Shown here in pieces: positions 1 to 64,000 of a stretch of DNA of 64,000 bases. This stretch comes from an uncultured Rhizobiaceae bacterium. Lineage in GTDB: Bacteria > Pseudomonadota > Alphaproteobacteria > Rhizobiales > Rhizobiaceae. Location: contig CATOTF010000002.1 of NCBI GenBank assembly GCA_951813045.1, positions 310,001 to 374,000 of the forward strand, given 5' to 3'. The position numbers and the translations under genes are program-made. Every line of letters starts with the position of its first letter. Position 1 is the first letter of the stretch. The notes below the pieces were generated by a model. The model saw only the letters and a list, made by a program, of their open reading frames with translations, was not told the DNA's origin and did no database searches.

Positions 1-19
1 TTGATGCCGGGCCACGGTT

Positions 20-607
20 ATGTCGTGGGATATTAACCCCGTGCGAAACAACATTAACGGCGATCTGATCCTGGGGTTATGCTGTCTGATCTTCGCAACC
101 CTTGTTCTGTTCGTTTGGATCCCATTGGATGTTGAAAGCGGGGTCATTGAAAAAGTCCGGCGCAGGTTGGAGATTGGGGATTCCCTTGCCCCGTCTGTAG
201 CGGCCCTATTCGTATTTGTAGGCGGTTTCATCCTGATCACGCAAAAGCGTGAAGCCTCAGACCAACGGGTTTTGTTGTCGGGAAACTATAAGTACCTCTC
301 AATATTAATAACTGTACTGGCCATTAGCTTGATACTTATGCGCTATGCCGGGCCGCTCACAATTGCGCTCGTCAATCTGACGCAGAATGAATCTCTTGAG
401 TATCGCCTTTTAAGAGATACCGTCGCCTGGAAATATATTGGATTCTTCCTCGGTGGCTCACTGATGGTTTCGGGCATGATTTCGCAAATCGAGGGAAAGC
501 TGAGTTGGCGTTCCTTGTCCATCGCGGTTTTGGCGGTGATCGCAATGATTCTGATTTTTGATGTGCCCTTCGAAGATCTGCTGTTGCCACCAAACGGTGA
601 CGTCTAG
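20..607 (+). CDS. Tripartite tricarboxylate transporter TctB-family small membrane subunit
   Basis: A 195-residue, very hydrophobic protein with about four membrane segments (near residues 14-34, 57-75, 92-110 and 135-185), the size and layout of TctB subunits. In TTT transporters the small subunit pairs with the large TctA permease and a periplasmic TctC binding protein to import carboxylates or related anions. The stop codon overlaps the GTG start of the tctA-like gene, so the two are translationally coupled. No TctC lies in the window; it may be just upstream. One reading frame open from the left edge ends at base 36, overlapping this start, and may be the tail of the previous gene. No clear ribosome-binding site precedes the ATG at 20, so the true start is uncertain. 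The substrate is unknown. Confidence 0.75.
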   Translation: MSWDINPVRNNINGDLILGLCCLIFATLVLFVWIPLDVESGVIEKVRRRLEIGDSLAPSVAALFVFVGGFILITQKREASDQRVLLSGNYKYLSILITVLAISLILMRYAGPLTIALVNLTQNESLEYRLLRDTVAWKYIGFFLGGSLMVSGMISQIEGKLSWRSLSIAVLAVIAMILIFDVPFEDLLLPPNGDV

Positions 608-2196
608 TGGGCACGTTTGATTATATCTGGATGGGTGTGCTTGCCGTTTTCCAGGGGCCTGAATTGTTTTCAGTCTTTGGATATTCGGTCTCGATTACCC
701 TGGCGATGATCCTGTTTGGTTTCTTAACCGGGATCATGGTTGGCGCTACACCAGGGCTCACTGGTCCTGTCGCCATGGCAATTGCGCTGCCCATATTGAT
801 ATCGGTATTTGGCTATACCACCGCAGCTCTACTGCCGGTTATGGGATTTTTGATCGGGGTTATGAAAGGAGCAACTGTGGGAGGGGCGGTTCCTGCAATA
901 CTGTTCAACACCCCGGGCACCCCGGACGCATATTTAACGACGTTGGATGGCCATCCAATGACTAAAAACGGGCAAGCCAAGAAAGCGCTGCGCATTGCCC
1001 ATTTTTCATCAGTTAGTGGAGATACATTTTCTGATATTGTGCTGTTCGTATGCGCTCCTTTTTTGGCAATTCTTGTGGAAGCCTATCTGGATTTGCCGGA
1101 AAAAACCGCACTTCTTATCCTATCGCTTTCATTCATAGCAGCGGTAATCGGAGGTTCACCAGCCAAAGGGTTGATCTCGACCGGGCTTGGACTATTAGCG
1201 GTTTATATTGGTACCGGCGAAGATTTCTACCCGCGCCTTTCTCTTGGAACCGAACAACTCTCCCGTGGTTTTCCCATTACTACCGCAGTGCTTGGGGTGT
1301 TGATTATCGGTGCGGTGTTCAAGGGAATGGAGGAACTTTGGCAAAACAAGCGAGAAAGCGGCGAATTTAATACTATTGAGGATAGCGGCGATCAGCGCCT
1401 GAGTTTCCATGAAATAAAACGCTTGTTCCCGTATATCGCCCGCTCAAGCGTGATAGGGACTGCCATTGGTGCTCTCCCCGGGATCGGTTCAACCCTCGCG
1501 GCCACCCTTGGATACACTGTTGGGCGGCGGCGGTATCAAAAAACAAAATCAGAAGACAGTCTTGATTTTGGGCAAGGTGTTCCTGAGGGAATTGCCTCGA
1601 CCGAGGCGGCAAACAGTTCCGTATCTGGGGCTAACCTTATTCCGGTACTCTCTCTGGGAATTCCAGGTAACGCAGCGGCGGTTTTCCTGATCCTCGCAGC
1701 TGAATCTATCGGTGGGTTTAATCCGGGGCCGGCAGTTTTCAAATTCACACAGGATGAGGTTAACCCCGAGTTGGTGATCGCTTTTGGCTTATTTTGTGCC
1801 ATGTTCATTGCAAATTTGCTGAATTGGACAATTGGTGGGCTGTTCATGCGTTCGATGGGCGTAATGATTAAGATTCCAAAGCACGTGTTGTTACCGGTTG
1901 TATTGTTATTAACGCTCACCGCGATTTACGTTCAGGAAACACGCATGGAGGCGCTTTTGTTTGCACTTGGATTCGGCGTCCTTGGCTATTTCATGCGGGT
2001 GCTGGAAATATCGCCCCTGCCGTTCGTTATCGCGTTCATTCTTGGGGAACGGCTGGAGCAAAGTGCGCGACAGGCGTTCGCTGCAACAGGTAATGATCCC
2101 TTCTTCCTGTTCACGAATCCGATTGCGGCAATATTTATGATTATGGCTTTAGGCATTATTTTTTACACATCCAGACGGCAGGGGCAGGGCATATGA
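607..2196 (+). CDS. Tripartite tricarboxylate transporter TctA-family permease
   Basis: A 529-residue polytopic membrane protein of the usual TctA length, probably the large transport subunit of a TTT system in the inner membrane. It has the family's two related glycine/proline-rich motifs: GATPGLTG at residues 46-53, and a second near residues 287-300 containing GALPGIG. A conserved stretch with STEAANS and GIPGNAA follows at about 330-355. Translation starts at GTG in a TAGTG overlap with the tctB-like gene. The reading frame ends inside the start of the interrupted sulfatase frame (ATG at 2193), so transporter and hydrolases look like one operon. TctA homologues carry citrate, terephthalate and other anions. 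The downstream sulfatase suggests an organosulfate or other acid, but that is inference. Confidence 0.9.
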   Translation: MGTFDYIWMGVLAVFQGPELFSVFGYSVSITLAMILFGFLTGIMVGATPGLTGPVAMAIALPILISVFGYTTAALLPVMGFLIGVMKGATVGGAVPAILFNTPGTPDAYLTTLDGHPMTKNGQAKKALRIAHFSSVSGDTFSDIVLFVCAPFLAILVEAYLDLPEKTALLILSLSFIAAVIGGSPAKGLISTGLGLLAVYIGTGEDFYPRLSLGTEQLSRGFPITTAVLGVLIIGAVFKGMEELWQNKRESGEFNTIEDSGDQRLSFHEIKRLFPYIARSSVIGTAIGALPGIGSTLAATLGYTVGRRRYQKTKSEDSLDFGQGVPEGIASTEAANSSVSGANLIPVLSLGIPGNAAAVFLILAAESIGGFNPGPAVFKFTQDEVNPELVIAFGLFCAMFIANLLNWTIGGLFMRSMGVMIKIPKHVLLPVVLLLTLTAIYVQETRMEALLFALGFGVLGYFMRVLEISPLPFVIAFILGERLEQSARQAFAATGNDPFFLFTNPIAAIFMIMALGIIFYTSRRQGQGI

Positions 2197-2255
2197 GCAG
2201 GCCGAACTTTCTATTGATTTCCGCGGACCAGCAGCGGGCAGATTGATTTGGATTT
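2193..2255 (+). other. Sulfatase N-terminus interrupted by in-frame TGA
   Basis: An ATG at 2193, overlapping the tctA-like stop, opens the same frame as the downstream sulfatase. It encodes MSRPNFLLISADQQRAD, then TGA at 2244-2246, then continues FGFMGRK into the sulfatase. This is the canonical sulfatase beginning: a first beta-strand and a DQQR-x-D metal-site segment. The residue after RAD is commonly Cys (TGC or TGT), one base from TGA. The simplest reading is a nonsense mutation or a sequencing error. Selenocysteine at a normal Cys position is a remote alternative. Confidence 0.75.
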
Positions 2256-3716
2256 ATGGGGCGTAAGGTTAAGACGCCACACCTTGATCAACTCGCAGCA
2301 GACGGAACTCATTTCACAAGCTGCATAACCCCATGCGTCGTGTGCCAGCCCGCCAGAGCATCGATATTAACCGGGCAACTGTGTAAAACCCACGGGGTTC
2401 ATGACAACGGAATCGATCTCGATCCAGCTGTTGGTGAAAAAGGATTTGCCGGGGCTCTGGGCCAGGCAGGTTACGAAACAGCCTTTTTCGGCAAAGCTCA
2501 TTTTTCGACGTATCATACTTTTGAGCCCACCGGATCACCAGAATGTCTGAAATCGTCAGTAAATTATCCCGACCATTGGAATGGACCCTATATGGGATTT
2601 CAGCATGTCGAGATGATGTTGGTTGGTCACAATTGGTTTTTGCCGGAGAAACCGCCAGCCGGACAGCATTACGAACGTTGGTTCTATGCAGACGGTCGAG
2701 GCGATGAAAAGAACGCGCAGTACAGGGAAAATGCAGGTGATACAAAAGGTGCTGCCCAAACCTGGCATTCAAAACTCCCCACCGCCTGGCATAACACAAC
2801 CTGGACGGCGGACAGGTCGATCGATTGGATAAAACATGGCCGGGGAGACCAGCCGTTTTGCACCTGGGTCAGTTTCCCGGACCCACATCATCCGTTCGAT
2901 GCTCCAGAGCCCTGGTCGCGCCTGCATGACCCTGCCGATGTTGACCTGCCTGAAAACCGAAGCCGGACTTTCACGGGAAGGCCGTGGTGGCATGAAGAGG
3001 TCCTGACCGCAGAGCCACAAGGTTCAAAAGAAGGAGCAGAAATTCGTAAAAGCTACAGCCGAATTTCCGAGCAGGATGATGATCAGTTACGAGAGATCAT
3101 CGCTAATACTTATGGTCAGCTTTCTTTGATTGATCATAATGTAGGGCGAATTTTGATAGCACTCGAAGAAGCCGGGTTGGTGGAAAATACCTATGTTATT
3201 TACATCTCAGATCACGGTGACTGGTTGGGCGATCACGGTCTGGTTCTTAAAGGTCCTATGCACTACGAAGGCTTGCTTCGGGTCCCGCTGATTGTTCGGG
3301 GACCCGGCGTGCCTGCAGGGAAGAGCATTGATCAACCGGTCTCAACAATAGATTTAGGACCCACGTTTTTCGATTATGGAGATGCAAAAGCTCTGTTAAC
3401 CCAACATGGGAAATCTCTCCGGCCAGTCATTGAGAATGGTGGTTCACGAGAATTCGCGTTAAATGAATGGGAATTGCTGCCAACGCGGACCGGTGTCGCG
3501 TTATCATTGAGAACGGTACGCACAAGAACCCACAAGATGACCGTCGATTTGAATTCTGGTGCCGGTGAATTGTACGACCTTGTTGATGATCCAAATGAAC
3601 TTGAAAATCTCTACGATAATCCAAAATACAAGGCGTTGCGTGACGATCTTCAGGCTAAAATTGACTCACGTCCTGATGACGCCATCAGTAATCAACCACA
3701 GGTTGGTATGGCATGA
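2256..3716 (+). CDS. Sulfatase (alkaline phosphatase superfamily), possibly inactivated
   Basis: Hydrolyses sulfate esters by family membership. The formylglycine site CQPARAS is present (Cys 30 counted from the ATG at 2256), fitting the C-x-P-x-R signature that a formylglycine-generating enzyme modifies. The metal-binding ISDHGDWLGDHG motif and a downstream LKGPMHYEGLLRVPLI segment are also typical of S1-family arylsulfatase or choline-sulfatase-like enzymes. If translation began at 2256 the protein would have 486 residues, no visible ribosome-binding site, and would lack the N-terminal strand carrying metal-ligand Asp residues. The full-length frame begins at 2193 but is broken by TGA. The gene may therefore be a recent pseudogene. 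It ends in an ATGA overlap with the phosphoesterase gene. The substrate cannot be told from sequence. Confidence 0.8.
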   Translation: MGRKVKTPHLDQLAADGTHFTSCITPCVVCQPARASILTGQLCKTHGVHDNGIDLDPAVGEKGFAGALGQAGYETAFFGKAHFSTYHTFEPTGSPECLKSSVNYPDHWNGPYMGFQHVEMMLVGHNWFLPEKPPAGQHYERWFYADGRGDEKNAQYRENAGDTKGAAQTWHSKLPTAWHNTTWTADRSIDWIKHGRGDQPFCTWVSFPDPHHPFDAPEPWSRLHDPADVDLPENRSRTFTGRPWWHEEVLTAEPQGSKEGAEIRKSYSRISEQDDDQLREIIANTYGQLSLIDHNVGRILIALEEAGLVENTYVIYISDHGDWLGDHGLVLKGPMHYEGLLRVPLIVRGPGVPAGKSIDQPVSTIDLGPTFFDYGDAKALLTQHGKSLRPVIENGGSREFALNEWELLPTRTGVALSLRTVRTRTHKMTVDLNSGAGELYDLVDDPNELENLYDNPKYKALRDDLQAKIDSRPDDAISNQPQVGMA

Positions 3717-4777
3717 ACAAAACAGCGTTCAAAATATGGGCATCCGGTTGTTCACACGTTTCCGCCGATAAACGGCAGGGCCGGGAGAGTCTGGCAGACG
3801 CAATCCGGCAAGCGGACCGAGACTTCGACTGGGATATTGGCATCAATGTGGGGGATTTCTCAGCTGCCTTCGGTTTGCCCACCAGGGAAGAAGGCGAAGA
3901 AGTTGTTCGACAATTTGGCGCGCTCGAAAAACACCGGCGTGAGGATATCTACACGATTTGCGGTAATCACGACCGCAACGCACCTGATGAGTCCGAGGCC
4001 ATATGGTTTCGCAGGTATATTGATCCACTTGGTGAAAATCCGGCCTATTCAGGCGTAACTCGCGAAAATATTCCGTTCCCCATAACGGGAACCTATGAAC
4101 GCTACCATTTTGATTTTGGTAACATACGTGTGCTGATGATGAGCGATGTTAACGAAATGAGCCAACCGAAGGGCCGGGGTGAGCTTGGAGGTAATCCGGG
4201 TGGCGTGGTTACGAAAGAAACGTTCGACTGGTGGGTCGATCAAGTCGAGAGCAACCAGCAGGAGAAGATTATTATCACCGCGCATCATTATCTTCTCAAG
4301 GAAACAACGGTCGCAACCGGCGATTGGGAAGGTATGATTAAGGGAGATGATGGGAACTGGAAATCTGATTATCACGGTTATTACAAAGAAGGGACACCGC
4401 ATGCAGCAAGCTATCTGTATTGGGTAGGCGGTGAGGGTGGTAAGCACCAATTTGAAACTTGGTTGGAGGCAAATCCAGGCAAAGTGGATATGTGGCTTGG
4501 TGGCCATACCCACACCAATCCCGATGATACGCACGGTGGCAAGAGCCATATTGAGAGGCGGTATGGCGGTACAACGTTTATTAATGTTTCCGCTCTCACG
4601 CGTTGGTTCGTTAAAAATCACGCCATGCCACAGTCACGGTTGATCACATTCAACGACAACTCAAATATCGCAACGGTCGACTGCTATATGCATTCTGACG
4701 AATATCGTTATCAGGGTTTCTACAGGGAAAAGCGCGTGGGCGTTGAGTTGACCAAGCCTTTCATTTTGAGCCCGTGA
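3713..4777 (+). CDS. Calcineurin-like metallophosphoesterase
   Basis: A 354-residue protein with the metallophosphoesterase metal-binding series: SGCSH near residues 11-15 (in place of the usual D-x-H), GDFS at 47-50, GNHD at 84-87, AHHYL at 190-194 and GGHTHT at 263-268. It probably hydrolyses a phosphomono- or diester using two metal ions. No signal peptide is visible, so a cytoplasmic location is likely. The start ATG overlaps the sulfatase stop (ATGA), so the two hydrolases are co-translated. Together with the upstream TTT transporter this suggests stepwise breakdown of an imported ester. The cysteine in SGCSH, where family members usually have Asp, is unusual and could alter metal use. 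The next gene, pgm, converges from the other strand 39 bases away, with no clear terminator hairpin between. Confidence 0.8.
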   Translation: MNKTAFKIWASGCSHVSADKRQGRESLADAIRQADRDFDWDIGINVGDFSAAFGLPTREEGEEVVRQFGALEKHRREDIYTICGNHDRNAPDESEAIWFRRYIDPLGENPAYSGVTRENIPFPITGTYERYHFDFGNIRVLMMSDVNEMSQPKGRGELGGNPGGVVTKETFDWWVDQVESNQQEKIIITAHHYLLKETTVATGDWEGMIKGDDGNWKSDYHGYYKEGTPHAASYLYWVGGEGGKHQFETWLEANPGKVDMWLGGHTHTNPDDTHGGKSHIERRYGGTTFINVSALTRWFVKNHAMPQSRLITFNDNSNIATVDCYMHSDEYRYQGFYREKRVGVELTKPFILSP

Positions 4778-4816
4778 GCTTCAAAAAATCAATGCGAGTG
4801 CGTACCGAAAAATTCA

Positions 4817-8506
<3,690 letters not shown>

Positions 8507-8510
<4 letters not shown>

Positions 8511-10606
8511 CGTGGGCTTTCATTGGGTCGCGCAACCGCCGCAATCACCGAATGACCAGAAACAACCATGGAAGAATCGTCGATTTCACATACGTCGAAG
8601 ATATCACTGGCCGCTGTATCAATTGCGCGTACCCAGTGGTTTCCCGGAGGAACGGCTGGTAATTTGACGTTCTCTTCGGCTTCATCGCGATTAAAGGCTA
8701 CAAATACCGCGTCATCAATTTGGTGCTCTACTGGAAGCTCCGCAGAGCCACGCAATGTGATGCAAAAATTCGACAAAGTCGGGTCACGCCATTGCAGAGT
8801 TTCTGCGTTGAAATCAGTCCATTCAACATCTGGAAGTCCGTCACTTTCCCTGATAGCACCGTGTAAAAACCGGCTCTGGTTTAGACAGGGGTGTTCGTGA
8901 CGGAATCGCGATAGGCGGGCGACAAAATCAATCATGGCTTCATCCGCCTTATCCCAATTCAACCATCCAATGGGATTATCCTGCGCATAGGCATTGTTGT
9001 TTCCCTTCTGTGAATTTGAAAATTCATCGCCCGCAAGCAGCATGGGCGTTCCCTGAGACAGAAATACTGTGGCCAACATATTGCGCTGGCGGCGTGCGCG
9101 ACGTTTGCGAATCTCGAGGTCGGTCGTTTCCCCTTCAACACCACAATTATCACTTAGATTGTTGTGATGGCCATCTGCGTTGTTTTCGCCATTAGCATGG
9201 TTGTGGCGTTCATTGTAGCGAGTAACATCTGCAAGTGTGAAACCGTCATGGGCCGTGACCATGTTGATCGAGCTCCAAGCTCTTCTGCCATCACGGTCGA
9301 AATTGCCTGCTGACCCAAGCAGCCTTGCGCCAAGGTCCTGAGTGCTATGGGTATCACCGCGCCAATAACGTCGCACCGTGTCTCGAAACCCGTCGTTCCA
9401 TTCGGAAAATTCGGCTGGAAACTCACCCAGGCGATAGCCACCGGGTCCCACATCCCAAGGTTCAGCAATCAATTGAACATCACTGAGGGCGGGGTCTTGG
9501 CGCAGGGCATCGAAAAACCCGCCACGCCTGTCGAAACCGTGGTCTTCACGGGCAAGGGTGGTAGCCAAATCAAACCTGAAACCGTCAACACCCATTTGCT
9601 GGACCCAGAACCGTAGACTGTCCATCACCATGCGCAGGACATAGGGGTGGGCGATATTTACAGTGTTGCCGCAACCGGTGTCGTTGACATAATAGCGGGG
9701 CTGGCCAGCAATCAGTCGGTAATAGGAAGCGTTGTCTAACCCGCGATAACAGAGCGTGGGGCCGCGCTGATCCCCCTCTGCGGTGTGATTGTAGACAACG
9801 TCCAGTATGACCTTGATGCCTGCGGCGTGAAACCGGCGAACCATTTCGCGAAACCCCTTGAAACCATTGGGGCCGAAATAACGGGGCTCCGGCGCAAAAA
9901 AACCGATTGAATTATAGCCCCAATAATTACGCAGGTTACGCTTGATGAGAAAAGAGTCATCGATAAAGGAATGAACCGGTAAAAGTTCAACCGCGGTGAT
10001 ACCCAATTTTTGCAGGTGTTCCAACACCGGCTCGGATGCCAACGCTTCGTATGAACCACGCACATCCTGCGGCACCCCGGGGTGTTGCATCGTCGACCCT
10101 TTTGGGTGGGCTTCATAGATTAACGTTTGAGACCAATCGATATTGTCTCGAGGTTCGATGTGGTTGAACAGGCTAGCGTCAGACACGACACTTTTGGTGA
10201 CAAATGGCGCACTGTCGCGCGTGTCAAAGGAGAGATCTTCCTGTGCAGATCCTTTTATGTATCCATGCGTTGTATCGTTATCTGTCCATCTGCCGCGCAA
10301 TTCTCTGGTGTACGGGTCCATCAGCAGTTTATTGACATTGAAACGGTGGCCTTGCTCCGGCGCATAGATACCATCGGCGCGATAACCATAAAGCGTGCCG
10401 GGCTTAAGCCCAGCTGCATAACCGTGCCAGACATGACCGGTACGTTCTGGAAGAGCGATCCGTTCGACTTCTTCAGAACCGTCGGGTGAAAAAACGGATA
10501 GATATAATTGCGAAGCATTGGCAGAAAAAACTGCAAAATTAGTCCCTTCACCATCAAAACGTGCGCCTAAATGATGAGGTCGTCCAGAGCTCAGTTGTAA
10601 TGGCAT
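8507..10606 (-). CDS. glgX: Glycogen debranching enzyme GlgX
   Basis: Hydrolyses alpha-1,6 branches of phosphorylase-trimmed glycogen. The 699-residue protein has an N-terminal CBM48 domain (about residues 8-100) followed by a GH13 barrel. Catalytic motifs are visible: DVVYNHTAEG, FRFDLATTLARE (nucleophile Asp), LIAEPWDVG (acid/base Glu) and VTAHDGFTLAD (His-Asp pair). These patterns and the PYTREL segment near residue 98 are typical of GlgX rather than GlgB. It lies 13 bases downstream of glgA and overlaps malQ by four bases. The operon order suggests co-expression of debranching with synthesis. Confidence 0.95.
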
Positions 10607-10619
10607 GGATTGTAACTTT

Positions 10620-12065
10620 TCATCGAGGTCCTGTTATTTTCTCATAAAGGGCCATGTATTCAGGAGCGGACTGGTTCCAACCAACGGGCTGCCGCATGGC
10701 GTTGAGAACAATCGAGTGCCAGGTGTCCTTATTTTCATAGAGGTCGCAGGTGCGACGTATTGCATCTTGGAGGGCATCGCCTGTTACAGGTTCGAACTGA
10801 ATGCCCGTTGCAGTTCTGGATTTGATCGTCGTTGCATTTGCATCGACCACCGTATCTGCAAGTCCGCCGGTGCGCGCAACGACAGGAAGAGTACCGTATC
10901 GCAGGCCGTACAATTGTGTGAGACCGCAGGGTTCAAATCGAGAAGGAACAAGAATCGCATCACTACCGCCCTGCATCAGGTGGGACAGCGCTTCATCGTA
11001 TCCAATGATAACGCCGACTGTTCCAGGATAACGGCTTGCGGCTTCAATAAATTTCCCTTCCAGATTTTTATCGCCCGATCCAAGCAGAGCCAATTGAGCA
11101 CCGCGCTTTTCAAACGTCGGTAGAACTTCCAATAAAACATCCAACCCTTTTTGGGTGGTTAGTCGGCTGACAACACAAAACAATGGGTCGTTATGCCCGG
11201 ATTTCAGCCCAAAACGTTTTTCAATTGCTGCCCTGTTTTGCTTCTTTCTGCCCAAGCTCCGATTGGTGTAATTGATCTTGAGTTCCGGGTCAGTTTTGGG
11301 ATTCCAGACATCAAGGTCAATGCCGTTAATGATACCCGTCAAGTCATCTTTTCTGGCTTTGAGTACACCCTCAAGTCCCATGCCGAATTCCGATGAAAGC
11401 AGTTCTTTCGCATAGGTGGGGCTGACGGTTGTAATCTTGTCGCTGAATACAAGACCCGCTTTGAGAAAGCCAAGGCTTCCCCAGTACTCCGCTCCTTCTG
11501 CGGTAAAATACTCGTCTGGAATGCCAAACGTCTGTTTTGTTGACCAATCAAACAAGCCCTGGAATGCGATGTTGTGAATGGTCAATACGCAACGGGGCGG
11601 TTTCTTCGCATTGCGCATTTTGATGAATAGCGGTGTCAATCCGGCATGCCAGTCATGGGCATGGACAATTTGCGGTTTCCACTTGTTAACACCATCAATC
11701 GCGATCTCTGCCGCTGCAGCGCATAGGCCACCGAAACGTAAGTGATTATCGTGCCAGTCATTCCCGGTGCCATCGAGATAGATATTGCCGGGGCGATCAA
11801 ACAGGTGGGGCGCGTTCAGTAACAGTAGATTGAGCCCATTTGCCTTAACCGCGATAATTTGCGCTGACCCACCAAACAGATCATCAAATGTATGAACGGT
11901 TTTTCCCTTTACCGCGACATCTCTCAGAGCCGGGTAACGCGGCAATAAAATCTTGACGTTCGCCCCCAGGTTTTCCAACTCTTTGGGAACGGCACCCACC
12001 ACATCAGCTAGTCCACCGGTCTTGATAAAGGGCGCACATTCGGACGCGACATAAAGAATCTTCAT
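10620..12065 (-). CDS. glgA: Glycogen synthase (ADP-glucose-dependent)
   Basis: Transfers glucose from ADP-glucose to the non-reducing end of glycogen, as a cytoplasmic GT5 glycosyltransferase. The 481-residue length is standard for bacterial GlgA. The N-terminal KTGGLADVVG (residues 15-24) is the ADP-glucose binding signature. HAHDWHAGL, the segment around VVSRLTTQKGLD, and PSRFEPCGLTQLYGLRYG near residue 370 are all in the expected order. It lies four bases downstream of glgC, which makes its substrate, and 13 bases upstream of glgX. Nothing about the gene looks unusual. Confidence 0.96.
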   Translation of the reverse strand: MKILYVASECAPFIKTGGLADVVGAVPKELENLGANVKILLPRYPALRDVAVKGKTVHTFDDLFGGSAQIIAVKANGLNLLLLNAPHLFDRPGNIYLDGTGNDWHDNHLRFGGLCAAAAEIAIDGVNKWKPQIVHAHDWHAGLTPLFIKMRNAKKPPRCVLTIHNIAFQGLFDWSTKQTFGIPDEYFTAEGAEYWGSLGFLKAGLVFSDKITTVSPTYAKELLSSEFGMGLEGVLKARKDDLTGIINGIDLDVWNPKTDPELKINYTNRSLGRKKQNRAAIEKRFGLKSGHNDPLFCVVSRLTTQKGLDVLLEVLPTFEKRGAQLALLGSGDKNLEGKFIEAASRYPGTVGVIIGYDEALSHLMQGGSDAILVPSRFEPCGLTQLYGLRYGTLPVVARTGGLADTVVDANATTIKSRTATGIQFEPVTGDALQDAIRRTCDLYENKDTWHSIVLNAMRQPVGWNQSAPEYMALYEKITGPR

Positions 12066-12069
12066 AAAC

Positions 12070-13329
12070 TCAACCCAGTGCGTCGATCATCTTTTTGGTG
12101 ATTAGACACACGCCATCTTCCGAACGATAAAACCGTTTTGCATCCAGCTCGTGATCTTTCCCCACTTCCAGTCCTTCGGGGATGCTAACCCCCCGATCAA
12201 TAATAACACGATCAAGCCAGGCGTTCCGTCCAATCTGGACATAAGGCAATGCAACAACTCCATTGAGAGTAGAATAGGAACTGACTCGTACACCGGTAAA
12301 CAGGAGGCATCTTTCGAGTTGGGAACCGGAAATTATACAACCGCCGGAAACGAGCGATGAAAGTGCTTGCCCGCGCCGACCGTCTTCATTGCGAATAAAT
12401 TTGGCCGGTGGTGTCAGTTCTGAATAGGTCCAAATTGGCCAATCCTGGTCATAAAGGTCGAGTTCCGGGTTGGAGTCAGTGAGATCAATATTCGCTTGCC
12501 AAAAGGCATCGATTGTCCCCACATCACGCCAATAAGCTTTCTTTTCGATACCGGTCTGCACACAGGAACGGCTGAACGGGTGGGCGATTACCTTTTTCCC
12601 GTTCTTAACCAGAAGTGGAATAATATCTTTGCCGAAATCATGACTAGAAGCGTCATTTTTGGCGTCGTTTTTCAAAATATTGAGCATATAATCTGTTTCG
12701 AAGACATAAATTCCCATGCTGGCGAGGGCTAAATCCGGATTTCCGGGCATTGCCGGCGGATCAGCTGGTTTCTCAACGAAATCAATGACCCGGTCCTTCT
12801 CATCAACGTGCATGACACCAAAACCTGTCGCCTCCATACGCGGCACTTCAATACAGCCCACGGTGACATCGGCGCCACTGTCGACGTGATGCTGGATCAT
12901 CACGGAATAGTCCTGTTTGTAGATATGATCCCCCGCCAAAATGATCACATACTTTGTGTTATTGCCCTCAATGACTTCGATATTCTGGTAAACCGCATCT
13001 GCGGTTCCCTTGTACCAATTGTTTTCATCGAGTTGTTGGGATGCGGGAAGGATATCAAGAGACTCATTGCGTTCGGCGCGGAAAAAGCTCCAACCGCGTT
13101 GTAGGTGACGGATGAGAGAATGGGCTTTGTATTGTGTTGCAACTCCAAGACGGCGGATGCCGGAATTGACGGCGTTCGACAATGGAAAATCGATGATACG
13201 GGTTTTACCGCCAAAATAGACAGCAGGTTTTGCGCGACGGTCTGTGAGGTCCATCAATCGGCTGCCTCGACCACCCGCTAAAACAAATGCCATGGTCTGC
13301 TGCGCCAGTCTCTGCGATTCCTGTCCCAT
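12070..13329 (-). CDS. glgC: Glucose-1-phosphate adenylyltransferase
   Basis: Makes ADP-glucose from ATP and glucose-1-phosphate, the committed and usually allosteric step of glycogen synthesis. The 419-residue protein has the nucleotidyl-transferase loop AGGRGSRL at residues 18-25, then [11 protein letters not shown], whose Lys-Pro-Ala segment is in the activator/substrate region. It continues with [11 protein letters not shown] and a C-terminal left-handed beta-helix. Alphaproteobacterial GlgC enzymes are commonly activated by fructose-6-phosphate and pyruvate; whether that holds here cannot be seen. The gene sits 53 bases after glgB, the widest gap within the operon apart from none, and is followed closely by glgA. 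Confidence 0.96.
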
Positions 13330-13382
13330 TTATGCTTTTCCTTTTTTCACCCGTTAGTTCTGAAGTTCAGTTTGAGGTGCCA

Positions 13383-15323
13383 TCATCGCCGCTCAAAAAA
13401 GATTGTTGTTAGAGGGGGAACTGTGATCTCGATGGAATGATCCTGGCCTGATGCGCGAATATTCTCGCTCTCAACTCCGCCAAAGTTTCCGCGGTCGTCT
13501 CCCCCGTAGTGATTTGAATCCGTGTTTAGTTTTTCTATCCAAAACCCTGCTTCAGGTACACCAATGCGCCGTGCACTGCGCTCAATCGGTGTGAAGTTTG
13601 AAATGACCAGAACCGGAGGTGAATTTCTATTCCCCTTACGATGCCAAGCGAATATGGATTCGTCTGACGCATCAGCTTCTATCCATTCGAAGCCTTCCTC
13701 CCTGCAGTCCAACTGGTACATCGCTGGTGTGGCTCTGTAGAAGCTATTGAGGTCGCGAATGAGGTTTTGCATGCCGCTATGCAAAGGTTGGTCGAGCAAA
13801 TGCCAATCTAATGAGGATTCATGGTTCCACTCATCCCATTGCGCAATTTCGTTGCCCATGAACAGTAGTTTTTTGCCCGGGTGACCCCACATGAAGCCGT
13901 AATAGGCGCGAAGATTTGCAAACTTTTCATTCATGTCCCCCGGCATTTTACTGATCATTGAGCCCTTGCCGTGTACTACCTCATCGTGGCTGAGTGGTAG
14001 GACGAAATTCTCCGAAAATGCGTAGTGGATGCCAAACGCCATCTTATGATGGTGGTGTTTTCGATGGACTGGATCCTCCTCCATGTAGGAGAGTGTGTCG
14101 TTCATCCATCCCATATTCCATTTGAAACCAAAACCGAGACCGCCCTGATCGGTTGACATGCTGACACCTGGAAACGCAGTGGATTCTTCTGCGACTGTCA
14201 TGATACCGGGCGTGTCGTCGTAGACGGTCTCATTCATCCTTTTTAGAAAGGAAATGGCTTCAAGGTTTTCACGCCCGCCGTGAACATTTGGTATCCATTC
14301 GCCCTCCTTGCGTGAATAATCGCGATAGAGCATTGATGCCACCGCATCGACGCGCAAGCCATCAAGATGGTGTTCTCGCAGCCAGTAGACAGCGTTGGCA
14401 ATCAGGTAATTAGCCACTTCCCGCCGGCCGTAATTGTACAAAAGCGTATTCCAGTCCGGGTGAAACCCTTCCTTTCGGTCCGCATGTTCATAGAGCGCGG
14501 TTCCATCGAAATTTCCAAGGCCGTGCTCGTCCTCTGGAAAGTGTCCCGGCACCCAATCCAGCAAAAGCCCGATATCGGCGTTATGGCATGCCTCCACAAA
14601 TGTGCGGAACTCTTCCAGCGTGCCATACCGGATTGTCGGGGCATAAAGTCCAACGGGCTGATATCCCCACGACCCGTCAAAGGGAAACTCGGTAATTGGC
14701 ATCAATTCGATATGGGTGAACCCCATATCCACGACATAATCTACCAGTTGGATGGCGTGTTCGAGATAAGAAAGCGGCCGGTTCCCTTCCTGATTGACAC
14801 GTTTCCATGAACCCAGGTGGACTTCATAAATAGATATGGGTTGGTCAAAACGGTTTATTGCTTCGCGCCGCTTCATCCATTTGTTATCGTTCCATTCATG
14901 TCGATTCAGACGGCGAACAACAGATGCTGTTTTTGGTGGATGTTCCGCACCAAATCCGAAGGGGTCGGCCTTTTGAGGCAGGATGTGTCCGTTGAGGTCA
15001 CATATCTCGAATTTATAGGCCGCACCTTCGCCGATATCGGGTACAAATGTCTCCCAAACGCCGGTCGATCCTCTTGGAACCATCAGGCTTTGGTCACCGT
15101 TCCAGTGGTTGAAATCACCAACAACAGAAACCTGCTTCGCATTAGGTGCCCAAACTGCAAAATGTACACCTGCTATATCGCCTTCGCCTGCGACATGGGC
15201 GCCAAGTGCTTCCCATAATCGCCAATGGTTTCCCTCAGTGATCAGATAATCATCCAAGTCTCCAAGGCTGGCGGTCTGGTCTTTCCTTGCATTCGGTGTT
15301 GTTTTCTTTTTGGCCTTAGCCAT
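13383..15323 (-). CDS. glgB: 1,4-alpha-glucan branching enzyme
   Basis: Introduces alpha-1,6 branches into glycogen. From the ATG at 15323 the protein has about 646 residues, with a basic N-terminal tail (MAKAKKK), a CBM48 domain (about residues 40-125) and a GH13 barrel. Catalytic motifs are LRVDAVASMLYRDYS (nucleophile Asp), VAEESTAFPG (Glu) and LSHDEVVHGKGS (His-Asp). The N-terminus is the short one, lacking the extra N1 domain of E. coli GlgB. A GTG at 15335 is an alternative start that would overlap glgP by 11 bases. I prefer the ATG, one base after the glgP stop. The gene is second in the operon. Confidence 0.94.
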   Translation of the reverse strand: MAKAKKKTTPNARKDQTASLGDLDDYLITEGNHWRLWEALGAHVAGEGDIAGVHFAVWAPNAKQVSVVGDFNHWNGDQSLMVPRGSTGVWETFVPDIGEGAAYKFEICDLNGHILPQKADPFGFGAEHPPKTASVVRRLNRHEWNDNKWMKRREAINRFDQPISIYEVHLGSWKRVNQEGNRPLSYLEHAIQLVDYVVDMGFTHIELMPITEFPFDGSWGYQPVGLYAPTIRYGTLEEFRTFVEACHNADIGLLLDWVPGHFPEDEHGLGNFDGTALYEHADRKEGFHPDWNTLLYNYGRREVANYLIANAVYWLREHHLDGLRVDAVASMLYRDYSRKEGEWIPNVHGGRENLEAISFLKRMNETVYDDTPGIMTVAEESTAFPGVSMSTDQGGLGFGFKWNMGWMNDTLSYMEEDPVHRKHHHHKMAFGIHYAFSENFVLPLSHDEVVHGKGSMISKMPGDMNEKFANLRAYYGFMWGHPGKKLLFMGNEIAQWDEWNHESSLDWHLLDQPLHSGMQNLIRDLNSFYRATPAMYQLDCREEGFEWIEADASDESIFAWHRKGNRNSPPVLVISNFTPIERSARRIGVPEAGFWIEKLNTDSNHYGGDDRGNFGGVESENIRASGQDHSIEITVPPLTTIFFERR

Positions 15324-15324
15324 T

Positions 15325-17700
15325 TTACAGCGCACTCACATTCCAGATATCGCGAGCATAACCTGAAATTGTGCGGTCTGACGAGAACCAACCCATCCTT
15401 GCGGTGTTGAGAATTGCTCTTCTACCCCAGGTATTGGTATCGCGGTAATCAATATCCACCTGGCGCTGGGTTTTGAAATAGTCATCAAAATCCGCCGTCA
15501 CAAGGAAATAGTCATGCTCGTACATGCGTTGAACAAGTGACGCGTGGCGGTTTGAGTCCCCTGGCGAGAATTCGCCCGATTGTATCTGATCCAGAACCTT
15601 GATCAATCTTGGGCTCGCCTCGATTGCCAGTCGGGCAAAATCCTGTTCTTCACGGCGGGCGACAACTTCCTGAGCGGTAAGACCGAACAGATAAAAGTTT
15701 TCAGCACCTACATGGTCACGAATTTCAACATTGGCTCCATCTAGCGTGCCAATAGTCAATGCGCCGTTTAATGCGAATTTCATATTACCGGTGCCTGAAG
15801 CTTCCTTACCGGCGGTGGATATCTGCTCGGATAAATCAGTAGCCGGAATCAAAATTTCCGCCATCGTCACATTGTAATTTTCCGGAAAGGCGACTTGCAG
15901 AATTTCGCTAGTCACAGGGTCATTGTTGATCCGTACTGCTACGTCGTTGATTAGATGAATAATCTCTTTTGCAACCAAATAACCTGGAGCGGCTTTACCC
16001 CCGAAAATTTTTAACCGGGGTGTCCAGTCGCCGGATGGGTTATCTCTAATCTCATTCCAAAGTGCTATTGTCTCAAGAATGTTCATCAGCTGACGCTTGT
16101 ATTCATGTAACCGCTTGATTTGCACGTCAAACATGGCATTGGGATTGATAATCGTTCCGTTTCGGTCCTTGATCCATTCTGCAACACGCCGCTTGTTCTG
16201 CGTTTTTGCAGCTCTGAATTTTTCGATAAATGCGCTATCGGCAGCGTGTGGCTCCAGTTTTACGAGACGTTCCAGATCGTCGGGCCAATCGGTTCCAATT
16301 GTCTCATTAATCAGGCTACGTAGTGGTGGATTGCATGAATGTAGCCACCGGCGCGGCGTAATTCCGTTGGTCTGATTGATGGCCCGCCCTGGGTAAGATG
16401 CGTTGAGATCGGTAAACAGGTTTGCTTTCACCAGATCACTGTGAAGAGCTGATACACCGTTGACTTTATGCGCCATAATGAATGAAAGCTCACCCATCTT
16501 GACGGAACCGTTTTCGATTATCCGTACATTGCTACCCGTTGCTGTGCGATGAGCATCTTCTATGAGTTCGATAATACGATGATGGCGGGGCAATATGCGA
16601 GCAAACAGATCTTCGTCCCATCGTTCAAGGGCTTCCGATAGTAATGTGTGATTGGTGTAGGCCAGACATTGCCGCGCAAGCGCGATCGCGTCATCCATGG
16701 CTACACCGTGTTCGTCGGTGAGTATCCTGACCAGTTCCGGCCCGGCAATTGCCGGATGGGTGTCGTTCAACTGGATTGCAACATGTTCCGGCAAAGTTGT
16801 TATTTCGTGGCCTTCCGACAGGAAACGCCGGACCAGGTCCTGAATTGATGCTGCGGTGAAAAAGTATTCCTGTTTCAGCCGCAGTTCCTTACCAGTGTCG
16901 GTGGTATCATCGGGGTAGAGCACCCTTGAGATGGTGCGCGCCAATGCTTCCGGCTCACTTGCAGCAAGATAATTTCCCTCGTTAAATCGCTGTAAATCAA
17001 ATAATAGAGTTGGTTTTGCAGACCACAAGCGCAGGGTGTTGGCCCATTTTCCACCCCACCCGACAATCGGTGTGTCATATGCAGAAGCCAAGATGGTTTC
17101 TGCAGGGTGCCAAACCGCGGTGTTCTCGGTTTGATGTACAGATCCACCAAATCCAATTTCATAACTAACTTCTGGGCGTTCGAATTCCCAAGCATGTTTT
17201 TGTGCCAGCCAGTGTTCGGCCGTCTCTATTTGTTTGCCGTCTTCAAAAGCCTGTTCGAAAAGACCGTGTTCGTAGCGAATACCGTATCCATACGCGGGAA
17301 TTCCCAATGTTGACAAACTATCAAGAAAACAGGCTGCGAGCCGCCCGAGGCCGCCGTTGCCCAAAGCTGCATCCGGCTCATCATAAACGACTGTGGAATA
17401 ATCCTGCCCGAGGTCTTCGATTGTTTGGCGAGCAACTTCATCAAGGCGCAAGTTGATCATGACGTCCTCAATCAAACGTCCGATGAGAAATTCCATTGAC
17501 AGATAATAAACTCGCTTGGCTTTCGCCTCGTATGTTTTCCGTGTGCTGGCAAACCACGGGTCGACTACAAGGTCACGTAGTGCGAGCGACAAGGACATAC
17601 GCCAGTCATAGGTTGTCGCGTGGGAGACATCCTTGCCCAATGAATAGTTTAAATGGCGAAGAATTTCTGTTCGCAACTGTTGCGTGTTAACCGGGTTCAT
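15325..17700 (-). CDS. glgP: Glycogen phosphorylase
   Basis: Releases glucose-1-phosphate from glycogen ends with phosphate and pyridoxal phosphate. The 791-residue protein shows the phosphorylase landmarks: YYLSMEFLIGR near residue 68, GNGGLGRLAACFLDS near 113, LNDTHPAIAGPE near 312, and the PLP-binding KEASGTGNMKFALNGALT, where the Lys in NMKF carries the cofactor. It is the first gene of the seven-gene glycogen operon. A GGAAG element precedes the ATG. The upstream non-coding region carries the near-palindromic motif at 17774-17791 that is shared with zwf and the polyamine transporter, so this promoter is likely under a carbon-responsive repressor or activator. Confidence 0.96.
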   Translation of the reverse strand: MNPVNTQQLRTEILRHLNYSLGKDVSHATTYDWRMSLSLALRDLVVDPWFASTRKTYEAKAKRVYYLSMEFLIGRLIEDVMINLRLDEVARQTIEDLGQDYSTVVYDEPDAALGNGGLGRLAACFLDSLSTLGIPAYGYGIRYEHGLFEQAFEDGKQIETAEHWLAQKHAWEFERPEVSYEIGFGGSVHQTENTAVWHPAETILASAYDTPIVGWGGKWANTLRLWSAKPTLLFDLQRFNEGNYLAASEPEALARTISRVLYPDDTTDTGKELRLKQEYFFTAASIQDLVRRFLSEGHEITTLPEHVAIQLNDTHPAIAGPELVRILTDEHGVAMDDAIALARQCLAYTNHTLLSEALERWDEDLFARILPRHHRIIELIEDAHRTATGSNVRIIENGSVKMGELSFIMAHKVNGVSALHSDLVKANLFTDLNASYPGRAINQTNGITPRRWLHSCNPPLRSLINETIGTDWPDDLERLVKLEPHAADSAFIEKFRAAKTQNKRRVAEWIKDRNGTIINPNAMFDVQIKRLHEYKRQLMNILETIALWNEIRDNPSGDWTPRLKIFGGKAAPGYLVAKEIIHLINDVAVRINNDPVTSEILQVAFPENYNVTMAEILIPATDLSEQISTAGKEASGTGNMKFALNGALTIGTLDGANVEIRDHVGAENFYLFGLTAQEVVARREEQDFARLAIEASPRLIKVLDQIQSGEFSPGDSNRHASLVQRMYEHDYFLVTADFDDYFKTQRQVDIDYRDTNTWGRRAILNTARMGWFSSDRTISGYARDIWNVSAL

Positions 17701-17773
17701 GTCGGTGCTTCCGATGTTGTAAATATCCTGGGTCTCCTATGCCATTTGCCCGTTGACGAGAATAAGCATTGTT

Positions 17774-17791
17774 AAATTTCAATCGATTTAA
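17774..17791 (-). promoter_or_regulatory. Putative operator upstream of glgP (shared motif)
   Basis: Read toward glgP, the sequence is TTAAATCGATTGAAATTT, a near-palindrome centred on CG like LacI-family operators. The 14 bases at 17778-17791 are identical to the site upstream of zwf (58522-58535). The 16 bases at 17774-17789 are identical, in reverse complement, to the site upstream of the polyamine-type transporter (28877-28892). All three point the same way relative to the downstream gene. This one lies about 75-90 bases upstream of the glgP ATG. The regulator is unknown. Confidence 0.6.
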
Positions 17792-18038
17792 TTAACGCCG
17801 CTGCTCATGTCACGGATGTGGAGGAGAGTCCATATCGAAATGTATATTGAATTGGTGTTCTAAGGCAGAGAACCATTTCCATTAAACCACACGGAATGTT
17901 ATCCGCTGTCAGCGTCGTAAAAGCGTGTTGCATTCGATGGGATTTACCCACCACGCCTTAATTTCGGATAACTTTAAGTCCGGGCTTTAAATTTGTGCGG
18001 ACAGTTTAAGTGTACCAGAATCGTGTTTGTTCAGATGG

Positions 18039-18050
18039 GGTGCCCGGGGG
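18039..18050. repeat. Putative attachment-site repeat (copy of tRNA-Phe 3' end)
   Basis: GGTGCCCGGGGG here is identical to bases 23169-23180, the 3' terminal part of tRNA-Phe. Read on the minus strand, the preceding bases (GGTTGGTCGAT) also loosely resemble the tRNA T-arm (GGTGGTTCGAT). The copy lies on the side of the integrase remnant away from the tRNA, in direct orientation, as expected for the distal attachment site of a tRNA-integrated element. It would set an element of about 5.1 kb. Confidence 0.55.
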
Positions 18051-18304
18051 TATTTCCATCGACCAACCATGATCGAGATGAGGGAGATGGTCGTAATCAA
18101 TGTGCAGAATCCTTGATAGCAAATTCGTTCCGCCTAGAGGCGTTTGTAGAGTTTACAAAAGACGTCATTGCTCAGCTCTAACGGATGATGGCATCGTTGG
18201 TACAGTCGAGTTGCTCGCATATTCGTATGTTGTGGAACTGCTATGGCATCAGGTACTCTTCGTGGAATCCGACCACCCCGGCAGGGCCGTTTTTGCCGAT
18301 CTGG

Positions 18305-18778
18305 TTAATGCCTATCAGAAGGTTGCATGAATTCGAGCCTGTTGCCGACTGCATCAAAAACGAAAAAACGTTTGAATTCGGGGATGCTGTCGTCCCAATC
18401 AACTTCGAATTTCTGAGAAGCCAGGTCAGCCGCAATATTGTCGATCGCGGTTACCAAAAATGCGGGGTGTGCTTTTTTTGCGGGGTGGAAATCCTGTTCT
18501 ACTCCCAGATGCAGTTCCACTTCACCGGCGGACAACCAAAGGCCACCCCTTTTTACCAGCACTGCGGGTTTGGGCAGTTCCTTCCAGCCCAAAATGGCAC
18601 AGTAAAACCGGCGGCATTCATCTTCGCTACCAGGTGGAATGGCTAATTGAACATGGTGTAGTTTCAAAACATCATTCCATTGATCTTTGTGCTCACGCTG
18701 TCGGCCATACAGGCCTTCGCTGCGCAAGCGCGTCGCATCAGCGACGGCTCGCTCTTCACTCGCTTTACAGACAGACAT
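18305..18778 (-). CDS. VOC superfamily (glyoxalase/bleomycin-resistance fold) protein
   Basis: Residues about 39-155 form a single vicinal-oxygen-chelate domain: it opens with KLHHVQLAIPPG, runs through CRRFYCAILGW, GGLWLSAGEVELHLGV and HPAFLV, and ends in FVFDAVGNRLEFMQP. VOC proteins are metal-dependent lyases, dioxygenases or ligand binders, and single-domain members usually dimerise. The His in LHHV, the His in ELHLGV and the Glu in RLEFMQ sit at usual metal-ligand positions. The first 35 residues from the ATG at 18778 match nothing I know and have no ribosome-binding site. A TTG at 18667, preceded by GGAA, would start right at the domain and may be the true start. The gene lies inside the tRNA-Phe island, so it is probably acquired. 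Function is unknown. Confidence 0.65.
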   Translation of the reverse strand: MSVCKASEERAVADATRLRSEGLYGRQREHKDQWNDVLKLHHVQLAIPPGSEDECRRFYCAILGWKELPKPAVLVKRGGLWLSAGEVELHLGVEQDFHPAKKAHPAFLVTAIDNIAADLASQKFEVDWDDSIPEFKRFFVFDAVGNRLEFMQPSDRH

Positions 18779-18803
18779 GAGCCATTATCGAGGAAGCAAA
18801 ACG

Positions 18804-19571
18804 TCATTCCGCAGGTTCCGGTCTCGAATACCCCAATGTGCTGGTCAGGAGATGTTTGGTGTAGTCGTTTTGCGGTTTCATTGCCCGCATGTCTTCGACG
18901 CTCATGACCTCCACGATCTTCCCGTGTTGCATGACGGCGATCTGCTCGCACATGTGGCCAACAACCGCCAGATCGTGGGACACCATAATGTAGGTCAATT
19001 TCCGCTCTTCACGCAGGTCAACGAGCAGGTTTAAAATCTCGGCCTGAACGGAAACATCGAGCGCCGACGTCGGTTCGTCCAGCAGCAGGATTTCAGGCCT
19101 GGGGGCAAGGGCGCGTGCAATCGCGACCCGTTGCCGCTGGCCGCCTGACAATTGGTGGGGATAACGAAATCGAAACGCGGTGCCGAGCCCCACGTCGTCC
19201 AGAAGCTTGGGGACCCGCTGATCAATATCATCATATCCGTGCAGATACAGGGTTTCACTCAAAACCTGATCGACCGAATGGCGCGGATGCAGCGAGGCAT
19301 AGGGGTCCTGAAAAACCATTTGTGCTTTGTTAAAAAAATTGGCTGATCGGGAAGCCCCAAGCGTTTCATCGGCCACCACCATTGTACCGGACCACGTGGG
19401 AGCCAAGCCCGTAATCGCCCGTAAAATTGTGGATTTGCCCGAGCCGCTTTCCCCAACAAGGCCAAAGGATGCGCCCGATTCCACCTGCAGCGAGGCGTCA
19501 ATGACGGCATCAACCCTGTCCGCACCGTGGCCGAACCAGACATTGAGGTTCTGAATATTAACGCCACTCAT
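18804..19571 (-). CDS. Peptide/nickel-type ABC transporter ATP-binding protein (DppF/OppF-like)
   Basis: A 255-residue ATPase of the oligopeptide/dipeptide/nickel importer class. Walker A is GESGSGKS near residues 38-45; the Q-loop lies in VFQDPYASLHPRH, the signature is [15 protein letters not shown], Walker B is [13 protein letters not shown] and the H-loop is VSHD. It overlaps the other ATPase gene by four bases. Importers of this class need both ATPases, two permeases and a binding protein, but only the ATPase pair is present here. Unless partners are supplied from elsewhere in the genome, it is probably non-functional as a transporter. It lies within the tRNA-Phe island. Confidence 0.88.
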   Translation of the reverse strand: MSGVNIQNLNVWFGHGADRVDAVIDASLQVESGASFGLVGESGSGKSTILRAITGLAPTWSGTMVVADETLGASRSANFFNKAQMVFQDPYASLHPRHSVDQVLSETLYLHGYDDIDQRVPKLLDDVGLGTAFRFRYPHQLSGGQRQRVAIARALAPRPEILLLDEPTSALDVSVQAEILNLLVDLREERKLTYIMVSHDLAVVGHMCEQIAVMQHGKIVEVMSVEDMRAMKPQNDYTKHLLTSTLGYSRPEPAE

Positions 19572-20443
19572 GATGCATCAACCACGCTGGACGCCTCGCG
19601 CCATGCGTCGTCCCGTTTTAGAACTTCCAGGCGGCGTTGGGGCCTGTCCAGATGCGGAAGAGAGTTCAGCAACCCGCGCGTATAGGGATGTTGCGCTTCA
19701 TGCAATTTATCGGCGCGACACGTTTCCACAATCCGCCCTGCATACATGATCAACACGCGATCACAGAACGACGATACCAGATTGAGGTCGTGACTGATAA
19801 ATATAAGCCCCATTCCCCGTTCCTCGACGAGTTTATCCATGATCGACAGAACCTGCCCCTGAACGGAAACATCCAGCGCGGACGTGGGTTCATCGGCGAT
19901 CAGAATTTTGGGGTCCGGCGCCAGCATCATGGCAATCATAACCCGTTGCCCCATGCCGCCAGACATTTCGTGCGGGTAAGCCCGGAAGACGCGCGCAGGG
20001 TCACGGATTGTCACGGCGTTGAGCATCTCCATCGCCTTTTCTTTCGCCGCACCTTTTGTGGCTTTGGTGTGCAGCGAATAGGCTTCCATGATTTGCTCAC
20101 CGATGGTCATAACCGGATTGAGCGAAAATTTCGGGTCTTGCATAATCATGGAAATGCGCTGCCCGCGTACGTCGCGCATTTCTCTTTCTGATTTTGCCAG
20201 CAGGTCTTCACCGCTCAACAACATGCGTCCGGCTTTGACAATTCCCGGTGGCCGGATCAGCCGCAGTAACGCGCGACCGGTCATGGATTTTCCGGAGCCG
20301 GATTCACCAACAATGCCAAGCCGTTCTTTGCCCAGTGAAAATGAAACACCGCGAACAGCATCGAACATCCCGGTTCTTGTGGGGAATTGTACCCACAGGT
20401 CTTCGACATCAATCAGGTTATTAGCGTTCTCACTCACCACCAT
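19568..20443 (-). CDS. Peptide/nickel-type ABC transporter ATP-binding protein (DppD/OppD-like)
   Basis: The partner ATPase, about 291 residues from the ATG at 20443. Walker A is [15 protein letters not shown], followed by [15 protein letters not shown]. The signature region is [16 protein letters not shown], with Met-Gly where Gln-Arg is more usual, Walker B is [13 protein letters not shown], and the C-terminal region [12 protein letters not shown] is the oligopeptide-type extension. An in-frame ATG at 20458 is only four bases from the IS edge. I prefer 20443, because another frame ending in TGA at 20430 looks like the tail of an upstream permease gene overlapping this start. The promoter and upstream transporter genes are gone, apparently removed with the IS3 insertion. 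Confidence 0.85.
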
Positions 20444-20459
20444 GTTCCCCGTCAGCATT
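20430..20459 (-). pseudogene. Possible tail of a lost permease gene, cut by the IS
   Basis: Between the IS end and the ATPase ATG, one frame reads NADGEHGGE then TGA, overlapping the ATPase start in the way co-translated ABC genes often do. Peptide-transporter operons usually place a DppC-type permease here. Only nine codons are left, so the identity rests on position alone. Confidence 0.3.
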
Positions 20460-20526
20460 CATGAGACAGAGGTTTGATTTTTCTTAAGAGATGATTTTGG
20501 TTCATCGTAGCCCTTATGGAGCGAAG

Positions 20527-20901
20527 ATGAGACATAAATCAGGAACCCAAGGATCAGGTTCAGAGAAATTGATCCGAACCATCAAACGCAAGACCCGCCG
20601 TCAGTATAGTGCGGAGGAAAAGATCCGCATTGTGCTTGATGGCTTGCGCGGTGAAGACAGCATAGCTGAACTGTGCCGCCGTGAAGGTCTTGCTGAAAGC
20701 ATGTACTACAAATGGTCGAAGGAGTTTATGGAGGCCGGTAAAAAGCGTCTGTCAGGCGATATAGTGCGTGAGGCTTCCACCGATGAGGTCAAAGGTCTGC
20801 GCCGTGAAGCCCGTGATCTGAAGGAATGCGTGGCAGATCTCACGCTGGAAAACCGTCTTCTTAAAAAAAGCATGATCGCGGATGGGGAGGATATCGAATG
20901 A
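20527..20901 (+). CDS. IS3-family transposase OrfA (HTH)
   Basis: A 124-residue protein with a helix-turn-helix of the transposase-8 type: RRQYSAEEKIRIVLDGL, then ELCRREGLAESMYYKWSKEF. It ends in a leucine-zipper-like coiled coil (LRREARDLKECVADLTLENR) that dimerises OrfA and OrfAB. It binds the IS ends and can regulate transposition. The start at 20527 is preceded by GGAGCGAAG; an ATG at 20491 would lie inside the terminal repeat region. It overlaps OrfB by four bases. A slippery A7 at 20863 allows a -1 shift into the open OrfB frame. Confidence 0.88.
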   Translation: MRHKSGTQGSGSEKLIRTIKRKTRRQYSAEEKIRIVLDGLRGEDSIAELCRREGLAESMYYKWSKEFMEAGKKRLSGDIVREASTDEVKGLRREARDLKECVADLTLENRLLKKSMIADGEDIE

Positions 20902-21878
20902 GATACCCAGCATCTGAGAAACTGGAAATCATCCGAATTGTTGAACAATCACATCTGCCAGCCAAGGTGACACTTGATAAGCTTGGCGTCTCACGGCCAA
21001 CTTTTTATCGCTGGTATGATTTGTATCAGCGATTGGGTGAGACAGGATTGGAAGACAAACGTTCTGGTCCCAACAGAGCCTGGAACCGCGTGCCAGAAAA
21101 TATACGGGCACAGATCATTGATCTGGCCCTTGATCAACCGGAACTGTCTCCTCGTGAACTGGCTGTGACATTCACAGACACGAAGGCCTATTTTGTATCG
21201 GAAAGCTCAGTGTACCGACTGCTCAAGGCCCTGGACCTGATCACCAGCCCGGCATTTATCGTCATGAAAGCTGCCAGTGAGTTCCGCGACAAGACCACAG
21301 CCATCAACCAGCTGTGGCAAACAGACTTCACCTATCTGAAGGTCATTGGCTGGGGTTGGTTCTATCTCAGTACGATCCTTGATGATTATTCGCGATACAT
21401 CATTGCCTGGAAGCTGTGTACCACCATGAACACATCGGATGTGACCGATACATTGGAAATGGCGCTTCAGGCCTCAGGCTGCGACAGGGCCAACGTTGCG
21501 CATAAACCCCGGCTACTATCTGATAATGGCCCCTGCTACATATCCAGTGATCTGGCAGAGTGGTTGGATGGCAAAGGCATGGGTCATGTTCGCGGTGCGC
21601 CTTATCACCCGCAAACCCAAGGCAAGATTGAACGCTGGCATCAAACCCTGAAGAACCGCATCTTGCTGGAACACTACTTCATACCAAGTGACTTAAACCG
21701 GCAGATCGAAGCTTTCATCGAACATTATAATCATCACAGATACCACGAGAGCCTGAGTAATCTCACGCCTGCGGACGTCTACTTCGGGCGCAAAAATGAG
21801 ATATTGAAGCGAAGAGAAAGGATCAAACAAAAAACCATCGAAACGCGGCGCTTGCAACACCGCAAACAAGCCGCATAA
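20898..21878 (+). CDS. IS3-family transposase OrfB (DDE integrase)
   Basis: A 326-residue protein with an N-terminal HTH segment (LDKLGVSRPTFYRWYDLYQ) and an rve integrase core. The DDE residues are visible as Asp in WQTDFTYLKV, Asp in LLSDNGPCYIS and Glu in HPQTQGKIERWHQTLK. It catalyses cutting and joining of the element, usually as an OrfAB fusion made by -1 frameshifting. The frame upstream of its ATG is open back to the A7 slippery run, as the fusion needs. The reading frame is complete and shows no damage. Confidence 0.92.
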   Translation: MRYPASEKLEIIRIVEQSHLPAKVTLDKLGVSRPTFYRWYDLYQRLGETGLEDKRSGPNRAWNRVPENIRAQIIDLALDQPELSPRELAVTFTDTKAYFVSESSVYRLLKALDLITSPAFIVMKAASEFRDKTTAINQLWQTDFTYLKVIGWGWFYLSTILDDYSRYIIAWKLCTTMNTSDVTDTLEMALQASGCDRANVAHKPRLLSDNGPCYISSDLAEWLDGKGMGHVRGAPYHPQTQGKIERWHQTLKNRILLEHYFIPSDLNRQIEAFIEHYNHHRYHESLSNLTPADVYFGRKNEILKRRERIKQKTIETRRLQHRKQAA

Positions 21879-21932
21879 TACAAACAACAGATGAGCTAGA
21901 GTCTCTCTTAAATCAGACCACCATCTGTCTCA

Positions 21933-22223
21933 AATACCCTGACTACGAACAATGTATCGCAAACGATTGGCTGGTCGACCACATTCGGTGAAACCATTTC
22001 GATTTCTTTTCACCAATTTCGAAACGGTTAAAAAATATGGCCATAACATAATGGCGGTGCCAATTGAAGATGGATCTGAAAAAACGCGATTTTTGGCACC
22101 GTGAAGATACTGTAACATATTGATATATTGACAAAAAATGCCTTTTATGCTACTCTTTAATGAGTCCGACTTGGACGCATCACCCCCCTACAAAGGCCGG
22201 TGATGACCGGCCAAGGAGATCCA
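21933..22223. other. Non-coding island segment between IS and small ORF
   Basis: About 290 bases, AT-rich compared with the surrounding genes and without a credible gene. The segment 22185-22210 contains a short inverted repeat (GGCCGGTgatgACCGGCC) just before the ribosome-binding site of the small ORF, and a promoter-like element lies at 22128-22156. The base composition fits acquired DNA. Confidence 0.45.
22128..22156 (+). promoter_or_regulatory. Candidate sigma70-type promoter
   Basis: A perfect -35 hexamer TTGACA at 22128-22133 is followed after 17 bases by TACTCT at 22151-22156, a weak -10. Transcription would begin near 22163, run through a GGCCGGT/ACCGGCC hairpin and reach the AAGGAG before the small ORF at 22224. 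The arrangement resembles a phage or island gene control region. Confidence 0.4.
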
Positions 22224-22388
22224 ATGGTCTTTATAGAGCACTTCCAGGATAAGCTGGTTGAAAGTAGACAACGCACTTCGGAATATATTGCTGAGCACTC
22301 AGAGGACGTTGCCGCAGCAATTGACTTTCTTACGCTCGGTCGGAGTTGTATCGCAAATATAGTGGTTACCCGTGTTTGCCATAAATAG
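22224..22388 (+). CDS. Small island protein, probably C-terminally truncated
   Basis: A 54-codon frame with an excellent ribosome-binding site (AAGGAG six bases before the ATG) and a promoter-like sequence upstream. The first 40 or so residues are polar and helical-looking (EHFQDKLVESRQRTSEYIAE, then HSEDVAAAIDFL). The last few residues read antisense through the point where the convergent integrase frame loses its family resemblance (about 22368), so the original gene was probably longer and was fused to the integrase remnant by a deletion. I do not recognise the family. Confidence 0.4.
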   Translation: MVFIEHFQDKLVESRQRTSEYIAEHSEDVAAAIDFLTLGRSCIANIVVTRVCHK

Positions 22389-23057
22389 AATCTTGTCGTG
22401 CAGACTCTGGGCTTCCTTGAACCAAGGACGCCCCTTTGAATTTCGAACATTCTTTCGCGTTGCTGTATAGAGCGCCTTGTATTCATCAGGCGAAAACCAA
22501 GCTCGGTGAGCGACTTTTCCTGAAGCGCGACAAGGAGTTGAGAAATCGGGTAGACCAGCGACCCATCCGTGCCTGAGTGCGGTTTTCAAAACCTGTCTTA
22601 AAGTGACAATCTCATGATGCATAGTGCTACGAGATGGCGACTTGAAATCCCCGGTGCCGTTTAAGCGAAAAACTCGGTAGTCTTGAACGGCTCCAGCAGT
22701 GACTTCTGAAAGTCCCATCTTCCCAAAATAAGGGAGTAAGTGATTGTGCAATCTGCTTTGGTGATCTTGAACATATTTTGCATTGCGTTCGCCCTCGGTC
22801 ATCACTTCGTATTCGAGAGTGAATTTTTCGGCAGCTTGCTTGAACGTTTTCTCTCCGCTGATTTCTCCTCGCGAACCTTTACCGCGTAATTCGAGATACC
22901 AGTCTTCTGCAAAGTCCTTTGCCTTGCTCAGGCTTTCTTCTTTGGTGCTTACGCGGCGGATTTTACCGACCAAATAGCATGAACATTGCCAAATCGGGCT
23001 CTCTGGACGTTTATAAACGTGGACTTTGCCACCTAGAATCGTGTGCTTTTCGGTCAT
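22299..23057 (-). pseudogene. Truncated tyrosine recombinase / phage-type integrase
   Basis: From the ATG at 23057 about 252 residues remain. The N-terminal arm-binding region and the core-binding SAM-like domain are present (KTFKQAAEKFTLEYEVM, YVQDHQSRLHNHLLPYFG, STMHHEIVTLRQVLKTALRHG). Similarity stops right after KILFMANTG, where the first catalytic Arg should follow, and the last 22 residues look random. The catalytic R-H-R-Y domain is therefore missing and the protein cannot recombine DNA. The gene starts about 110 bases from the 3' end of tRNA-Phe and reads away from it, the usual place for an integrase that targets a tRNA. Confidence 0.8.
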
Positions 23058-23167
23058 TAGGCCACATCCACTACAAGTGTGTAATTTGTGTAAGGGTTGT
23101 GTAAGCCTAAATCTAGGCGAAATAGAAAGCAAATTCTTCTCTAAAGTATTGGTTTTATTGAATTATA

Positions 23168-23242
<75 letters not shown>

Positions 23243-23375
23243 AATTTGATCGTGCGTCTTGCTTGACCGTGGGGTAATTTCAGCAATCTCAATCGCTGAA
23301 AGCTTGGGTGGTATAGTCACTCACTGACACAGTGTCCAGCCGCATTTCACGCAAAATTCGATGAATTTGTCCCGG

Positions 23376-23606
23376 TCAATTTTCATGGGCGTTTGTGTCT
23401 TCTTCCGCAACTGCAATTGCGTAGGAGCCATTAAGCCAATTACCTAAATCCAATTGATTGCAGCGTTTCGAACAAAACGGATAGGTGCCACGATTGCTTG
23501 GTAATTTACACTGCGGGCAGGGAACCTGGCTTCGTAGCGGTGCAACATTTGATGGATCAGTTGAAGTGGGGCGCATTGGTGAAGTTATCAATTGCTGTTG
23601 AGCCAT
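23376..23606 (-). CDS. yacG: DNA gyrase inhibitor / zinc-binding protein YacG
   Basis: A 76-residue protein with the YacG zinc site: CPQC near residues 30-33 and CSKRC near 45-49, followed by the conserved [12 protein letters not shown]. In E. coli YacG binds GyrB and blocks DNA binding. The N-terminal 28 residues are variable and probably disordered. Its ATG lies inside the end of maf, an 19-base overlap on the same strand, so the two are translationally coupled. Good family match and usual length. Confidence 0.93.
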
Positions 23607-24211
23607 GTTTCGTGGATCGAATACCCTTCCCCTTGGAGCATGGTTGCGGTCTCATGGAGGGGCAGGCCCACAACATTTGTGTAGGATCCAATGAGTTTTA
23701 TAATAAAACAGGACGCAATCCCCTGAATGGCATATCCGCCGGCTTTTCCCCGCCATTCACCAGATGCGAGATAGGATTCAAATTCATCGGTTGACAATCG
23801 TTTGAAACGCACTCTGGTATCGACAAGCCGATGCCGCATCACACCTTTGGGTGTCACAAGTGTAATTCCGGTATAGACCCGGTGCGCCCGTCCTGAAAGC
23901 AGGCGTAAGCACATGGATGCTTCATCCAATAGTTCGGCTTTTGGTAATATCCGTCGACCAACACTTACTACTGTATCTGCCGCCAGAATATATGCCGGTT
24001 CCGTATCACCGGCTCGCTTTAGGTTTTCCAGCGCCAATTCAGCCTTGGTTTTCGAAAGCCTTTTTGCAAGCGACCGGCCTGCTTCCGCTTTTAAAGGTGT
24101 TTCGTCGGCATCTACCGGGGACAGCATATCCGGCTCAATGCCGATCTGTTGCAAAAGAGCCAGACGCCTGGGCGACCCCGAAGCTAATATAAGGTTTGGG
24201 CGATCAGCCAT
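23588..24211 (-). CDS. maf: Maf-family nucleotide pyrophosphatase
   Basis: A 207-residue Maf/HAM1-fold protein that hydrolyses non-canonical or modified nucleoside triphosphates to monophosphates. It begins with the family loop [18 protein letters not shown], has [10 protein letters not shown] and the catalytic region [13 protein letters not shown] with its conserved Asp, and ends with [11 protein letters not shown], then [11 protein letters not shown]. All are in the expected order. It lies between infA and yacG on the minus strand, an order common in alphaproteobacteria. Which nucleotide it prefers (dTTP/UTP or 7-methyl-GTP subfamily) cannot be settled here. Confidence 0.92.
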
Positions 24212-24304
24212 TGTTGCGCCTTAAAGTTTGAAGTGCCCAATGCGGAACTGGCTTGTGACGACAACTCACATTTTCTCACATTACAAGTTCACTCGGTAAC
24301 GAGG

Positions 24305-24523
24305 TCATTTGAAACGATATGTGATCCGACCTTTGGTCAGATCATAAGGTGTCATTTCAACCAAAACTTTATCACCTGCCAACACGCGAATACGGTTCTT
24401 GCGCATGCGGCCCGCGGTGTGGGCGATTATCTCGTGTTCGTTTTCGAGCTTTACTCGAAAGGTTGCGTTGGGAAGCAGTTCACTCACCGTACCTGGAAAC
24501 TCCAGTACTTCTTCTTTCGCCAT
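24305..24523 (-). CDS. infA: Translation initiation factor IF-1
   Basis: Exactly 72 residues, a single S1/OB-fold domain: [47 protein letters not shown] and a C-terminal KGRITYRFK. It binds the 30S A site during initiation and is essential. GAAGGA precedes the ATG. A 143-base spacer separates it from the phosphatase gene and probably carries its own promoter. The sequence is unremarkable and the call is firm. Confidence 0.98.
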
Positions 24524-24666
24524 ACGAATTCATATTCCTTCAATTATTATTTTTCCGTCGCTAATTCGACCAATAATGGGCGCAAGCCCCGCGATTTGGC
24601 GCGAACCTACCTGTAAAGCTTGCGTTTGTGAACAGGTCATTGCTGCTTGTGATAAAATGCGCGATC

Positions 24667-25140
24667 TTAACTGTTCTCGGCAGAAGTAGAACCCAGTGAA
24701 AACTGCTTGAGAATTCGCTCAAGTAACCTGTCTCGAACATCACGATAGGCATCTAGCATTTGTTCCCGTGAACCCTGCACAACGGTTGGATCAGCAGATG
24801 GCCAGTAATCTACTACCGTTGCTTCCACATGGCTCATTTCCAGTGCGATGTGATGGGCGGTCGGCGAAAGAGTGATGATCAGATCGAAATACCCTTCGTC
24901 CAGATCTTCCAGCGCCTGCGGCTGTCGATTATGAACATCGATGTTTATTTCGTCCATTACAGCTTCAACGAATGGATCGGGAGTTCCAACACGCACACCG
25001 GCACTTGCTGTGTAAATGGTCGTGCCGAAATGGGCTCTTGTTAATGCTTCGGCCATGGGAGAACGGATTATGTTGTGGTTACACAAATAGAGTACAGAAG
25101 TTGGTTTGGCTGGTGCACCTCCTTGGCTTGGAACGGTCAT
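24667..25140 (-). CDS. Low-molecular-weight protein-tyrosine-phosphatase family protein
   Basis: About 157 residues. The phosphatase P-loop is LYLCNHNIIRSPMAEA, fitting C-x5-R-S, and the catalytic Asp is probably in VVDYWPSADP. Related proteins dephosphorylate phosphotyrosine or reduce arsenate; without flanking ars genes a housekeeping phosphatase is more likely. The ATG at 25140 lies four bases after the UPF0262 stop and has GAGG about ten bases upstream. An ATG at 25167 is possible but would overlap that gene. The position between UPF0262 and infA is conserved in rhizobial relatives. Confidence 0.85.
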   Translation of the reverse strand: MTVPSQGGAPAKPTSVLYLCNHNIIRSPMAEALTRAHFGTTIYTASAGVRVGTPDPFVEAVMDEINIDVHNRQPQALEDLDEGYFDLIITLSPTAHHIALEMSHVEATVVDYWPSADPTVVQGSREQMLDAYRDVRDRLLERILKQFSLGSTSAENS

Positions 25141-25144
25141 CTGA

Positions 25145-25639
25145 CTACCCTCGCCAATGCAGTACACAAATTAACGTAAATAACCGTCTGGCGGTATCGA
25201 AATCGATCTCAATTTTACCATTCAGGCGCTCAAGCAGGGTTTCAGAACCTTCGTTGTGAAGGCCGCGCCGCGCCATATCGATGGCTTCAATCTGACTGGG
25301 GGTGGAAGAACGAATAGCTTCATAATAGCTTTCGCAAATCTGGTAGTATTCCTTTACCGTTTTACGAAACGGGGTGAGCGAAAGAATATGGGTCGCGACA
25401 TCCGTGTCATCGCGGTCGCGTATCGTGAAGACAAGGCGTTGTTCGATGACGCCTAGGCTGAGTTTATATTCACCGAGTTGTCTGCCTGGTTCATGCCCCA
25501 CGGGCCAAAATCTGTTTTCTTCAATGAGATCAAAAATAGCAACAGCACGTTCATGCTCCACGTCCGCATTGGCGCGACCGATGGTGGTCTCGTCGAGAAC
25601 CACTTCAATTAATCTAGCGTTTGAGGCCTCTTGCGCCAT
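25145..25639 (-). CDS. UPF0262 family protein
   Basis: A 164-residue soluble protein with the features of alphaproteobacterial UPF0262: [20 protein letters not shown] at the N-terminus, [17 protein letters not shown], then [20 protein letters not shown] and [13 protein letters not shown]. Its biochemical role is not known. It is normally found next to hisD and upstream of the phosphatase and infA genes; here hisD is absent and a DUF2948 gene precedes it directly by eight bases. Confidence 0.9.
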
Positions 25640-25647
25640 AATTTTCG

Positions 25648-26112
25648 TCAGTCCCCAGGAGGAATTGAATGGCGAGGTTTGTTGGTGGCAGACCAGGCTG
25701 CACCGAGATCGGAAATTTGTGCTTCAATGCACTCTACTTCAAGCACGATGGCGCTGCCGCCAGAAAATGTCAGATCTATTGTACCCGACGGATCGTCTTT
25801 ATCAGCTGAGGGGGCAAAGGTAACAGAAAGTAGCGATAAGATTTGATCTGAATCCTGCCTGTCGACCGAACGGGATTTAACGGAAAGAACGGTCGAAAAA
25901 TGTAAGACAGACCTGCGCCGCTCGTGTTTTTTGAATAGCCAGCGGCGTGAAGATGGTGTTTCCCACGCAAAGCGATTCATCGGTATCGCAACCAGTTTTT
26001 CCCTTAAATGTACTTCAATATCAGCGCTTCTAACCACGGCATCCTGAACATGGGCGGAGATTACATTCAGATCATCTTTGCCAAGGGCGATTAATTTTAA
26101 CGGCTCGGTCAT
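25648..26112 (-). CDS. DUF2948 family protein
   Basis: About 154 residues from the ATG at 26112. The start region [20 protein letters not shown] and the middle [13 protein letters not shown], then [13 protein letters not shown], fit the DUF2948 family, which is confined largely to alphaproteobacteria and has no known function. The C-terminus has [20 protein letters not shown]. An upstream ATG at 26199 would add 29 residues not typical of the family. In rhizobia this gene usually lies between murA and hisD; neither is here, which suggests a rearrangement on both sides. Confidence 0.8.
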
Positions 26113-26453
26113 GTAGAAAACAACTTCGGTGTTGTGCAGGTTAGAATAAGCAGGAAAACCCTGCGTCGAACAGGTAATCCCTATCCGGGGTACGTGCAAG
26201 ACAGACTATGTTGTTATTGTTTGGACAATCGCCACGATGGCTGGCTGCGAACTTATTCAAACAGGCTTAAACCATACTTTTTATCACGATTTTTTCCCTC
26301 TTGCTCAGCGTACTCCTCCTGCAGCGTTCAATATTTAGACCTCATTAACCACGTGTGGCAATCATCGTTTAACCAATCCTGTTTACCATGATCTTTGCCC
26401 GAACATAATTGCGTTTGGGCGGCCCTCTGTATCTTGAGTAGGGGTTATACAGT

Positions 26454-27788
26454 TTGCGTATTTCCAACAGTTTTTTCAGCCTGCCGGCTACAATTATGCT
26501 TGCATCATCAATGCTGGCAGTCTTTTCCACAAATGCGATTGCAGCTTGTGATCCTAATGCCTTGGGGACCGCGCGGACGATCACGCTTGATCCGTCAAAA
26601 CACCGGGTTATCAACGGTAAGGAAGCCAAACTTGGCTTGAGACCTAAAGAGGTCATCCTGACTTTCGATGATGGGCCAATCGCTGGAAAAACACCTCGGA
26701 TCCTCCAGGCGCTCAAGAAAGAATGTGTAAAAGCGACGTTTTTTTACGTCGGAAGGATGGCTCGCGCTTACCCGCGTATCGTCCGCCGAGTGGTGAATGA
26801 TGGCCACACTTTGGCTCATCACACCCATGGGCATAACCGGTTGCCAAATTATTCTAACGTCAAGATTGGTAGACTGATCGATAAAGGGGTGAGCCAGGTG
26901 CAAAAGATTGCATTCGGGGATGCGTCCTCCACGCCTCGAACGCCATTTTTCCGTTATCCCTACCTAGCTCGCACAAAGCGGACTGATCGGGTATTGGCCC
27001 GCAAAGGATTAATTGCCTTTGGCGCTAATATTGATTCCCTTGACTGGAAACTAAAAAGTCCCGGCGCGGTCCATAATAGGATCATGCGCCGCCTTCGACA
27101 GGAGGGTAGGGGCATTGTGTTGATGCACGATATCCAGAGCAGAACTGCAAAAATGCTGCCGCGTTTGCTCCGTAGCCTTAAAAAAGAAGGTTTCAAAATT
27201 GTACATATTGTGCCCAAGGGCACTTTGGCACCTAAAGTTGAACCACAGCTGATTGCGAGCCTTGATACGTCGCCTAAACCCAATACAAAATTGGTGACAA
27301 AAGTTGGTTTAAACTCTTTCCCATCGCCTGCTACTGAGGTTGATCCTGATAATCGCGGGGTGGAGTACCGTGGATGGGTTGGGGATGAATATGAGCAGAT
27401 TATGGCTTCGTTTGAGAACCAGGCTGACCATGAAGTTGCTCGTTTAAAAAAGCGTAGCCAAACAAGTTCGATCGAATTGCCTGATCTAGATAATGTTAGC
27501 AGAACAGGGGTTTCTGCCGGACCGATTGTAGCGGTCGAAGGGGTGCACAATCCCGTTAACCAATATGAGATTGCTGCTCTTCTGCCGCCGAAAGCTGCCA
27601 AGCAGGCAGCCTCGCAATTGGGTTCTGGTCGGAAGCCAGAGCAGCCGCAGAAATCGATTGCAGTCGCAAAGAAACCGATTAAGACGAAACCTAATCGGCC
27701 ATCAACAAAGGTGGCGCGCCGTACTAAGTCGATTGTCGTTAAAACCGGAGCATGGAAGTTGCGCCGTTCCCAGTGGATTCTACGCTAG
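26454..27788 (+). CDS. Secreted polysaccharide deacetylase (NodB-homology domain)
   Basis: A 444-residue CE4 enzyme expected to remove acetyl groups from a polysaccharide such as peptidoglycan or chitin-like polymer in the periplasm. Residues 1-30 form a signal peptide ending ...STNAIA. The NodB domain covers about 60-250: motif 1 is TFDDGP near residue 70, motif 2 is HTHGHN near 122, motif 3 is FRYPY, motif 4 is SLDWK and motif 5 is VLMHDI. The metal triad Asp-His-His is complete. About 190 further residues are low-complexity and basic (many Lys, Arg, Pro, Gln), ending in KLRRSQWILR, and could bind the cell wall. The start is TTG at 26454 with AGGGG upstream; the ATG at 26496 would cut the signal peptide. 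Confidence 0.85.
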   Translation: MRISNSFFSLPATIMLASSMLAVFSTNAIAACDPNALGTARTITLDPSKHRVINGKEAKLGLRPKEVILTFDDGPIAGKTPRILQALKKECVKATFFYVGRMARAYPRIVRRVVNDGHTLAHHTHGHNRLPNYSNVKIGRLIDKGVSQVQKIAFGDASSTPRTPFFRYPYLARTKRTDRVLARKGLIAFGANIDSLDWKLKSPGAVHNRIMRRLRQEGRGIVLMHDIQSRTAKMLPRLLRSLKKEGFKIVHIVPKGTLAPKVEPQLIASLDTSPKPNTKLVTKVGLNSFPSPATEVDPDNRGVEYRGWVGDEYEQIMASFENQADHEVARLKKRSQTSSIELPDLDNVSRTGVSAGPIVAVEGVHNPVNQYEIAALLPPKAAKQAASQLGSGRKPEQPQKSIAVAKKPIKTKPNRPSTKVARRTKSIVVKTGAWKLRRSQWILR

Positions 27789-27883
27789 CGATCTATATTT
27801 CACTAAACCTTATAATTCCTTTGCCTTGGCATAGAGTTTACGTTTTATAACGTGGCTAATTCAAACTGAAAATTGGGTCAAAC

Positions 27884-28849
27884 ATGGCTGAACATGGTTA
27901 TGAAGCGGGCCGGTTGAACCTGCCATTTGTAGGGATTTCCACTTTTGGGAAACGTCCGATCTGTACAGATTGGGACACGCTGGTAGCGGATTGCGCCATA
28001 TTGGGTGCCCCCTTTGATTTTGGTACTCAATTTCGAGCAGGCGCCCGTTTTGGACCGCGAGCCATTCGCGAAGCGTCGACCTTGTTTTCATTTGGTCATG
28101 CCGGGGCTTATGACCATGAAGATGATGTGACCTATCTCCCCGGCTCTGTGAATATCGTTGATATGGGTGATGCTGATATCATTCACACCAACACGGAAAA
28201 GAGCCATGCGAATATCGAATACGGTGTTCGCAAGATACTCGATGCCAAGGCTTTGCCGGTGGTATTGGGAGGGGATCATTCGATCAATATTCCCTGCATC
28301 AATGCGTTCAGTGATGAAGAGCCGTTTCATCTGGTTCAACTGGACGCCCATCTTGATTTTGTCGATGAACGCCACGGAGTGCGCAATGGCCACGGGAACC
28401 CCATGCGCCGGGCTTCTGAAAAACCTTATGTGACGGGCATTTCGCAATTTGGAATTCGCAATGTGTCATCCACTGCAAAAGAGGGCTACGCCGACGCACG
28501 GGCGGTGGGGTCCGATATCCAGTCAGTTCGGCAATTTCGTACCCATGGGTCGCAGGCGATGGCGGAACGCGTGCCGGAAGGTGCCCGTGTCTACGTTACG
28601 ATTGACATTGACGGTTTTGATCCCTCCATTGCGCCGGGCACGGGAACACCCAGCCACGGGGGATTTCTCTATTATGAAGTTCTCGAATTTCTGCAAACAT
28701 TATCGAAGCGCAATACAATAGTGGGCATTGATCTGGTGGAAGTTGCTCCCGATTACGATCTTACCGGATCAACCAGCACGTTAGCCGCGCAAGTCTTGTT
28801 GAACTTTTTGGGCTTTATTTTTCATGAACGGCCAATTCAACAAACATAA
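27884..28849 (+). CDS. speB: Agmatinase / ureohydrolase
   Basis: A 321-residue arginase-family enzyme. The binuclear manganese site is complete: GGDHS near residue 128, DAHLDF near 151-156 and DIDGFDPSIAPGTGTP near 245-260. It probably converts agmatine to putrescine and urea; guanidinobutyrase and other ureohydrolase activities cannot be excluded. The FGTQFRAGARFGPRAIREAS segment matches the agmatinase-type N-terminus. It lies just upstream of a spermidine/putrescine-type ABC transporter, which supports a polyamine role. A 194-base regulatory region separates the two, so they may be transcribed separately. Confidence 0.85.
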   Translation: MAEHGYEAGRLNLPFVGISTFGKRPICTDWDTLVADCAILGAPFDFGTQFRAGARFGPRAIREASTLFSFGHAGAYDHEDDVTYLPGSVNIVDMGDADIIHTNTEKSHANIEYGVRKILDAKALPVVLGGDHSINIPCINAFSDEEPFHLVQLDAHLDFVDERHGVRNGHGNPMRRASEKPYVTGISQFGIRNVSSTAKEGYADARAVGSDIQSVRQFRTHGSQAMAERVPEGARVYVTIDIDGFDPSIAPGTGTPSHGGFLYYEVLEFLQTLSKRNTIVGIDLVEVAPDYDLTGSTSTLAAQVLLNFLGFIFHERPIQQT

Positions 28850-28876
28850 TCTGCAAGAATTTTACATTGTCTTCTA

Positions 28877-28892
28877 AAATCGATTGAAATTT
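28877..28892 (+). promoter_or_regulatory. Putative operator upstream of polyamine-type transporter (shared motif)
   Basis: AAATCGATTGAAATTT here is identical over 16 bases to the sequence upstream of glgP (17774-17789, minus strand) and shares its 12-base core with the site upstream of zwf. It has the same orientation relative to the downstream gene as the other two. It lies about 150 bases upstream of the ATPase start. Confidence 0.5.
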
Positions 28893-28959
28893 GTAAAGAT
28901 CGAAAAAAACCACCGAATAACGCGCATTTGAGACGAATGTCGCGGTTGACGTCGCATAT

Positions 28960-28995
28960 GAACAAATGTTCTTTAACGTGAAGAAACATTGTTTC
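28960..28995 (+). promoter_or_regulatory. Tandem palindromes upstream of polyamine-type transporter
   Basis: Two related perfect inverted repeats: GAACA-AA-TGTTC at 28960-28971 and GAAACA-T-TGTTTC at 28983-28995, with centres about two helical turns apart. A TTGACG -35-like hexamer lies just upstream (about 28945). The second resembles the published KdgR/IclR-type box, but a regulator for polyamine uptake using this box is not known to me. A short hairpin (GGCAC/GTGCC, then CTTTTG) follows at 29004-29023, just before the ribosome-binding site. Confidence 0.5.
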
Positions 28996-29043
28996 ATGAA
29001 TGAGGCACGAAAAGTGCCCTTTTGATTGGTAGGGAGCGCCAGT

Positions 29044-30180
29044 TTGAGTTTAGCTGCAACGCAGAATTCTTCGGCAGCGATGAACACTTCGACAGAAGCA
29101 TTTGTTCGTTTCGAAAATGTTCAAAAGAGCTACGATGGCGAGATTCTCGTCGTCAAGGACCTTAACCTTGACATCCCCGAAGGTGAGTTTCTCACCATGC
29201 TGGGGCCGTCCGGGTCCGGTAAAACAACCTCATTGATGATGCTGGCAGGCTTTGAACCGGCCACCCACGGCGAGATTTATCTCGGCGGGCAATCTATCAA
29301 CAATGTGCCGCCAAACAAGCGCGGCATCGGCATGGTTTTCCAGAATTATGCATTATTTCCCCATATGACGGTGGCTGAAAACCTCGCGTTTCCGTTGATG
29401 GTCCGGAAATTGGGCAAGGCTGAAATTGAAGCCAAGGTGCAACGGGCGCTTGAAATGGTTGAATTGCCGCAAATGGGCGGTCGCCGTCCCGCTCAGCTTT
29501 CAGGTGGTCAGCAACAGCGGGTGGCTGTGGCCCGCGCTTTGGTATTTGACCCCAAGCTTATCCTGATGGACGAACCGCTTGGTGCATTGGATAAACAACT
29601 GCGCGAACAGATGCAGTATGAGATCAAGCACATCCATGAAAATCTTGGCGTAACGGTTGTCTATGTAACGCATGACCAGTCAGAAGCCCTGACAATGTCA
29701 GACCGTATCGCGGTGTTTGAAGACGGTGTCATTCAGCAGCTTTCAACACCGGATGATCTCTACGAACGCCCGATGAATTCGTTTGTCGCCCAGTTTATTG
29801 GCGAGAACAACAAGCTTCATGGAAGACTCACCAACGAGAAAGATGGTATTTGCACCGTTGAACTGGATGATGGTTCAAAACTCAAAGCTGCTGCGGTAAA
29901 TGTCGGGGGCGCAGGCGAGCGCACAACGCTTTCGTTGCGTCCTGAGCGCATTGAGATTGATCCATCCGCTAATCAGGTGGATAATACGATTACCGGTGAA
30001 ATTCTGGAGCTGATCTACTTGGGAGATCATATCCGTACCCGCATGAATGTAGCGGGAAACACGGAATTCATCGTTAAAGTTCCAAATAACGCAGGCAATA
30101 AACCGCTTGCTGAAGGAGCGAAAGTCAAGGTCGGCTGGAAGGCTGAGGACTGTAGAGCCCTCGACCCTCTGGAAGTTTAG
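29044..30180 (+). CDS. Spermidine/putrescine-type ABC transporter ATP-binding protein
   Basis: About 378 residues. It has an ABC domain with Walker A GPSGSGKTTS, Q-loop VFQNYALFPHMTV, signature LSGGQQQRVAVARAL, Walker B LILMDEPLGALD and H-loop VTHDQSEAL, followed by a C-terminal TOBE domain. This is the PotA/FutC/UgpC architecture, and the neighbouring binding protein and permeases point to polyamine-like substrates. The TTG at 29044 is eight bases after AGGGAG and is my preferred start; an ATG at 29080 lacks a ribosome-binding site. It is the first gene of a four-gene transporter operon, with the regulatory palindromes upstream. The name potA is withheld because the substrate is not proven. 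Confidence 0.85.
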   Translation: MSLAATQNSSAAMNTSTEAFVRFENVQKSYDGEILVVKDLNLDIPEGEFLTMLGPSGSGKTTSLMMLAGFEPATHGEIYLGGQSINNVPPNKRGIGMVFQNYALFPHMTVAENLAFPLMVRKLGKAEIEAKVQRALEMVELPQMGGRRPAQLSGGQQQRVAVARALVFDPKLILMDEPLGALDKQLREQMQYEIKHIHENLGVTVVYVTHDQSEALTMSDRIAVFEDGVIQQLSTPDDLYERPMNSFVAQFIGENNKLHGRLTNEKDGICTVELDDGSKLKAAAVNVGGAGERTTLSLRPERIEIDPSANQVDNTITGEILELIYLGDHIRTRMNVAGNTEFIVKVPNNAGNKPLAEGAKVKVGWKAEDCRALDPLEV

Positions 30181-30288
30181 AGACACCGGCCTACTCGAAT
30201 GCAGGTAACGTTAAACAACAGACACTGAGGCGTTACAGGTAAATCGGTCCGGCAGGAATGTCGGGTCAAAACAAAGGGAGAATACAAA

Positions 30289-31377
30289 ATGAAACTCACT
30301 AAACTTCTTGCAAGCACCGCCGTTGGCGCTGCGATTGCTCTTGGTTCTGTTGCCGCACATGCTGCCGGTGACCTGACCGTCGTATCCTGGGGTGGTGCTT
30401 ACACCAAGTCCCAGGTTGAAGCTTATCACAAGCCCTATATCGCCAAGACCGGCGCCAACATTAAATCTGAAGATTACAACGGCGGTATCGCTGAGATTAA
30501 AGCTCAGGTTGAAGCCGGCAATGTAACCTGGGACATTGTTGATGTTGAATTGTCCGACGCCATCCGCGCCTGTGACGAAGGCCTGTTGGAAACAATCGAC
30601 CATTCATCACTACCAGCCGGAGACGACGGTACACCAGCTACAGACGACTTCCTTGCAGGTACATTGTATGACTGTGCTGTTGCAAACATCGTATGGTCAA
30701 CCATTTTTGCCTATGACAAAACCAAGATAGAAAACGGCCCAAAGACAATGGCTGATTTCTTTGACCTGGGTAAATTCCCCGGCAAGCGTGGCCTTCGTAA
30801 AGGTGCTAAAGTGAACCTTGAGTTTGCATTGATCGCTGACGGTGTTGCGGCTGCTGACGTCTATAAAGTCATGGAGACACCGGAGGGTATCGACCGTGCA
30901 TTTGCCAAGCTCGATACCATCAAGAAAGATGTTGTGTGGTGGGAAGCCGGTGCTCAGCCACCACAAATGCTTGCTGATGGCGAAGTTGCCATGACAACCG
31001 CCTATAACGGCCGCGTGTTCAACGCTGTTGCAGGCGAAGGCAAGCCATTTGAAATCGTTTGGGACGGTCAGGTTTGGGATTTGGACCTTTGGGTTATTCC
31101 TAAAGGCGCAAAAAACAAGGACACCGCTTTGGACTTCCTGAAGTTCTCAACTGAGACAAAGCAGCTCGCTGCTCAGGCGTCTTACATTTCTTATGGCCCA
31201 GCACGTAAGTCATCTGCACCACTCGTCGGTAAATTCCACAATAAGGATATCGACATGGGTCCACAGATGCCAACCTCTCCGGCTAACCTTGCAAATGCTG
31301 TACAGAACAACTTTGAGTTCTGGGCAGATAATGCAGACCAGTTGAACGAGCGTTTCAACGCTTGGTTGGCTAAATAA
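30289..31377 (+). CDS. Spermidine/putrescine-type ABC transporter substrate-binding protein
   Basis: A 362-residue periplasmic binding protein with a signal peptide of about 25 residues ending AAHA. The mature start DLTVVSWGGAYTKSQ and motifs such as WDIVDVELSDAIRACDEG and TTAYNGRVF belong to the PotD/PotF/AfuA-like cluster D proteins. It captures the substrate and delivers it to the permeases. Agmatinase upstream makes a polyamine likely, though opines or other cationic compounds are possible. GGGAG precedes the ATG. A strong hairpin after the stop probably keeps its mRNA more abundant than that of the permeases. Confidence 0.88.
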   Translation: MKLTKLLASTAVGAAIALGSVAAHAAGDLTVVSWGGAYTKSQVEAYHKPYIAKTGANIKSEDYNGGIAEIKAQVEAGNVTWDIVDVELSDAIRACDEGLLETIDHSSLPAGDDGTPATDDFLAGTLYDCAVANIVWSTIFAYDKTKIENGPKTMADFFDLGKFPGKRGLRKGAKVNLEFALIADGVAAADVYKVMETPEGIDRAFAKLDTIKKDVVWWEAGAQPPQMLADGEVAMTTAYNGRVFNAVAGEGKPFEIVWDGQVWDLDLWVIPKGAKNKDTALDFLKFSTETKQLAAQASYISYGPARKSSAPLVGKFHNKDIDMGPQMPTSPANLANAVQNNFEFWADNADQLNERFNAWLAK

Positions 31378-31393
31378 GTTTCGGTTATTGAGA

Positions 31394-31423
31394 GGCGCGG
31401 TGAGCAATCACCGCGCCTTTTTT
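31394..31423 (+). terminator. Intrinsic terminator/attenuator after binding-protein gene
   Basis: A perfect 10-bp stem, GGCGCGGTGA pairing with TCACCGCGCC around a GCAA tetraloop, followed by six T. It lies 17 bases after the binding-protein stop and 35 bases before the first permease start. It should end most transcripts after the binding protein and let some read through, and the stem also protects the upstream mRNA 3' end. Confidence 0.88.
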
Positions 31424-31457
31424 AAACAATTTCGCATTGGGAACGGATCAACTCAAT

Positions 31458-32744
31458 ATGACAGACGTTGCAATGAGTGCTCCAACTAACCATGCCCCTC
31501 TGATCGCCGCTGACGGAGTGCCACTCAAACTGAAACTGGCACGCACCACCCGGCGCATGAAATGGCGGGCGTTCCTGCTGACAGTGCCGTTGGTACTTTT
31601 CCTGCTCATTGCGTTTGTCATGCCAATTGGGGAAATGCTCTACCGGTCCATGCACAACCCGACTGGTTCTAACGTTATGCCACAATTCTCTGTGGCAATT
31701 CAGGACTGGGATGGGGAGGGGTTACCCTCCGAAGAAATTTTCAAAATATTTGTTGAGGACATGACTGCCGCCAAGAAAAACCGTGAAGTGGGTAAAACCA
31801 TCGGTAATCTGGCGACCCGCGTAAATTATGAAATACCGGGTTCAAGAAGTTTGTTTACAAGAACCGCCCGTAAGACAAAAAACATCAAAGAAGGGCCGTA
31901 TAAAGAAGCGCTTCTCGCCCTCGACCAAAAATGGGAAAACCCGGTTTTATGGCGTACACTGCAGCGTGTATCTAAAGACTATACACTGGCATTCTATCTC
32001 GCAGCAACAGACCGTAAATACGCTGAAAACGGCGATATTGTTTCTGCCGACCCACTGTATCAGATTTATCTACCCATCCTGTTCAAAACGATCTGGATGT
32101 CGGCTCTGATCACTCTGTTCTGTTTTATTATTGCCTATCCCGTTAGTTACCTGCTTTCGACACTGCCGTTGCGCACATCAAATCTGTTGATGATCCTGGT
32201 ACTTCTGCCATTTTGGACGTCGCTTCTTGTGCGTACATCTGCATGGATTGCGATGCTCCAAACCCAGGGCGTCATTAACAACATCATGGTTTATCTCGGT
32301 GTTATCACGGACGAGAGCCGTATTCAGATGATCTATAATTTGACGGGAACGATTATCGCAATGGTGCATATATTGCTGCCATTTATGATCCTTCCGCTTT
32401 ATTCGGTGATGAAAACAATACCGCCAACTTATATGCGTGCGGCCCGTTCGATGGGGGCAAGCGGGACATATTCGTTCATCAAAGTGTATTTCCCGCAAAC
32501 GATTCCAGGGATTGCCGCAGGTACACTTTTGGTTTTCATTTTGGCTATCGGTTACTACATTACGCCGGCACTGGTGGGCGGCAGCGATGGCCTCCTGATA
32601 TCAAACCTGATCGCGGACCATATTAAGAAAACATTGAATTGGTCCTTGGGCGCGGCGCTTGGAACAATTCTTCTGGTCGTCGTTTTGGTCTTCTACTGGA
32701 TTTACAACAAACTTGTCGGTGTCGACAATCTGAAGTTCGGGTAG
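31458..32744 (+). CDS. Spermidine/putrescine-type ABC transporter permease (PotB-like, enlarged loop)
   Basis: About 428 residues from the ATG at 31458; a TTG at 31437 would add seven. A first membrane segment (about residues 38-62, RAFLLTVPLVLFLLIAFVMP) is followed by roughly 115 charged residues. The permease core then begins near LPILFKTIWMSALITLFCF and includes the EAA-like loop RAARSMGASGTYSFIKVYFP that contacts the ATPase. Typical PotB proteins have 275-300 residues, so the large periplasmic loop after the first helix is the extra part. It probably pairs with the downstream permease in the inner membrane. The spacing of 6 bases to the next gene indicates co-transcription. Confidence 0.85.
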   Translation: MTDVAMSAPTNHAPLIAADGVPLKLKLARTTRRMKWRAFLLTVPLVLFLLIAFVMPIGEMLYRSMHNPTGSNVMPQFSVAIQDWDGEGLPSEEIFKIFVEDMTAAKKNREVGKTIGNLATRVNYEIPGSRSLFTRTARKTKNIKEGPYKEALLALDQKWENPVLWRTLQRVSKDYTLAFYLAATDRKYAENGDIVSADPLYQIYLPILFKTIWMSALITLFCFIIAYPVSYLLSTLPLRTSNLLMILVLLPFWTSLLVRTSAWIAMLQTQGVINNIMVYLGVITDESRIQMIYNLTGTIIAMVHILLPFMILPLYSVMKTIPPTYMRAARSMGASGTYSFIKVYFPQTIPGIAAGTLLVFILAIGYYITPALVGGSDGLLISNLIADHIKKTLNWSLGAALGTILLVVVLVFYWIYNKLVGVDNLKFG

Positions 32745-32750
32745 CGCATC

Positions 32751-33818
32751 ATGTTAGAAAAGACAAAGACACCCGGTTTTATTGCGCTCTTGGTTGCAAC
32801 CCTATTGTTCCTGATCCTCACCCGCTCGTTTGCGGGAACATTCGGTTTCCTCATTGTTTTCGGTATCCCCTATTTTGCGATGAATGATCTGCCGCCCTAT
32901 GCGACTCTTCAGGAAAAGATTGGCAAATATGCCTTCCTGTCGGTGTGCACCATCATTTTTATATTTCTGATCCTTCCAATTCTTGTGATTATTCCGCTGT
33001 CATTTAATGCGGAGCCGTATTTCACCTTCACAGAAGGAATGATGGCGCTTGATCCATCAGCATATTCGGCCCGTTGGTATGCAGATATTCTGCGTTTCGG
33101 CATGACAGATCCTGATGGCACGGAAAACTGGTGGAATGACATGTGGAACAATGCGACGTGGATACGAGCAATGCGCAATTCGTTCTTCTTGGCACTGGTG
33201 TCCACCTTGCTCGCCGTTGTGTTCGGCACATTGGCCGCATTGGGCCTGTCGCGCCCCGAAATGCCTTTCCGTTCCTTGATAACCAGTCTGTTGATCTCAC
33301 CGATGATCGTTCCCCTGGTGATTACCGCAACCGGGATGTTTTTCTTCTACGGAAGAACAATGCAGGGAATTATCCCAGGCTATGAAAATGGATTGGCGCA
33401 AACCTATCTTGGCCTCACATTGGCCCATGCCACGCTCGGCGTGCCATTTGTCATTATCACAGTAACGGCGACCCTTTCCGGGTTTGACCGATCATTGATA
33501 CGTGCATCACAGGGATTGGGTGCGAATGGATGGACGACCTTTACAAAGGTCATCATGCCATTGATTACGCCGGGTATGATCTCCGGTGCGCTGTTTGCTT
33601 TCATTACATCGTTGGATGAAGTTGTAGCTGTTATCTTTCTGGCCGATGTCGATCAACGTACAATCCCGCGCCAGATGTTCTCTGGCTTGAGAGAGCAGAT
33701 CAGCCCCACCATTCTGGCGGTTGCCACCATATTGGTCCTGATGTCCATCGCTTTGCTCACAACCGTAGAACTCCTGCGCCGACGTTCTGAACGGTTGCGT
33801 GGCCTGTCTCCAGGATAA
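32751..33818 (+). CDS. Spermidine/putrescine-type ABC transporter permease (PotC-like)
   Basis: A 355-residue membrane protein with about eight segments: two near the N-terminus (residues 7-45), one at 60-85, then the five-helix permease core from about 145. The ATPase-coupling loop RASQGLGANGWTTFTKVIMP is present, as is the typical C-terminal ISGALFAFITSLDEVVAVIFL. It is the second channel subunit of the polyamine-type importer and is longer than E. coli PotC by about 90 N-terminal residues. It is followed after seven bases by a VWA-like gene on the same strand. Confidence 0.87.
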   Translation: MLEKTKTPGFIALLVATLLFLILTRSFAGTFGFLIVFGIPYFAMNDLPPYATLQEKIGKYAFLSVCTIIFIFLILPILVIIPLSFNAEPYFTFTEGMMALDPSAYSARWYADILRFGMTDPDGTENWWNDMWNNATWIRAMRNSFFLALVSTLLAVVFGTLAALGLSRPEMPFRSLITSLLISPMIVPLVITATGMFFFYGRTMQGIIPGYENGLAQTYLGLTLAHATLGVPFVIITVTATLSGFDRSLIRASQGLGANGWTTFTKVIMPLITPGMISGALFAFITSLDEVVAVIFLADVDQRTIPRQMFSGLREQISPTILAVATILVLMSIALLTTVELLRRRSERLRGLSPG

Positions 33819-33825
33819 TTGAATA

Positions 33826-34563
33826 ATGAGGCTGCGCTGGATTGGTTTGGTTTTAGCGAGCGTGCTCGCAACACTAACCGCCAGCGCCCAGAACGCCCGG
33901 TCCGACCTTAATCTCGTTGTCGCCATGGATTGTTCATGGAGCGTGAATGGTGCTGAATTCGCCCTTCAAATTGGTGGTATAGCGTCTGCATTTTCTGACC
34001 CGTTTATTATCAAAGCCATCGAAGACGGTCGCTATGGCCGTATCAACGTTCTCCTGGTGCAGTGGTCTGAATCAGGCAGGCAGGCAATTGCCCTCCCGTG
34101 GACGACGATATCTAATGGATCGGATGCTATCCGTTATGCCAGTCAGGTTATTTCAACCGACAGAAAGATGGCAGCGGGAGGCACATCAATTGTCGGCGCC
34201 CTGAGATTTTCACAGGAGGCCTTTGCGTCCGCGCCGGGTGATGCGGAGCGTAACATTATCGATGTGATTGTAGATGGTGAAAACAATCAGGGGGGCCGTG
34301 TTGAAGATATGCGCGATGCGGTCATTTCGACAGGTACTGTGATCAACGCCCTTGGCGTGGTCAATGAGGTCAGCTATCTGCACCATTATTTGCGTAATCG
34401 GGTGATCGGCGGGCAAAGTGCATTTGTTGAAAAAGCTGCTGACTACAGGGATTTCAGCCGTGCATTTGCCCGAAAATTGTTACGCGAGATCAAAGGCCAG
34501 CATTTCAGTAGTTTGACTGAACGAGATTACGCCCGGCTCCAATCTTCCAAAACGCTGAGATAG
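33826..34563 (+). CDS. DUF1194 protein with von Willebrand factor A-like fold
   Basis: A 245-residue protein with a signal peptide (residues 1-21, ending TASA) and a VWA-like domain. The metal-ion-dependent adhesion site begins DCSWSV (residues 35-40; more usually D-x-S-x-S). GGTSIVGALRFSQ supplies the usual Thr, and VDGENNQGG the later Asp. DUF1194 proteins are common in alphaproteobacteria, are exported, and have no established role. It begins seven bases after the last transporter gene and may be co-transcribed with it. Its 3' end overlaps the convergent CoA-transferase gene by 37 bases. Confidence 0.8.
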   Translation: MRLRWIGLVLASVLATLTASAQNARSDLNLVVAMDCSWSVNGAEFALQIGGIASAFSDPFIIKAIEDGRYGRINVLLVQWSESGRQAIALPWTTISNGSDAIRYASQVISTDRKMAAGGTSIVGALRFSQEAFASAPGDAERNIIDVIVDGENNQGGRVEDMRDAVISTGTVINALGVVNEVSYLHHYLRNRVIGGQSAFVEKAADYRDFSRAFARKLLREIKGQHFSSLTERDYARLQSSKTLR

Positions 34564-35630
34564 TCGACAGGACTTGTGTCTGTTTTAGCGGCAACCGGAG
34601 ATGCTCCGTCAAACCGTGGAGCAGGGGCGGGTTGCACCACACCTTCGATGTTCTGAAACACGTTGCGAGCTTCGTTGTGGGGATGGCTTGCCGCTTCATC
34701 CATCGTCAAAACGGGCGCGACGCAAGCATCGCTACCTTCAAATACGTGCGTCCAGTGTTCCCGCGTTTCCTTCAGGAAGGTTTTCTTTATTAAGTCATGA
34801 ATTTCAGCCCACGCGGTAGAGTCCATCCGCTGACCCAGGACGGAACCATCCAAATTCATTAATGCGAGAAATTCCTGCCAGAAAGGTTCTTCCACCGCAC
34901 CAACCGCCATCCAACCGTCGTCTGACGTTTCGTAGGTTCCGTAGAAAGGTGCGCCACCGTCCAACAGATTATTGCCGCGCCCACCGGCCCACAGCCCCTG
35001 TGCCTTAAGCGAATAGGGCATGGTCATCAGGAGTGCTGTGCCTTCAACCATCGCAGCATCAATGACGGTGCCTTTGCCAGACAGTTTTGCGGGCAGGAGC
35101 GCGGCGCAAATACCATAGGCCATCAACATGCCGCCGCCGCCAAAATCTCCAACAAGGTTCATCGGGGGCACCGGGCCTGACTCTCTTGTTCCAACTGCAT
35201 CCAGTGCGCCGGTGATAGCAATGTAATTGATGTCATGGCCCGCACAATTTGCCAGCGGTCCGTCCTGACCCCAACCTGTCATCCGCCCGTAGACCAATGC
35301 AGGGTTTCGTTCGTGGCATTCAACTGGCCCCAACCCAAGGCGTTCAGTAACCCCTGGCCTAAAACCTTCGATAAGCACATCAGCTTTTGCAATCAGATCG
35401 AGAGCCCGTTCGGCATGGTCACGCTTCTTTAGGTCAAGTTCGATCTTGCGCCTGCCGCGCAACATCGGATCCATGTCAAAGTGGGATGTACCGACATTGC
35501 GTCCCCCCGGTTTTTCAATCCGGATAACATCAGCTCCATGATCGGCAAGCATCATGGCGGCAAACGGACCGGGTCCAATCGACGCTAGTTCTACAACCCT
35601 GATACCGTCAAGCGGCTTGCCTTCAAGCAT
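34527..35630 (-). CDS. CaiB/BaiF family CoA-transferase (acyl-CoA racemase-like)
   Basis: About 367 residues from the ATG at 35630. It begins LDGIRVVELASIGPGPFAAMMLADHGADVIRIE, the CoA-binding N-terminus of family III CoA-transferases; FRPGVTERLGLGP and the GHDINY catalytic-Asp region follow, with YGRMTGWGQDGPLAN before it. The GHDINYIA form is typical of alpha-methylacyl-CoA racemase homologues. The ATG overlaps the stop of the GlxA-type regulator gene by eight bases, so regulator and enzyme are coupled. Substrates could include carnitine derivatives or branched acyl-CoAs; sequence alone does not decide. Confidence 0.85.
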   Translation of the reverse strand: MLEGKPLDGIRVVELASIGPGPFAAMMLADHGADVIRIEKPGGRNVGTSHFDMDPMLRGRRKIELDLKKRDHAERALDLIAKADVLIEGFRPGVTERLGLGPVECHERNPALVYGRMTGWGQDGPLANCAGHDINYIAITGALDAVGTRESGPVPPMNLVGDFGGGGMLMAYGICAALLPAKLSGKGTVIDAAMVEGTALLMTMPYSLKAQGLWAGGRGNNLLDGGAPFYGTYETSDDGWMAVGAVEEPFWQEFLALMNLDGSVLGQRMDSTAWAEIHDLIKKTFLKETREHWTHVFEGSDACVAPVLTMDEAASHPHNEARNVFQNIEGVVQPAPAPRFDGASPVAAKTDTSPVDYLSVLEDWSRA

Positions 35631-36606
35631 TGGCGCGTCTTTCTTCAGAAGGTGAGCAGCCGAAGTGATTGCGGTAGCTTTGGGCAAAATAGGAGTGGGA
35701 TGTAAAGCCGGTTGAAAGCGCCACATCCAGAATTGGCGCGTTGGTGTGGCGCAATAACTCTCGCGCCCGTTCCAACCGTACGCTCATGTAATAGCGTCCT
35801 GGCGTGCAGGAGAGATGACGCAGAAACAGCCGTTCAACCTGCCGCAGCGACAGGCTTACCCGCCTGGCAATTTCCAACGCCGATAGTGGCTCTTCCAGAT
35901 GTTCAGCCATCAGTTCAACCGCTTTTTGCAGCTTTTCCGATTTCCCCGACAGGTCCCGTTCCGGCCCAACCCGTTGGCGGTCCATATTTGTGCGGATACG
36001 TTCGTGCTGGAATTGATTTGCAACTTCATTTGCAACGTGGGCGCCAAAATCTTCAGAAACAATGTGCAACATCAGGTCAATGGACGTCGTGCCACCTGCG
36101 GAAGTGTAGCGATTACGGTCGACTTCAAACACATGGCCAGTACAGTTCGCATCTGGATAGGATTCCTGAAAAGAAGCCCTGTTCTCCCAGTGAATCGTGC
36201 AATCATACCCGTTTAATAACCCAGCTTGACCCAAGATATGTGTGCCTACGGATAGACCGCCCACAGCACCGCCTTTTCGGACACGTTCGCGCAGTTTTGC
36301 AAGCATATGGTTTTTGCCCGGCACATCCACCCGCATTCCAGCGCAGACAAACAAAATGTCGCATTTGGGTATGTTATCAATGCTGTAGTTGACTGCCAGT
36401 TCCATGCCGTTAGATGCCGTTACCGGATTTCCGTCAAGTGAAACAAGACTCCATCTGTAGTATTTCGATGCTGCCATGCGGTTTGCTGAACGCAGGGGGT
36501 CCATGGCAGCAGCAAGACATAGCATCGAGAATTGATCGACAACCAGAAAAGCCAGATGCCGATGTTCATCGTCTGATAGGTTAGAAATCGCGTCCATCTG
36601 ATTCAT
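35623..36606 (-). CDS. GlxA-family transcriptional regulator (AraC HTH with DJ-1/PfpI domain)
   Basis: A 327-residue regulator. Residues about 15-185 form a DJ-1/PfpI-like sensor domain (LVVDQFSMLCLAAAMDPLRSAN, LFVCAGMR, GGLSVGTHILGQAGLL). The C-terminal 100 residues form an AraC-type double HTH (LSALEIARRVSLSLRQVERLF, LRHTNAPILDVALSTGF). Regulators of this class (GbdR, CdhR, SouR, ArgR types) control catabolism of glycine betaine, carnitine, sarcosine and arginine. With sarcosine oxidase and folD a kilobase away, a role in methylated-amine catabolism is a reasonable inference. It is co-transcribed with the downstream CoA-transferase. Confidence 0.87.
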   Translation of the reverse strand: MNQMDAISNLSDDEHRHLAFLVVDQFSMLCLAAAMDPLRSANRMAASKYYRWSLVSLDGNPVTASNGMELAVNYSIDNIPKCDILFVCAGMRVDVPGKNHMLAKLRERVRKGGAVGGLSVGTHILGQAGLLNGYDCTIHWENRASFQESYPDANCTGHVFEVDRNRYTSAGGTTSIDLMLHIVSEDFGAHVANEVANQFQHERIRTNMDRQRVGPERDLSGKSEKLQKAVELMAEHLEEPLSALEIARRVSLSLRQVERLFLRHLSCTPGRYYMSVRLERARELLRHTNAPILDVALSTGFTSHSYFAQSYRNHFGCSPSEERRANA

Positions 36607-36728
36607 CTTTCATACGGTGCGTTTCAGCTTGTTTCCTAGCGATCAGGTAGAGTTATCTCATCGATAGAAAAGTGCCTTAAAACAAATAATGCAACAAGGA
36701 AGTTGAACGTACCCGGACAAAATTTGCT

Positions 36729-37637
36729 CTAGAACTGAGGTACGTCGCGGCCCGCGCTACGACAGGCTGATGTGAATGTATTGGCCATCAGGAGGGCAAT
36801 TGTCATGGGCCCTACACCGCCGGGTACCGGCGTTGCGAAAGCAGCGTTTTCCAGTGCTCCTTCATAATCCACATCTCCGGTCAGGCGTGTTTTTCCGTCG
36901 CCGCGCTCCGGTGCGTCCACCCGGTTGATGCCCACATCAATGACGGTTGCACCGGGTTTGATCCAGTCGGCTTTCACCATTTCCGGACGGCCCACGGCTG
37001 CAACAACGATATCGGCAGTGCGTGCAAGACCGGAAAGGTCTTTTGTTCGGCTATGAGCAATCGTGACCGTACAATTTGCCGCCAACAGGAGGTTAGCCAT
37101 CGGTTTGCCAACAATATTGGACCGGCCGATGACAACGGCGTTCAGACCAGACAGATCATCCCCCAACACGCGTCGGATGAGGATCATGGAACCGGCAGGT
37201 GTGCAGGGCACAAATGCCGAGGATAGATCGCCCGTGCCGAGTTTACCAACATTGGTGTAGTGAAAGCCATCCACGTCCTTGTCGGCTGCTATGGTTTGGA
37301 TGACTTTATTCTCATCGATATGGTCGGGTAGGGGGAGTTGGACCAGAATACCGTGAATGGCCGGGTCTTCGTTTAAGTCACGCACATACTGCAGCACGTC
37401 CCTTTCTGAAGTATCGGTCGGCAAAGTGTGTTGCACCGAATGAAACCCGCATTCCTTGGCTTTTTTGCCTTTTGACGCCACATAAACCTGGCTTGCCGGC
37501 TCTTCACCCACGATAATGACCGCGAGACCGGGTATTACACCCGTTTCGTCGATGAGTTTCTTCGTCTCTTGCGCTACTTTCGCTACAACATCAGCGGACA
37601 CAAGTTTACCGTCGATACGTTTTCCGGAATCATCCAT
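36729..37637 (-). CDS. folD: Bifunctional methylenetetrahydrofolate dehydrogenase / methenyl-THF cyclohydrolase
   Basis: A 302-residue enzyme that oxidises 5,10-methylene-THF with NADP+ and hydrolyses the product to 10-formyl-THF. The catalytic Lys is in [26 protein letters not shown] and DKDVDGFH are the folate-site motifs, and [15 protein letters not shown] is the Rossmann motif. The ATG at 37637 has AGGAG ten bases upstream. It diverges from the soxBDAG operon across 260 bases. Sarcosine oxidase makes methylene-THF from THF, so FolD takes its product directly; such pairing recurs in alphaproteobacteria. Confidence 0.95.
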
Positions 37638-37898
37638 GGTCGCGTTACTCCTGATGTGCGACTTTTCTTTGAATTTTATCTCTGTCAAATTTTTGAATTT
37701 GCGCAAGCGAATTCTTGCTAAACGGCAACAATAATTTGGGGCATAAAATACAACGGCATATGTGCGGAAATCAGAAAATAAAAATTATTCGTATTTGCGA
37801 TCGCGTCGCCTTGTCATAAGCTTTATGGCGAGAAAACGACAGGCTCGGGTTGCGGCGATATTAGGGTGCACCTGTCTGACCATCGAAAGTGAATCAAA

Positions 37899-39167
37899 AT
37901 GCGGTATTCCGCCTTTGCAATTCTAAAAAATGCGCTTCGCGGTAACCGCGATTGGACACCCGCATGGCGGAAACCCGAACCAAAATCCAAATATGATGTG
38001 ATCATCATCGGCGGTGGTGGCCATGGCCTTTCGACCGCATTTTACTTGGCAAGCGTCCACGGCATCACCAATGTTGCCGTTATCGAAAAAGGATATTTGG
38101 GCTCTGGTAACGTTGGCCGAAATACAACGATTGTGCGTTCCAACTATCGGTTGACACCAAATAGCCGATTTTATGAAAAATCCATGGAATTGTGGCGGGA
38201 GCTCTCCCATACGCTCAATTACAACGTGATGTTTTCACCGCGGGGCGTATTGAACCTTGCCCATAACCCCGGCCAGATGGATACGATGGCTGAACGGGGA
38301 AATCAGATGCGGCTTATGGGCGTGCGGTCTGAACTGCTCGACCGTGATCAGGTGGCGCGGTTAAATCCGGGATTGGATGTATCCGGTTCGGCCCGTTTCC
38401 CCATTGAAGGTGGATTGTTACAACCGGACGCAGGAAATGCCCGTCACGATGCTGTGGCCTGGGGTTATGCCCGTGGTGCCGATCAACTGGGTGTTGATCT
38501 GCTTGAGGGCACTGAGGTCGTGGACTTTTTGAAAGAAGGTGACACTATTGTCGGCGTTGAAGTGATGCGCAACGGAGAACGGTCGGAAATCCGCGCTGAA
38601 AAAACCGGTGTTGCGGTGGCCGGTAATACCGGCCGCGTTATGAAAATGGCGGGTGTCGACCACCTTCCAATCGAATCGACTGTTCTTCAGGCATTTGTGT
38701 CTGAAAGCATCAAGCCTATCATTCCCAATGTGGTTACATTCGGGGCGGGGCATCTTTATGTCTCACAGTCTGACAAAGGCGGTTTGGTTTTCGGTGGAAA
38801 TATTGATTATTACAATTCCTATGCCCAACGGGGGAACCTGCCGGTGTGGGAGGAAGTGACCAGCGAACTTGTTGCCATGTTCCCGAATTTCGCTCGGCTT
38901 CGGCTGTTACGTTCCTGGGGTGGTGTCATGGATATGTCGATGGATGGGTCACCGATCATTACTACCGGTCCATTGCCGGGAATGTACCTCAACGCCGGCT
39001 GGTGTTATGGCGGTTTCAAGGCAACACCCGCCAGCGGCTGGTGTTTTGCGCACACAATTGCCAATGATAAAGCCCATAATCTGAATGCTTTGTTCACCCT
39101 TGAACGTTTCAAGGACGGCAACCCGATCGACGAGTTGGGCGCTGGCCCAACACCCTGGTATCATTAG
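37899..39167 (+). CDS. soxB: Sarcosine oxidase subunit beta
   Basis: A 422-residue flavoprotein subunit of heterotetrameric sarcosine oxidase, which converts sarcosine, O2 and THF to glycine, H2O2 and methylene-THF. The FAD-binding loop is VIIIGGGGHGLSTAFYLA near residues 29-46, followed by EKGYLGSGNVGRNTT, whose shape is typical of SoxB. A C-terminal NAGWCYGGFKATPASGW closes the flavin site. It is the first gene of soxBDAG; the SoxD start follows ten bases after the stop. The upstream intergenic region is AT-rich, but I found no definite operator. Confidence 0.95.
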   Translation: MRYSAFAILKNALRGNRDWTPAWRKPEPKSKYDVIIIGGGGHGLSTAFYLASVHGITNVAVIEKGYLGSGNVGRNTTIVRSNYRLTPNSRFYEKSMELWRELSHTLNYNVMFSPRGVLNLAHNPGQMDTMAERGNQMRLMGVRSELLDRDQVARLNPGLDVSGSARFPIEGGLLQPDAGNARHDAVAWGYARGADQLGVDLLEGTEVVDFLKEGDTIVGVEVMRNGERSEIRAEKTGVAVAGNTGRVMKMAGVDHLPIESTVLQAFVSESIKPIIPNVVTFGAGHLYVSQSDKGGLVFGGNIDYYNSYAQRGNLPVWEEVTSELVAMFPNFARLRLLRSWGGVMDMSMDGSPIITTGPLPGMYLNAGWCYGGFKATPASGWCFAHTIANDKAHNLNALFTLERFKDGNPIDELGAGPTPWYH

Positions 39168-39177
39168 GAGCGGTGAA

Positions 39178-39450
39178 ATGAGATTGACCTGCCCCTATTG
39201 TGGTGAACGTGATCATCAGGAATTCACTTATCGAGGTGATGCGTCGGCTCGACGGCCATCGCTCGATAGCCAGTCTATCGATGAGCACAACGCTTATGTT
39301 TTCGACCGGGCGAACCCCGACGGTATCCATCACGAGTTGTGGAACCATACTTCCGGTTGCCGCACCCATGTGGTTGTCGCGCGCAACACAGTGACCCACG
39401 AAATCATATCCTGCGACCCGGTTGGACCATTTGCGAAGGTGATGAAATGA
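39178..39450 (+). CDS. soxD: Sarcosine oxidase subunit delta
   Basis: A 90-residue subunit that binds zinc with CPYCGERDH near the N-terminus (Cys6, Cys9, His13) and a later Cys in TSGCRTHVV. Length and the FTYRGDASARRP segment match SoxD. GGAGCGGTGAA precedes the ATG. The stop overlaps the soxA start (ATGA), which couples subunit production. The small subunit stabilises the heterotetramer. Confidence 0.94.
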   Translation: MRLTCPYCGERDHQEFTYRGDASARRPSLDSQSIDEHNAYVFDRANPDGIHHELWNHTSGCRTHVVVARNTVTHEIISCDPVGPFAKVMK

Positions 39451-42400
39451 GCGGCTTTCGTTTGAACCTGAGGAATGGTGTTGGTGACGCTTTGTCAGAC
39501 GAGACCATTAACTTCACATTTAATGGCAAACCTTATCAGGGGCGCAAGGGAGATACGCTCGCGTCTGCATTATTGGCCAATGGAGTAAAAATCGTTGCAC
39601 GGTCGTTTAAATACCATCGACCCAGAGGAATATTTACAGCCGGATCAGAAGAACCCAATGCGCTGGTGACTCTGCGCATTGCGGGACGAAAAGAGCCGAA
39701 CGTTCGCGCCACGGAAGTTGAACTTTACGATGGTCTGATCGCCCGCACCCAAAACAGTTGGCCATCGGTAAATTTTGATCTGATGACGGTCAATCAACTG
39801 CCGGGCAAGACCTTCAGCGCCGGGTTTTATTATAAAACCTTCATGGGGCCTTCCCGTCCCGGCCACAAAGCGACGCAATTCTGGTGGATCTGCGAGCAAT
39901 TTATCCGCCGCGCAGCCGGTCTGGGTAAAGGTTCTGCCCACGCGGACCCTGATCGATACGCCCGTATGAACGCCTTTTGTGATATTCTTGTGGTGGGTTC
40001 CGGTGCAGCTGGACTGGCCGCAGCACAACGGGCCGCCTCCGCGGGTGCGAAGGTGATTGCCTGCGAAGAAAACCCGACCCTTGGAGGTGCATTGCAAAGC
40101 GCACCGGATATCCTTGATGGTGAACCGGCAAAGGATTGGGTAAGCCATGCTTGGGAAGAACTGGCTCAAGAGCCCAACGTGACAGTTTTACGCCGCACAA
40201 CTGTGCAGAGTTATTTTGACGACAATACATTTTTGGCAGTTGAGCGGGTCGCTGACCACATCGCGCAACCCGAAAAAGGCCAACCCCGCCAACGGGCCTG
40301 GAATATCAGGGCGAAGTCCACTGTTATCGCCACCGGCGCATTGGAGCGCCCCATGGTATTCCCCGGAAATGATTTACCCGGTGTCATGCTGGCGGATGCC
40401 GCACGGCGTTATGCCGTTGAATTTGGCACTTCGCCGGGTCGTTCGATTTGCGTATTTACGAACAACGATACCGGCTGGCTTGCCGCCCGCGATATGGCGA
40501 AATCCGGTGTGATTATATCAGCCATCGTCGACGTGCGCTTGGATGTTGCCGATCATATCCGTGCGGCGGGAGAAGAAACCCGCGCGCAAGTTCGCATTGG
40601 TGCAGCGGTGGTGAAAGCCAAAGGGTTCCGCCATTTGTCAGCCGTTAAAGTCAGGGATTTTAGTGAGGCGACAGGGCATGTAAGCGGTCATGAGAGAACG
40701 ATACCCTGCGATGTATTAGCGGTATCCGGTGGTTGGTCTCCTGCGTTTCACCTGACATCACAACAGGGGGGCAAGCCGCAGTGGGATGCTGAATTACAAG
40801 CTTTTTTACCGGGGGCGCCTATCCAAAAATGGCATTGTGCCGGGGCAATGGCGGGCCAATTTGGCTTGCGCAGCGCTTTCCGTTCCGGTGAAGAAGCAGC
40901 CGTTAAAGCCTTAGCGGATTGCGGGTTGGAAGATGGTGAGAGCAGTGTTCCCGTGATCGACGGAGATTCGGTCGATCACGCACCGGCACCGGTGCTTGAA
41001 ATCAAAACGCCGGGAAAAGCTTTTGTCGATCTTCAGCATGATGTTACCGCTGACGATGTGCATTTGGCCCATCGGGAAGGCTTTATTTCGGTTGAGCATT
41101 TGAAGCGCTATACGACGCTTGGGATGGCGACTGATCAGGGCAAGACATCCAATATGTCAGGCCTTTCGATCATGGCGGAAACGCAGGGAAAACCGATACC
41201 GGACGTGGGTACAACCCGTTTTCGCCCTCCCTACACGCCAGTTGCTTTGGGCGCATTGGCCGGTGAACGCTATGGCCATCTAGCGGCTGAACGGCTCACG
41301 CCCATGTATGATTTACATGTGGAAGCGGGAGCTCACATGTATGCAAACGGGCCGTGGTTACGCCCTGAAAGCTACAACCTGCCGGGCGAAAACGTAGAGC
41401 AGGCCTATATTCGCGAAACCATCGCGGTGCGCAAAAGCGTTGGCATGGTGGACGTTTCAACACTGGGAAAGATCGACGTCCAGGGGCCGGATGCGGCTGA
41501 ATTTCTAAATCGCATTTACTCAAATGGCTTTGCAAAATTGCCCGTTGGCAAAGCGCGTTACGGTCTCATGCTACGCGAAGATGGTTTCCTATTCGATGAT
41601 GGCACAACGTGGCGGCTGGACGACAACCGCTTTTTGATGACCACCACCACTATCGGTGCGGGCAAGGTGATGGAACATCTTGAATATCACCACGATGTTG
41701 TGTGGCCGGATTTGAAGGTCGCGTTAACATCGGTTTCCGACGAATGGGCAGCGGTCGCCGTGGCCGGACCAAAATCGCGCGCTGTATTGAGAAAATGCGT
41801 CACGGACTGCGATGTATCCAATGAAGGCATGCCATTTATGGGTGTCAGGGATGGTGAGATTGACGGAATACCGGTCAAAATCGCCCGCCTCTCGTTTTCC
41901 GGCGAACTTGCCTATGAAGTATTTTGTGGCGCCCATTGGGGACGGGCCCTGTGGAAGGCTTTGGAAAAGGCCGGTGAGAAATTTGACATCACCCCTTATG
42001 GGTTGGAGGCGCTTTCCACATTGCGCATCGAGAAAGGCCATGTCGCCGGTCCGGAGCTGAACGGACGGACAACGCCCCTTGATCTGGGGCTTGGGGGCAT
42101 GATCTCTTCGAAAAAGAATTTTGTGGGTTGTGCGCTTTTGCAACGCGAAACATTTAGCAAAGAAGACCGCTTTCAACTTGTGGCGGTTAAATCTCTTGAT
42201 GGTCAGCCAATCACAGGCGGGTCACACCTTGTTGCTGGACAAAAAGACGAGCCGGGTCGGTCGCAGGGGCACACGACATCCATGTGTTTCTCACCGGAGT
42301 TGAACTGTTATATCTCACTTGCTCTGCTTGAAGGTGGTTTTAAACGTCACGGGGAAAAGCTTTTCGCTTCCAGTCCTGTGCGTGGAAAGCATGTCGCAGT

Positions 42401-42455
42401 TGAGGTGATCAATCCGCATATTGTGGATCCAAAGGGAGGCCGAATGCATGGTTGA
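39447..42455 (+). CDS. soxA: Sarcosine oxidase subunit alpha
   Basis: A 1002-residue subunit of normal SoxA length. The N-terminal 100 residues form a ferredoxin-like domain of the Fer2_4 type (NFTFNGKPYQGRKGDTLASA). An NAD-binding Rossmann domain follows (VVGSGAAGLAAAQRAASAG near residues 175-195). The C-terminal 400 residues are GcvT-like, with the folate-binding region running through MLREDGFLFDDGTTWRL and SFSGELAYEVF. The alpha subunit carries the folate site that captures the C1 unit. It overlaps soxD by four and soxG by eight bases. No damage is visible. Confidence 0.95.
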   Translation: MSGFRLNLRNGVGDALSDETINFTFNGKPYQGRKGDTLASALLANGVKIVARSFKYHRPRGIFTAGSEEPNALVTLRIAGRKEPNVRATEVELYDGLIARTQNSWPSVNFDLMTVNQLPGKTFSAGFYYKTFMGPSRPGHKATQFWWICEQFIRRAAGLGKGSAHADPDRYARMNAFCDILVVGSGAAGLAAAQRAASAGAKVIACEENPTLGGALQSAPDILDGEPAKDWVSHAWEELAQEPNVTVLRRTTVQSYFDDNTFLAVERVADHIAQPEKGQPRQRAWNIRAKSTVIATGALERPMVFPGNDLPGVMLADAARRYAVEFGTSPGRSICVFTNNDTGWLAARDMAKSGVIISAIVDVRLDVADHIRAAGEETRAQVRIGAAVVKAKGFRHLSAVKVRDFSEATGHVSGHERTIPCDVLAVSGGWSPAFHLTSQQGGKPQWDAELQAFLPGAPIQKWHCAGAMAGQFGLRSAFRSGEEAAVKALADCGLEDGESSVPVIDGDSVDHAPAPVLEIKTPGKAFVDLQHDVTADDVHLAHREGFISVEHLKRYTTLGMATDQGKTSNMSGLSIMAETQGKPIPDVGTTRFRPPYTPVALGALAGERYGHLAAERLTPMYDLHVEAGAHMYANGPWLRPESYNLPGENVEQAYIRETIAVRKSVGMVDVSTLGKIDVQGPDAAEFLNRIYSNGFAKLPVGKARYGLMLREDGFLFDDGTTWRLDDNRFLMTTTTIGAGKVMEHLEYHHDVVWPDLKVALTSVSDEWAAVAVAGPKSRAVLRKCVTDCDVSNEGMPFMGVRDGEIDGIPVKIARLSFSGELAYEVFCGAHWGRALWKALEKAGEKFDITPYGLEALSTLRIEKGHVAGPELNGRTTPLDLGLGGMISSKKNFVGCALLQRETFSKEDRFQLVAVKSLDGQPITGGSHLVAGQKDEPGRSQGHTTSMCFSPELNCYISLALLEGGFKRHGEKLFASSPVRGKHVAVEVINPHIVDPKGGRMHG

Positions 42456-42993
42456 TCAACCGGAAATGCTGTCCCCCTTGCACGATCTGGCCATGCCACG
42501 CGCTGCATCCGACACGGCTGGTGTGGAACTTGGTGAGCGTCTTTGCGCCTCGCTTGTGCAGGTACAGGCTTGGCCCAATACGGTTGGTAGGGTTGAAAAA
42601 GCACTATCAACCCTAAAAGGTGAGATAACCATCATGCCAAGTGGGCCGGGGCGCTGGTTGATTGAAGACGAGAGTGAAGGACTGGAAGACAGACTTAGAA
42701 AGAAGATACCATCAGCGGTTGGTGCAGTGACAGGATTGACCCACGGTCGCGTTGTCATTTCAATTTCAGGGCGAAAATCGGAGTGGGTTCTGGCATCCGG
42801 CATAGCGATTGACTTTTCAACTGACGCATTCCCGGTTGGAGAAACGCGTCTGACACATCACCATGAAATTGGGCTGACGGTACACCGCACCGGTGAAACC
42901 AGCTTCGATCTTTACGTATTCACCAGCTTTTCTCGCGCATTCTGGCAATGGATTGAACGGGCCGGTGAGGAAGTGGGATATTCTGTCACGTGA
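42448..42993 (+). CDS. soxG: Sarcosine oxidase subunit gamma
   Basis: A 181-residue subunit with weak GcvT-like features (VGAVTGLTHGRVVISISGRKS cut short; THHHEIGLTVHRTGETSFDLY). The start ATG at 42448 follows GGGAGGC and overlaps the soxA end by eight bases. It is the last gene of soxBDAG. SoxG sequences vary more than the others, so the call rests partly on position. The stop lies 130 bases from the convergent galactose operon. Confidence 0.9.
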   Translation: MVDQPEMLSPLHDLAMPRAASDTAGVELGERLCASLVQVQAWPNTVGRVEKALSTLKGEITIMPSGPGRWLIEDESEGLEDRLRKKIPSAVGAVTGLTHGRVVISISGRKSEWVLASGIAIDFSTDAFPVGETRLTHHHEIGLTVHRTGETSFDLYVFTSFSRAFWQWIERAGEEVGYSVT

Positions 42994-43058
42994 AATTGTA
43001 CGCAACGGATACCGCAACCATTAATACTAACGGAATTTAGCATTGAATCATGAATTTG

Positions 43059-43076
43059 TGGAAATACCTATTTCCA
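43059..43076. terminator. Inverted repeat between convergent operons
   Basis: TGGAAAT-ACCT-ATTTCCA, a perfect 7-bp stem with a 4-base loop, lies between the soxG stop and the dgoA-like stop. Without a clear T-run it would be a weak terminator for either side. The half-sites also match the IclR-type half-site TGGAAAT, but the position between two gene ends makes an operator less likely. Confidence 0.35.
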
Positions 43077-43124
43077 TCAACGCGTTATGAAAGCGTAGAT
43101 GGAACGAAATTAAATTCCTTTGGC

Positions 43125-43745
43125 TTAAATTGCCGCGTCATACGCTTTGATAAAGGCTCGCGCCTCCTCACCGACCTTTTCAGCGCTCCATCCGACCTTG
43201 TAGACGCTGGAACCGATGCCAAACCCATTCGCCCCCGCCGCCAGCCAATCCTTAACATTAGATGCAGTCGCGCCACCGACCGCCAAGACGGGTAAATGGG
43301 CGGGCAGTACCGCTTTGATCGCTTTCACGCCATCCGGCCCGTGCAGGCTGGCGGGGAAGAATTTCAACGCATGGCACCCTGCATCAATCGCCGCAAATGC
43401 TTCCGTCGGCGTGAAGACACCGGGGAACGAAAGGCCATCCCGTTTGACCGTACGTTTGATGACCGAAGGCTTCATATCAGGTGATACAATCAGCCGCCCA
43501 CCGGCGTCGATGACACTGTCCACCTGGTCCGTCGTCAATACTGTTCCGGCCCCAATGATTGCACTCATCCCGAAGGCGTCGCTTAGTTTGGAAATGCTCT
43601 CCAGCGGCTCGGGAGAATTGAGCGGCACCTCGATGATGCCAAAACCTGCATCGATGAGGCTTTCTCCGATCGTCATTACTTCTTCAGGTTTGACACCACG
43701 CAGGATCGCGACAAGCGGGCGATGCCCTTCAAACAGGTTGCTCAT
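43125..43745 (-). CDS. dgoA: 2-dehydro-3-deoxy-6-phosphogalactonate aldolase
   Basis: A 206-residue class I aldolase that cleaves KDPGal to pyruvate and glyceraldehyde-3-phosphate in the De Ley-Doudoroff pathway. The N-terminus RPLVAILRGVKPEE, the IEVPLNSPEPLESI segment with its catalytic Glu, and HALKFFPAS with the Schiff-base Lys identify the KDPG/KDPGal aldolase family. The adjoining KDGal kinase makes the galactonate version likelier than the Entner-Doudoroff one. The ATG at 43745 overlaps the kinase stop by four bases. It is the last gene of the minus-strand galactoside operon. Confidence 0.9.
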   Translation of the reverse strand: MSNLFEGHRPLVAILRGVKPEEVMTIGESLIDAGFGIIEVPLNSPEPLESISKLSDAFGMSAIIGAGTVLTTDQVDSVIDAGGRLIVSPDMKPSVIKRTVKRDGLSFPGVFTPTEAFAAIDAGCHALKFFPASLHGPDGVKAIKAVLPAHLPVLAVGGATASNVKDWLAAGANGFGIGSSVYKVGWSAEKVGEEARAFIKAYDAAI

Positions 43746-44671
43746 GGGTTTTCCGTCCTTATTATACCGGCATTGCCTGCCAAATGAAACAGGGCGGGCC
43801 ATACCAAAGAAGTTCCTCTGACCGATAATGGCCTGTACCCTAGCGCTCGCAGTGCAATTTCGTAGAAACTTGTGAGGTTTTCTGTTCCGATCAGATAAAC
43901 CGGATTGGCGAGGATGAACCCGTCTTGAATTCCGGCCTGCAATTCAGCCATGATGAGAGCGGCAGACAGTTCCTGACGCAACCGTTCGGTCGCGCAACCC
44001 TCCAGGAGGTGACGGGCACGCAATCCAAATAACTCACCCTCCAGGGATTGCTTGTCTTCCGCAATCTGTGCAGATTTTGCTGAAAAATATTCATCGCCCC
44101 CATCATCCGCCATCACGGAATGTTTGAGAATACTGTGTTCACTCAGGGCCTCGAATATTTCACCGGTCATATAGGTTCTGAAATCCGATACCGTGCCATT
44201 TTCCAGCGTCACCCATTTGCTGTGGGTGCCCGGCATTATAACGCATCCAGTGAAATCTGAATGCTTCGCCAGAAACCCGGTTAACTGACTTTCTTCGCCG
44301 CGCATGACATCAAATCGTTTTCCGTCGTCCAGCTTTATGCCCGGTATGATGGTAATCGATCGCCCATTGTAGTCAAACGTGTGCAGTGCATCTGCAAGGT
44401 TTTTCAGGCTCGCTGGGCAGGCGATATAGTCTGCCTCACGCCAGCCTTGCCGGCTGCCGATCATGCCTGCAGCGATTGCGGGAACCATCGGCCAATCGGC
44501 CGTTAGTTCATCGAAACGCTGTTCAAACTGTTGGGCAGAGAAATGGCCCACACCGCTTTCACCGCGCCTCTCGTCCAGCACTTTGCCGGACACATCTAAG
44601 AGGGCAACACGAACATTAGTGGTTCCCCAATCGACCGCAATCAGCGCTGCAGAATTATTTAGATTGCCCAT
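43742..44671 (-). CDS. dgoK: 2-dehydro-3-deoxygalactonokinase
   Basis: A 309-residue sugar-acid kinase that phosphorylates 2-keto-3-deoxygalactonate. The N-terminal phosphate loop is VDWGTTNVRVALLD; GMIGSRQGW and GTHSKWVTLENG are typical DgoK motifs. The ATG at 44671 shares one base with the TGA of the alpha-galactosidase gene (TGATG), and the end overlaps dgoA. The tight packing shows that galactosidase, kinase and aldolase are made together. The earlier enzymes (galactose dehydrogenase, lactonase and galactonate dehydratase) are not in the window. Confidence 0.92.
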   Translation of the reverse strand: MGNLNNSAALIAVDWGTTNVRVALLDVSGKVLDERRGESGVGHFSAQQFEQRFDELTADWPMVPAIAAGMIGSRQGWREADYIACPASLKNLADALHTFDYNGRSITIIPGIKLDDGKRFDVMRGEESQLTGFLAKHSDFTGCVIMPGTHSKWVTLENGTVSDFRTYMTGEIFEALSEHSILKHSVMADDGGDEYFSAKSAQIAEDKQSLEGELFGLRARHLLEGCATERLRQELSAALIMAELQAGIQDGFILANPVYLIGTENLTSFYEIALRALGYRPLSVRGTSLVWPALFHLAGNAGIIRTENP

Positions 44672-46824
44672 CAAACGGCCTCCAACGCGAGCGCAATACC
44701 GGTTTGAGCGTAAAGGACTGGAAGTTGAATACCAGCGGTCGCTAAAAGCTTTCCGTTCATTTCAAAACCCCCGTCCATGAGTGGATTATCAAATGCCCTG
44801 CTGGCACGTTTTGCAATTTTGGGCGGTGTTTGCAACGTCACGAGATAATTGCGTTCCGGGTCCAGCCCTGGGACAGAAATACTTGGTGGAACCACCGAAC
44901 GGGGCCGGTCGATCTGCATCAGGACGACGCGAGCAGATGTCTGATCGACACTCACCACAACAGCACCGAGAAGGTCTGCATCGACGGTCAATATCCGGTG
45001 GAAATCTCCGCTGTGCCAAAGACCCCGGTCTGCTTTATAGCGGGCAACCGCTTGCTTAAAGACATCCATATCTTCGGCATTAATTTTAGTCAGGTCGAGT
45101 TCCAACCCCATATGCCCATAACCTGCCACCAGAGCACGGAAATCTGGATGAAAGCCCCGGCCGGAAGTGTGACACCACGCCGGGCCAATATGAGACCCCA
45201 TGACTTCGGGTGGAAGGAAATAGGAAAATCCGGTCTGTATACGGGTGCGTTCTACTGAGTCATTTGAATCACTGGTCCAAAACCGGTGGGTGCGCTTGAG
45301 AATTTCATAATCGATGCGCCCGCCACCGGACGCGCAGCTTTCAATTTCTACATGGGGAAACGCGTCGCGCAAACGGTCTATCAACCGATAAAGTTCCGTC
45401 GTTTGACGGTGAACTGCCGCGCTTCCCGTCCGGTCTCCGGGTAAAACGAGTTCGCGGTTCATGTCCCATTTATAATATGAAATTCTGTATTCGCTCAGCA
45501 AAGCGCCAAGGCGCTCAAACAGATAATCCGTCACATCGGTATTGGTGAGGTCCAGAACCAGTTGATTGCGCCCGGTCATGCGGGGATAGGGGTCCAGCTT
45601 TAAAACCCAGTCCGGGTGAGCGCGGTAGAGTTCACTGTCCGGGTTTACCATTTCCGGTTCTACCCAGAGGCCGAACTCCATGCCTTTCTCATCGACAACA
45701 TAGTCAACAATGGGGTGGAGTCCATCCGGGTATTTCTTTTCGTCCGGAAACCAGTCGCCGAGCGAAGTGGTGTCGTCGTTGCGCCCACGAAACCAGCCAT
45801 CATCAAGCACGTAGCGCTCGCCACCAACTTCAGCTGCGGCGTCCGCCAGCGCTTTGAGGCGGTTCAAATCGTGATCGAAATAAAGAGCTTCCCAGGTATT
45901 CACGGTGACCGGGCGCGGCTTGTCCTTATCGGGAAACCTTAGGATATTATGTCGAACATAGGCGTGAAATGACTGGCTCATTTCATTCAGCCCATTGTCC
46001 GATTGGGCGACAAACAGCTCTGGCGTTTCCATTGACGCCCCCGCGGGCAGATCGCCTTCCTGGGAGAAATGCAGGACGCCCATTTGCAACTGGCATTCGC
46101 CCGTCGTCAGCCGCTCCATCACCATGCGGTGGTTGCCGCTCCAACCAAGGTGGAGGCCAAGGCAACGTCCGGATTCTTCATCAGTCGTTGGTGTGAGCAT
46201 GATGGTGCCAGGAAAAGCTTCATGGCTGGTCCGGCCACGGCGGTTTTCAGCCTTTACAATCCCTATTGGGATCGCGCGACGATCAATCGTAAATTCGGCA
46301 CACCAGCGGCCATGAAAATGTAGATATTGTGATAAGGCCTGTGGCACCGGAATAACAGGAGCGCTCATCCAGTCGACGACGCAATCGTGTTCCCCTTCAT
46401 TCTTCAAGCGAGACTTGAGTACTGCAACGCCCGAATGGGGACAAAGCCTGCATTCAATCTCCAGCGCGAGGCCCCGGTAGGTATCTTCACAACTGAACAT
46501 CACTCCGCATTCAAAATCGGTCTTGGTGGAATACTGAAAGAGACCAGCCCATCCCGAAGGTGTATTTCCCCCGCGGTGGGCGATCAGGCCGGGATGCCCC
46601 ATGAACCCGCGTGATGTTTCAGGTTGCATCGAGACCGGGGCAATTTCGTCGAGTGTCGCAAATCCCTGAGGGCGTGTGCGGCTACGGGCAAAAACGTCCA
46701 AATCGAGAGCGTCATCAAGCCGCGATCCGAAATAAAGTATTTCGGGAACGCCTTGGGTCCAGCCAAATAGGATTGTTGCCGTCTTACAATCAAGACGGTG
46801 TGTCGAGATGGCGCTCACCGGCAT
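44671..46824 (-). CDS. Alpha-galactosidase (GH36)
   Basis: A 717-residue GH36 enzyme that releases terminal alpha-galactose. The nucleophile Asp454 is in YYKWDMNREL and the probable acid/base Asp519 in RFWTSDSNDSVERTR; the preceding CASGGGRIDYE carries substrate-binding residues. No signal peptide is seen, so it acts in the cytoplasm on imported galactosides. Its ATG follows directly on the stop of the permease gene upstream, and its TGA overlaps dgoK. The N-terminal beta-sandwich (about residues 1-290) and (beta/alpha)8 core are both complete. Melibiose, raffinose-type sugars and galactosylglycerols are all possible substrates. Confidence 0.93.
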   Translation of the reverse strand: MPVSAISTHRLDCKTATILFGWTQGVPEILYFGSRLDDALDLDVFARSRTRPQGFATLDEIAPVSMQPETSRGFMGHPGLIAHRGGNTPSGWAGLFQYSTKTDFECGVMFSCEDTYRGLALEIECRLCPHSGVAVLKSRLKNEGEHDCVVDWMSAPVIPVPQALSQYLHFHGRWCAEFTIDRRAIPIGIVKAENRRGRTSHEAFPGTIMLTPTTDEESGRCLGLHLGWSGNHRMVMERLTTGECQLQMGVLHFSQEGDLPAGASMETPELFVAQSDNGLNEMSQSFHAYVRHNILRFPDKDKPRPVTVNTWEALYFDHDLNRLKALADAAAEVGGERYVLDDGWFRGRNDDTTSLGDWFPDEKKYPDGLHPIVDYVVDEKGMEFGLWVEPEMVNPDSELYRAHPDWVLKLDPYPRMTGRNQLVLDLTNTDVTDYLFERLGALLSEYRISYYKWDMNRELVLPGDRTGSAAVHRQTTELYRLIDRLRDAFPHVEIESCASGGGRIDYEILKRTHRFWTSDSNDSVERTRIQTGFSYFLPPEVMGSHIGPAWCHTSGRGFHPDFRALVAGYGHMGLELDLTKINAEDMDVFKQAVARYKADRGLWHSGDFHRILTVDADLLGAVVVSVDQTSARVVLMQIDRPRSVVPPSISVPGLDPERNYLVTLQTPPKIAKRASRAFDNPLMDGGFEMNGKLLATAGIQLPVLYAQTGIALALEAV

Positions 46825-47676
46825 TTACCCTTTGGTCGCGCCAAGCGTCAGGCCAGCTATAAAATGTTTTTGAGCGAGGAAGAACATGATGACGGGCGGT
46901 ACAGCGGCGAGAAGAGAAGCTGCGGAAATCAGGTGCCATTGGGAAACAAATTCTCCGTTCAGGGAACGAACACCCACCGTTATCGGCAGTTTCGCGTCGT
47001 CCTGAAGCAGGACTGTCGCCCAGAAAAAGTCATTCCAGATGAACGTAAATATAAGCACCGAAAGGGCAGCAATCGCAGGCTTCACCAGCGGGAGAACGAG
47101 GTACCAGAAAATACGAAACTCATCGACCCCTTCGATGCGAGCGGACTCGATCAACTCGAAGGGAAGTGCCTTCATGAAGTTGCGCATGAACAACGTGCAA
47201 AACCCGGTTTGGAACGCCGCATGGAACATCACCAGTCCCGGCACGGTATTGAGGATTTCCAGCCTGTTGGACATGTCGATGACGGGGAGCATGAGAATTT
47301 GAAACGGTACAAAATTGCCCGCCACAAACACAAAGAACAGTGGAAGGGCCCAGCGAAACTTGTAGACTGCCAATGCGTATCCGGTGATGCAGGCGAGTGC
47401 CACTGATATGATAACGGTGGGAATCGTGATGATCAGCGTGTTGGTCATATAGAGCCACGCATCGGTTTTAGCGAAAACCGTTGTGTAATTCTCAATCAGG
47501 TTGAACTGGCTTGGGATGCCAAACACATTGCCCGTATTGATATCAATAACCGGCCTGATGGAGGTCATGAAAATTGCCAGCAGCGGGAGCAACCAGATGA
47601 ACAATGTCAGGGGCAATAAAAACCGGTAACCGATGTTTATGGAAGGTGATAATTTCTCGACAGGTGTTGGAAACAT
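46825..47676 (-). CDS. Carbohydrate ABC transporter permease (MalG-like)
   Basis: A 283-residue CUT1-family permease with six predicted membrane segments, the first at about residues 18-37. The ATPase-coupling EAA loop is ESARIEGVDEFRIFWYLVLP near residue 190. The C-terminus FIAGLTLGATKG is typical of MalG-type subunits of galactoside and alpha-glucoside importers. The ATG at 47676 lies one base after the stop of the MalF-like gene. With that protein, the binding protein and the separately encoded ATPase, it forms the galactoside importer. Longer upstream starts would run antisense-like through the previous gene and are rejected. Confidence 0.9.
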   Translation of the reverse strand: MFPTPVEKLSPSINIGYRFLLPLTLFIWLLPLLAIFMTSIRPVIDINTGNVFGIPSQFNLIENYTTVFAKTDAWLYMTNTLIITIPTVIISVALACITGYALAVYKFRWALPLFFVFVAGNFVPFQILMLPVIDMSNRLEILNTVPGLVMFHAAFQTGFCTLFMRNFMKALPFELIESARIEGVDEFRIFWYLVLPLVKPAIAALSVLIFTFIWNDFFWATVLLQDDAKLPITVGVRSLNGEFVSQWHLISAASLLAAVPPVIMFFLAQKHFIAGLTLGATKG

Positions 47677-47677
47677 A

Positions 47678-48865
47678 TCAGTGAACCACCTTCTCGTCCT
47701 GGTACATGCGCCACAGGAATACGCTAATGAAACACAGCATGATGGCGAACAGTACTGTCGCAATGGCAGAACCGTAACCGTAACGGCCAACTCCTTCACC
47801 AACGGCCTGATCATACATGTAGAATGCCAATACATTGGTTGAACCAAAGGGGCCGCCCTGGGTCATGGTGGCAATCATATCGAAGGACCGCAACGATCCG
47901 ATGACCGTCACCACCACCGCGATAAATGTCGCAGGCTTCAATTGTGGAATGATCACATACCACAACATGTTCCAACCCTTGGCGCCGTCAAGCCGACCGG
48001 CTTCAATCTGATCGGGGGAGACATTGTTGAGGCCGGTAAGATAAAGGATCATGCAATAGGCAATTTGCGGCCACAACCCGGCTGCAATGATACCATAGGT
48101 CGCGTATTTGGCTTCTCCGAGAATAGATGGGGGATCAATCGAACAAACCTTGGTCATATTGCCCACGATGTTCTCTTTCTCTTCGCAGAAAAACACGCTC
48201 CAGGCTTCGCTCAACAGGCCGAACTCAGGGTTGTAAGCCCATGTGAAAATGAGGCCCACGACCACCTGGGAAATAACAAAAGGAAAGAAGAAAAGGGATT
48301 TATAAAAGCGAATGCCGGTGACGGTTTGATTGAGAAAAAGCGCAATCGCAAGCCCAATCGGCACCGCCAACATGAAGAGCGCAAGCCATAAAACGTTGTT
48401 GATCAGCGACGTTACAAAATTTGGATCGTCAAAGAGCAGACGGTAGTTATAGAAACCCACCCATTCGCCGGTCCAATTCCCGGTAATATCGTAGAGACCG
48501 TTCCAGCGGGTGAAAGAGTAGGAAATGGATTGGAATATCGGGACGATCACATAGACCAGGAAGAAAGTCATTCCGACCGAAAGAAACATCCACGGGGCAC
48601 AGGCTACCCGGTTGCGTTTATAGAGCGCTGTGCTCGTGAAAATCATAAAAGTGGCAACCAAGGCCATCAATACGAAGAACATGCGAACAAGGAACGTTGG
48701 AACCCTTGCCTCGATCTCCCTGTCGTAATCGAGCAGGTTAGCAACGCCCGAAACCTGTATACTATAGATGGCAGAGAGAAAAATTATGAGCAGTACCGCG
48801 CCAATCACAACCTGTAATTTCCCGGTCTCATAATTTCGGGCCGTCTGCATGGCATGTTCGCTCAT
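47678..48865 (-). CDS. Carbohydrate ABC transporter permease (MalF-like)
   Basis: A 395-residue permease with two N-terminal helices (about residues 19-40 and 60-80) before the usual six. The core runs from about FLVYVIVPIFQSISYSFTRW, through a periplasmic loop with FYNYRLLFDDPNFV, to the coupling loop EAGRLDGAKGWNMLWYVIIP. An extra loop containing CEEKENIVGNMTKVC has two Cys that could form a periplasmic disulfide. GGAG precedes the ATG. It is separated from the binding-protein gene by 128 bases containing a long palindrome, and followed directly by the MalG-like gene. Confidence 0.9.
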   Translation of the reverse strand: MSEHAMQTARNYETGKLQVVIGAVLLIIFLSAIYSIQVSGVANLLDYDREIEARVPTFLVRMFFVLMALVATFMIFTSTALYKRNRVACAPWMFLSVGMTFFLVYVIVPIFQSISYSFTRWNGLYDITGNWTGEWVGFYNYRLLFDDPNFVTSLINNVLWLALFMLAVPIGLAIALFLNQTVTGIRFYKSLFFFPFVISQVVVGLIFTWAYNPEFGLLSEAWSVFFCEEKENIVGNMTKVCSIDPPSILGEAKYATYGIIAAGLWPQIAYCMILYLTGLNNVSPDQIEAGRLDGAKGWNMLWYVIIPQLKPATFIAVVVTVIGSLRSFDMIATMTQGGPFGSTNVLAFYMYDQAVGEGVGRYGYGSAIATVLFAIMLCFISVFLWRMYQDEKVVH

Positions 48866-48957
48866 CTGCCGCTCCAGTCTCTAATATGTTGCAATTCGAC
48901 CCGTCATCAGATCACGCTGCGTGCGTTTTTCGAGGGCAATAATATGCCGAAATTTAA

Positions 48958-48985
48958 GCGGGCGGATGCATATGCATCCGCCCGC
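48958..48985 (-). terminator. Perfect 28-nt palindrome after sugar-binding-protein gene
   Basis: A 14-base arm (GCGGGCGGATGCAT) is followed immediately by its exact complement, nine bases after the binding-protein stop. It can form a very stable stem and is followed on the minus strand by TTAAATTT. It probably acts as an attenuator and 3' stabiliser, leaving more binding-protein mRNA than permease mRNA, as in the polyamine-type operon. DNA cruciform or protein binding is also possible. Confidence 0.75.
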
Positions 48986-48993
48986 AAAGAGGC

Positions 48994-50235
48994 CTATTTG
49001 TAAACTTCAGCCTGAACCTTATCGAGGTTCGCGAGAACTTCTTCGAGTGTGGACTGGTCCAGCATGAACTTCTGGAAACCTTCCATACCGGCTTTCGCCA
49101 TAGCCGCTGGTGCATCGCGGTCGTAGAACTGAGCAAGACCGGAAGCTGTAGACAATGTCGCCATGCCTTCAACGATAAATTTGTCGTCGGTATTCACCTC
49201 AGCATCAGAGTTTGGAGGAAGCTGGCCGATGGCCTTGTTCCATGTGCCCTGAATTTCAGGAGTAGCGATGAATGACAGGAACTTCTTGGCGTTTTCTACA
49301 TTCTTTGCTTTTGCAGGAATGAAGAATGCGTCTGCCGGTGCTTCTTCTGCGCGGGCAACACCTGGAGTGATTTCAGGGAACTGAAAGAAGTCGATCTGAT
49401 CGTCTGTCAGGCCTGCTGCTTTATATGAACCAACAGAGAAATTACCCATGACGTACATGGCAGCATCACCTTTGGCGAATGGTGCAATCGCATCCTGCCA
49501 CGACATTGTCGCGTGGTTTTTCACGAATGAGCATTTGTCCAGCATTTCGCCCCATTTGGCGAAAGTAGCACGGATACGTGGATCGGTATATTTGATCTTA
49601 CCGGCGGTCAGGTCGTTGTGAACGTCATAGCCGTTTGTACGCAGGTTCAGATAATCGAACACGCCAGCCGCCGTCCAAAGGAACTTTGTGCCGATGGTGA
49701 AAGGTGTAACGCCCGCTTCTTTCATCTTGCCGCAAGCATCTAGCATCTCAGCCCAGTTTGTGGGCTCTTTCAGGCTCAGCTTGTCAAAGATGTCTTTGCG
49801 GTAATAAACGCCCCATTGGTAGAAAGAGTAAGGTACACCCCACTGTTTTCCATCCCGTGACATGGTTGGTTTAATCGCATTGAACTTGCCTGAAAGGTTA
49901 GCATCAGACGCCCAAAGATCAGAAATATCTGCAAAAAGACCAGCGTCTACAAATGGGCCCATGCGGTTGCCGGGGTACCATGTGATGACATCTGGAGCAT
50001 CGTTTTGTAACGCGTTGCGGATTGTTGATTTATGCGCTTCGCGGTCGCCGTTGTTTGCTGTGACATTGATGTCAGGGTTGGCTTTTTTGAAAGCGTCAAC
50101 AGCCGCTTCAAAAGCAGCTTTTTTGTCTGGGTTAAGGTCATCGAATGTGATGACGAGGTCATTGGCATACGCCGTTGTGGCCAAAAGTGCTGCTGTACCA
50201 AGCGCAGCGGTAGCTCTGATGAGCGACTTGTACAT
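48994..50235 (-). CDS. Carbohydrate ABC transporter substrate-binding protein
   Basis: A 413-residue periplasmic protein of the CUT1/cluster B type. The signal peptide is about 24 residues, ending TAYA. The mature protein starts NDLVITFDDLNPDKKAAFEA and has a WGVPYSFYQWGVYYRKD segment and GDAAMYVMGNFSVGSYK, typical of sugar-binding proteins. It is the first gene of the minus-strand galactoside operon and diverges from the IclR-family gene. GGGAGGAAT precedes the ATG. The genes behind it (alpha-galactosidase, KDGal kinase, KDPGal aldolase) indicate a galactose-containing ligand. Confidence 0.92.
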   Translation of the reverse strand: MYKSLIRATAALGTAALLATTAYANDLVITFDDLNPDKKAAFEAAVDAFKKANPDINVTANNGDREAHKSTIRNALQNDAPDVITWYPGNRMGPFVDAGLFADISDLWASDANLSGKFNAIKPTMSRDGKQWGVPYSFYQWGVYYRKDIFDKLSLKEPTNWAEMLDACGKMKEAGVTPFTIGTKFLWTAAGVFDYLNLRTNGYDVHNDLTAGKIKYTDPRIRATFAKWGEMLDKCSFVKNHATMSWQDAIAPFAKGDAAMYVMGNFSVGSYKAAGLTDDQIDFFQFPEITPGVARAEEAPADAFFIPAKAKNVENAKKFLSFIATPEIQGTWNKAIGQLPPNSDAEVNTDDKFIVEGMATLSTASGLAQFYDRDAPAAMAKAGMEGFQKFMLDQSTLEEVLANLDKVQAEVYK

Positions 50236-50258
50236 GAGTTATTCCTCCCGGTTAATTT

Positions 50259-50408
50259 ACTCAGGCTCACCTGAACCTGAGTGTCTTCCAGACCAGTGTC
50301 CTTCCAACGAAGCTTTAACAATCCATCATGGGGTGCAGAAATGCAACGGTAGCCCATAACATAGCGGCCAAATGTCGTTCCATTATTTGGAACATAGTTT
50401 GACTATGT
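50259..50408. promoter_or_regulatory. Operator-rich divergent control region of the galactoside locus
   Basis: Between the binding-protein and iclR-type genes are three inverted repeats: ACTCAGG-N10-CCTGAGT at 50259-50282, GTTCCA-N5-TGGAAC at 50377-50393, and ACATAGT-TTG-ACTATGT at 50392-50408. The last two overlap by two bases. TGGAAC/GTTCCA half-sites resemble IclR-family boxes, so the adjacent regulator probably binds at 50377-50408 to control both directions. The first repeat lies in the 5' leader of the binding-protein mRNA. Confidence 0.6.
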
Positions 50409-50478
50409 AGAATTATTGGTTTAAGAACGTCTCTTGTCAAGCGTTGTAATGAAGCGCGGTGAATAAACAGGGTGTGGC

Positions 50479-51333
50479 GTGGAGCGGCAGCGGGAAACAA
50501 TTGAATTGTCAAAGGCTCGCCAGCCTGCTGAGATCGGCCCTGCGCGCCTGGATAGGCAAGAGCATAGCACCGGCACATTGGGCAAGGCGCTGGAAGTCTT
50601 GGACCTTATCGCCCATGCACCAAAACCCCTACGGTTTACCGATATATTACACCAGCTCAACCAACCTCGTGGAACATTGCATCGCCAGATTGCTAATCTG
50701 ATTGAAGAAGGCCTGGTCGAGCTGAACCCGGATCATTCCTACGCGCCGGGCATCCGCCTGCTCAATCTTGCCGCGCGCGCGTGGTCAAAAAATTCATTCA
50801 GATCAATTGCCGAACCCCATGTTCGGGCTTTGCATGAAGCCACCGGAGAAACGGTTCATCTGGGCCAAGTCACTGATATTCAAGTTGTCTATCTGGATAA
50901 ATTTGAGTCCATCCAAACGGTACGTATGCACAGTCAGGTGGGAAATGCGTCCCCCCTGTATTGTACGGGTATTGGCAAAGCCATGTTGGCCCTTTTACCC
51001 GAAGATGAGCTGGATGCCCGCGTTAAGCGGATCGAATTTAACAGGCACACGCAATCAACGCTATACACCGCCGAATTGCTTTTATCGGAGTTGGACGAAA
51101 TTCGCCGAACAGGTATTTCACACGACCGCGAGGAACATGAGCCGGGGATCAGGTGCGTGGCAGCTGGAATTGGTAGTTTTCAGTCCGGGACAATTGCTGG
51201 GATTTCAGTTACGGCCCCGGCATTTCGAATTGATGAAGAAATGTTGGTGGCGTGGGAAAAACTCGTCGTAAAAGCCGCGCGGGCAATTGAAGCGGATATG
51301 AAATCTAAACTCGGGCCGCGCCATCAGGAATAA
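50479..51333 (+). CDS. IclR-family transcriptional regulator
   Basis: A 284-residue regulator. A winged HTH at about residues 30-95 (TLGKALEVLDLIAHAPKPLR, DILHQLNQPRGTLHRQIANL) is followed by the IclR effector domain (residues 105-275: SPLYCTGIGKAMLALLPEDEL and the ISHDREEHEPGIRCVAAGI segment). The start is GTG at 50479 with only a weak ribosome-binding site. It is divergent from the galactoside importer operon and is followed by the importer's ATPase and a beta-galactosidase on its own strand, so it is very likely their local regulator, responding to galactose, galactonate or a related compound. Confidence 0.92.
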   Translation: MERQRETIELSKARQPAEIGPARLDRQEHSTGTLGKALEVLDLIAHAPKPLRFTDILHQLNQPRGTLHRQIANLIEEGLVELNPDHSYAPGIRLLNLAARAWSKNSFRSIAEPHVRALHEATGETVHLGQVTDIQVVYLDKFESIQTVRMHSQVGNASPLYCTGIGKAMLALLPEDELDARVKRIEFNRHTQSTLYTAELLLSELDEIRRTGISHDREEHEPGIRCVAAGIGSFQSGTIAGISVTAPAFRIDEEMLVAWEKLVVKAARAIEADMKSKLGPRHQE

Positions 51334-51366
51334 ATTGGTACGGCAGGTTACATTGGGAGAATAAGC

Positions 51367-52452
51367 ATGGCTGGGGTTACACTCACAAATGTCAAAAAAT
51401 CATTCGGCGATATTGATGTCATTCATGGCGTTAATCTGGAGATTAATGATGGGGAATTTATCGTTTTTGTCGGACCGTCCGGCTGCGGTAAATCCACGCT
51501 TTTACGGATCATATCAGGGCTTGAGGAAACGACGTCCGGCAAGCTTGACATTGGCGGCACCGATGTAACCCATATTGAACCATCGGAACGTGGCATCGCC
51601 ATGGTATTCCAGTCCTATGCGCTTTATCCGCATATGACCGTTTATGAAAACATGGCCTTTGGCCTGAAAATGAACGGTTTCGATAAAAACGAAATCGATC
51701 AGCGTGTGCAAAAGGCCGCTAAAATTCTTGAACTCGGGCCGCTGATGGATCGCAAACCCGCTGCCATGTCCGGCGGTCAACGCCAGCGTGTCGCCATTGG
51801 CCGTTCGATCGTGCGTGAACCAAAAGTCTTTTTATTCGACGAACCTCTTTCTAACCTCGATGCGGAACTGCGCGTCCAGATGCGGCTGGAAATTGCCAAA
51901 CTCCATAACGATCTTGATTCAACGATGATCTATGTGACCCACGACCAAACGGAAGCGATGACACTTGCTGATAAGATTGTAGTGCTGCGTGCCGGTATTG
52001 TTGAGCAGTTTGGCACGCCGCTGGAATTATATGATGATCCGGATAATGAGTTTGTTGCCGGGTTCATTGGTTCTCCGCGCATGAACTTCATGGACGGGGA
52101 AGTGACCAGTACGAAAAGAGGCTCGGCGAAAGTTGTCATGCCCACACTGAGCAATCTGAAAATTGATGTCGCTACCCGAGACCGCACCCCCGAAAATGGC
52201 GAAGCGGTAAAAGTTGGCATTCGGCCGGAACATTTTATCAGCGCAACCGGCGCTAAACACAAATTTAAGGCACCTACGACGGTTGTCGAACAGTTGGGCG
52301 GAAATTCCTATCTTTATCTCAACATCGGTGGCGGCTTGCCGCTAACAGTTGAGCAAAAGGGCCATACCGATGTGCAGGACGGGCAGATTGCCAATGTGGG
52401 CGTTGACCCGACAATGGCAATGTTGTTTGGAAGCGACGGGTTGCGAATCTAA
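51367..52452 (+). CDS. Carbohydrate ABC transporter ATP-binding protein (UgpC/MsmK-like)
   Basis: A 361-residue ATPase of the CUT1 family. Walker A is GPSGCGKST near residue 38, Q-loop [13 protein letters not shown], signature [15 protein letters not shown], Walker [14 protein letters not shown] and H-loop VTHDQTEAM, followed by a TOBE domain with [10 protein letters not shown]. It energises the galactoside permeases encoded on the opposite strand; such ATPases may also serve other sugar importers. GGGAGA lies before the ATG. It sits between the regulator and the GH42 gene on the plus strand. Confidence 0.93.
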
Positions 52453-52511
52453 TCACCACCGCAGATTTGCAGACTTTTTTTAAAGCTAATATCCGTCTAT
52501 GGAACTGTTAA

Positions 52512-54479
52512 ATGACGAATATCTCTCCAACGTTTGGGGTGTGTTATTACCCTGAACACTGGCCCCGCGACATGTGGGAGGAAGATGCCGTGCGCATGGT
52601 TGAATGCGGAATTCAATATGTTCGCATCGCCGAATTTGCCTGGTCGAGAATTGAAATCAAAAGGGATCAGTTTGACTGGGAATGGTTGGATAATGCCATT
52701 TCGGTGTTGGGTGCGGCGGGCCTGAAAGTGGTCATGTGTACACCCACCGCTACACCGCCAAAATGGCTGGTCGATGAAATGCCCGACATGGTTGCTGTGG
52801 ATGAAAATGGCAAGCCTCGCAAATGGGGCTCCCGTCGCCATTACGATTTTTCCCATATCGGATATCGCAAGGAAAGTGCTCGCATTACCGAGATATTTGC
52901 AAAACGTTATGGCGAGAATCCCCATGTCGTTGCCTGGCAAACGGATAATGAATACGGCTGCCACGCAACAATCGTGAGCTACTCGAATGCGGCCAAAGAA
53001 GGTTTCCGTGATTGGCTTGCCCAGAAATATCAATCCCCTGACGCGCTTAATCGTGCCTGGGGAAACGTCTTCTGGTCGATGGAAGTTCAGGATTTTTCGG
53101 AAGTAGAGCTTCCCAACTTGACGGTAACGGAGCCGAACCCGTCACACATATTGGACTTCAGAAGATACACATCCGATCAGGTTGTTGAATTCAACCGTAT
53201 TCAAACGCAGATACTGAGAAAACTTGCCCCGGGCCGTGACCTGATTCACAATTTCATGGGTCATTTTTTGGAATTCGACCATTACGATGTGGCGCAGGAC
53301 CTTGATGTCGCGGGGTGGGATTCCTACCCCCTTGGCAATCTGGAGCGGCATTTCGATGATGCTAACTGGAAGGCCTGGTACCTGCGGGCAGGGGACCCGG
53401 ACATGCAGGCGTTTCATCACGACCTTTATCGCGGCTGTACCCCCGAAAAACGCATGTGGGTGATGGAACAGCAACCCGGCCCAGTAAATTGGGCACCGTG
53501 GAATCCCGACCCGCATCCGGGCATGGTTCGCCTGTGGAGCCATGAAGCGTTTGCCCACGGTGCTGAGGTCGTCAGTTATTTCCGTTGGCGGCAGGCCCCA
53601 TTTGCGCAGGAGCAGTTTCACGCCGCACTCAACCGGCCGGACGGTTCGCCCGACCGCGGGTATGAAGAAGCCGAGCAGGTTTCTAACGAGCTTGCAGCAC
53701 TTCCGAATACGAAGACCGAAAAGGCCAAGGTTGCCCTCCTGTTCGATTATGCATCGATCTGGGCCACGGAAATACAACGCCAAGGTGCGGACTATGATGG
53801 TTTTATCCTGGTGCGCGAATTTTACGCGGCCCTTCGAAAATTGGGCCAGAACATCGATGTAATTTCAACCCGCAGCGATCTGACCGGATACGAACTCATC
53901 GTCGTGCCCCACCTTTTGATGGTTGATCAGGCGCTGGTTGACAAGCTTGAAAAATCAGGTGCTCGTGTCGTTTTAGGACCTCGATCCGGTTCGCGAACCA
54001 GAAGCCATCAAATCCCCGACGCTTTGGCACCAGGGTTGTTGCAACAATTGATACCAATGCGCGTTTTGCGGGTTGAGAGCATTCGTCCGGGAATCGTCAT
54101 TCCGGTGGAAGGCATCGGATCATTTTCAAAATGGGCGGAACAGGTTGAACCGGGCGACGGGACTGATGTCCTTCTCACCGGTGGTGAAGGATACCCGGCG
54201 TGGGTGAGAAATAAGAGCTGTTCATATATTGCAGGATGGCCGGATCAGAACCTGCTTTCTCAAATCATGAAAGAAACGTTGCAGAACTGTGGCCTGACGA
54301 TTGTCGAGACCGGAGAAGACCTGCGCATTCGTGACCGGGGGCAAATACGCACAATCGTCAACTATGGACCAAAACCACAAGATGCCAGCGGCTTAATTGA
54401 TAGAAATGATGAGATATTGATCGGCACCACGATGATCAACGTGGGTGGGGTTATTATTCTGCATCGAGCGGTGCGTTAG
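52512..54479 (+). CDS. Beta-galactosidase (GH42)
   Basis: A 655-residue GH42 enzyme that hydrolyses terminal beta-galactosides. It begins [20 protein letters not shown], the family N-terminus. The acid/base Glu147 is in AWQTDNEYG and the nucleophile Glu319 in [12 protein letters not shown] barrel domain (residues 1-385), a trimerisation domain (about 390-590) and a short beta C-terminal domain fit the family. No signal peptide is seen, so it works on imported sugars. The ribosome-binding site is weak (GGAAC). Its stop overlaps the convergent edd stop by four bases. With the GH36 enzyme, the locus can open both alpha- and beta-galactosidic bonds. Confidence 0.93.
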
Positions 54480-56284
54480 AATACGCTTGCGCCAGTGTCG
54501 GCAGTGCTAACCACATTGCGGAATGCCGAAAATAATTCAACACCCATGCCGAATTGATTGCCCGACAGATCAGCCTTGGCTGGTGTACGAGCGGCCCATT
54601 CATCGTCCGCCACCAGTGCGGTAAGTTCACCGGTTATTGCATTCAGTCGAACAATATCACCATCGCGCAGCAGGGCAATGCCTCCGCCATCGGCCGCTTC
54701 CGGCGTCACATGAATGGCGGCGGGAACTTTGCCGGATGCGCCGGACATGCGGCCATCGGTGACCAAGGCAACCTTAAATCCGCGGTCCTGCAATACACCC
54801 AAGGGCGGAGTCAGCTTGTGAAGCTCAGGCATGCCGTTGGATCGCGGGCCCTGAAAACGGCAGACTGCGATGACATCCATATTCAATTCGCCCACTTCAA
54901 ACGCTTCCTTGATGCCATTTTGCGTATTGAAAATACGTACGGGTGCTTCCACCACGTGATGCTCTTTTCTAACCGCAGATATCTTGATTACGGCCCGCCC
55001 GATATTGCCGTCGAGCATCTTTAGGCCACCGTCTTTTGAAAATGGATTATCTACGGTCGAGAGGATTTTATCGTTTCCAGCCACACCTGGTGCATCGCTC
55101 CAAATGACCGTGTCACCATCCAGTTTCGGTTCTTTTGCCTGTTGGCTCATACCGCTGCCGGCAATGGTTTTTACGTCCTCATGGAGTTGTCCGCCGCGCA
55201 GGAGTTCTCCGATCACATAGGGAAGACCACCGGCTGCGTGAAAATGGTTCACGTCCGCCATGCCGTTTGGATAGACCCGCGCCAAAAGGGGCGTGCATGC
55301 GGCAAGGTCAGAAATATCTTCCAGAGACAGGCAAATGCCTGCTGCTTTCGCAATCGCAACCAAATGCATCACATGGTTGGTAGAACCGCCGGTCGTGTGA
55401 AGGCCGATCACACCGTTGACAATTGCTTTCTCGTCAATCACATGGCCCACTGGTGTAAACTCGTTACCGCTGCCAGTAATGGCCAGTGCCCGTTGTGTCG
55501 CGGCACGGGTCAGTGCGTCGCGCAAGGGTGTGCCGGGGTTGATGAAACTGGAACCGGGAAGATGCAGTCCCATGAATTCCATTAACATCTGGTTGGAATT
55601 TGCAGTGCCGTAAAATGTGCATGTGCCCGGAGAATGGTATGATGCACTCTCAGCTTCCAACAGTTCTTTTCGACCCACTTTCCCTTCCGCATAAAGCTGA
55701 CGGATGCGCACTTTTTCCGGGTTTGACATGCCGGAGGGCATTGGGCCAGCGGGCACGAAGACTGCCGGCAGGTGACCAAAGCTCAATGCTCCTATGAGCA
55801 GGCCGGGAACAATCTTGTCGCAAACCCCAAGATAGAGCGCAGCATCAAACATATTGTGAGACAGGCCCACAGCCGTTGCCATCGCGATAATATCACGGGA
55901 AAAAAGCGACAGTTCCATGCCTTTTTGGCCTTGGGTAACGCCGTCGCACATGGCCGGAACACCCGATGCAATCTGCGCAACACCACCAGCCTCACGTGCG
56001 GCCTCTTTTATGATGTCGGGAAACCGGCCAAACGGTTGATGGGCGGACAACATATCGTTGTAAGAGGTGACAATTGCGAGGTTGGAAACCACATCGCCTG
56101 CCAAGGCCGATTTATCTTCTGACCCACATGCGGCAAAGCCATGGGCAAGGTTGCCACAAGTCAACGATGAGCGGTGAGGACCTTCGCTTGCTGCGATATC
56201 CAACCGTTCCAAATAGGCTTCACGGGTGGGTTTACTGCGTTCAACAAGGCGGTCGGTTACAGCTTTTACTGCAGCAATAGTCAT
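54476..56284 (-). CDS. edd: Phosphogluconate dehydratase
   Basis: A 602-residue IlvD/Edd-family dehydratase that turns 6-phosphogluconate into KDPG in the Entner-Doudoroff pathway. Iron-sulfur ligand Cys residues lie in [20 protein letters not shown] (near residue 120) and [19 protein letters not shown] (near 215). The C-terminal [20 protein letters not shown] is the family signature. It is the third gene of the zwf-pgl-edd operon, 33 bases after pgl. A KDPG aldolase is not next to it; the dgoA-like aldolase 10 kb away is attached to the galactose operon, and a separate eda presumably exists elsewhere. Confidence 0.95.
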
Positions 56285-56317
56285 ATCAGTTTCCCGTGGG
56301 GGCTGGATTGGAATTGG

Positions 56318-57025
56318 TTACGGTGTCCAATAGACCTGCAATTGGACGTCAGGGTGACGGATGATGTGCCGCACGGGCATGTCATCGGCAGGGCCATCTT
56401 CAAGTGTTTTTTCAAAAACCGCGCGTTTTTCCGCCCCTTCAATGTGAAGAATGAGATTTTTGGCGGAGACGATGGCGGGCAAGGTCATGGTAATACGGGG
56501 TTCACCGGCACCGGGTGCGGAGATCGGCAGGAAGAGTTTTTCACCGGAAGGGTCGCAGGCAGCCGATAGATTATCTGCGCCGGGGAAAAATGAGGCCGTA
56601 TGCCCGTCTAACCCCATGCCCAGTGTTACAACGTCGAAAGGCAGTTCATCATCCTCGCGCAGGCGGGATTCCGCCATATTGGCGGCTTCCTCGACGGAAC
56701 TGTTTGCATCGTAGAGTGTCAGAAATTCGCTGGCCGGATGGTCGAGCAGGCCAAGACATGTGCGGATCATCTGCGCGTTGCTGCGTCCGTTATCATCGGG
56801 CACGAAACGTTCATCTACCAGTGCGAAGTAGACCATGTCTTTGGCGTCGCCCAGTTCTTTTCCAAGGCGTTCGAGAAACGCTTTTGGCGTTGAACCACCG
56901 GAAAGGGCAATTGATGCAAAATCGCCTTCCATCATATTGGTCGACAAGGCGCCTTTGACGAATTGCGTCAGCGCATCGGTCAAAGCGTCCCGCGTGTCGA
57001 ACTCATGGAATTGCGCAATAGCCAC
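56318..57025 (-). CDS. pgl: 6-phosphogluconolactonase
   Basis: A 235-residue lactonase of the DevB/NagB-like fold that hydrolyses 6-phosphogluconolactone to 6-phosphogluconate. The family segments ASIALSGGSTPKAFLERLG, YFALVDERFVPDDNGRSNA and LGMGLDGHTASFFPG are all present. The start is GTG in a TAGTG overlap with zwf, so the two are coupled. It is the middle gene of zwf-pgl-edd, the standard order in rhizobia. Length and motifs are normal. Confidence 0.95.
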   Translation of the reverse strand: MAIAQFHEFDTRDALTDALTQFVKGALSTNMMEGDFASIALSGGSTPKAFLERLGKELGDAKDMVYFALVDERFVPDDNGRSNAQMIRTCLGLLDHPASEFLTLYDANSSVEEAANMAESRLREDDELPFDVVTLGMGLDGHTASFFPGADNLSAACDPSGEKLFLPISAPGAGEPRITMTLPAIVSAKNLILHIEGAEKRAVFEKTLEDGPADDMPVRHIIRHPDVQLQVYWTP

Positions 57026-58491
57026 TATTGGTCCCCGTCATTCCAAGTGCGGTGGTCCCGTTCGATCAGGGCAATGGATTGGCTTGGCCCCCATGTGCCT
57101 GCCGTATAATTGCTTACCGGATGGGATGTTTCTTCCCAGGCTTCGAAAATTGGGTCAATCCATTTCCATGCTTCTTCAACTTCATCGCGGCGCATAAACA
57201 AAGTCTGGTTGCCGCGAATAACATCGAGCAACAGTCGTTCGTATGCATCGGGGCTGCGGTGTTCGAAGTTCTCGGCAAAGCTCATATCGAGAGGCAAATG
57301 TTTGAGCCGCATGCCGCCGGGACCGGGGTCTTTAATCATGATCCATTGCTTCACGGATTCATCTGGCTGTAATCGCAAGACCAGCCGGTTGGAAATTGGT
57401 GCCCCAGCATCTTTGCCAAAGATGGAATAGGGCACGGGTTTAAACTGAATGACAATTTCTGACATGCGCATCGCCATGCGTTTTCCGGTGCGCAGATAAA
57501 AGGGAACGCCACTCCAGCGCCAGTTCTCAACCTCGGCCTTAAGCGCGACAAATGTTGCGGTATCGCTGTCTTCACCCAATTCATTGAGGTATCCGTCAAC
57601 TTTTCCATCCGGTCCGGCACCGGCGTGATATTGGGCGCGAACCGTGTTTTCTGCCGGGATAGGTTTCAGGGACCGAAGAACTTTCAGTTTTTCATCGCGG
57701 ATGGAATCCGCATCCGCCGATGCGGGCGCTTCCATTGCCACAAGGCAAAGCAATTGCATGAGATGGTTTTGCACCATGTCGCGCATTGCACCGGATTTAT
57801 TGTAATAGCCGACACGGTCTCCCACACCGACAGTCTCAGCTACAGTAATTTGAACGTGATCAATGTGAGATGAATTCCACAAAGGCTCAAATAGTGCGTT
57901 AGCGAACCGCAGGGCAAGGAGGTTTTGAACCGTTTCTTTGCCGAGATAATGATCGATCCGGAAAACCTGTTTCTCGCCAAAATACTGACCAACTTCACTG
58001 TTCAGTTTTTGGGCGGAATCAAGATCACGCCCCAGTGGTTTTTCGATCACAACACGGGAGTTATCATCGACGAGGCCAAACCTGTTTAGCCGTTCGGATA
58101 TGGAACCAAACAGGGTTGGCCCAACTGCCAGATAAAAGGCGCGAATTTTCCCCGGTGTGGATTTTTCCAGACATGCCTGCAAATTATCCCAGCCACCATC
58201 AGATGTGGCGTCAATTCTCACGTAGTCGAGCCGGTTTAAAAAACGCTGGAGACTTTCTTCACTGCGGTGTTCTTCCGACACATGTTCGCGCAAGGCATCA
58301 TGGGCAATCTTCTGATAATCTTCGCGGGAAAGATCACCACGCGATGCGCCAATCATGCGGGCGTCGTCTGGCAATTGTCCGTCATGATCACGATGATAAA
58401 GTGCTGGAAGTAATTTCCGTTGCGCGAGATCACCGGTACCGCCAAAGATGACGTAATCAAACGGCTCAACAGGGATGATTTTGCTGGTCAT
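57025..58491 (-). CDS. zwf: Glucose-6-phosphate 1-dehydrogenase
   Basis: A 488-residue enzyme that oxidises glucose-6-phosphate to 6-phosphogluconolactone. The nucleotide-binding loop is FGGTGDLAQRKLLPALY near residues 16-32, and the active-site motif FRIDHYLGKETVQNLL, with its catalytic His, is near residue 177. It is the first gene of the Entner-Doudoroff operon. Upstream, 31-44 bases before the ATG, lies the near-palindromic operator shared with glgP and the polyamine-type transporter. Its place at the promoter suggests direct control of Entner-Doudoroff flux by that unknown regulator. Confidence 0.96.
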   Translation of the reverse strand: MTSKIIPVEPFDYVIFGGTGDLAQRKLLPALYHRDHDGQLPDDARMIGASRGDLSREDYQKIAHDALREHVSEEHRSEESLQRFLNRLDYVRIDATSDGGWDNLQACLEKSTPGKIRAFYLAVGPTLFGSISERLNRFGLVDDNSRVVIEKPLGRDLDSAQKLNSEVGQYFGEKQVFRIDHYLGKETVQNLLALRFANALFEPLWNSSHIDHVQITVAETVGVGDRVGYYNKSGAMRDMVQNHLMQLLCLVAMEAPASADADSIRDEKLKVLRSLKPIPAENTVRAQYHAGAGPDGKVDGYLNELGEDSDTATFVALKAEVENWRWSGVPFYLRTGKRMAMRMSEIVIQFKPVPYSIFGKDAGAPISNRLVLRLQPDESVKQWIMIKDPGPGGMRLKHLPLDMSFAENFEHRSPDAYERLLLDVIRGNQTLFMRRDEVEEAWKWIDPIFEAWEETSHPVSNYTAGTWGPSQSIALIERDHRTWNDGDQ

Positions 58492-58521
58492 GGGAAGCCT
58501 ATTGCATCTTTTTTGAGATAA

Positions 58522-58535
58522 TTCAATCGATTTAA
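58522..58535 (-). promoter_or_regulatory. Putative operator upstream of zwf (shared motif)
   Basis: Read toward zwf it is TTAAATCGATTGAA, identical over 14 bases to the site upstream of glgP and sharing its 12-base core with the site upstream of the polyamine-type transporter. It ends about 30 bases before the zwf ATG, where it could overlap the promoter or transcription start. Confidence 0.6.
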
Positions 58536-58566
58536 ATAATAGAAATGGCGGCCTGATTCTAAAGTA

Positions 58567-59019
58567 TCACCCAACCGCTTTGAGAAAATAAACCCGGTCG
58601 AATCCATCCTCATGGCGGCGGTCGATCTCCACAAACCCAAGCTTTGGGTAAAGCCCCAGATTTTCGGTCATTTTCTCATTGGTGTAGAGTTCAATGGCGC
58701 TGCGCCCGCCATTTATCGCCTGCATCTCAAGTTGATCGAATACGTCGCGAGACAATCCCTTGCCCTGACATTGCGGCAGCAGCGCAATGTTTTCGACAAG
58801 CAGCACGTCATTGATGGCGTAACTGATGACATAACCCACAGGTTCACCACCGTTTTGGATAATCTGCGCCTGATTTTCCGCAATCGCGGCGGCAAAATCT
58901 GCAACCATAGGGGCAGGTTTTTTGCCAATTCGTGCGACGAATTTTTCATAGGCCGTGGTTGCGCATTGCTGCATGAAGTTCAGATCGTTGTGAATTGCCA
59001 AACGTAGGGTCGTCAACAT
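58567..59019 (-). CDS. GNAT-family N-acetyltransferase
   Basis: A 150-residue single-domain acetyltransferase. The acetyl-CoA loop is IALLPQCQGKGLSRDVFDQL near residues 90-110 (a Q-x-x-G-x-G type motif). The following YTNEKMTENLGLYPKLGFVEI is the usual GNAT C-terminal half. The acceptor substrate is unknown; small-molecule amines and protein N-termini are both possible. It lies alone between zwf and the divergent SDR gene, with 78 bases on that side. The reading frame is complete. Confidence 0.82.
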   Translation of the reverse strand: MLTTLRLAIHNDLNFMQQCATTAYEKFVARIGKKPAPMVADFAAAIAENQAQIIQNGGEPVGYVISYAINDVLLVENIALLPQCQGKGLSRDVFDQLEMQAINGGRSAIELYTNEKMTENLGLYPKLGFVEIDRRHEDGFDRVYFLKAVG

Positions 59020-59097
59020 AAAGAATTGCTGCTTTCAGATGTTGCAGGAGTTCGGCTGGCAGCATAGCTTAACTGAAGATTATTTGGAGGATTTGTT

Positions 59098-59844
59098 ATG
59101 CGACTTGCGGGAAAAACTGCCGTTATCACCGGTGCCGGGTCAGGATTTGGTGAAGGTATGGCGCAACGTTTTGCGCAAGAGGGGGCCAATGTTGTTATTG
59201 CAGATTTAAATGGTGATGCAGCCGAGCGGGTCAAGGCGGATATTGGCGCGCAAGCCGTTGCAATTGAAGTTGATGTGGCAAAGGCAGATGATAATCAGGC
59301 GATGGCTGATTTGGCGGTCTCCAAATTCGGTTCGCTTGATATATTTGTGTTAAACGCCGGGTTTACCCACACCAATATGAGCCTTCTCGATGTGGATGAA
59401 GCGACGTTTGACCGTGTTTCCAACGTAAACATGAAAGCGCTCTACCATGCCAGTAAATCAGTCGTGCCGATTATGGAAAAGCGGGGCGGTGGCAATATTC
59501 TCACCACAGCATCAACCGCTGGGCTAAGGCCACGCCCTGGCCTTGTCTGGTACAATGCATCGAAAGCATGGGTCATCAACGCCAGCAAATGTATGGCCGT
59601 GGAACTTGCTCCCAAAAATATCCGGGTCAACACGCTCTGCCCGGTTGCGGGAGAAACTGGTATGTTGAAAGATTTCATGGGGGAAGATACGCCGGAAATC
59701 CGTGAGAAATTCAAAAGCGTAATTCCATTGGGGCGTTTCAGCCAACCTCGCGATATGGCAAATGCCGCGCTTTATCTGGTTTCCGACGAAGCGGATTTCA
59801 TAACCGGTGTTGCGCTGGAAGTGGATGGCGGGCGCTGTGTTTAA
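59098..59844 (+). CDS. Short-chain dehydrogenase/reductase
   Basis: A 248-residue classical SDR. The nucleotide loop is VITGAGSGFGEGMA (residues 9-22), NAG is at about 89, the catalytic Ser lies in LTTASTAG, and the Tyr-Lys pair in WYNASKAW. The C-terminus ends FITGVALEVDGGRCV, as in FabG-like and glucose-dehydrogenase-like members. Asp at the end of the second strand (VVIADLNGD) favours NAD over NADP. The substrate is unknown. TTGGAGG precedes the ATG. Its stop overlaps the convergent trans-sulfuration gene by four bases. Confidence 0.85.
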   Translation: MRLAGKTAVITGAGSGFGEGMAQRFAQEGANVVIADLNGDAAERVKADIGAQAVAIEVDVAKADDNQAMADLAVSKFGSLDIFVLNAGFTHTNMSLLDVDEATFDRVSNVNMKALYHASKSVVPIMEKRGGGNILTTASTAGLRPRPGLVWYNASKAWVINASKCMAVELAPKNIRVNTLCPVAGETGMLKDFMGEDTPEIREKFKSVIPLGRFSQPRDMANAALYLVSDEADFITGVALEVDGGRCV

Positions 59845-60977
59845 CCCAGCGCGTTACCCAGATCGGCAATCAGGTCATCGGCATTTTCAATGCCAACCGA
59901 AAGGCGCAGCAGATTTTCGGGAACAGTATTTTCGATTGTATGGCGATGCTCCACAAGGCTTTCCACACCGCCAAGAGATGTGGCGCGTTTGAAGAGTTTC
60001 AATTTGCCGATGGCGGTAAGCGCTTCAACTCCTGCGCCGTTTACCTGAAATGACAACAGGCCTCCGAAACCGCCGGGCATCTGTTTTTTCGCCAGGGCGT
60101 GACCGGGGTCACTCTCAAGACCGGGATAAAGAACAGTCTCAACTTTCTCATGTTGCTCAAGAAATTTGGCGACTTTCATCGCGCTTTCGCACATGCGTTC
60201 TACGCGGAGCGGCATGGTACGCATGCCGCGGATTAACAGCCAGGCCTCAAATGACCCCATCACCGCGCCGGCGGAATTGCGGTCAGTCTTGATCGCTTCC
60301 CATAGGTCGGAACCAGCATCCCGGCAGGCGAGAAAACCAGCCAAAACATCGCTATGTCCATTGATCCCTTTGGTGGCTGAATGCATGACGATATCCGCTC
60401 CAAAATCCAGCGGTTGGCTTAATACCGGGGTTGCGGCGGTTGAATCAACGACAAGACTTGCACCAATATCGGACGCGATCTCGGCGCAGGCTTCTATGTC
60501 GACAATTTTCAGATAAGGGTTCGATGGGGTCTCAATCCATAGGACATTCGCTGGTTTGGCCACAGCTTTTAACGCATCAACATCGCTACAATCGACCTCG
60601 ATGAGTTCAACATCGCGCCGTTCACAAAAATCCCGCACAAACCGTGTCGCCCCCCAATAGATGCCCAATTGCATGATGATGCATCCGCCGTTGGGCACGG
60701 TGCGCATGACGCTAGCAACTGCTGCCATGCCGGAGGGTAGGAGTATCCCGTCTTCCCCGTGTTCCGCCTGCGCCAGCAGGTCTTCACCCAGTCGGGTGAG
60801 ATCATTATCATCACGGGCATAGATATGATCCGGCGACAGCGGTATATTATTTTCATCTCGCACGAATGTGGTCGCCGACTGGATCGGCGGCACGACACCG
60901 CCAGTCTGCGGGTCAATTGTGCCACCGGCCTGAGCAAAGAGCGTGTCGAGGGATTGGCTGTTTTTACGGTCGTTCAT
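59841..60977 (-). CDS. Cys/Met-metabolism PLP-dependent enzyme (cystathionine gamma-synthase/lyase-like)
   Basis: A 378-residue enzyme of the trans-sulfuration family. The PLP-binding Lys lies in HSATKGINGHSDVLAG near residue 195; WIETPSNPYLKIVDI and the AATPVLSQPLDFGADIV segment form the cofactor pocket, and LGGVESLVEHRHT the C-terminal active-site region. It could be cystathionine gamma-synthase, beta-lyase or a related enzyme. The ATG at 60977 overlaps the ChaN-like gene's stop by four bases, a puzzling but tight pairing. Family members cannot be told apart without alignment. Confidence 0.85.
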   Translation of the reverse strand: MNDRKNSQSLDTLFAQAGGTIDPQTGGVVPPIQSATTFVRDENNIPLSPDHIYARDDNDLTRLGEDLLAQAEHGEDGILLPSGMAAVASVMRTVPNGGCIIMQLGIYWGATRFVRDFCERRDVELIEVDCSDVDALKAVAKPANVLWIETPSNPYLKIVDIEACAEIASDIGASLVVDSTAATPVLSQPLDFGADIVMHSATKGINGHSDVLAGFLACRDAGSDLWEAIKTDRNSAGAVMGSFEAWLLIRGMRTMPLRVERMCESAMKVAKFLEQHEKVETVLYPGLESDPGHALAKKQMPGGFGGLLSFQVNGAGVEALTAIGKLKLFKRATSLGGVESLVEHRHTIENTVPENLLRLSVGIENADDLIADLGNALG

Positions 60978-62056
60978 TTGTTCTCTTTTGTGGGCTTTCC
61001 AAACCGTTTTCTCATCGCGTCGCAATGGTCGGTAACGTCAAATTTTGGTGTTAAAATCACATAATCGTAGAGCGGTATACCATCGCTGTTTACGATCTCA
61101 TAATCAGCCCAGTTCTTCCGTTCCGGGTCGACTTCCAACAGGCCCAATACGAGATTGTGGGCGTTTGGAATGCGCACTTCAACGGCTACCGGTTTGCCGG
61201 TTTGCGGTGACACGCCACCATTGATTGTCACGACCCGTGTACCGGGCAGTAGTTGCGACAGGACATGAGGTACGCCCCTGTCTTTGCGCACATGTCCGTT
61301 GCCCGCAATCAGGATCGCGCCGTCATCGTTTCCGTTGGACTTCAATGCATCGGCCAGCGCACCATCGGTTGCCCGCTGTACATTGATCATTGGAGATAGA
61401 GCTTGTTTTGGCATCAACCCGCAATGGGCGGTTTCCAGCTCCACCAAAAGCGAATTTTTGGAATTTTCCGGAAATGCGACAGCCAGTCCATAATCCTCAA
61501 CCTGCCCGCCATCGAGAGCTTTCAATCCCTGTTTGGAAATCGCGCGCATCAAGTCACGGCTCAGGTTTCCGGCAGCGATTTTGAAGTCGTTCTTAACGGC
61601 GGCGAGAGCAATGGGGCGGTAAATATCCCATGTATACCAGCCGCGTTTTTCCCATTCGAGACGTTTGGCAAGATTGTCGAGTGCGGGATCGCTTGACAGG
61701 TCAATCTGGTGAAGTTCCTTTTCAAGCCGCCGGGGTATCATTTCAAATACGACAGAAGGTTGCCGGGCGCTTTTTCCAATGGCGTCCACTATAGCAGCCT
61801 GAATCAGATGATGGTCCGGATTGTCGTGATTTTCCCCCAACAGGATGAACCGGCTGCGTTGGGCCAGCAAAGGAAACACTTTTTGCGGAACCTGTTTGCC
61901 CTTGGCATTGAACATTTTCCCGACCAGCGGGTGGTCAGTGAAATGTTTGGAAACCCATTCCTCCGGGATAACGCGTACCGTCCCCTCCTGCGCCTTCACC
62001 ACGACAGTGGTGACGAAGAATAGAAAAATCAGGCTGAAGATTCGAAAAAATATCAA
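60974..62056 (-). CDS. ChaN-family (haem-binding-uptake-like) protein
   Basis: A 360-residue exported protein. Residues 1-22 are a hydrophobic signal sequence (FFRIFSLIFLFFVTTVVV) ending KAQ; there is no lipobox Cys, unlike the lipoprotein ChaN of Campylobacter. The family motifs LLGENHDNPDHH (near residue 72), VFEMIPRR and ILIAGNGHVRKDRGVP are present; the first supplies GE-x-H residues typical of the fold. ChaN binds haem in iron uptake, but no iron genes lie nearby, so the role here is open. It sits between argE-like and trans-sulfuration genes, overlapping both by four bases. Confidence 0.8.
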   Translation of the reverse strand: MIFFRIFSLIFLFFVTTVVVKAQEGTVRVIPEEWVSKHFTDHPLVGKMFNAKGKQVPQKVFPLLAQRSRFILLGENHDNPDHHLIQAAIVDAIGKSARQPSVVFEMIPRRLEKELHQIDLSSDPALDNLAKRLEWEKRGWYTWDIYRPIALAAVKNDFKIAAGNLSRDLMRAISKQGLKALDGGQVEDYGLAVAFPENSKNSLLVELETAHCGLMPKQALSPMINVQRATDGALADALKSNGNDDGAILIAGNGHVRKDRGVPHVLSQLLPGTRVVTINGGVSPQTGKPVAVEVRIPNAHNLVLGLLEVDPERKNWADYEIVNSDGIPLYDYVILTPKFDVTDHCDAMRKRFGKPTKENK

Positions 62057-63240
62057 CTGATGCTCTCGTTGGTTTTGGCCCAGTTCACCAACTTATCCAG
62101 GAAGTCATGACATTCTTCCATTTGCGATATATCGATATATTCATCCGGCAGATGAGCTTGAAGGATGCTGCCGGGTCCGAAAATAACACCGGGTATTCCA
62201 GCAGCCTGAAAACGAGCGCCTTCCGTTCCATAGGCAACGCGACCGGATTGATTAAGACCGGTCAGGTGTCGCAACAGTGTTTCAGCCGGAGACGTTTCGT
62301 CTGGTGTCATTGGCGAGAGGTCATGACGCAATGCATGGGTGACACCGGCTTTAGGCGATATCGCCTTCAACTCTGGTTCTATATTTTTTTCTATAAAGTC
62401 GAAGACTTCCTGCGCCAGTTCTCGACCATCTTCCCCCGGTATATTGCGAAACCCCCATGCAAATTCGCATTCCGCGGGTATGATATTACCAGCTGTTCCC
62501 CCATTTATCAGGCCGCAATCCACGGTCGTATAATGGGGTAGAAACCCATTGTTAGGGTCAGCGGTTGATTTCAGTCTTTTGCTTAATTCTTCAATGAAGT
62601 TCAGGATACGCGCGGCGTAAAATATCGCGTTGGCACCCAGTTGCGGTGCGCTCGAATGACCGTCGATCCCGTGAACCGTGGTTATATAACTGTGCCCGCC
62701 TTTGTGCCCCCCTACGATCTGCATGCTGGTGGGTTCACCCACTATGACGGCAAGAGGTTCCGGCAGGTTCGCGCTCATATCCTCAATCAGGCCTTCAACC
62801 CCGGTGCACCCCACTTCCTCGTCATACGAGAACGCAAAATGGATAGGCGTTTTCAGGTCTGCTTCCAGCATCTTCTTTGCCTGGGTGAAGGCGCAGGCGA
62901 CAAAACCTTTCATATCGCAGGTGCCACGCCCGAATAACTGACCGCCGCGCTCGGTCAGTTTGAACGGGTCGCTACTCCAATCCTGTCCATCTACCGGCAC
63001 GACATCCGTGTGGCCTGAAAGCACAATCCCGCCTTTATCGGATGGCCCTATGGTCGCCCAAAGGTTTGCCTTGGTTTTCTCATCGTTGAACGTAAGCCGA
63101 CTTTCAACGCCGATAGCCGCCAGTTCATCGCGTATGAACTCGATGAGTTCGAGATTGGAATTACGAGAAGTGGTGTCAAACGCCACCAGTTTTTCCAACA
63201 TGGAAATGCAGTCTGTTGCCGTCGGATTGGATTTTAGCAT
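62053..63240 (-). CDS. argE: Acetylornithine deacetylase / M20 family deacylase
   Basis: A 395-residue zinc-dependent M20 hydrolase. Metal ligands and catalytic residues appear in LSGHTDVVPVDGQDW (His, Asp), GRGTCDMKGFVA (Asp bridging), SYDEEVGCTGVEGL (Glu catalytic and Glu ligand) and the C-terminal GPGSILQAHLPDEYI (His). The order and length match alphaproteobacterial ArgE, which removes acetyl from N-acetylornithine in arginine synthesis. Many proteins so labelled act on other N-acyl amino acids. It overlaps the ChaN-like gene by four bases and follows the FAD oxidoreductase gene by 88 bases. Confidence 0.86.
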   Translation of the reverse strand: MLKSNPTATDCISMLEKLVAFDTTSRNSNLELIEFIRDELAAIGVESRLTFNDEKTKANLWATIGPSDKGGIVLSGHTDVVPVDGQDWSSDPFKLTERGGQLFGRGTCDMKGFVACAFTQAKKMLEADLKTPIHFAFSYDEEVGCTGVEGLIEDMSANLPEPLAVIVGEPTSMQIVGGHKGGHSYITTVHGIDGHSSAPQLGANAIFYAARILNFIEELSKRLKSTADPNNGFLPHYTTVDCGLINGGTAGNIIPAECEFAWGFRNIPGEDGRELAQEVFDFIEKNIEPELKAISPKAGVTHALRHDLSPMTPDETSPAETLLRHLTGLNQSGRVAYGTEGARFQAAGIPGVIFGPGSILQAHLPDEYIDISQMEECHDFLDKLVNWAKTNESIS

Positions 63241-63328
63241 GGGGATTTCGGATCTCTTTTGAACAGTTCTATTGCGTTACATAAACCTGCGCCGGATTTG
63301 CCATAGAGTAAAATGACAAATCGTTTTT

Positions 63329-64000
63329 CTACACACGATCAAGCATTGCGTACCAGGTCAGAGCGAGTATCTTGAGCGGGTTTCGAAACAGGCTTCCACC
63401 GGGAAAACTGGGGATATCGAGCTCCTTTAGATGATTGATCTGGTCGCTGTTTCCCAGGAAATGTTCGGCAATCATACGGCCTGAATAATTGCTCATCATC
63501 ACCCCGTGACCGGAAAATCCGCCAGCGTTCCAAAGGCCGGGTTCGAGCTCACGCACATAGGGCATGCGGGGCATCGTGATGGCCACATTGCCGCCCCATG
63601 CGTGGGTGATTTCGGTGTTCGTCAGTTCAGGGTATATTTCGGTAATTTGCTTTCGAATAGCCCGTTCGATATCTCCGGGTGTGGATTTTCCATAGGCTTC
63701 GCGCCCGCCAAACAAAAGACGATTGTCTTTGGATTTCCTGAAATATCGAACCACAAACCGGCTGTCGTCGACCGCCTCTTTGTTTGGCAGGATTGGTGAA
63801 TCTTCCGGCAAGGGAATAGTCGCGCCGATAAAGCTTTGAATGGGCATCACATGGGATGCAAGCTCTGGGCGCAGGTCATTGTGATGGCCGTTAAGTGCCA
63901 GCAAAACACGGTCGGCTCGAACGGTTCCGCAGGTGGTTTTTATCTCAAATTGTGAGCCACGTTTAACATCAACGGCAGGGCTTTGCTCAAACAGTTGTGC
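63329..64000 (-). CDS. FAD-dependent oxidoreductase (DAO family), partial, runs off the right edge
   Basis: The C-terminal 223 residues of a glycine/D-amino-acid-oxidase-family flavoenzyme; the frame is open to base 64000. Recognisable segments are ADRVLLALNGHHNDLRPELA, VMPIQSFIGATIPL, FVVRYFRKSKDNRLLFGGRE and the C-terminal GLWNAGGFSGHGVMMSNYSG, which binds flavin. The pattern resembles gamma-glutamylputrescine oxidoreductase (PuuB) and related amine oxidases, and a polyamine-type importer and agmatinase are in the same window. The N-terminal FAD loop and the start are outside it, so the substrate is uncertain. Confidence 0.8.
   Translation of the reverse strand, partial: AQLFEQSPAVDVKRGSQFEIKTTCGTVRADRVLLALNGHHNDLRPELASHVMPIQSFIGATIPLPEDSPILPNKEAVDDSRFVVRYFRKSKDNRLLFGGREAYGKSTPGDIERAIRKQITEIYPELTNTEITHAWGGNVAITMPRMPYVRELEPGLWNAGGFSGHGVMMSNYSGRMIAEHFLGNSDQINHLKELDIPSFPGGSLFRNPLKILALTWYAMLDRV

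Follow-up and report, generated by a model that had tools for sequence, protein, structure and literature searches.

Predicted PckR-type operators before the glycogen and Entner-Doudoroff operons of an Ahrensia-like genus of the Rhizobiaceae

PckR is a LacI-family switch of the Rhizobiales whose regulon is described in PMC4052901, where pckA, pykA and zwf-pgl-edd are named as members. For S. meliloti (SMc02975) the motif is quoted as TNNAANCGNTT and the signal as phosphoenolpyruvate; pckA and fbaB each have two sites there, whereas zwf, mgsA and eda2 have a single one (PMC8877191). A pckR mutant of R. leguminosarum (RL4145) has zwf-pgl-edd strongly up and pckA down (PMC11406972), and in fitness data PckR behaves as an activator (PMC5443562). 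The Xanthobacteraceae regulon is minimal, with edd rather than zwf listed (PMC4052901), and in Xanthobacter pckR is published as lying beside a divergent gnd. The GapR regulon of the Rhodobacteraceae is similar in placing zwf, gapA, eno, pykA and pckA under a LacI-family regulator, but that protein is non-orthologous to PckR, has a different 20-bp consensus and belongs to a different order (PMC4052901). FruR/Cra of the enterobacteria is likewise a LacI-family global switch of glycolysis and gluconeogenesis, though not orthologous, and PckR has been called its partial functional replacement (PMC4052901).

The window analysed here is the 64,000-nucleotide stretch G000:C2:310001-374000 of an uncultured Rhizobiaceae bacterium (G000; order Hyphomicrobiales; 4.84 Mb in two contigs), and its features are collected in Table 1. 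NCBI assigns Ahrensia to the Ahrensiaceae. Scanning the window gave three exact copies of AAATCGATTGAA; the longer form TTAAATCGATTGAA is exact before glgP and zwf and has one mismatch at 28875-28888 (+), while the 16-mer AAATCGATTGAAATTT is found twice, in the leaders of glgP and of a polyamine-type transporter. A sequence-only reading of this DNA had reported these copies with the correct letters and coordinates and had placed them in non-coding leaders, and all three are indeed intergenic by the called genes. It had also stressed their common orientation; each site does lie on the strand of its downstream gene, but the site is near-palindromic and same orientation therefore says little. Two of the copies stand before operons, glgP being the first gene of the tightly packed run glgP-glgB-glgC-glgA-glgX-malQ-pgm, and zwf the first of zwf-pgl-edd. 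An integrase-core (transposase-like) gene at 20898-21878 separates the glycogen operon from the polyamine genes.

Table 1. Features of the window and of related loci. Positions are those of the window unless a contig is given; leader places are matches to TTNAATCGATTNAA with at most one mismatch from the genome-wide scan.
Feature	Position	Strand	Remarks
Operator TTAAATCGATTGAA, predicted PckR-type, glycogen operon	17778..17791	(-)	78-91 bp before glgP ORF start (17700); AAATCGATTGAA at 17778-17789; leader place
Operator TTAAATCGATTGAA, predicted PckR-type, zwf-pgl-edd	58522..58535	(-)	31-44 bp before zwf ORF start (58491); AAATCGATTGAA at 58522-58533; leader place
Look-alike AAATCGATTGAA	28877..28888	(+)	between agmatinase and polyamine-type ABC transporter genes; transporter ATPase ORF starts at 29026; leader place
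glgP, glycogen phosphorylase	15325..17700	(-)	TIGR02093
glgB	13383..15335	(-)	
glgC	12070..13329	(-)	
glgA	10620..12065	(-)	
glgX	8507..10606	(-)	TIGR02100
malQ, 4-alpha-glucanotransferase	6462..8510	(-)	TIGR00217
pgm, phosphoglucomutase	4817..6448	(-)	NF005737; last gene of the tightly packed series that follows the glgP operator
zwf	57025..58491	(-)	TIGR00871
pgl	56318..57025	(-)	TIGR01198
edd	54476..56284	(-)	TIGR01196
L027, best candidate regulator	G000:C2:244008-245015	(-)	outside the window
pckA of G014	G014:C1:276560-277855		locus L305
Leader place, gltA			shared with divergent ComEC-like ORF
Leader place, gapA			
Leader place, DUF1036 gene, then pykA			
Leader place, pckA			divergent from response regulator
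Leader place, eno			at stop codon of preceding gene
Leader place, flotillin/solute-binding-protein leader			
Leader place, LysR gene			at its stop codon

The locus compares closely with the PckR regulon. The site is near-palindromic and CG-centred, TTAAATCGATT, present in both the glgP and the zwf sites, fits the PckR motif, and both pckA and zwf-pgl-edd are predicted targets, with two sites at the former and one at the latter; pykA is a target in both systems, and here too the candidate regulator is unlinked to its targets. The LacI-type operator proposed from the sequence is supported by the CG-centred inverted repeat and by a target set that is PckR's. We consider it probable that PckR, or its ortholog in this genus, reads the copies before glgP and zwf as operators, with L027 as the best candidate gene.

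The sequence-only reading had argued from an expected count of 0.008, and the mean number of exact copies of AAATCGATTGAA per shuffled window is likewise low (0.017 in 60 shuffles). However, the window holds three different 12-mers with at least three copies, as against a mean of 2.4 and a maximum of 7 in shuffled windows, and that argument is not supported; since AAATCGATTGAA was chosen after the fact and shuffles give similar repeats, the copy count alone proves nothing. It might be supposed from these shuffles, and from the lack of conservation of the transporter copy, that all three copies are a functionless chance repeat. We regard this as extremely improbable, because in the congeners the copies before zwf and glgP stand out as conserved islands.

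Comparison with relatives places the zwf and glgP copies well beyond chance. In the aligned leaders of both genes the operator forms a clear island of conservation, and in the glgP leader it is the most conserved stretch. Before zwf, a site with 0-2 mismatches to TTNAANCGNTTNAA is found in 11/11 evaluable congeners, ten of them with 0-1 mismatch, and in 5/5 evaluable other members of the family, comprising 3/3 from other genera and two from an order-wide sample (counts made without G010 and G015, where zwf meets a contig edge). Thirteen of 14 zwf leaders (11 congeners and three from the family) have a site with 0-1 mismatch, compared with 1.4% of shuffled 200-bp leaders, and no zwf leader that has a site contains a second with 0-1 mismatch. 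The glgP gene is present in 7/14 congeners and is preceded by a site in 7/7, at about -76 to -100, four being exact, one having one mismatch and two being degenerate with two mismatches (the incomplete glgP of G015 is not counted). Conservation of the sites before orthologous zwf and glgP genes, which the sequence-only reading had named among the tests of its proposal, is thus upheld. The seven congeners in which glgP is missing include the nearly complete assemblies G001, G005, G011 and G013, and glycogen metabolism is therefore patchy in the genus. The order-wide scan found the zwf site in 2/2 family members besides G000 and, at 0-1 mismatch, in 0/33 genomes outside the family (G051, G065 and G099, with only weak zwf homologs, were left out). 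Six of these 33 have a 48-52% relative of L027; their lack of a zwf site may be explained by the minimal Xanthobacteraceae regulon, listing edd and not zwf, if they are of the Xanthobacteraceae.

The transporter copy behaves differently. In 0/11 congeners do the 200 bp preceding the gene contain a match with fewer than three mismatches, the best having 3-4, and the polyamine link is ruled out as a conserved feature. The copy is probably a chance or species-specific one and, taken alone, is most readily explained as a chance repeat. Of the single signal that had been proposed for three systems, the joining of glycogen with the Entner-Doudoroff operon is supported, but that of polyamine uptake is not. 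Recurrence of a 12-mer within a single window carries little weight before relatives have been consulted; here two of the copies stood the comparison and the third did not. When the transporter leaders of ten congeners and G000 were aligned, a different stretch, GTTGACGTCGCA..., unrelated to the operator, was seen to be kept in most of the congeners (window 28950-29000).

Sites of the same kind precede pckA and gapA. At least one site with 0-2 mismatches lies before pckA in 13/13 congeners having the gene, and a pair of sites 51-54 bp apart is found in G000 and 10/13 congeners; elsewhere the spacing is 41 bp (G018), 31 bp (G017) and 30 bp (G016), and no site was found before pckA in G015, which carries an L027 relative. 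Such a pair arises in only 0-1.3% of shuffles of each of 18 pckA leaders. The spacings of 51-54, 41, 31 and 30 bp (leaders L295, L315, L316 and L318) differ by genus and are close to five, four and three helical turns, with just three of the values being independent. A conserved CTTGTC-17 bp-TAGTGT stretch resembling a promoter follows the second site in G000, 34 bp downstream of it as counted by eye. Outside the family a pckA site with 0-1 mismatch occurs in 1/9 genomes, namely G028, the sole one with an L027 relative. Before gapA, 9/11 congeners have a site with 0-1 mismatch, and of seven order genomes outside the genus three were scanned, of which 0/3 have one.

The genome-wide scan advocated in the sequence-only reading extends the list of targets, at the cost of some noise. 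The tight pattern TTNAATCGATTNAA, allowing at most one mismatch, occurs at 21 places in G000 compared with nine for a reversed control pattern; by our own ORF calls, 11 of the 21 lie within ORFs and 10 in or at the edge of leaders. Seven of the latter precede central-carbon genes (glgP, zwf, gapA, eno, pykA, gltA and pckA), the pykA place being counted as a leader because the ORF call is judged too long, its domain starting at residue 27. Matches before pckA, gapA, pykA, eno and gltA are of the kind that the sequence-only reading had asked for, but with 11/21 inside ORFs the raw scan is only borderline by its rule that a majority of matches within genes would count against the proposal. None of the 10 leader matches can be assigned to mdh-sucCDAB, sdhABCD, fba, glk or eda, further targets listed for the PckR regulon, and weaker sites would escape such a scan. 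The looser pattern TTNAANCGNTTNAA, matched exactly, gave 19 places compared with 15 for its control, and was dropped as a definition of the regulon for being too noisy.

Turning to the protein, there are 13 LacI-domain genes in G000 and 0/13 lie in the window, as had been anticipated from the window itself. We compared four motif-bearing genomes, G000 and three others that all carry the sites (G005, G013 and G018), and reciprocal best hits in each of the three mark out four of the 13 LacI groups (L021, L026, L027 and L028); the nine remaining genes lack such a hit in at least one of the three and were dropped as candidates. L027 joins a LacI DNA-binding domain to a periplasmic-binding-protein-like sensor (PF00356, PF00532, PF13377), and is found in 12/14 congeners (70-91%), in 4/4 other family members, where identity is only 52-56%, and in G028 (49%). 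Its recognition helix reads TVSL compared with TVSR in the common LacI class, a class linked to a conserved G in the site (PMC2978694); the TVSR paralogs L017, L018 and L022 have G at -6 in the palindromes of their own leaders, a position occupied by T in the present motif. Exceptions occur: the AglR-like L026 is TVSR, but its own palindrome lacks G at -6. To judge from the helices, L027 would fit the motif best of the four shared groups. The leader palindromes TGCAATCGATTACA and TGTAATCGATTACA of L018 (G000:C2:1610970-1614101; at 1333 and 1389, before the gene) have the ATCGAT core in common with the operator, but with G at -6. On this comparison among the LacI proteins of these genomes, L027 is the putative ortholog of PckR and the predicted reader of the sites.

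It also should be considered that another of the shared LacI proteins (L021, L026 or L028) reads the sites, with L027 a local regulator. Each of the three is as consistent as L027 in its reciprocal best hits, and L027 adjoins genes for 8-oxoguanine deaminase and D-erythronate dehydrogenase, neighbours that are not PckR targets and could mean a local role. The L027 leader in G000 has no site with up to two mismatches, contrary to the earlier hope of a regulator with the site before itself, and the leaders of its orthologs have one in only 1/12 congeners (G011, one mismatch). Among the 80 named loci kept around L027 relatives, which include no named Sinorhizobium or Rhizobium sequence, 0/80 hold a site with 0-1 mismatch. 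A 6PGDH signature, as might be looked for from the published gnd neighbour, was seen beside none of the L027 relatives scanned (mostly flanks of ~1.5 kb; none known Xanthobacter). Nevertheless, we think this alternative unlikely: the L026 leader holds its own palindrome TCAAAGCGCTTTGA, which is the published AglR motif (PMC4052901), L021 has an arginine-class helix (TS..R), and L028, judged by eye, is without the usual hinge leucine (IYAVNQN), the residue that inserts at the central CG (PMC2978694). Moreover, two 40-42% relatives of L027 with the same helix, in G036 and G079, have AAACGATTGAA ~105 bp before their own gene (at about 1398 in L252 and about 1396 in L253), which suggests that distant L027-like proteins may regulate themselves through the same motif.

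A regulator of a different family, RpiR/HexR-like or other, would be suggested by G014, a congener whose 0.9 Mb genome is 98% complete. It is without any LacI-domain gene, yet two near-sites separated by 51 bp persist before its pckA. However, zwf is also lost there and the near-sites may be relics. Sites of the LacI family take the form of an inverted repeat, centred on CG, with AA/TT arms (PMC2978694), and the target set is PckR's, and we give a regulator from outside the LacI family very little credence.

Returning to L027 as the proposed reader of these sites, its helix-turn-helix and hinge would allow a dimer to bind TTNAANCGNTTNAA, a palindrome centred on CG. Bound at single sites, which lie near the start for zwf and gapA and in the leader for glgP, it would repress sugar breakdown and glycogen turnover, a state that would be set when the cell grows on organic acids. 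At pckA the two sites lie ahead of the promoter, roughly whole helical turns apart, and would allow it to activate gluconeogenesis. Repression and activation would both be reversed by a signal from glycolysis, which the published model takes to be phosphoenolpyruvate. We infer which way the individual genes would be controlled, and that glycogen is under this control.

Much of this is a known system with a longer list of targets, of which the glycogen operon is a possible extension. A conserved target at the glycogen operon sets the present genus apart from the PckR regulon as described; gapA, eno and gltA likewise fall outside the list in the text of PMC4052901, a statement that covers neither its Figure 7 nor the RegPrecise tables. 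The term 'glgp' is absent from the main text of that paper, figures and RegPrecise being outside the scope of the search, and glgP may already be recorded as a target in either. Our literature search found no paper joining PckR with glycogen, and none for LacI, glycogen phosphorylase, Entner-Doudoroff, zwf and Rhizobiales together. Possibly new, then, are the conserved glycogen operon target and the pckA pairs spaced by about three, four or five helical turns. We hold it to be an evenly balanced proposition that in the Ahrensia-like genus the entire glycogen operon came under the PckR switch, as a conserved target with a single site, with two pckA sites about whole helical turns apart (51-54, 41 and 30-31 bp) in a spacing that varies by genus.

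The analysis adds the Ahrensia-like genus to those with a PckR regulon, and suggests that glycogen metabolism is among the targets. If this is true, one signal would set carbon storage, entry into the Entner-Doudoroff pathway and gluconeogenesis together. The helical-turn spacing at pckA bears on how a single site may serve one protein for repression and a pair of sites for activation, and glycogen as a PckR target could explain how the choice is made between storing and burning carbon.
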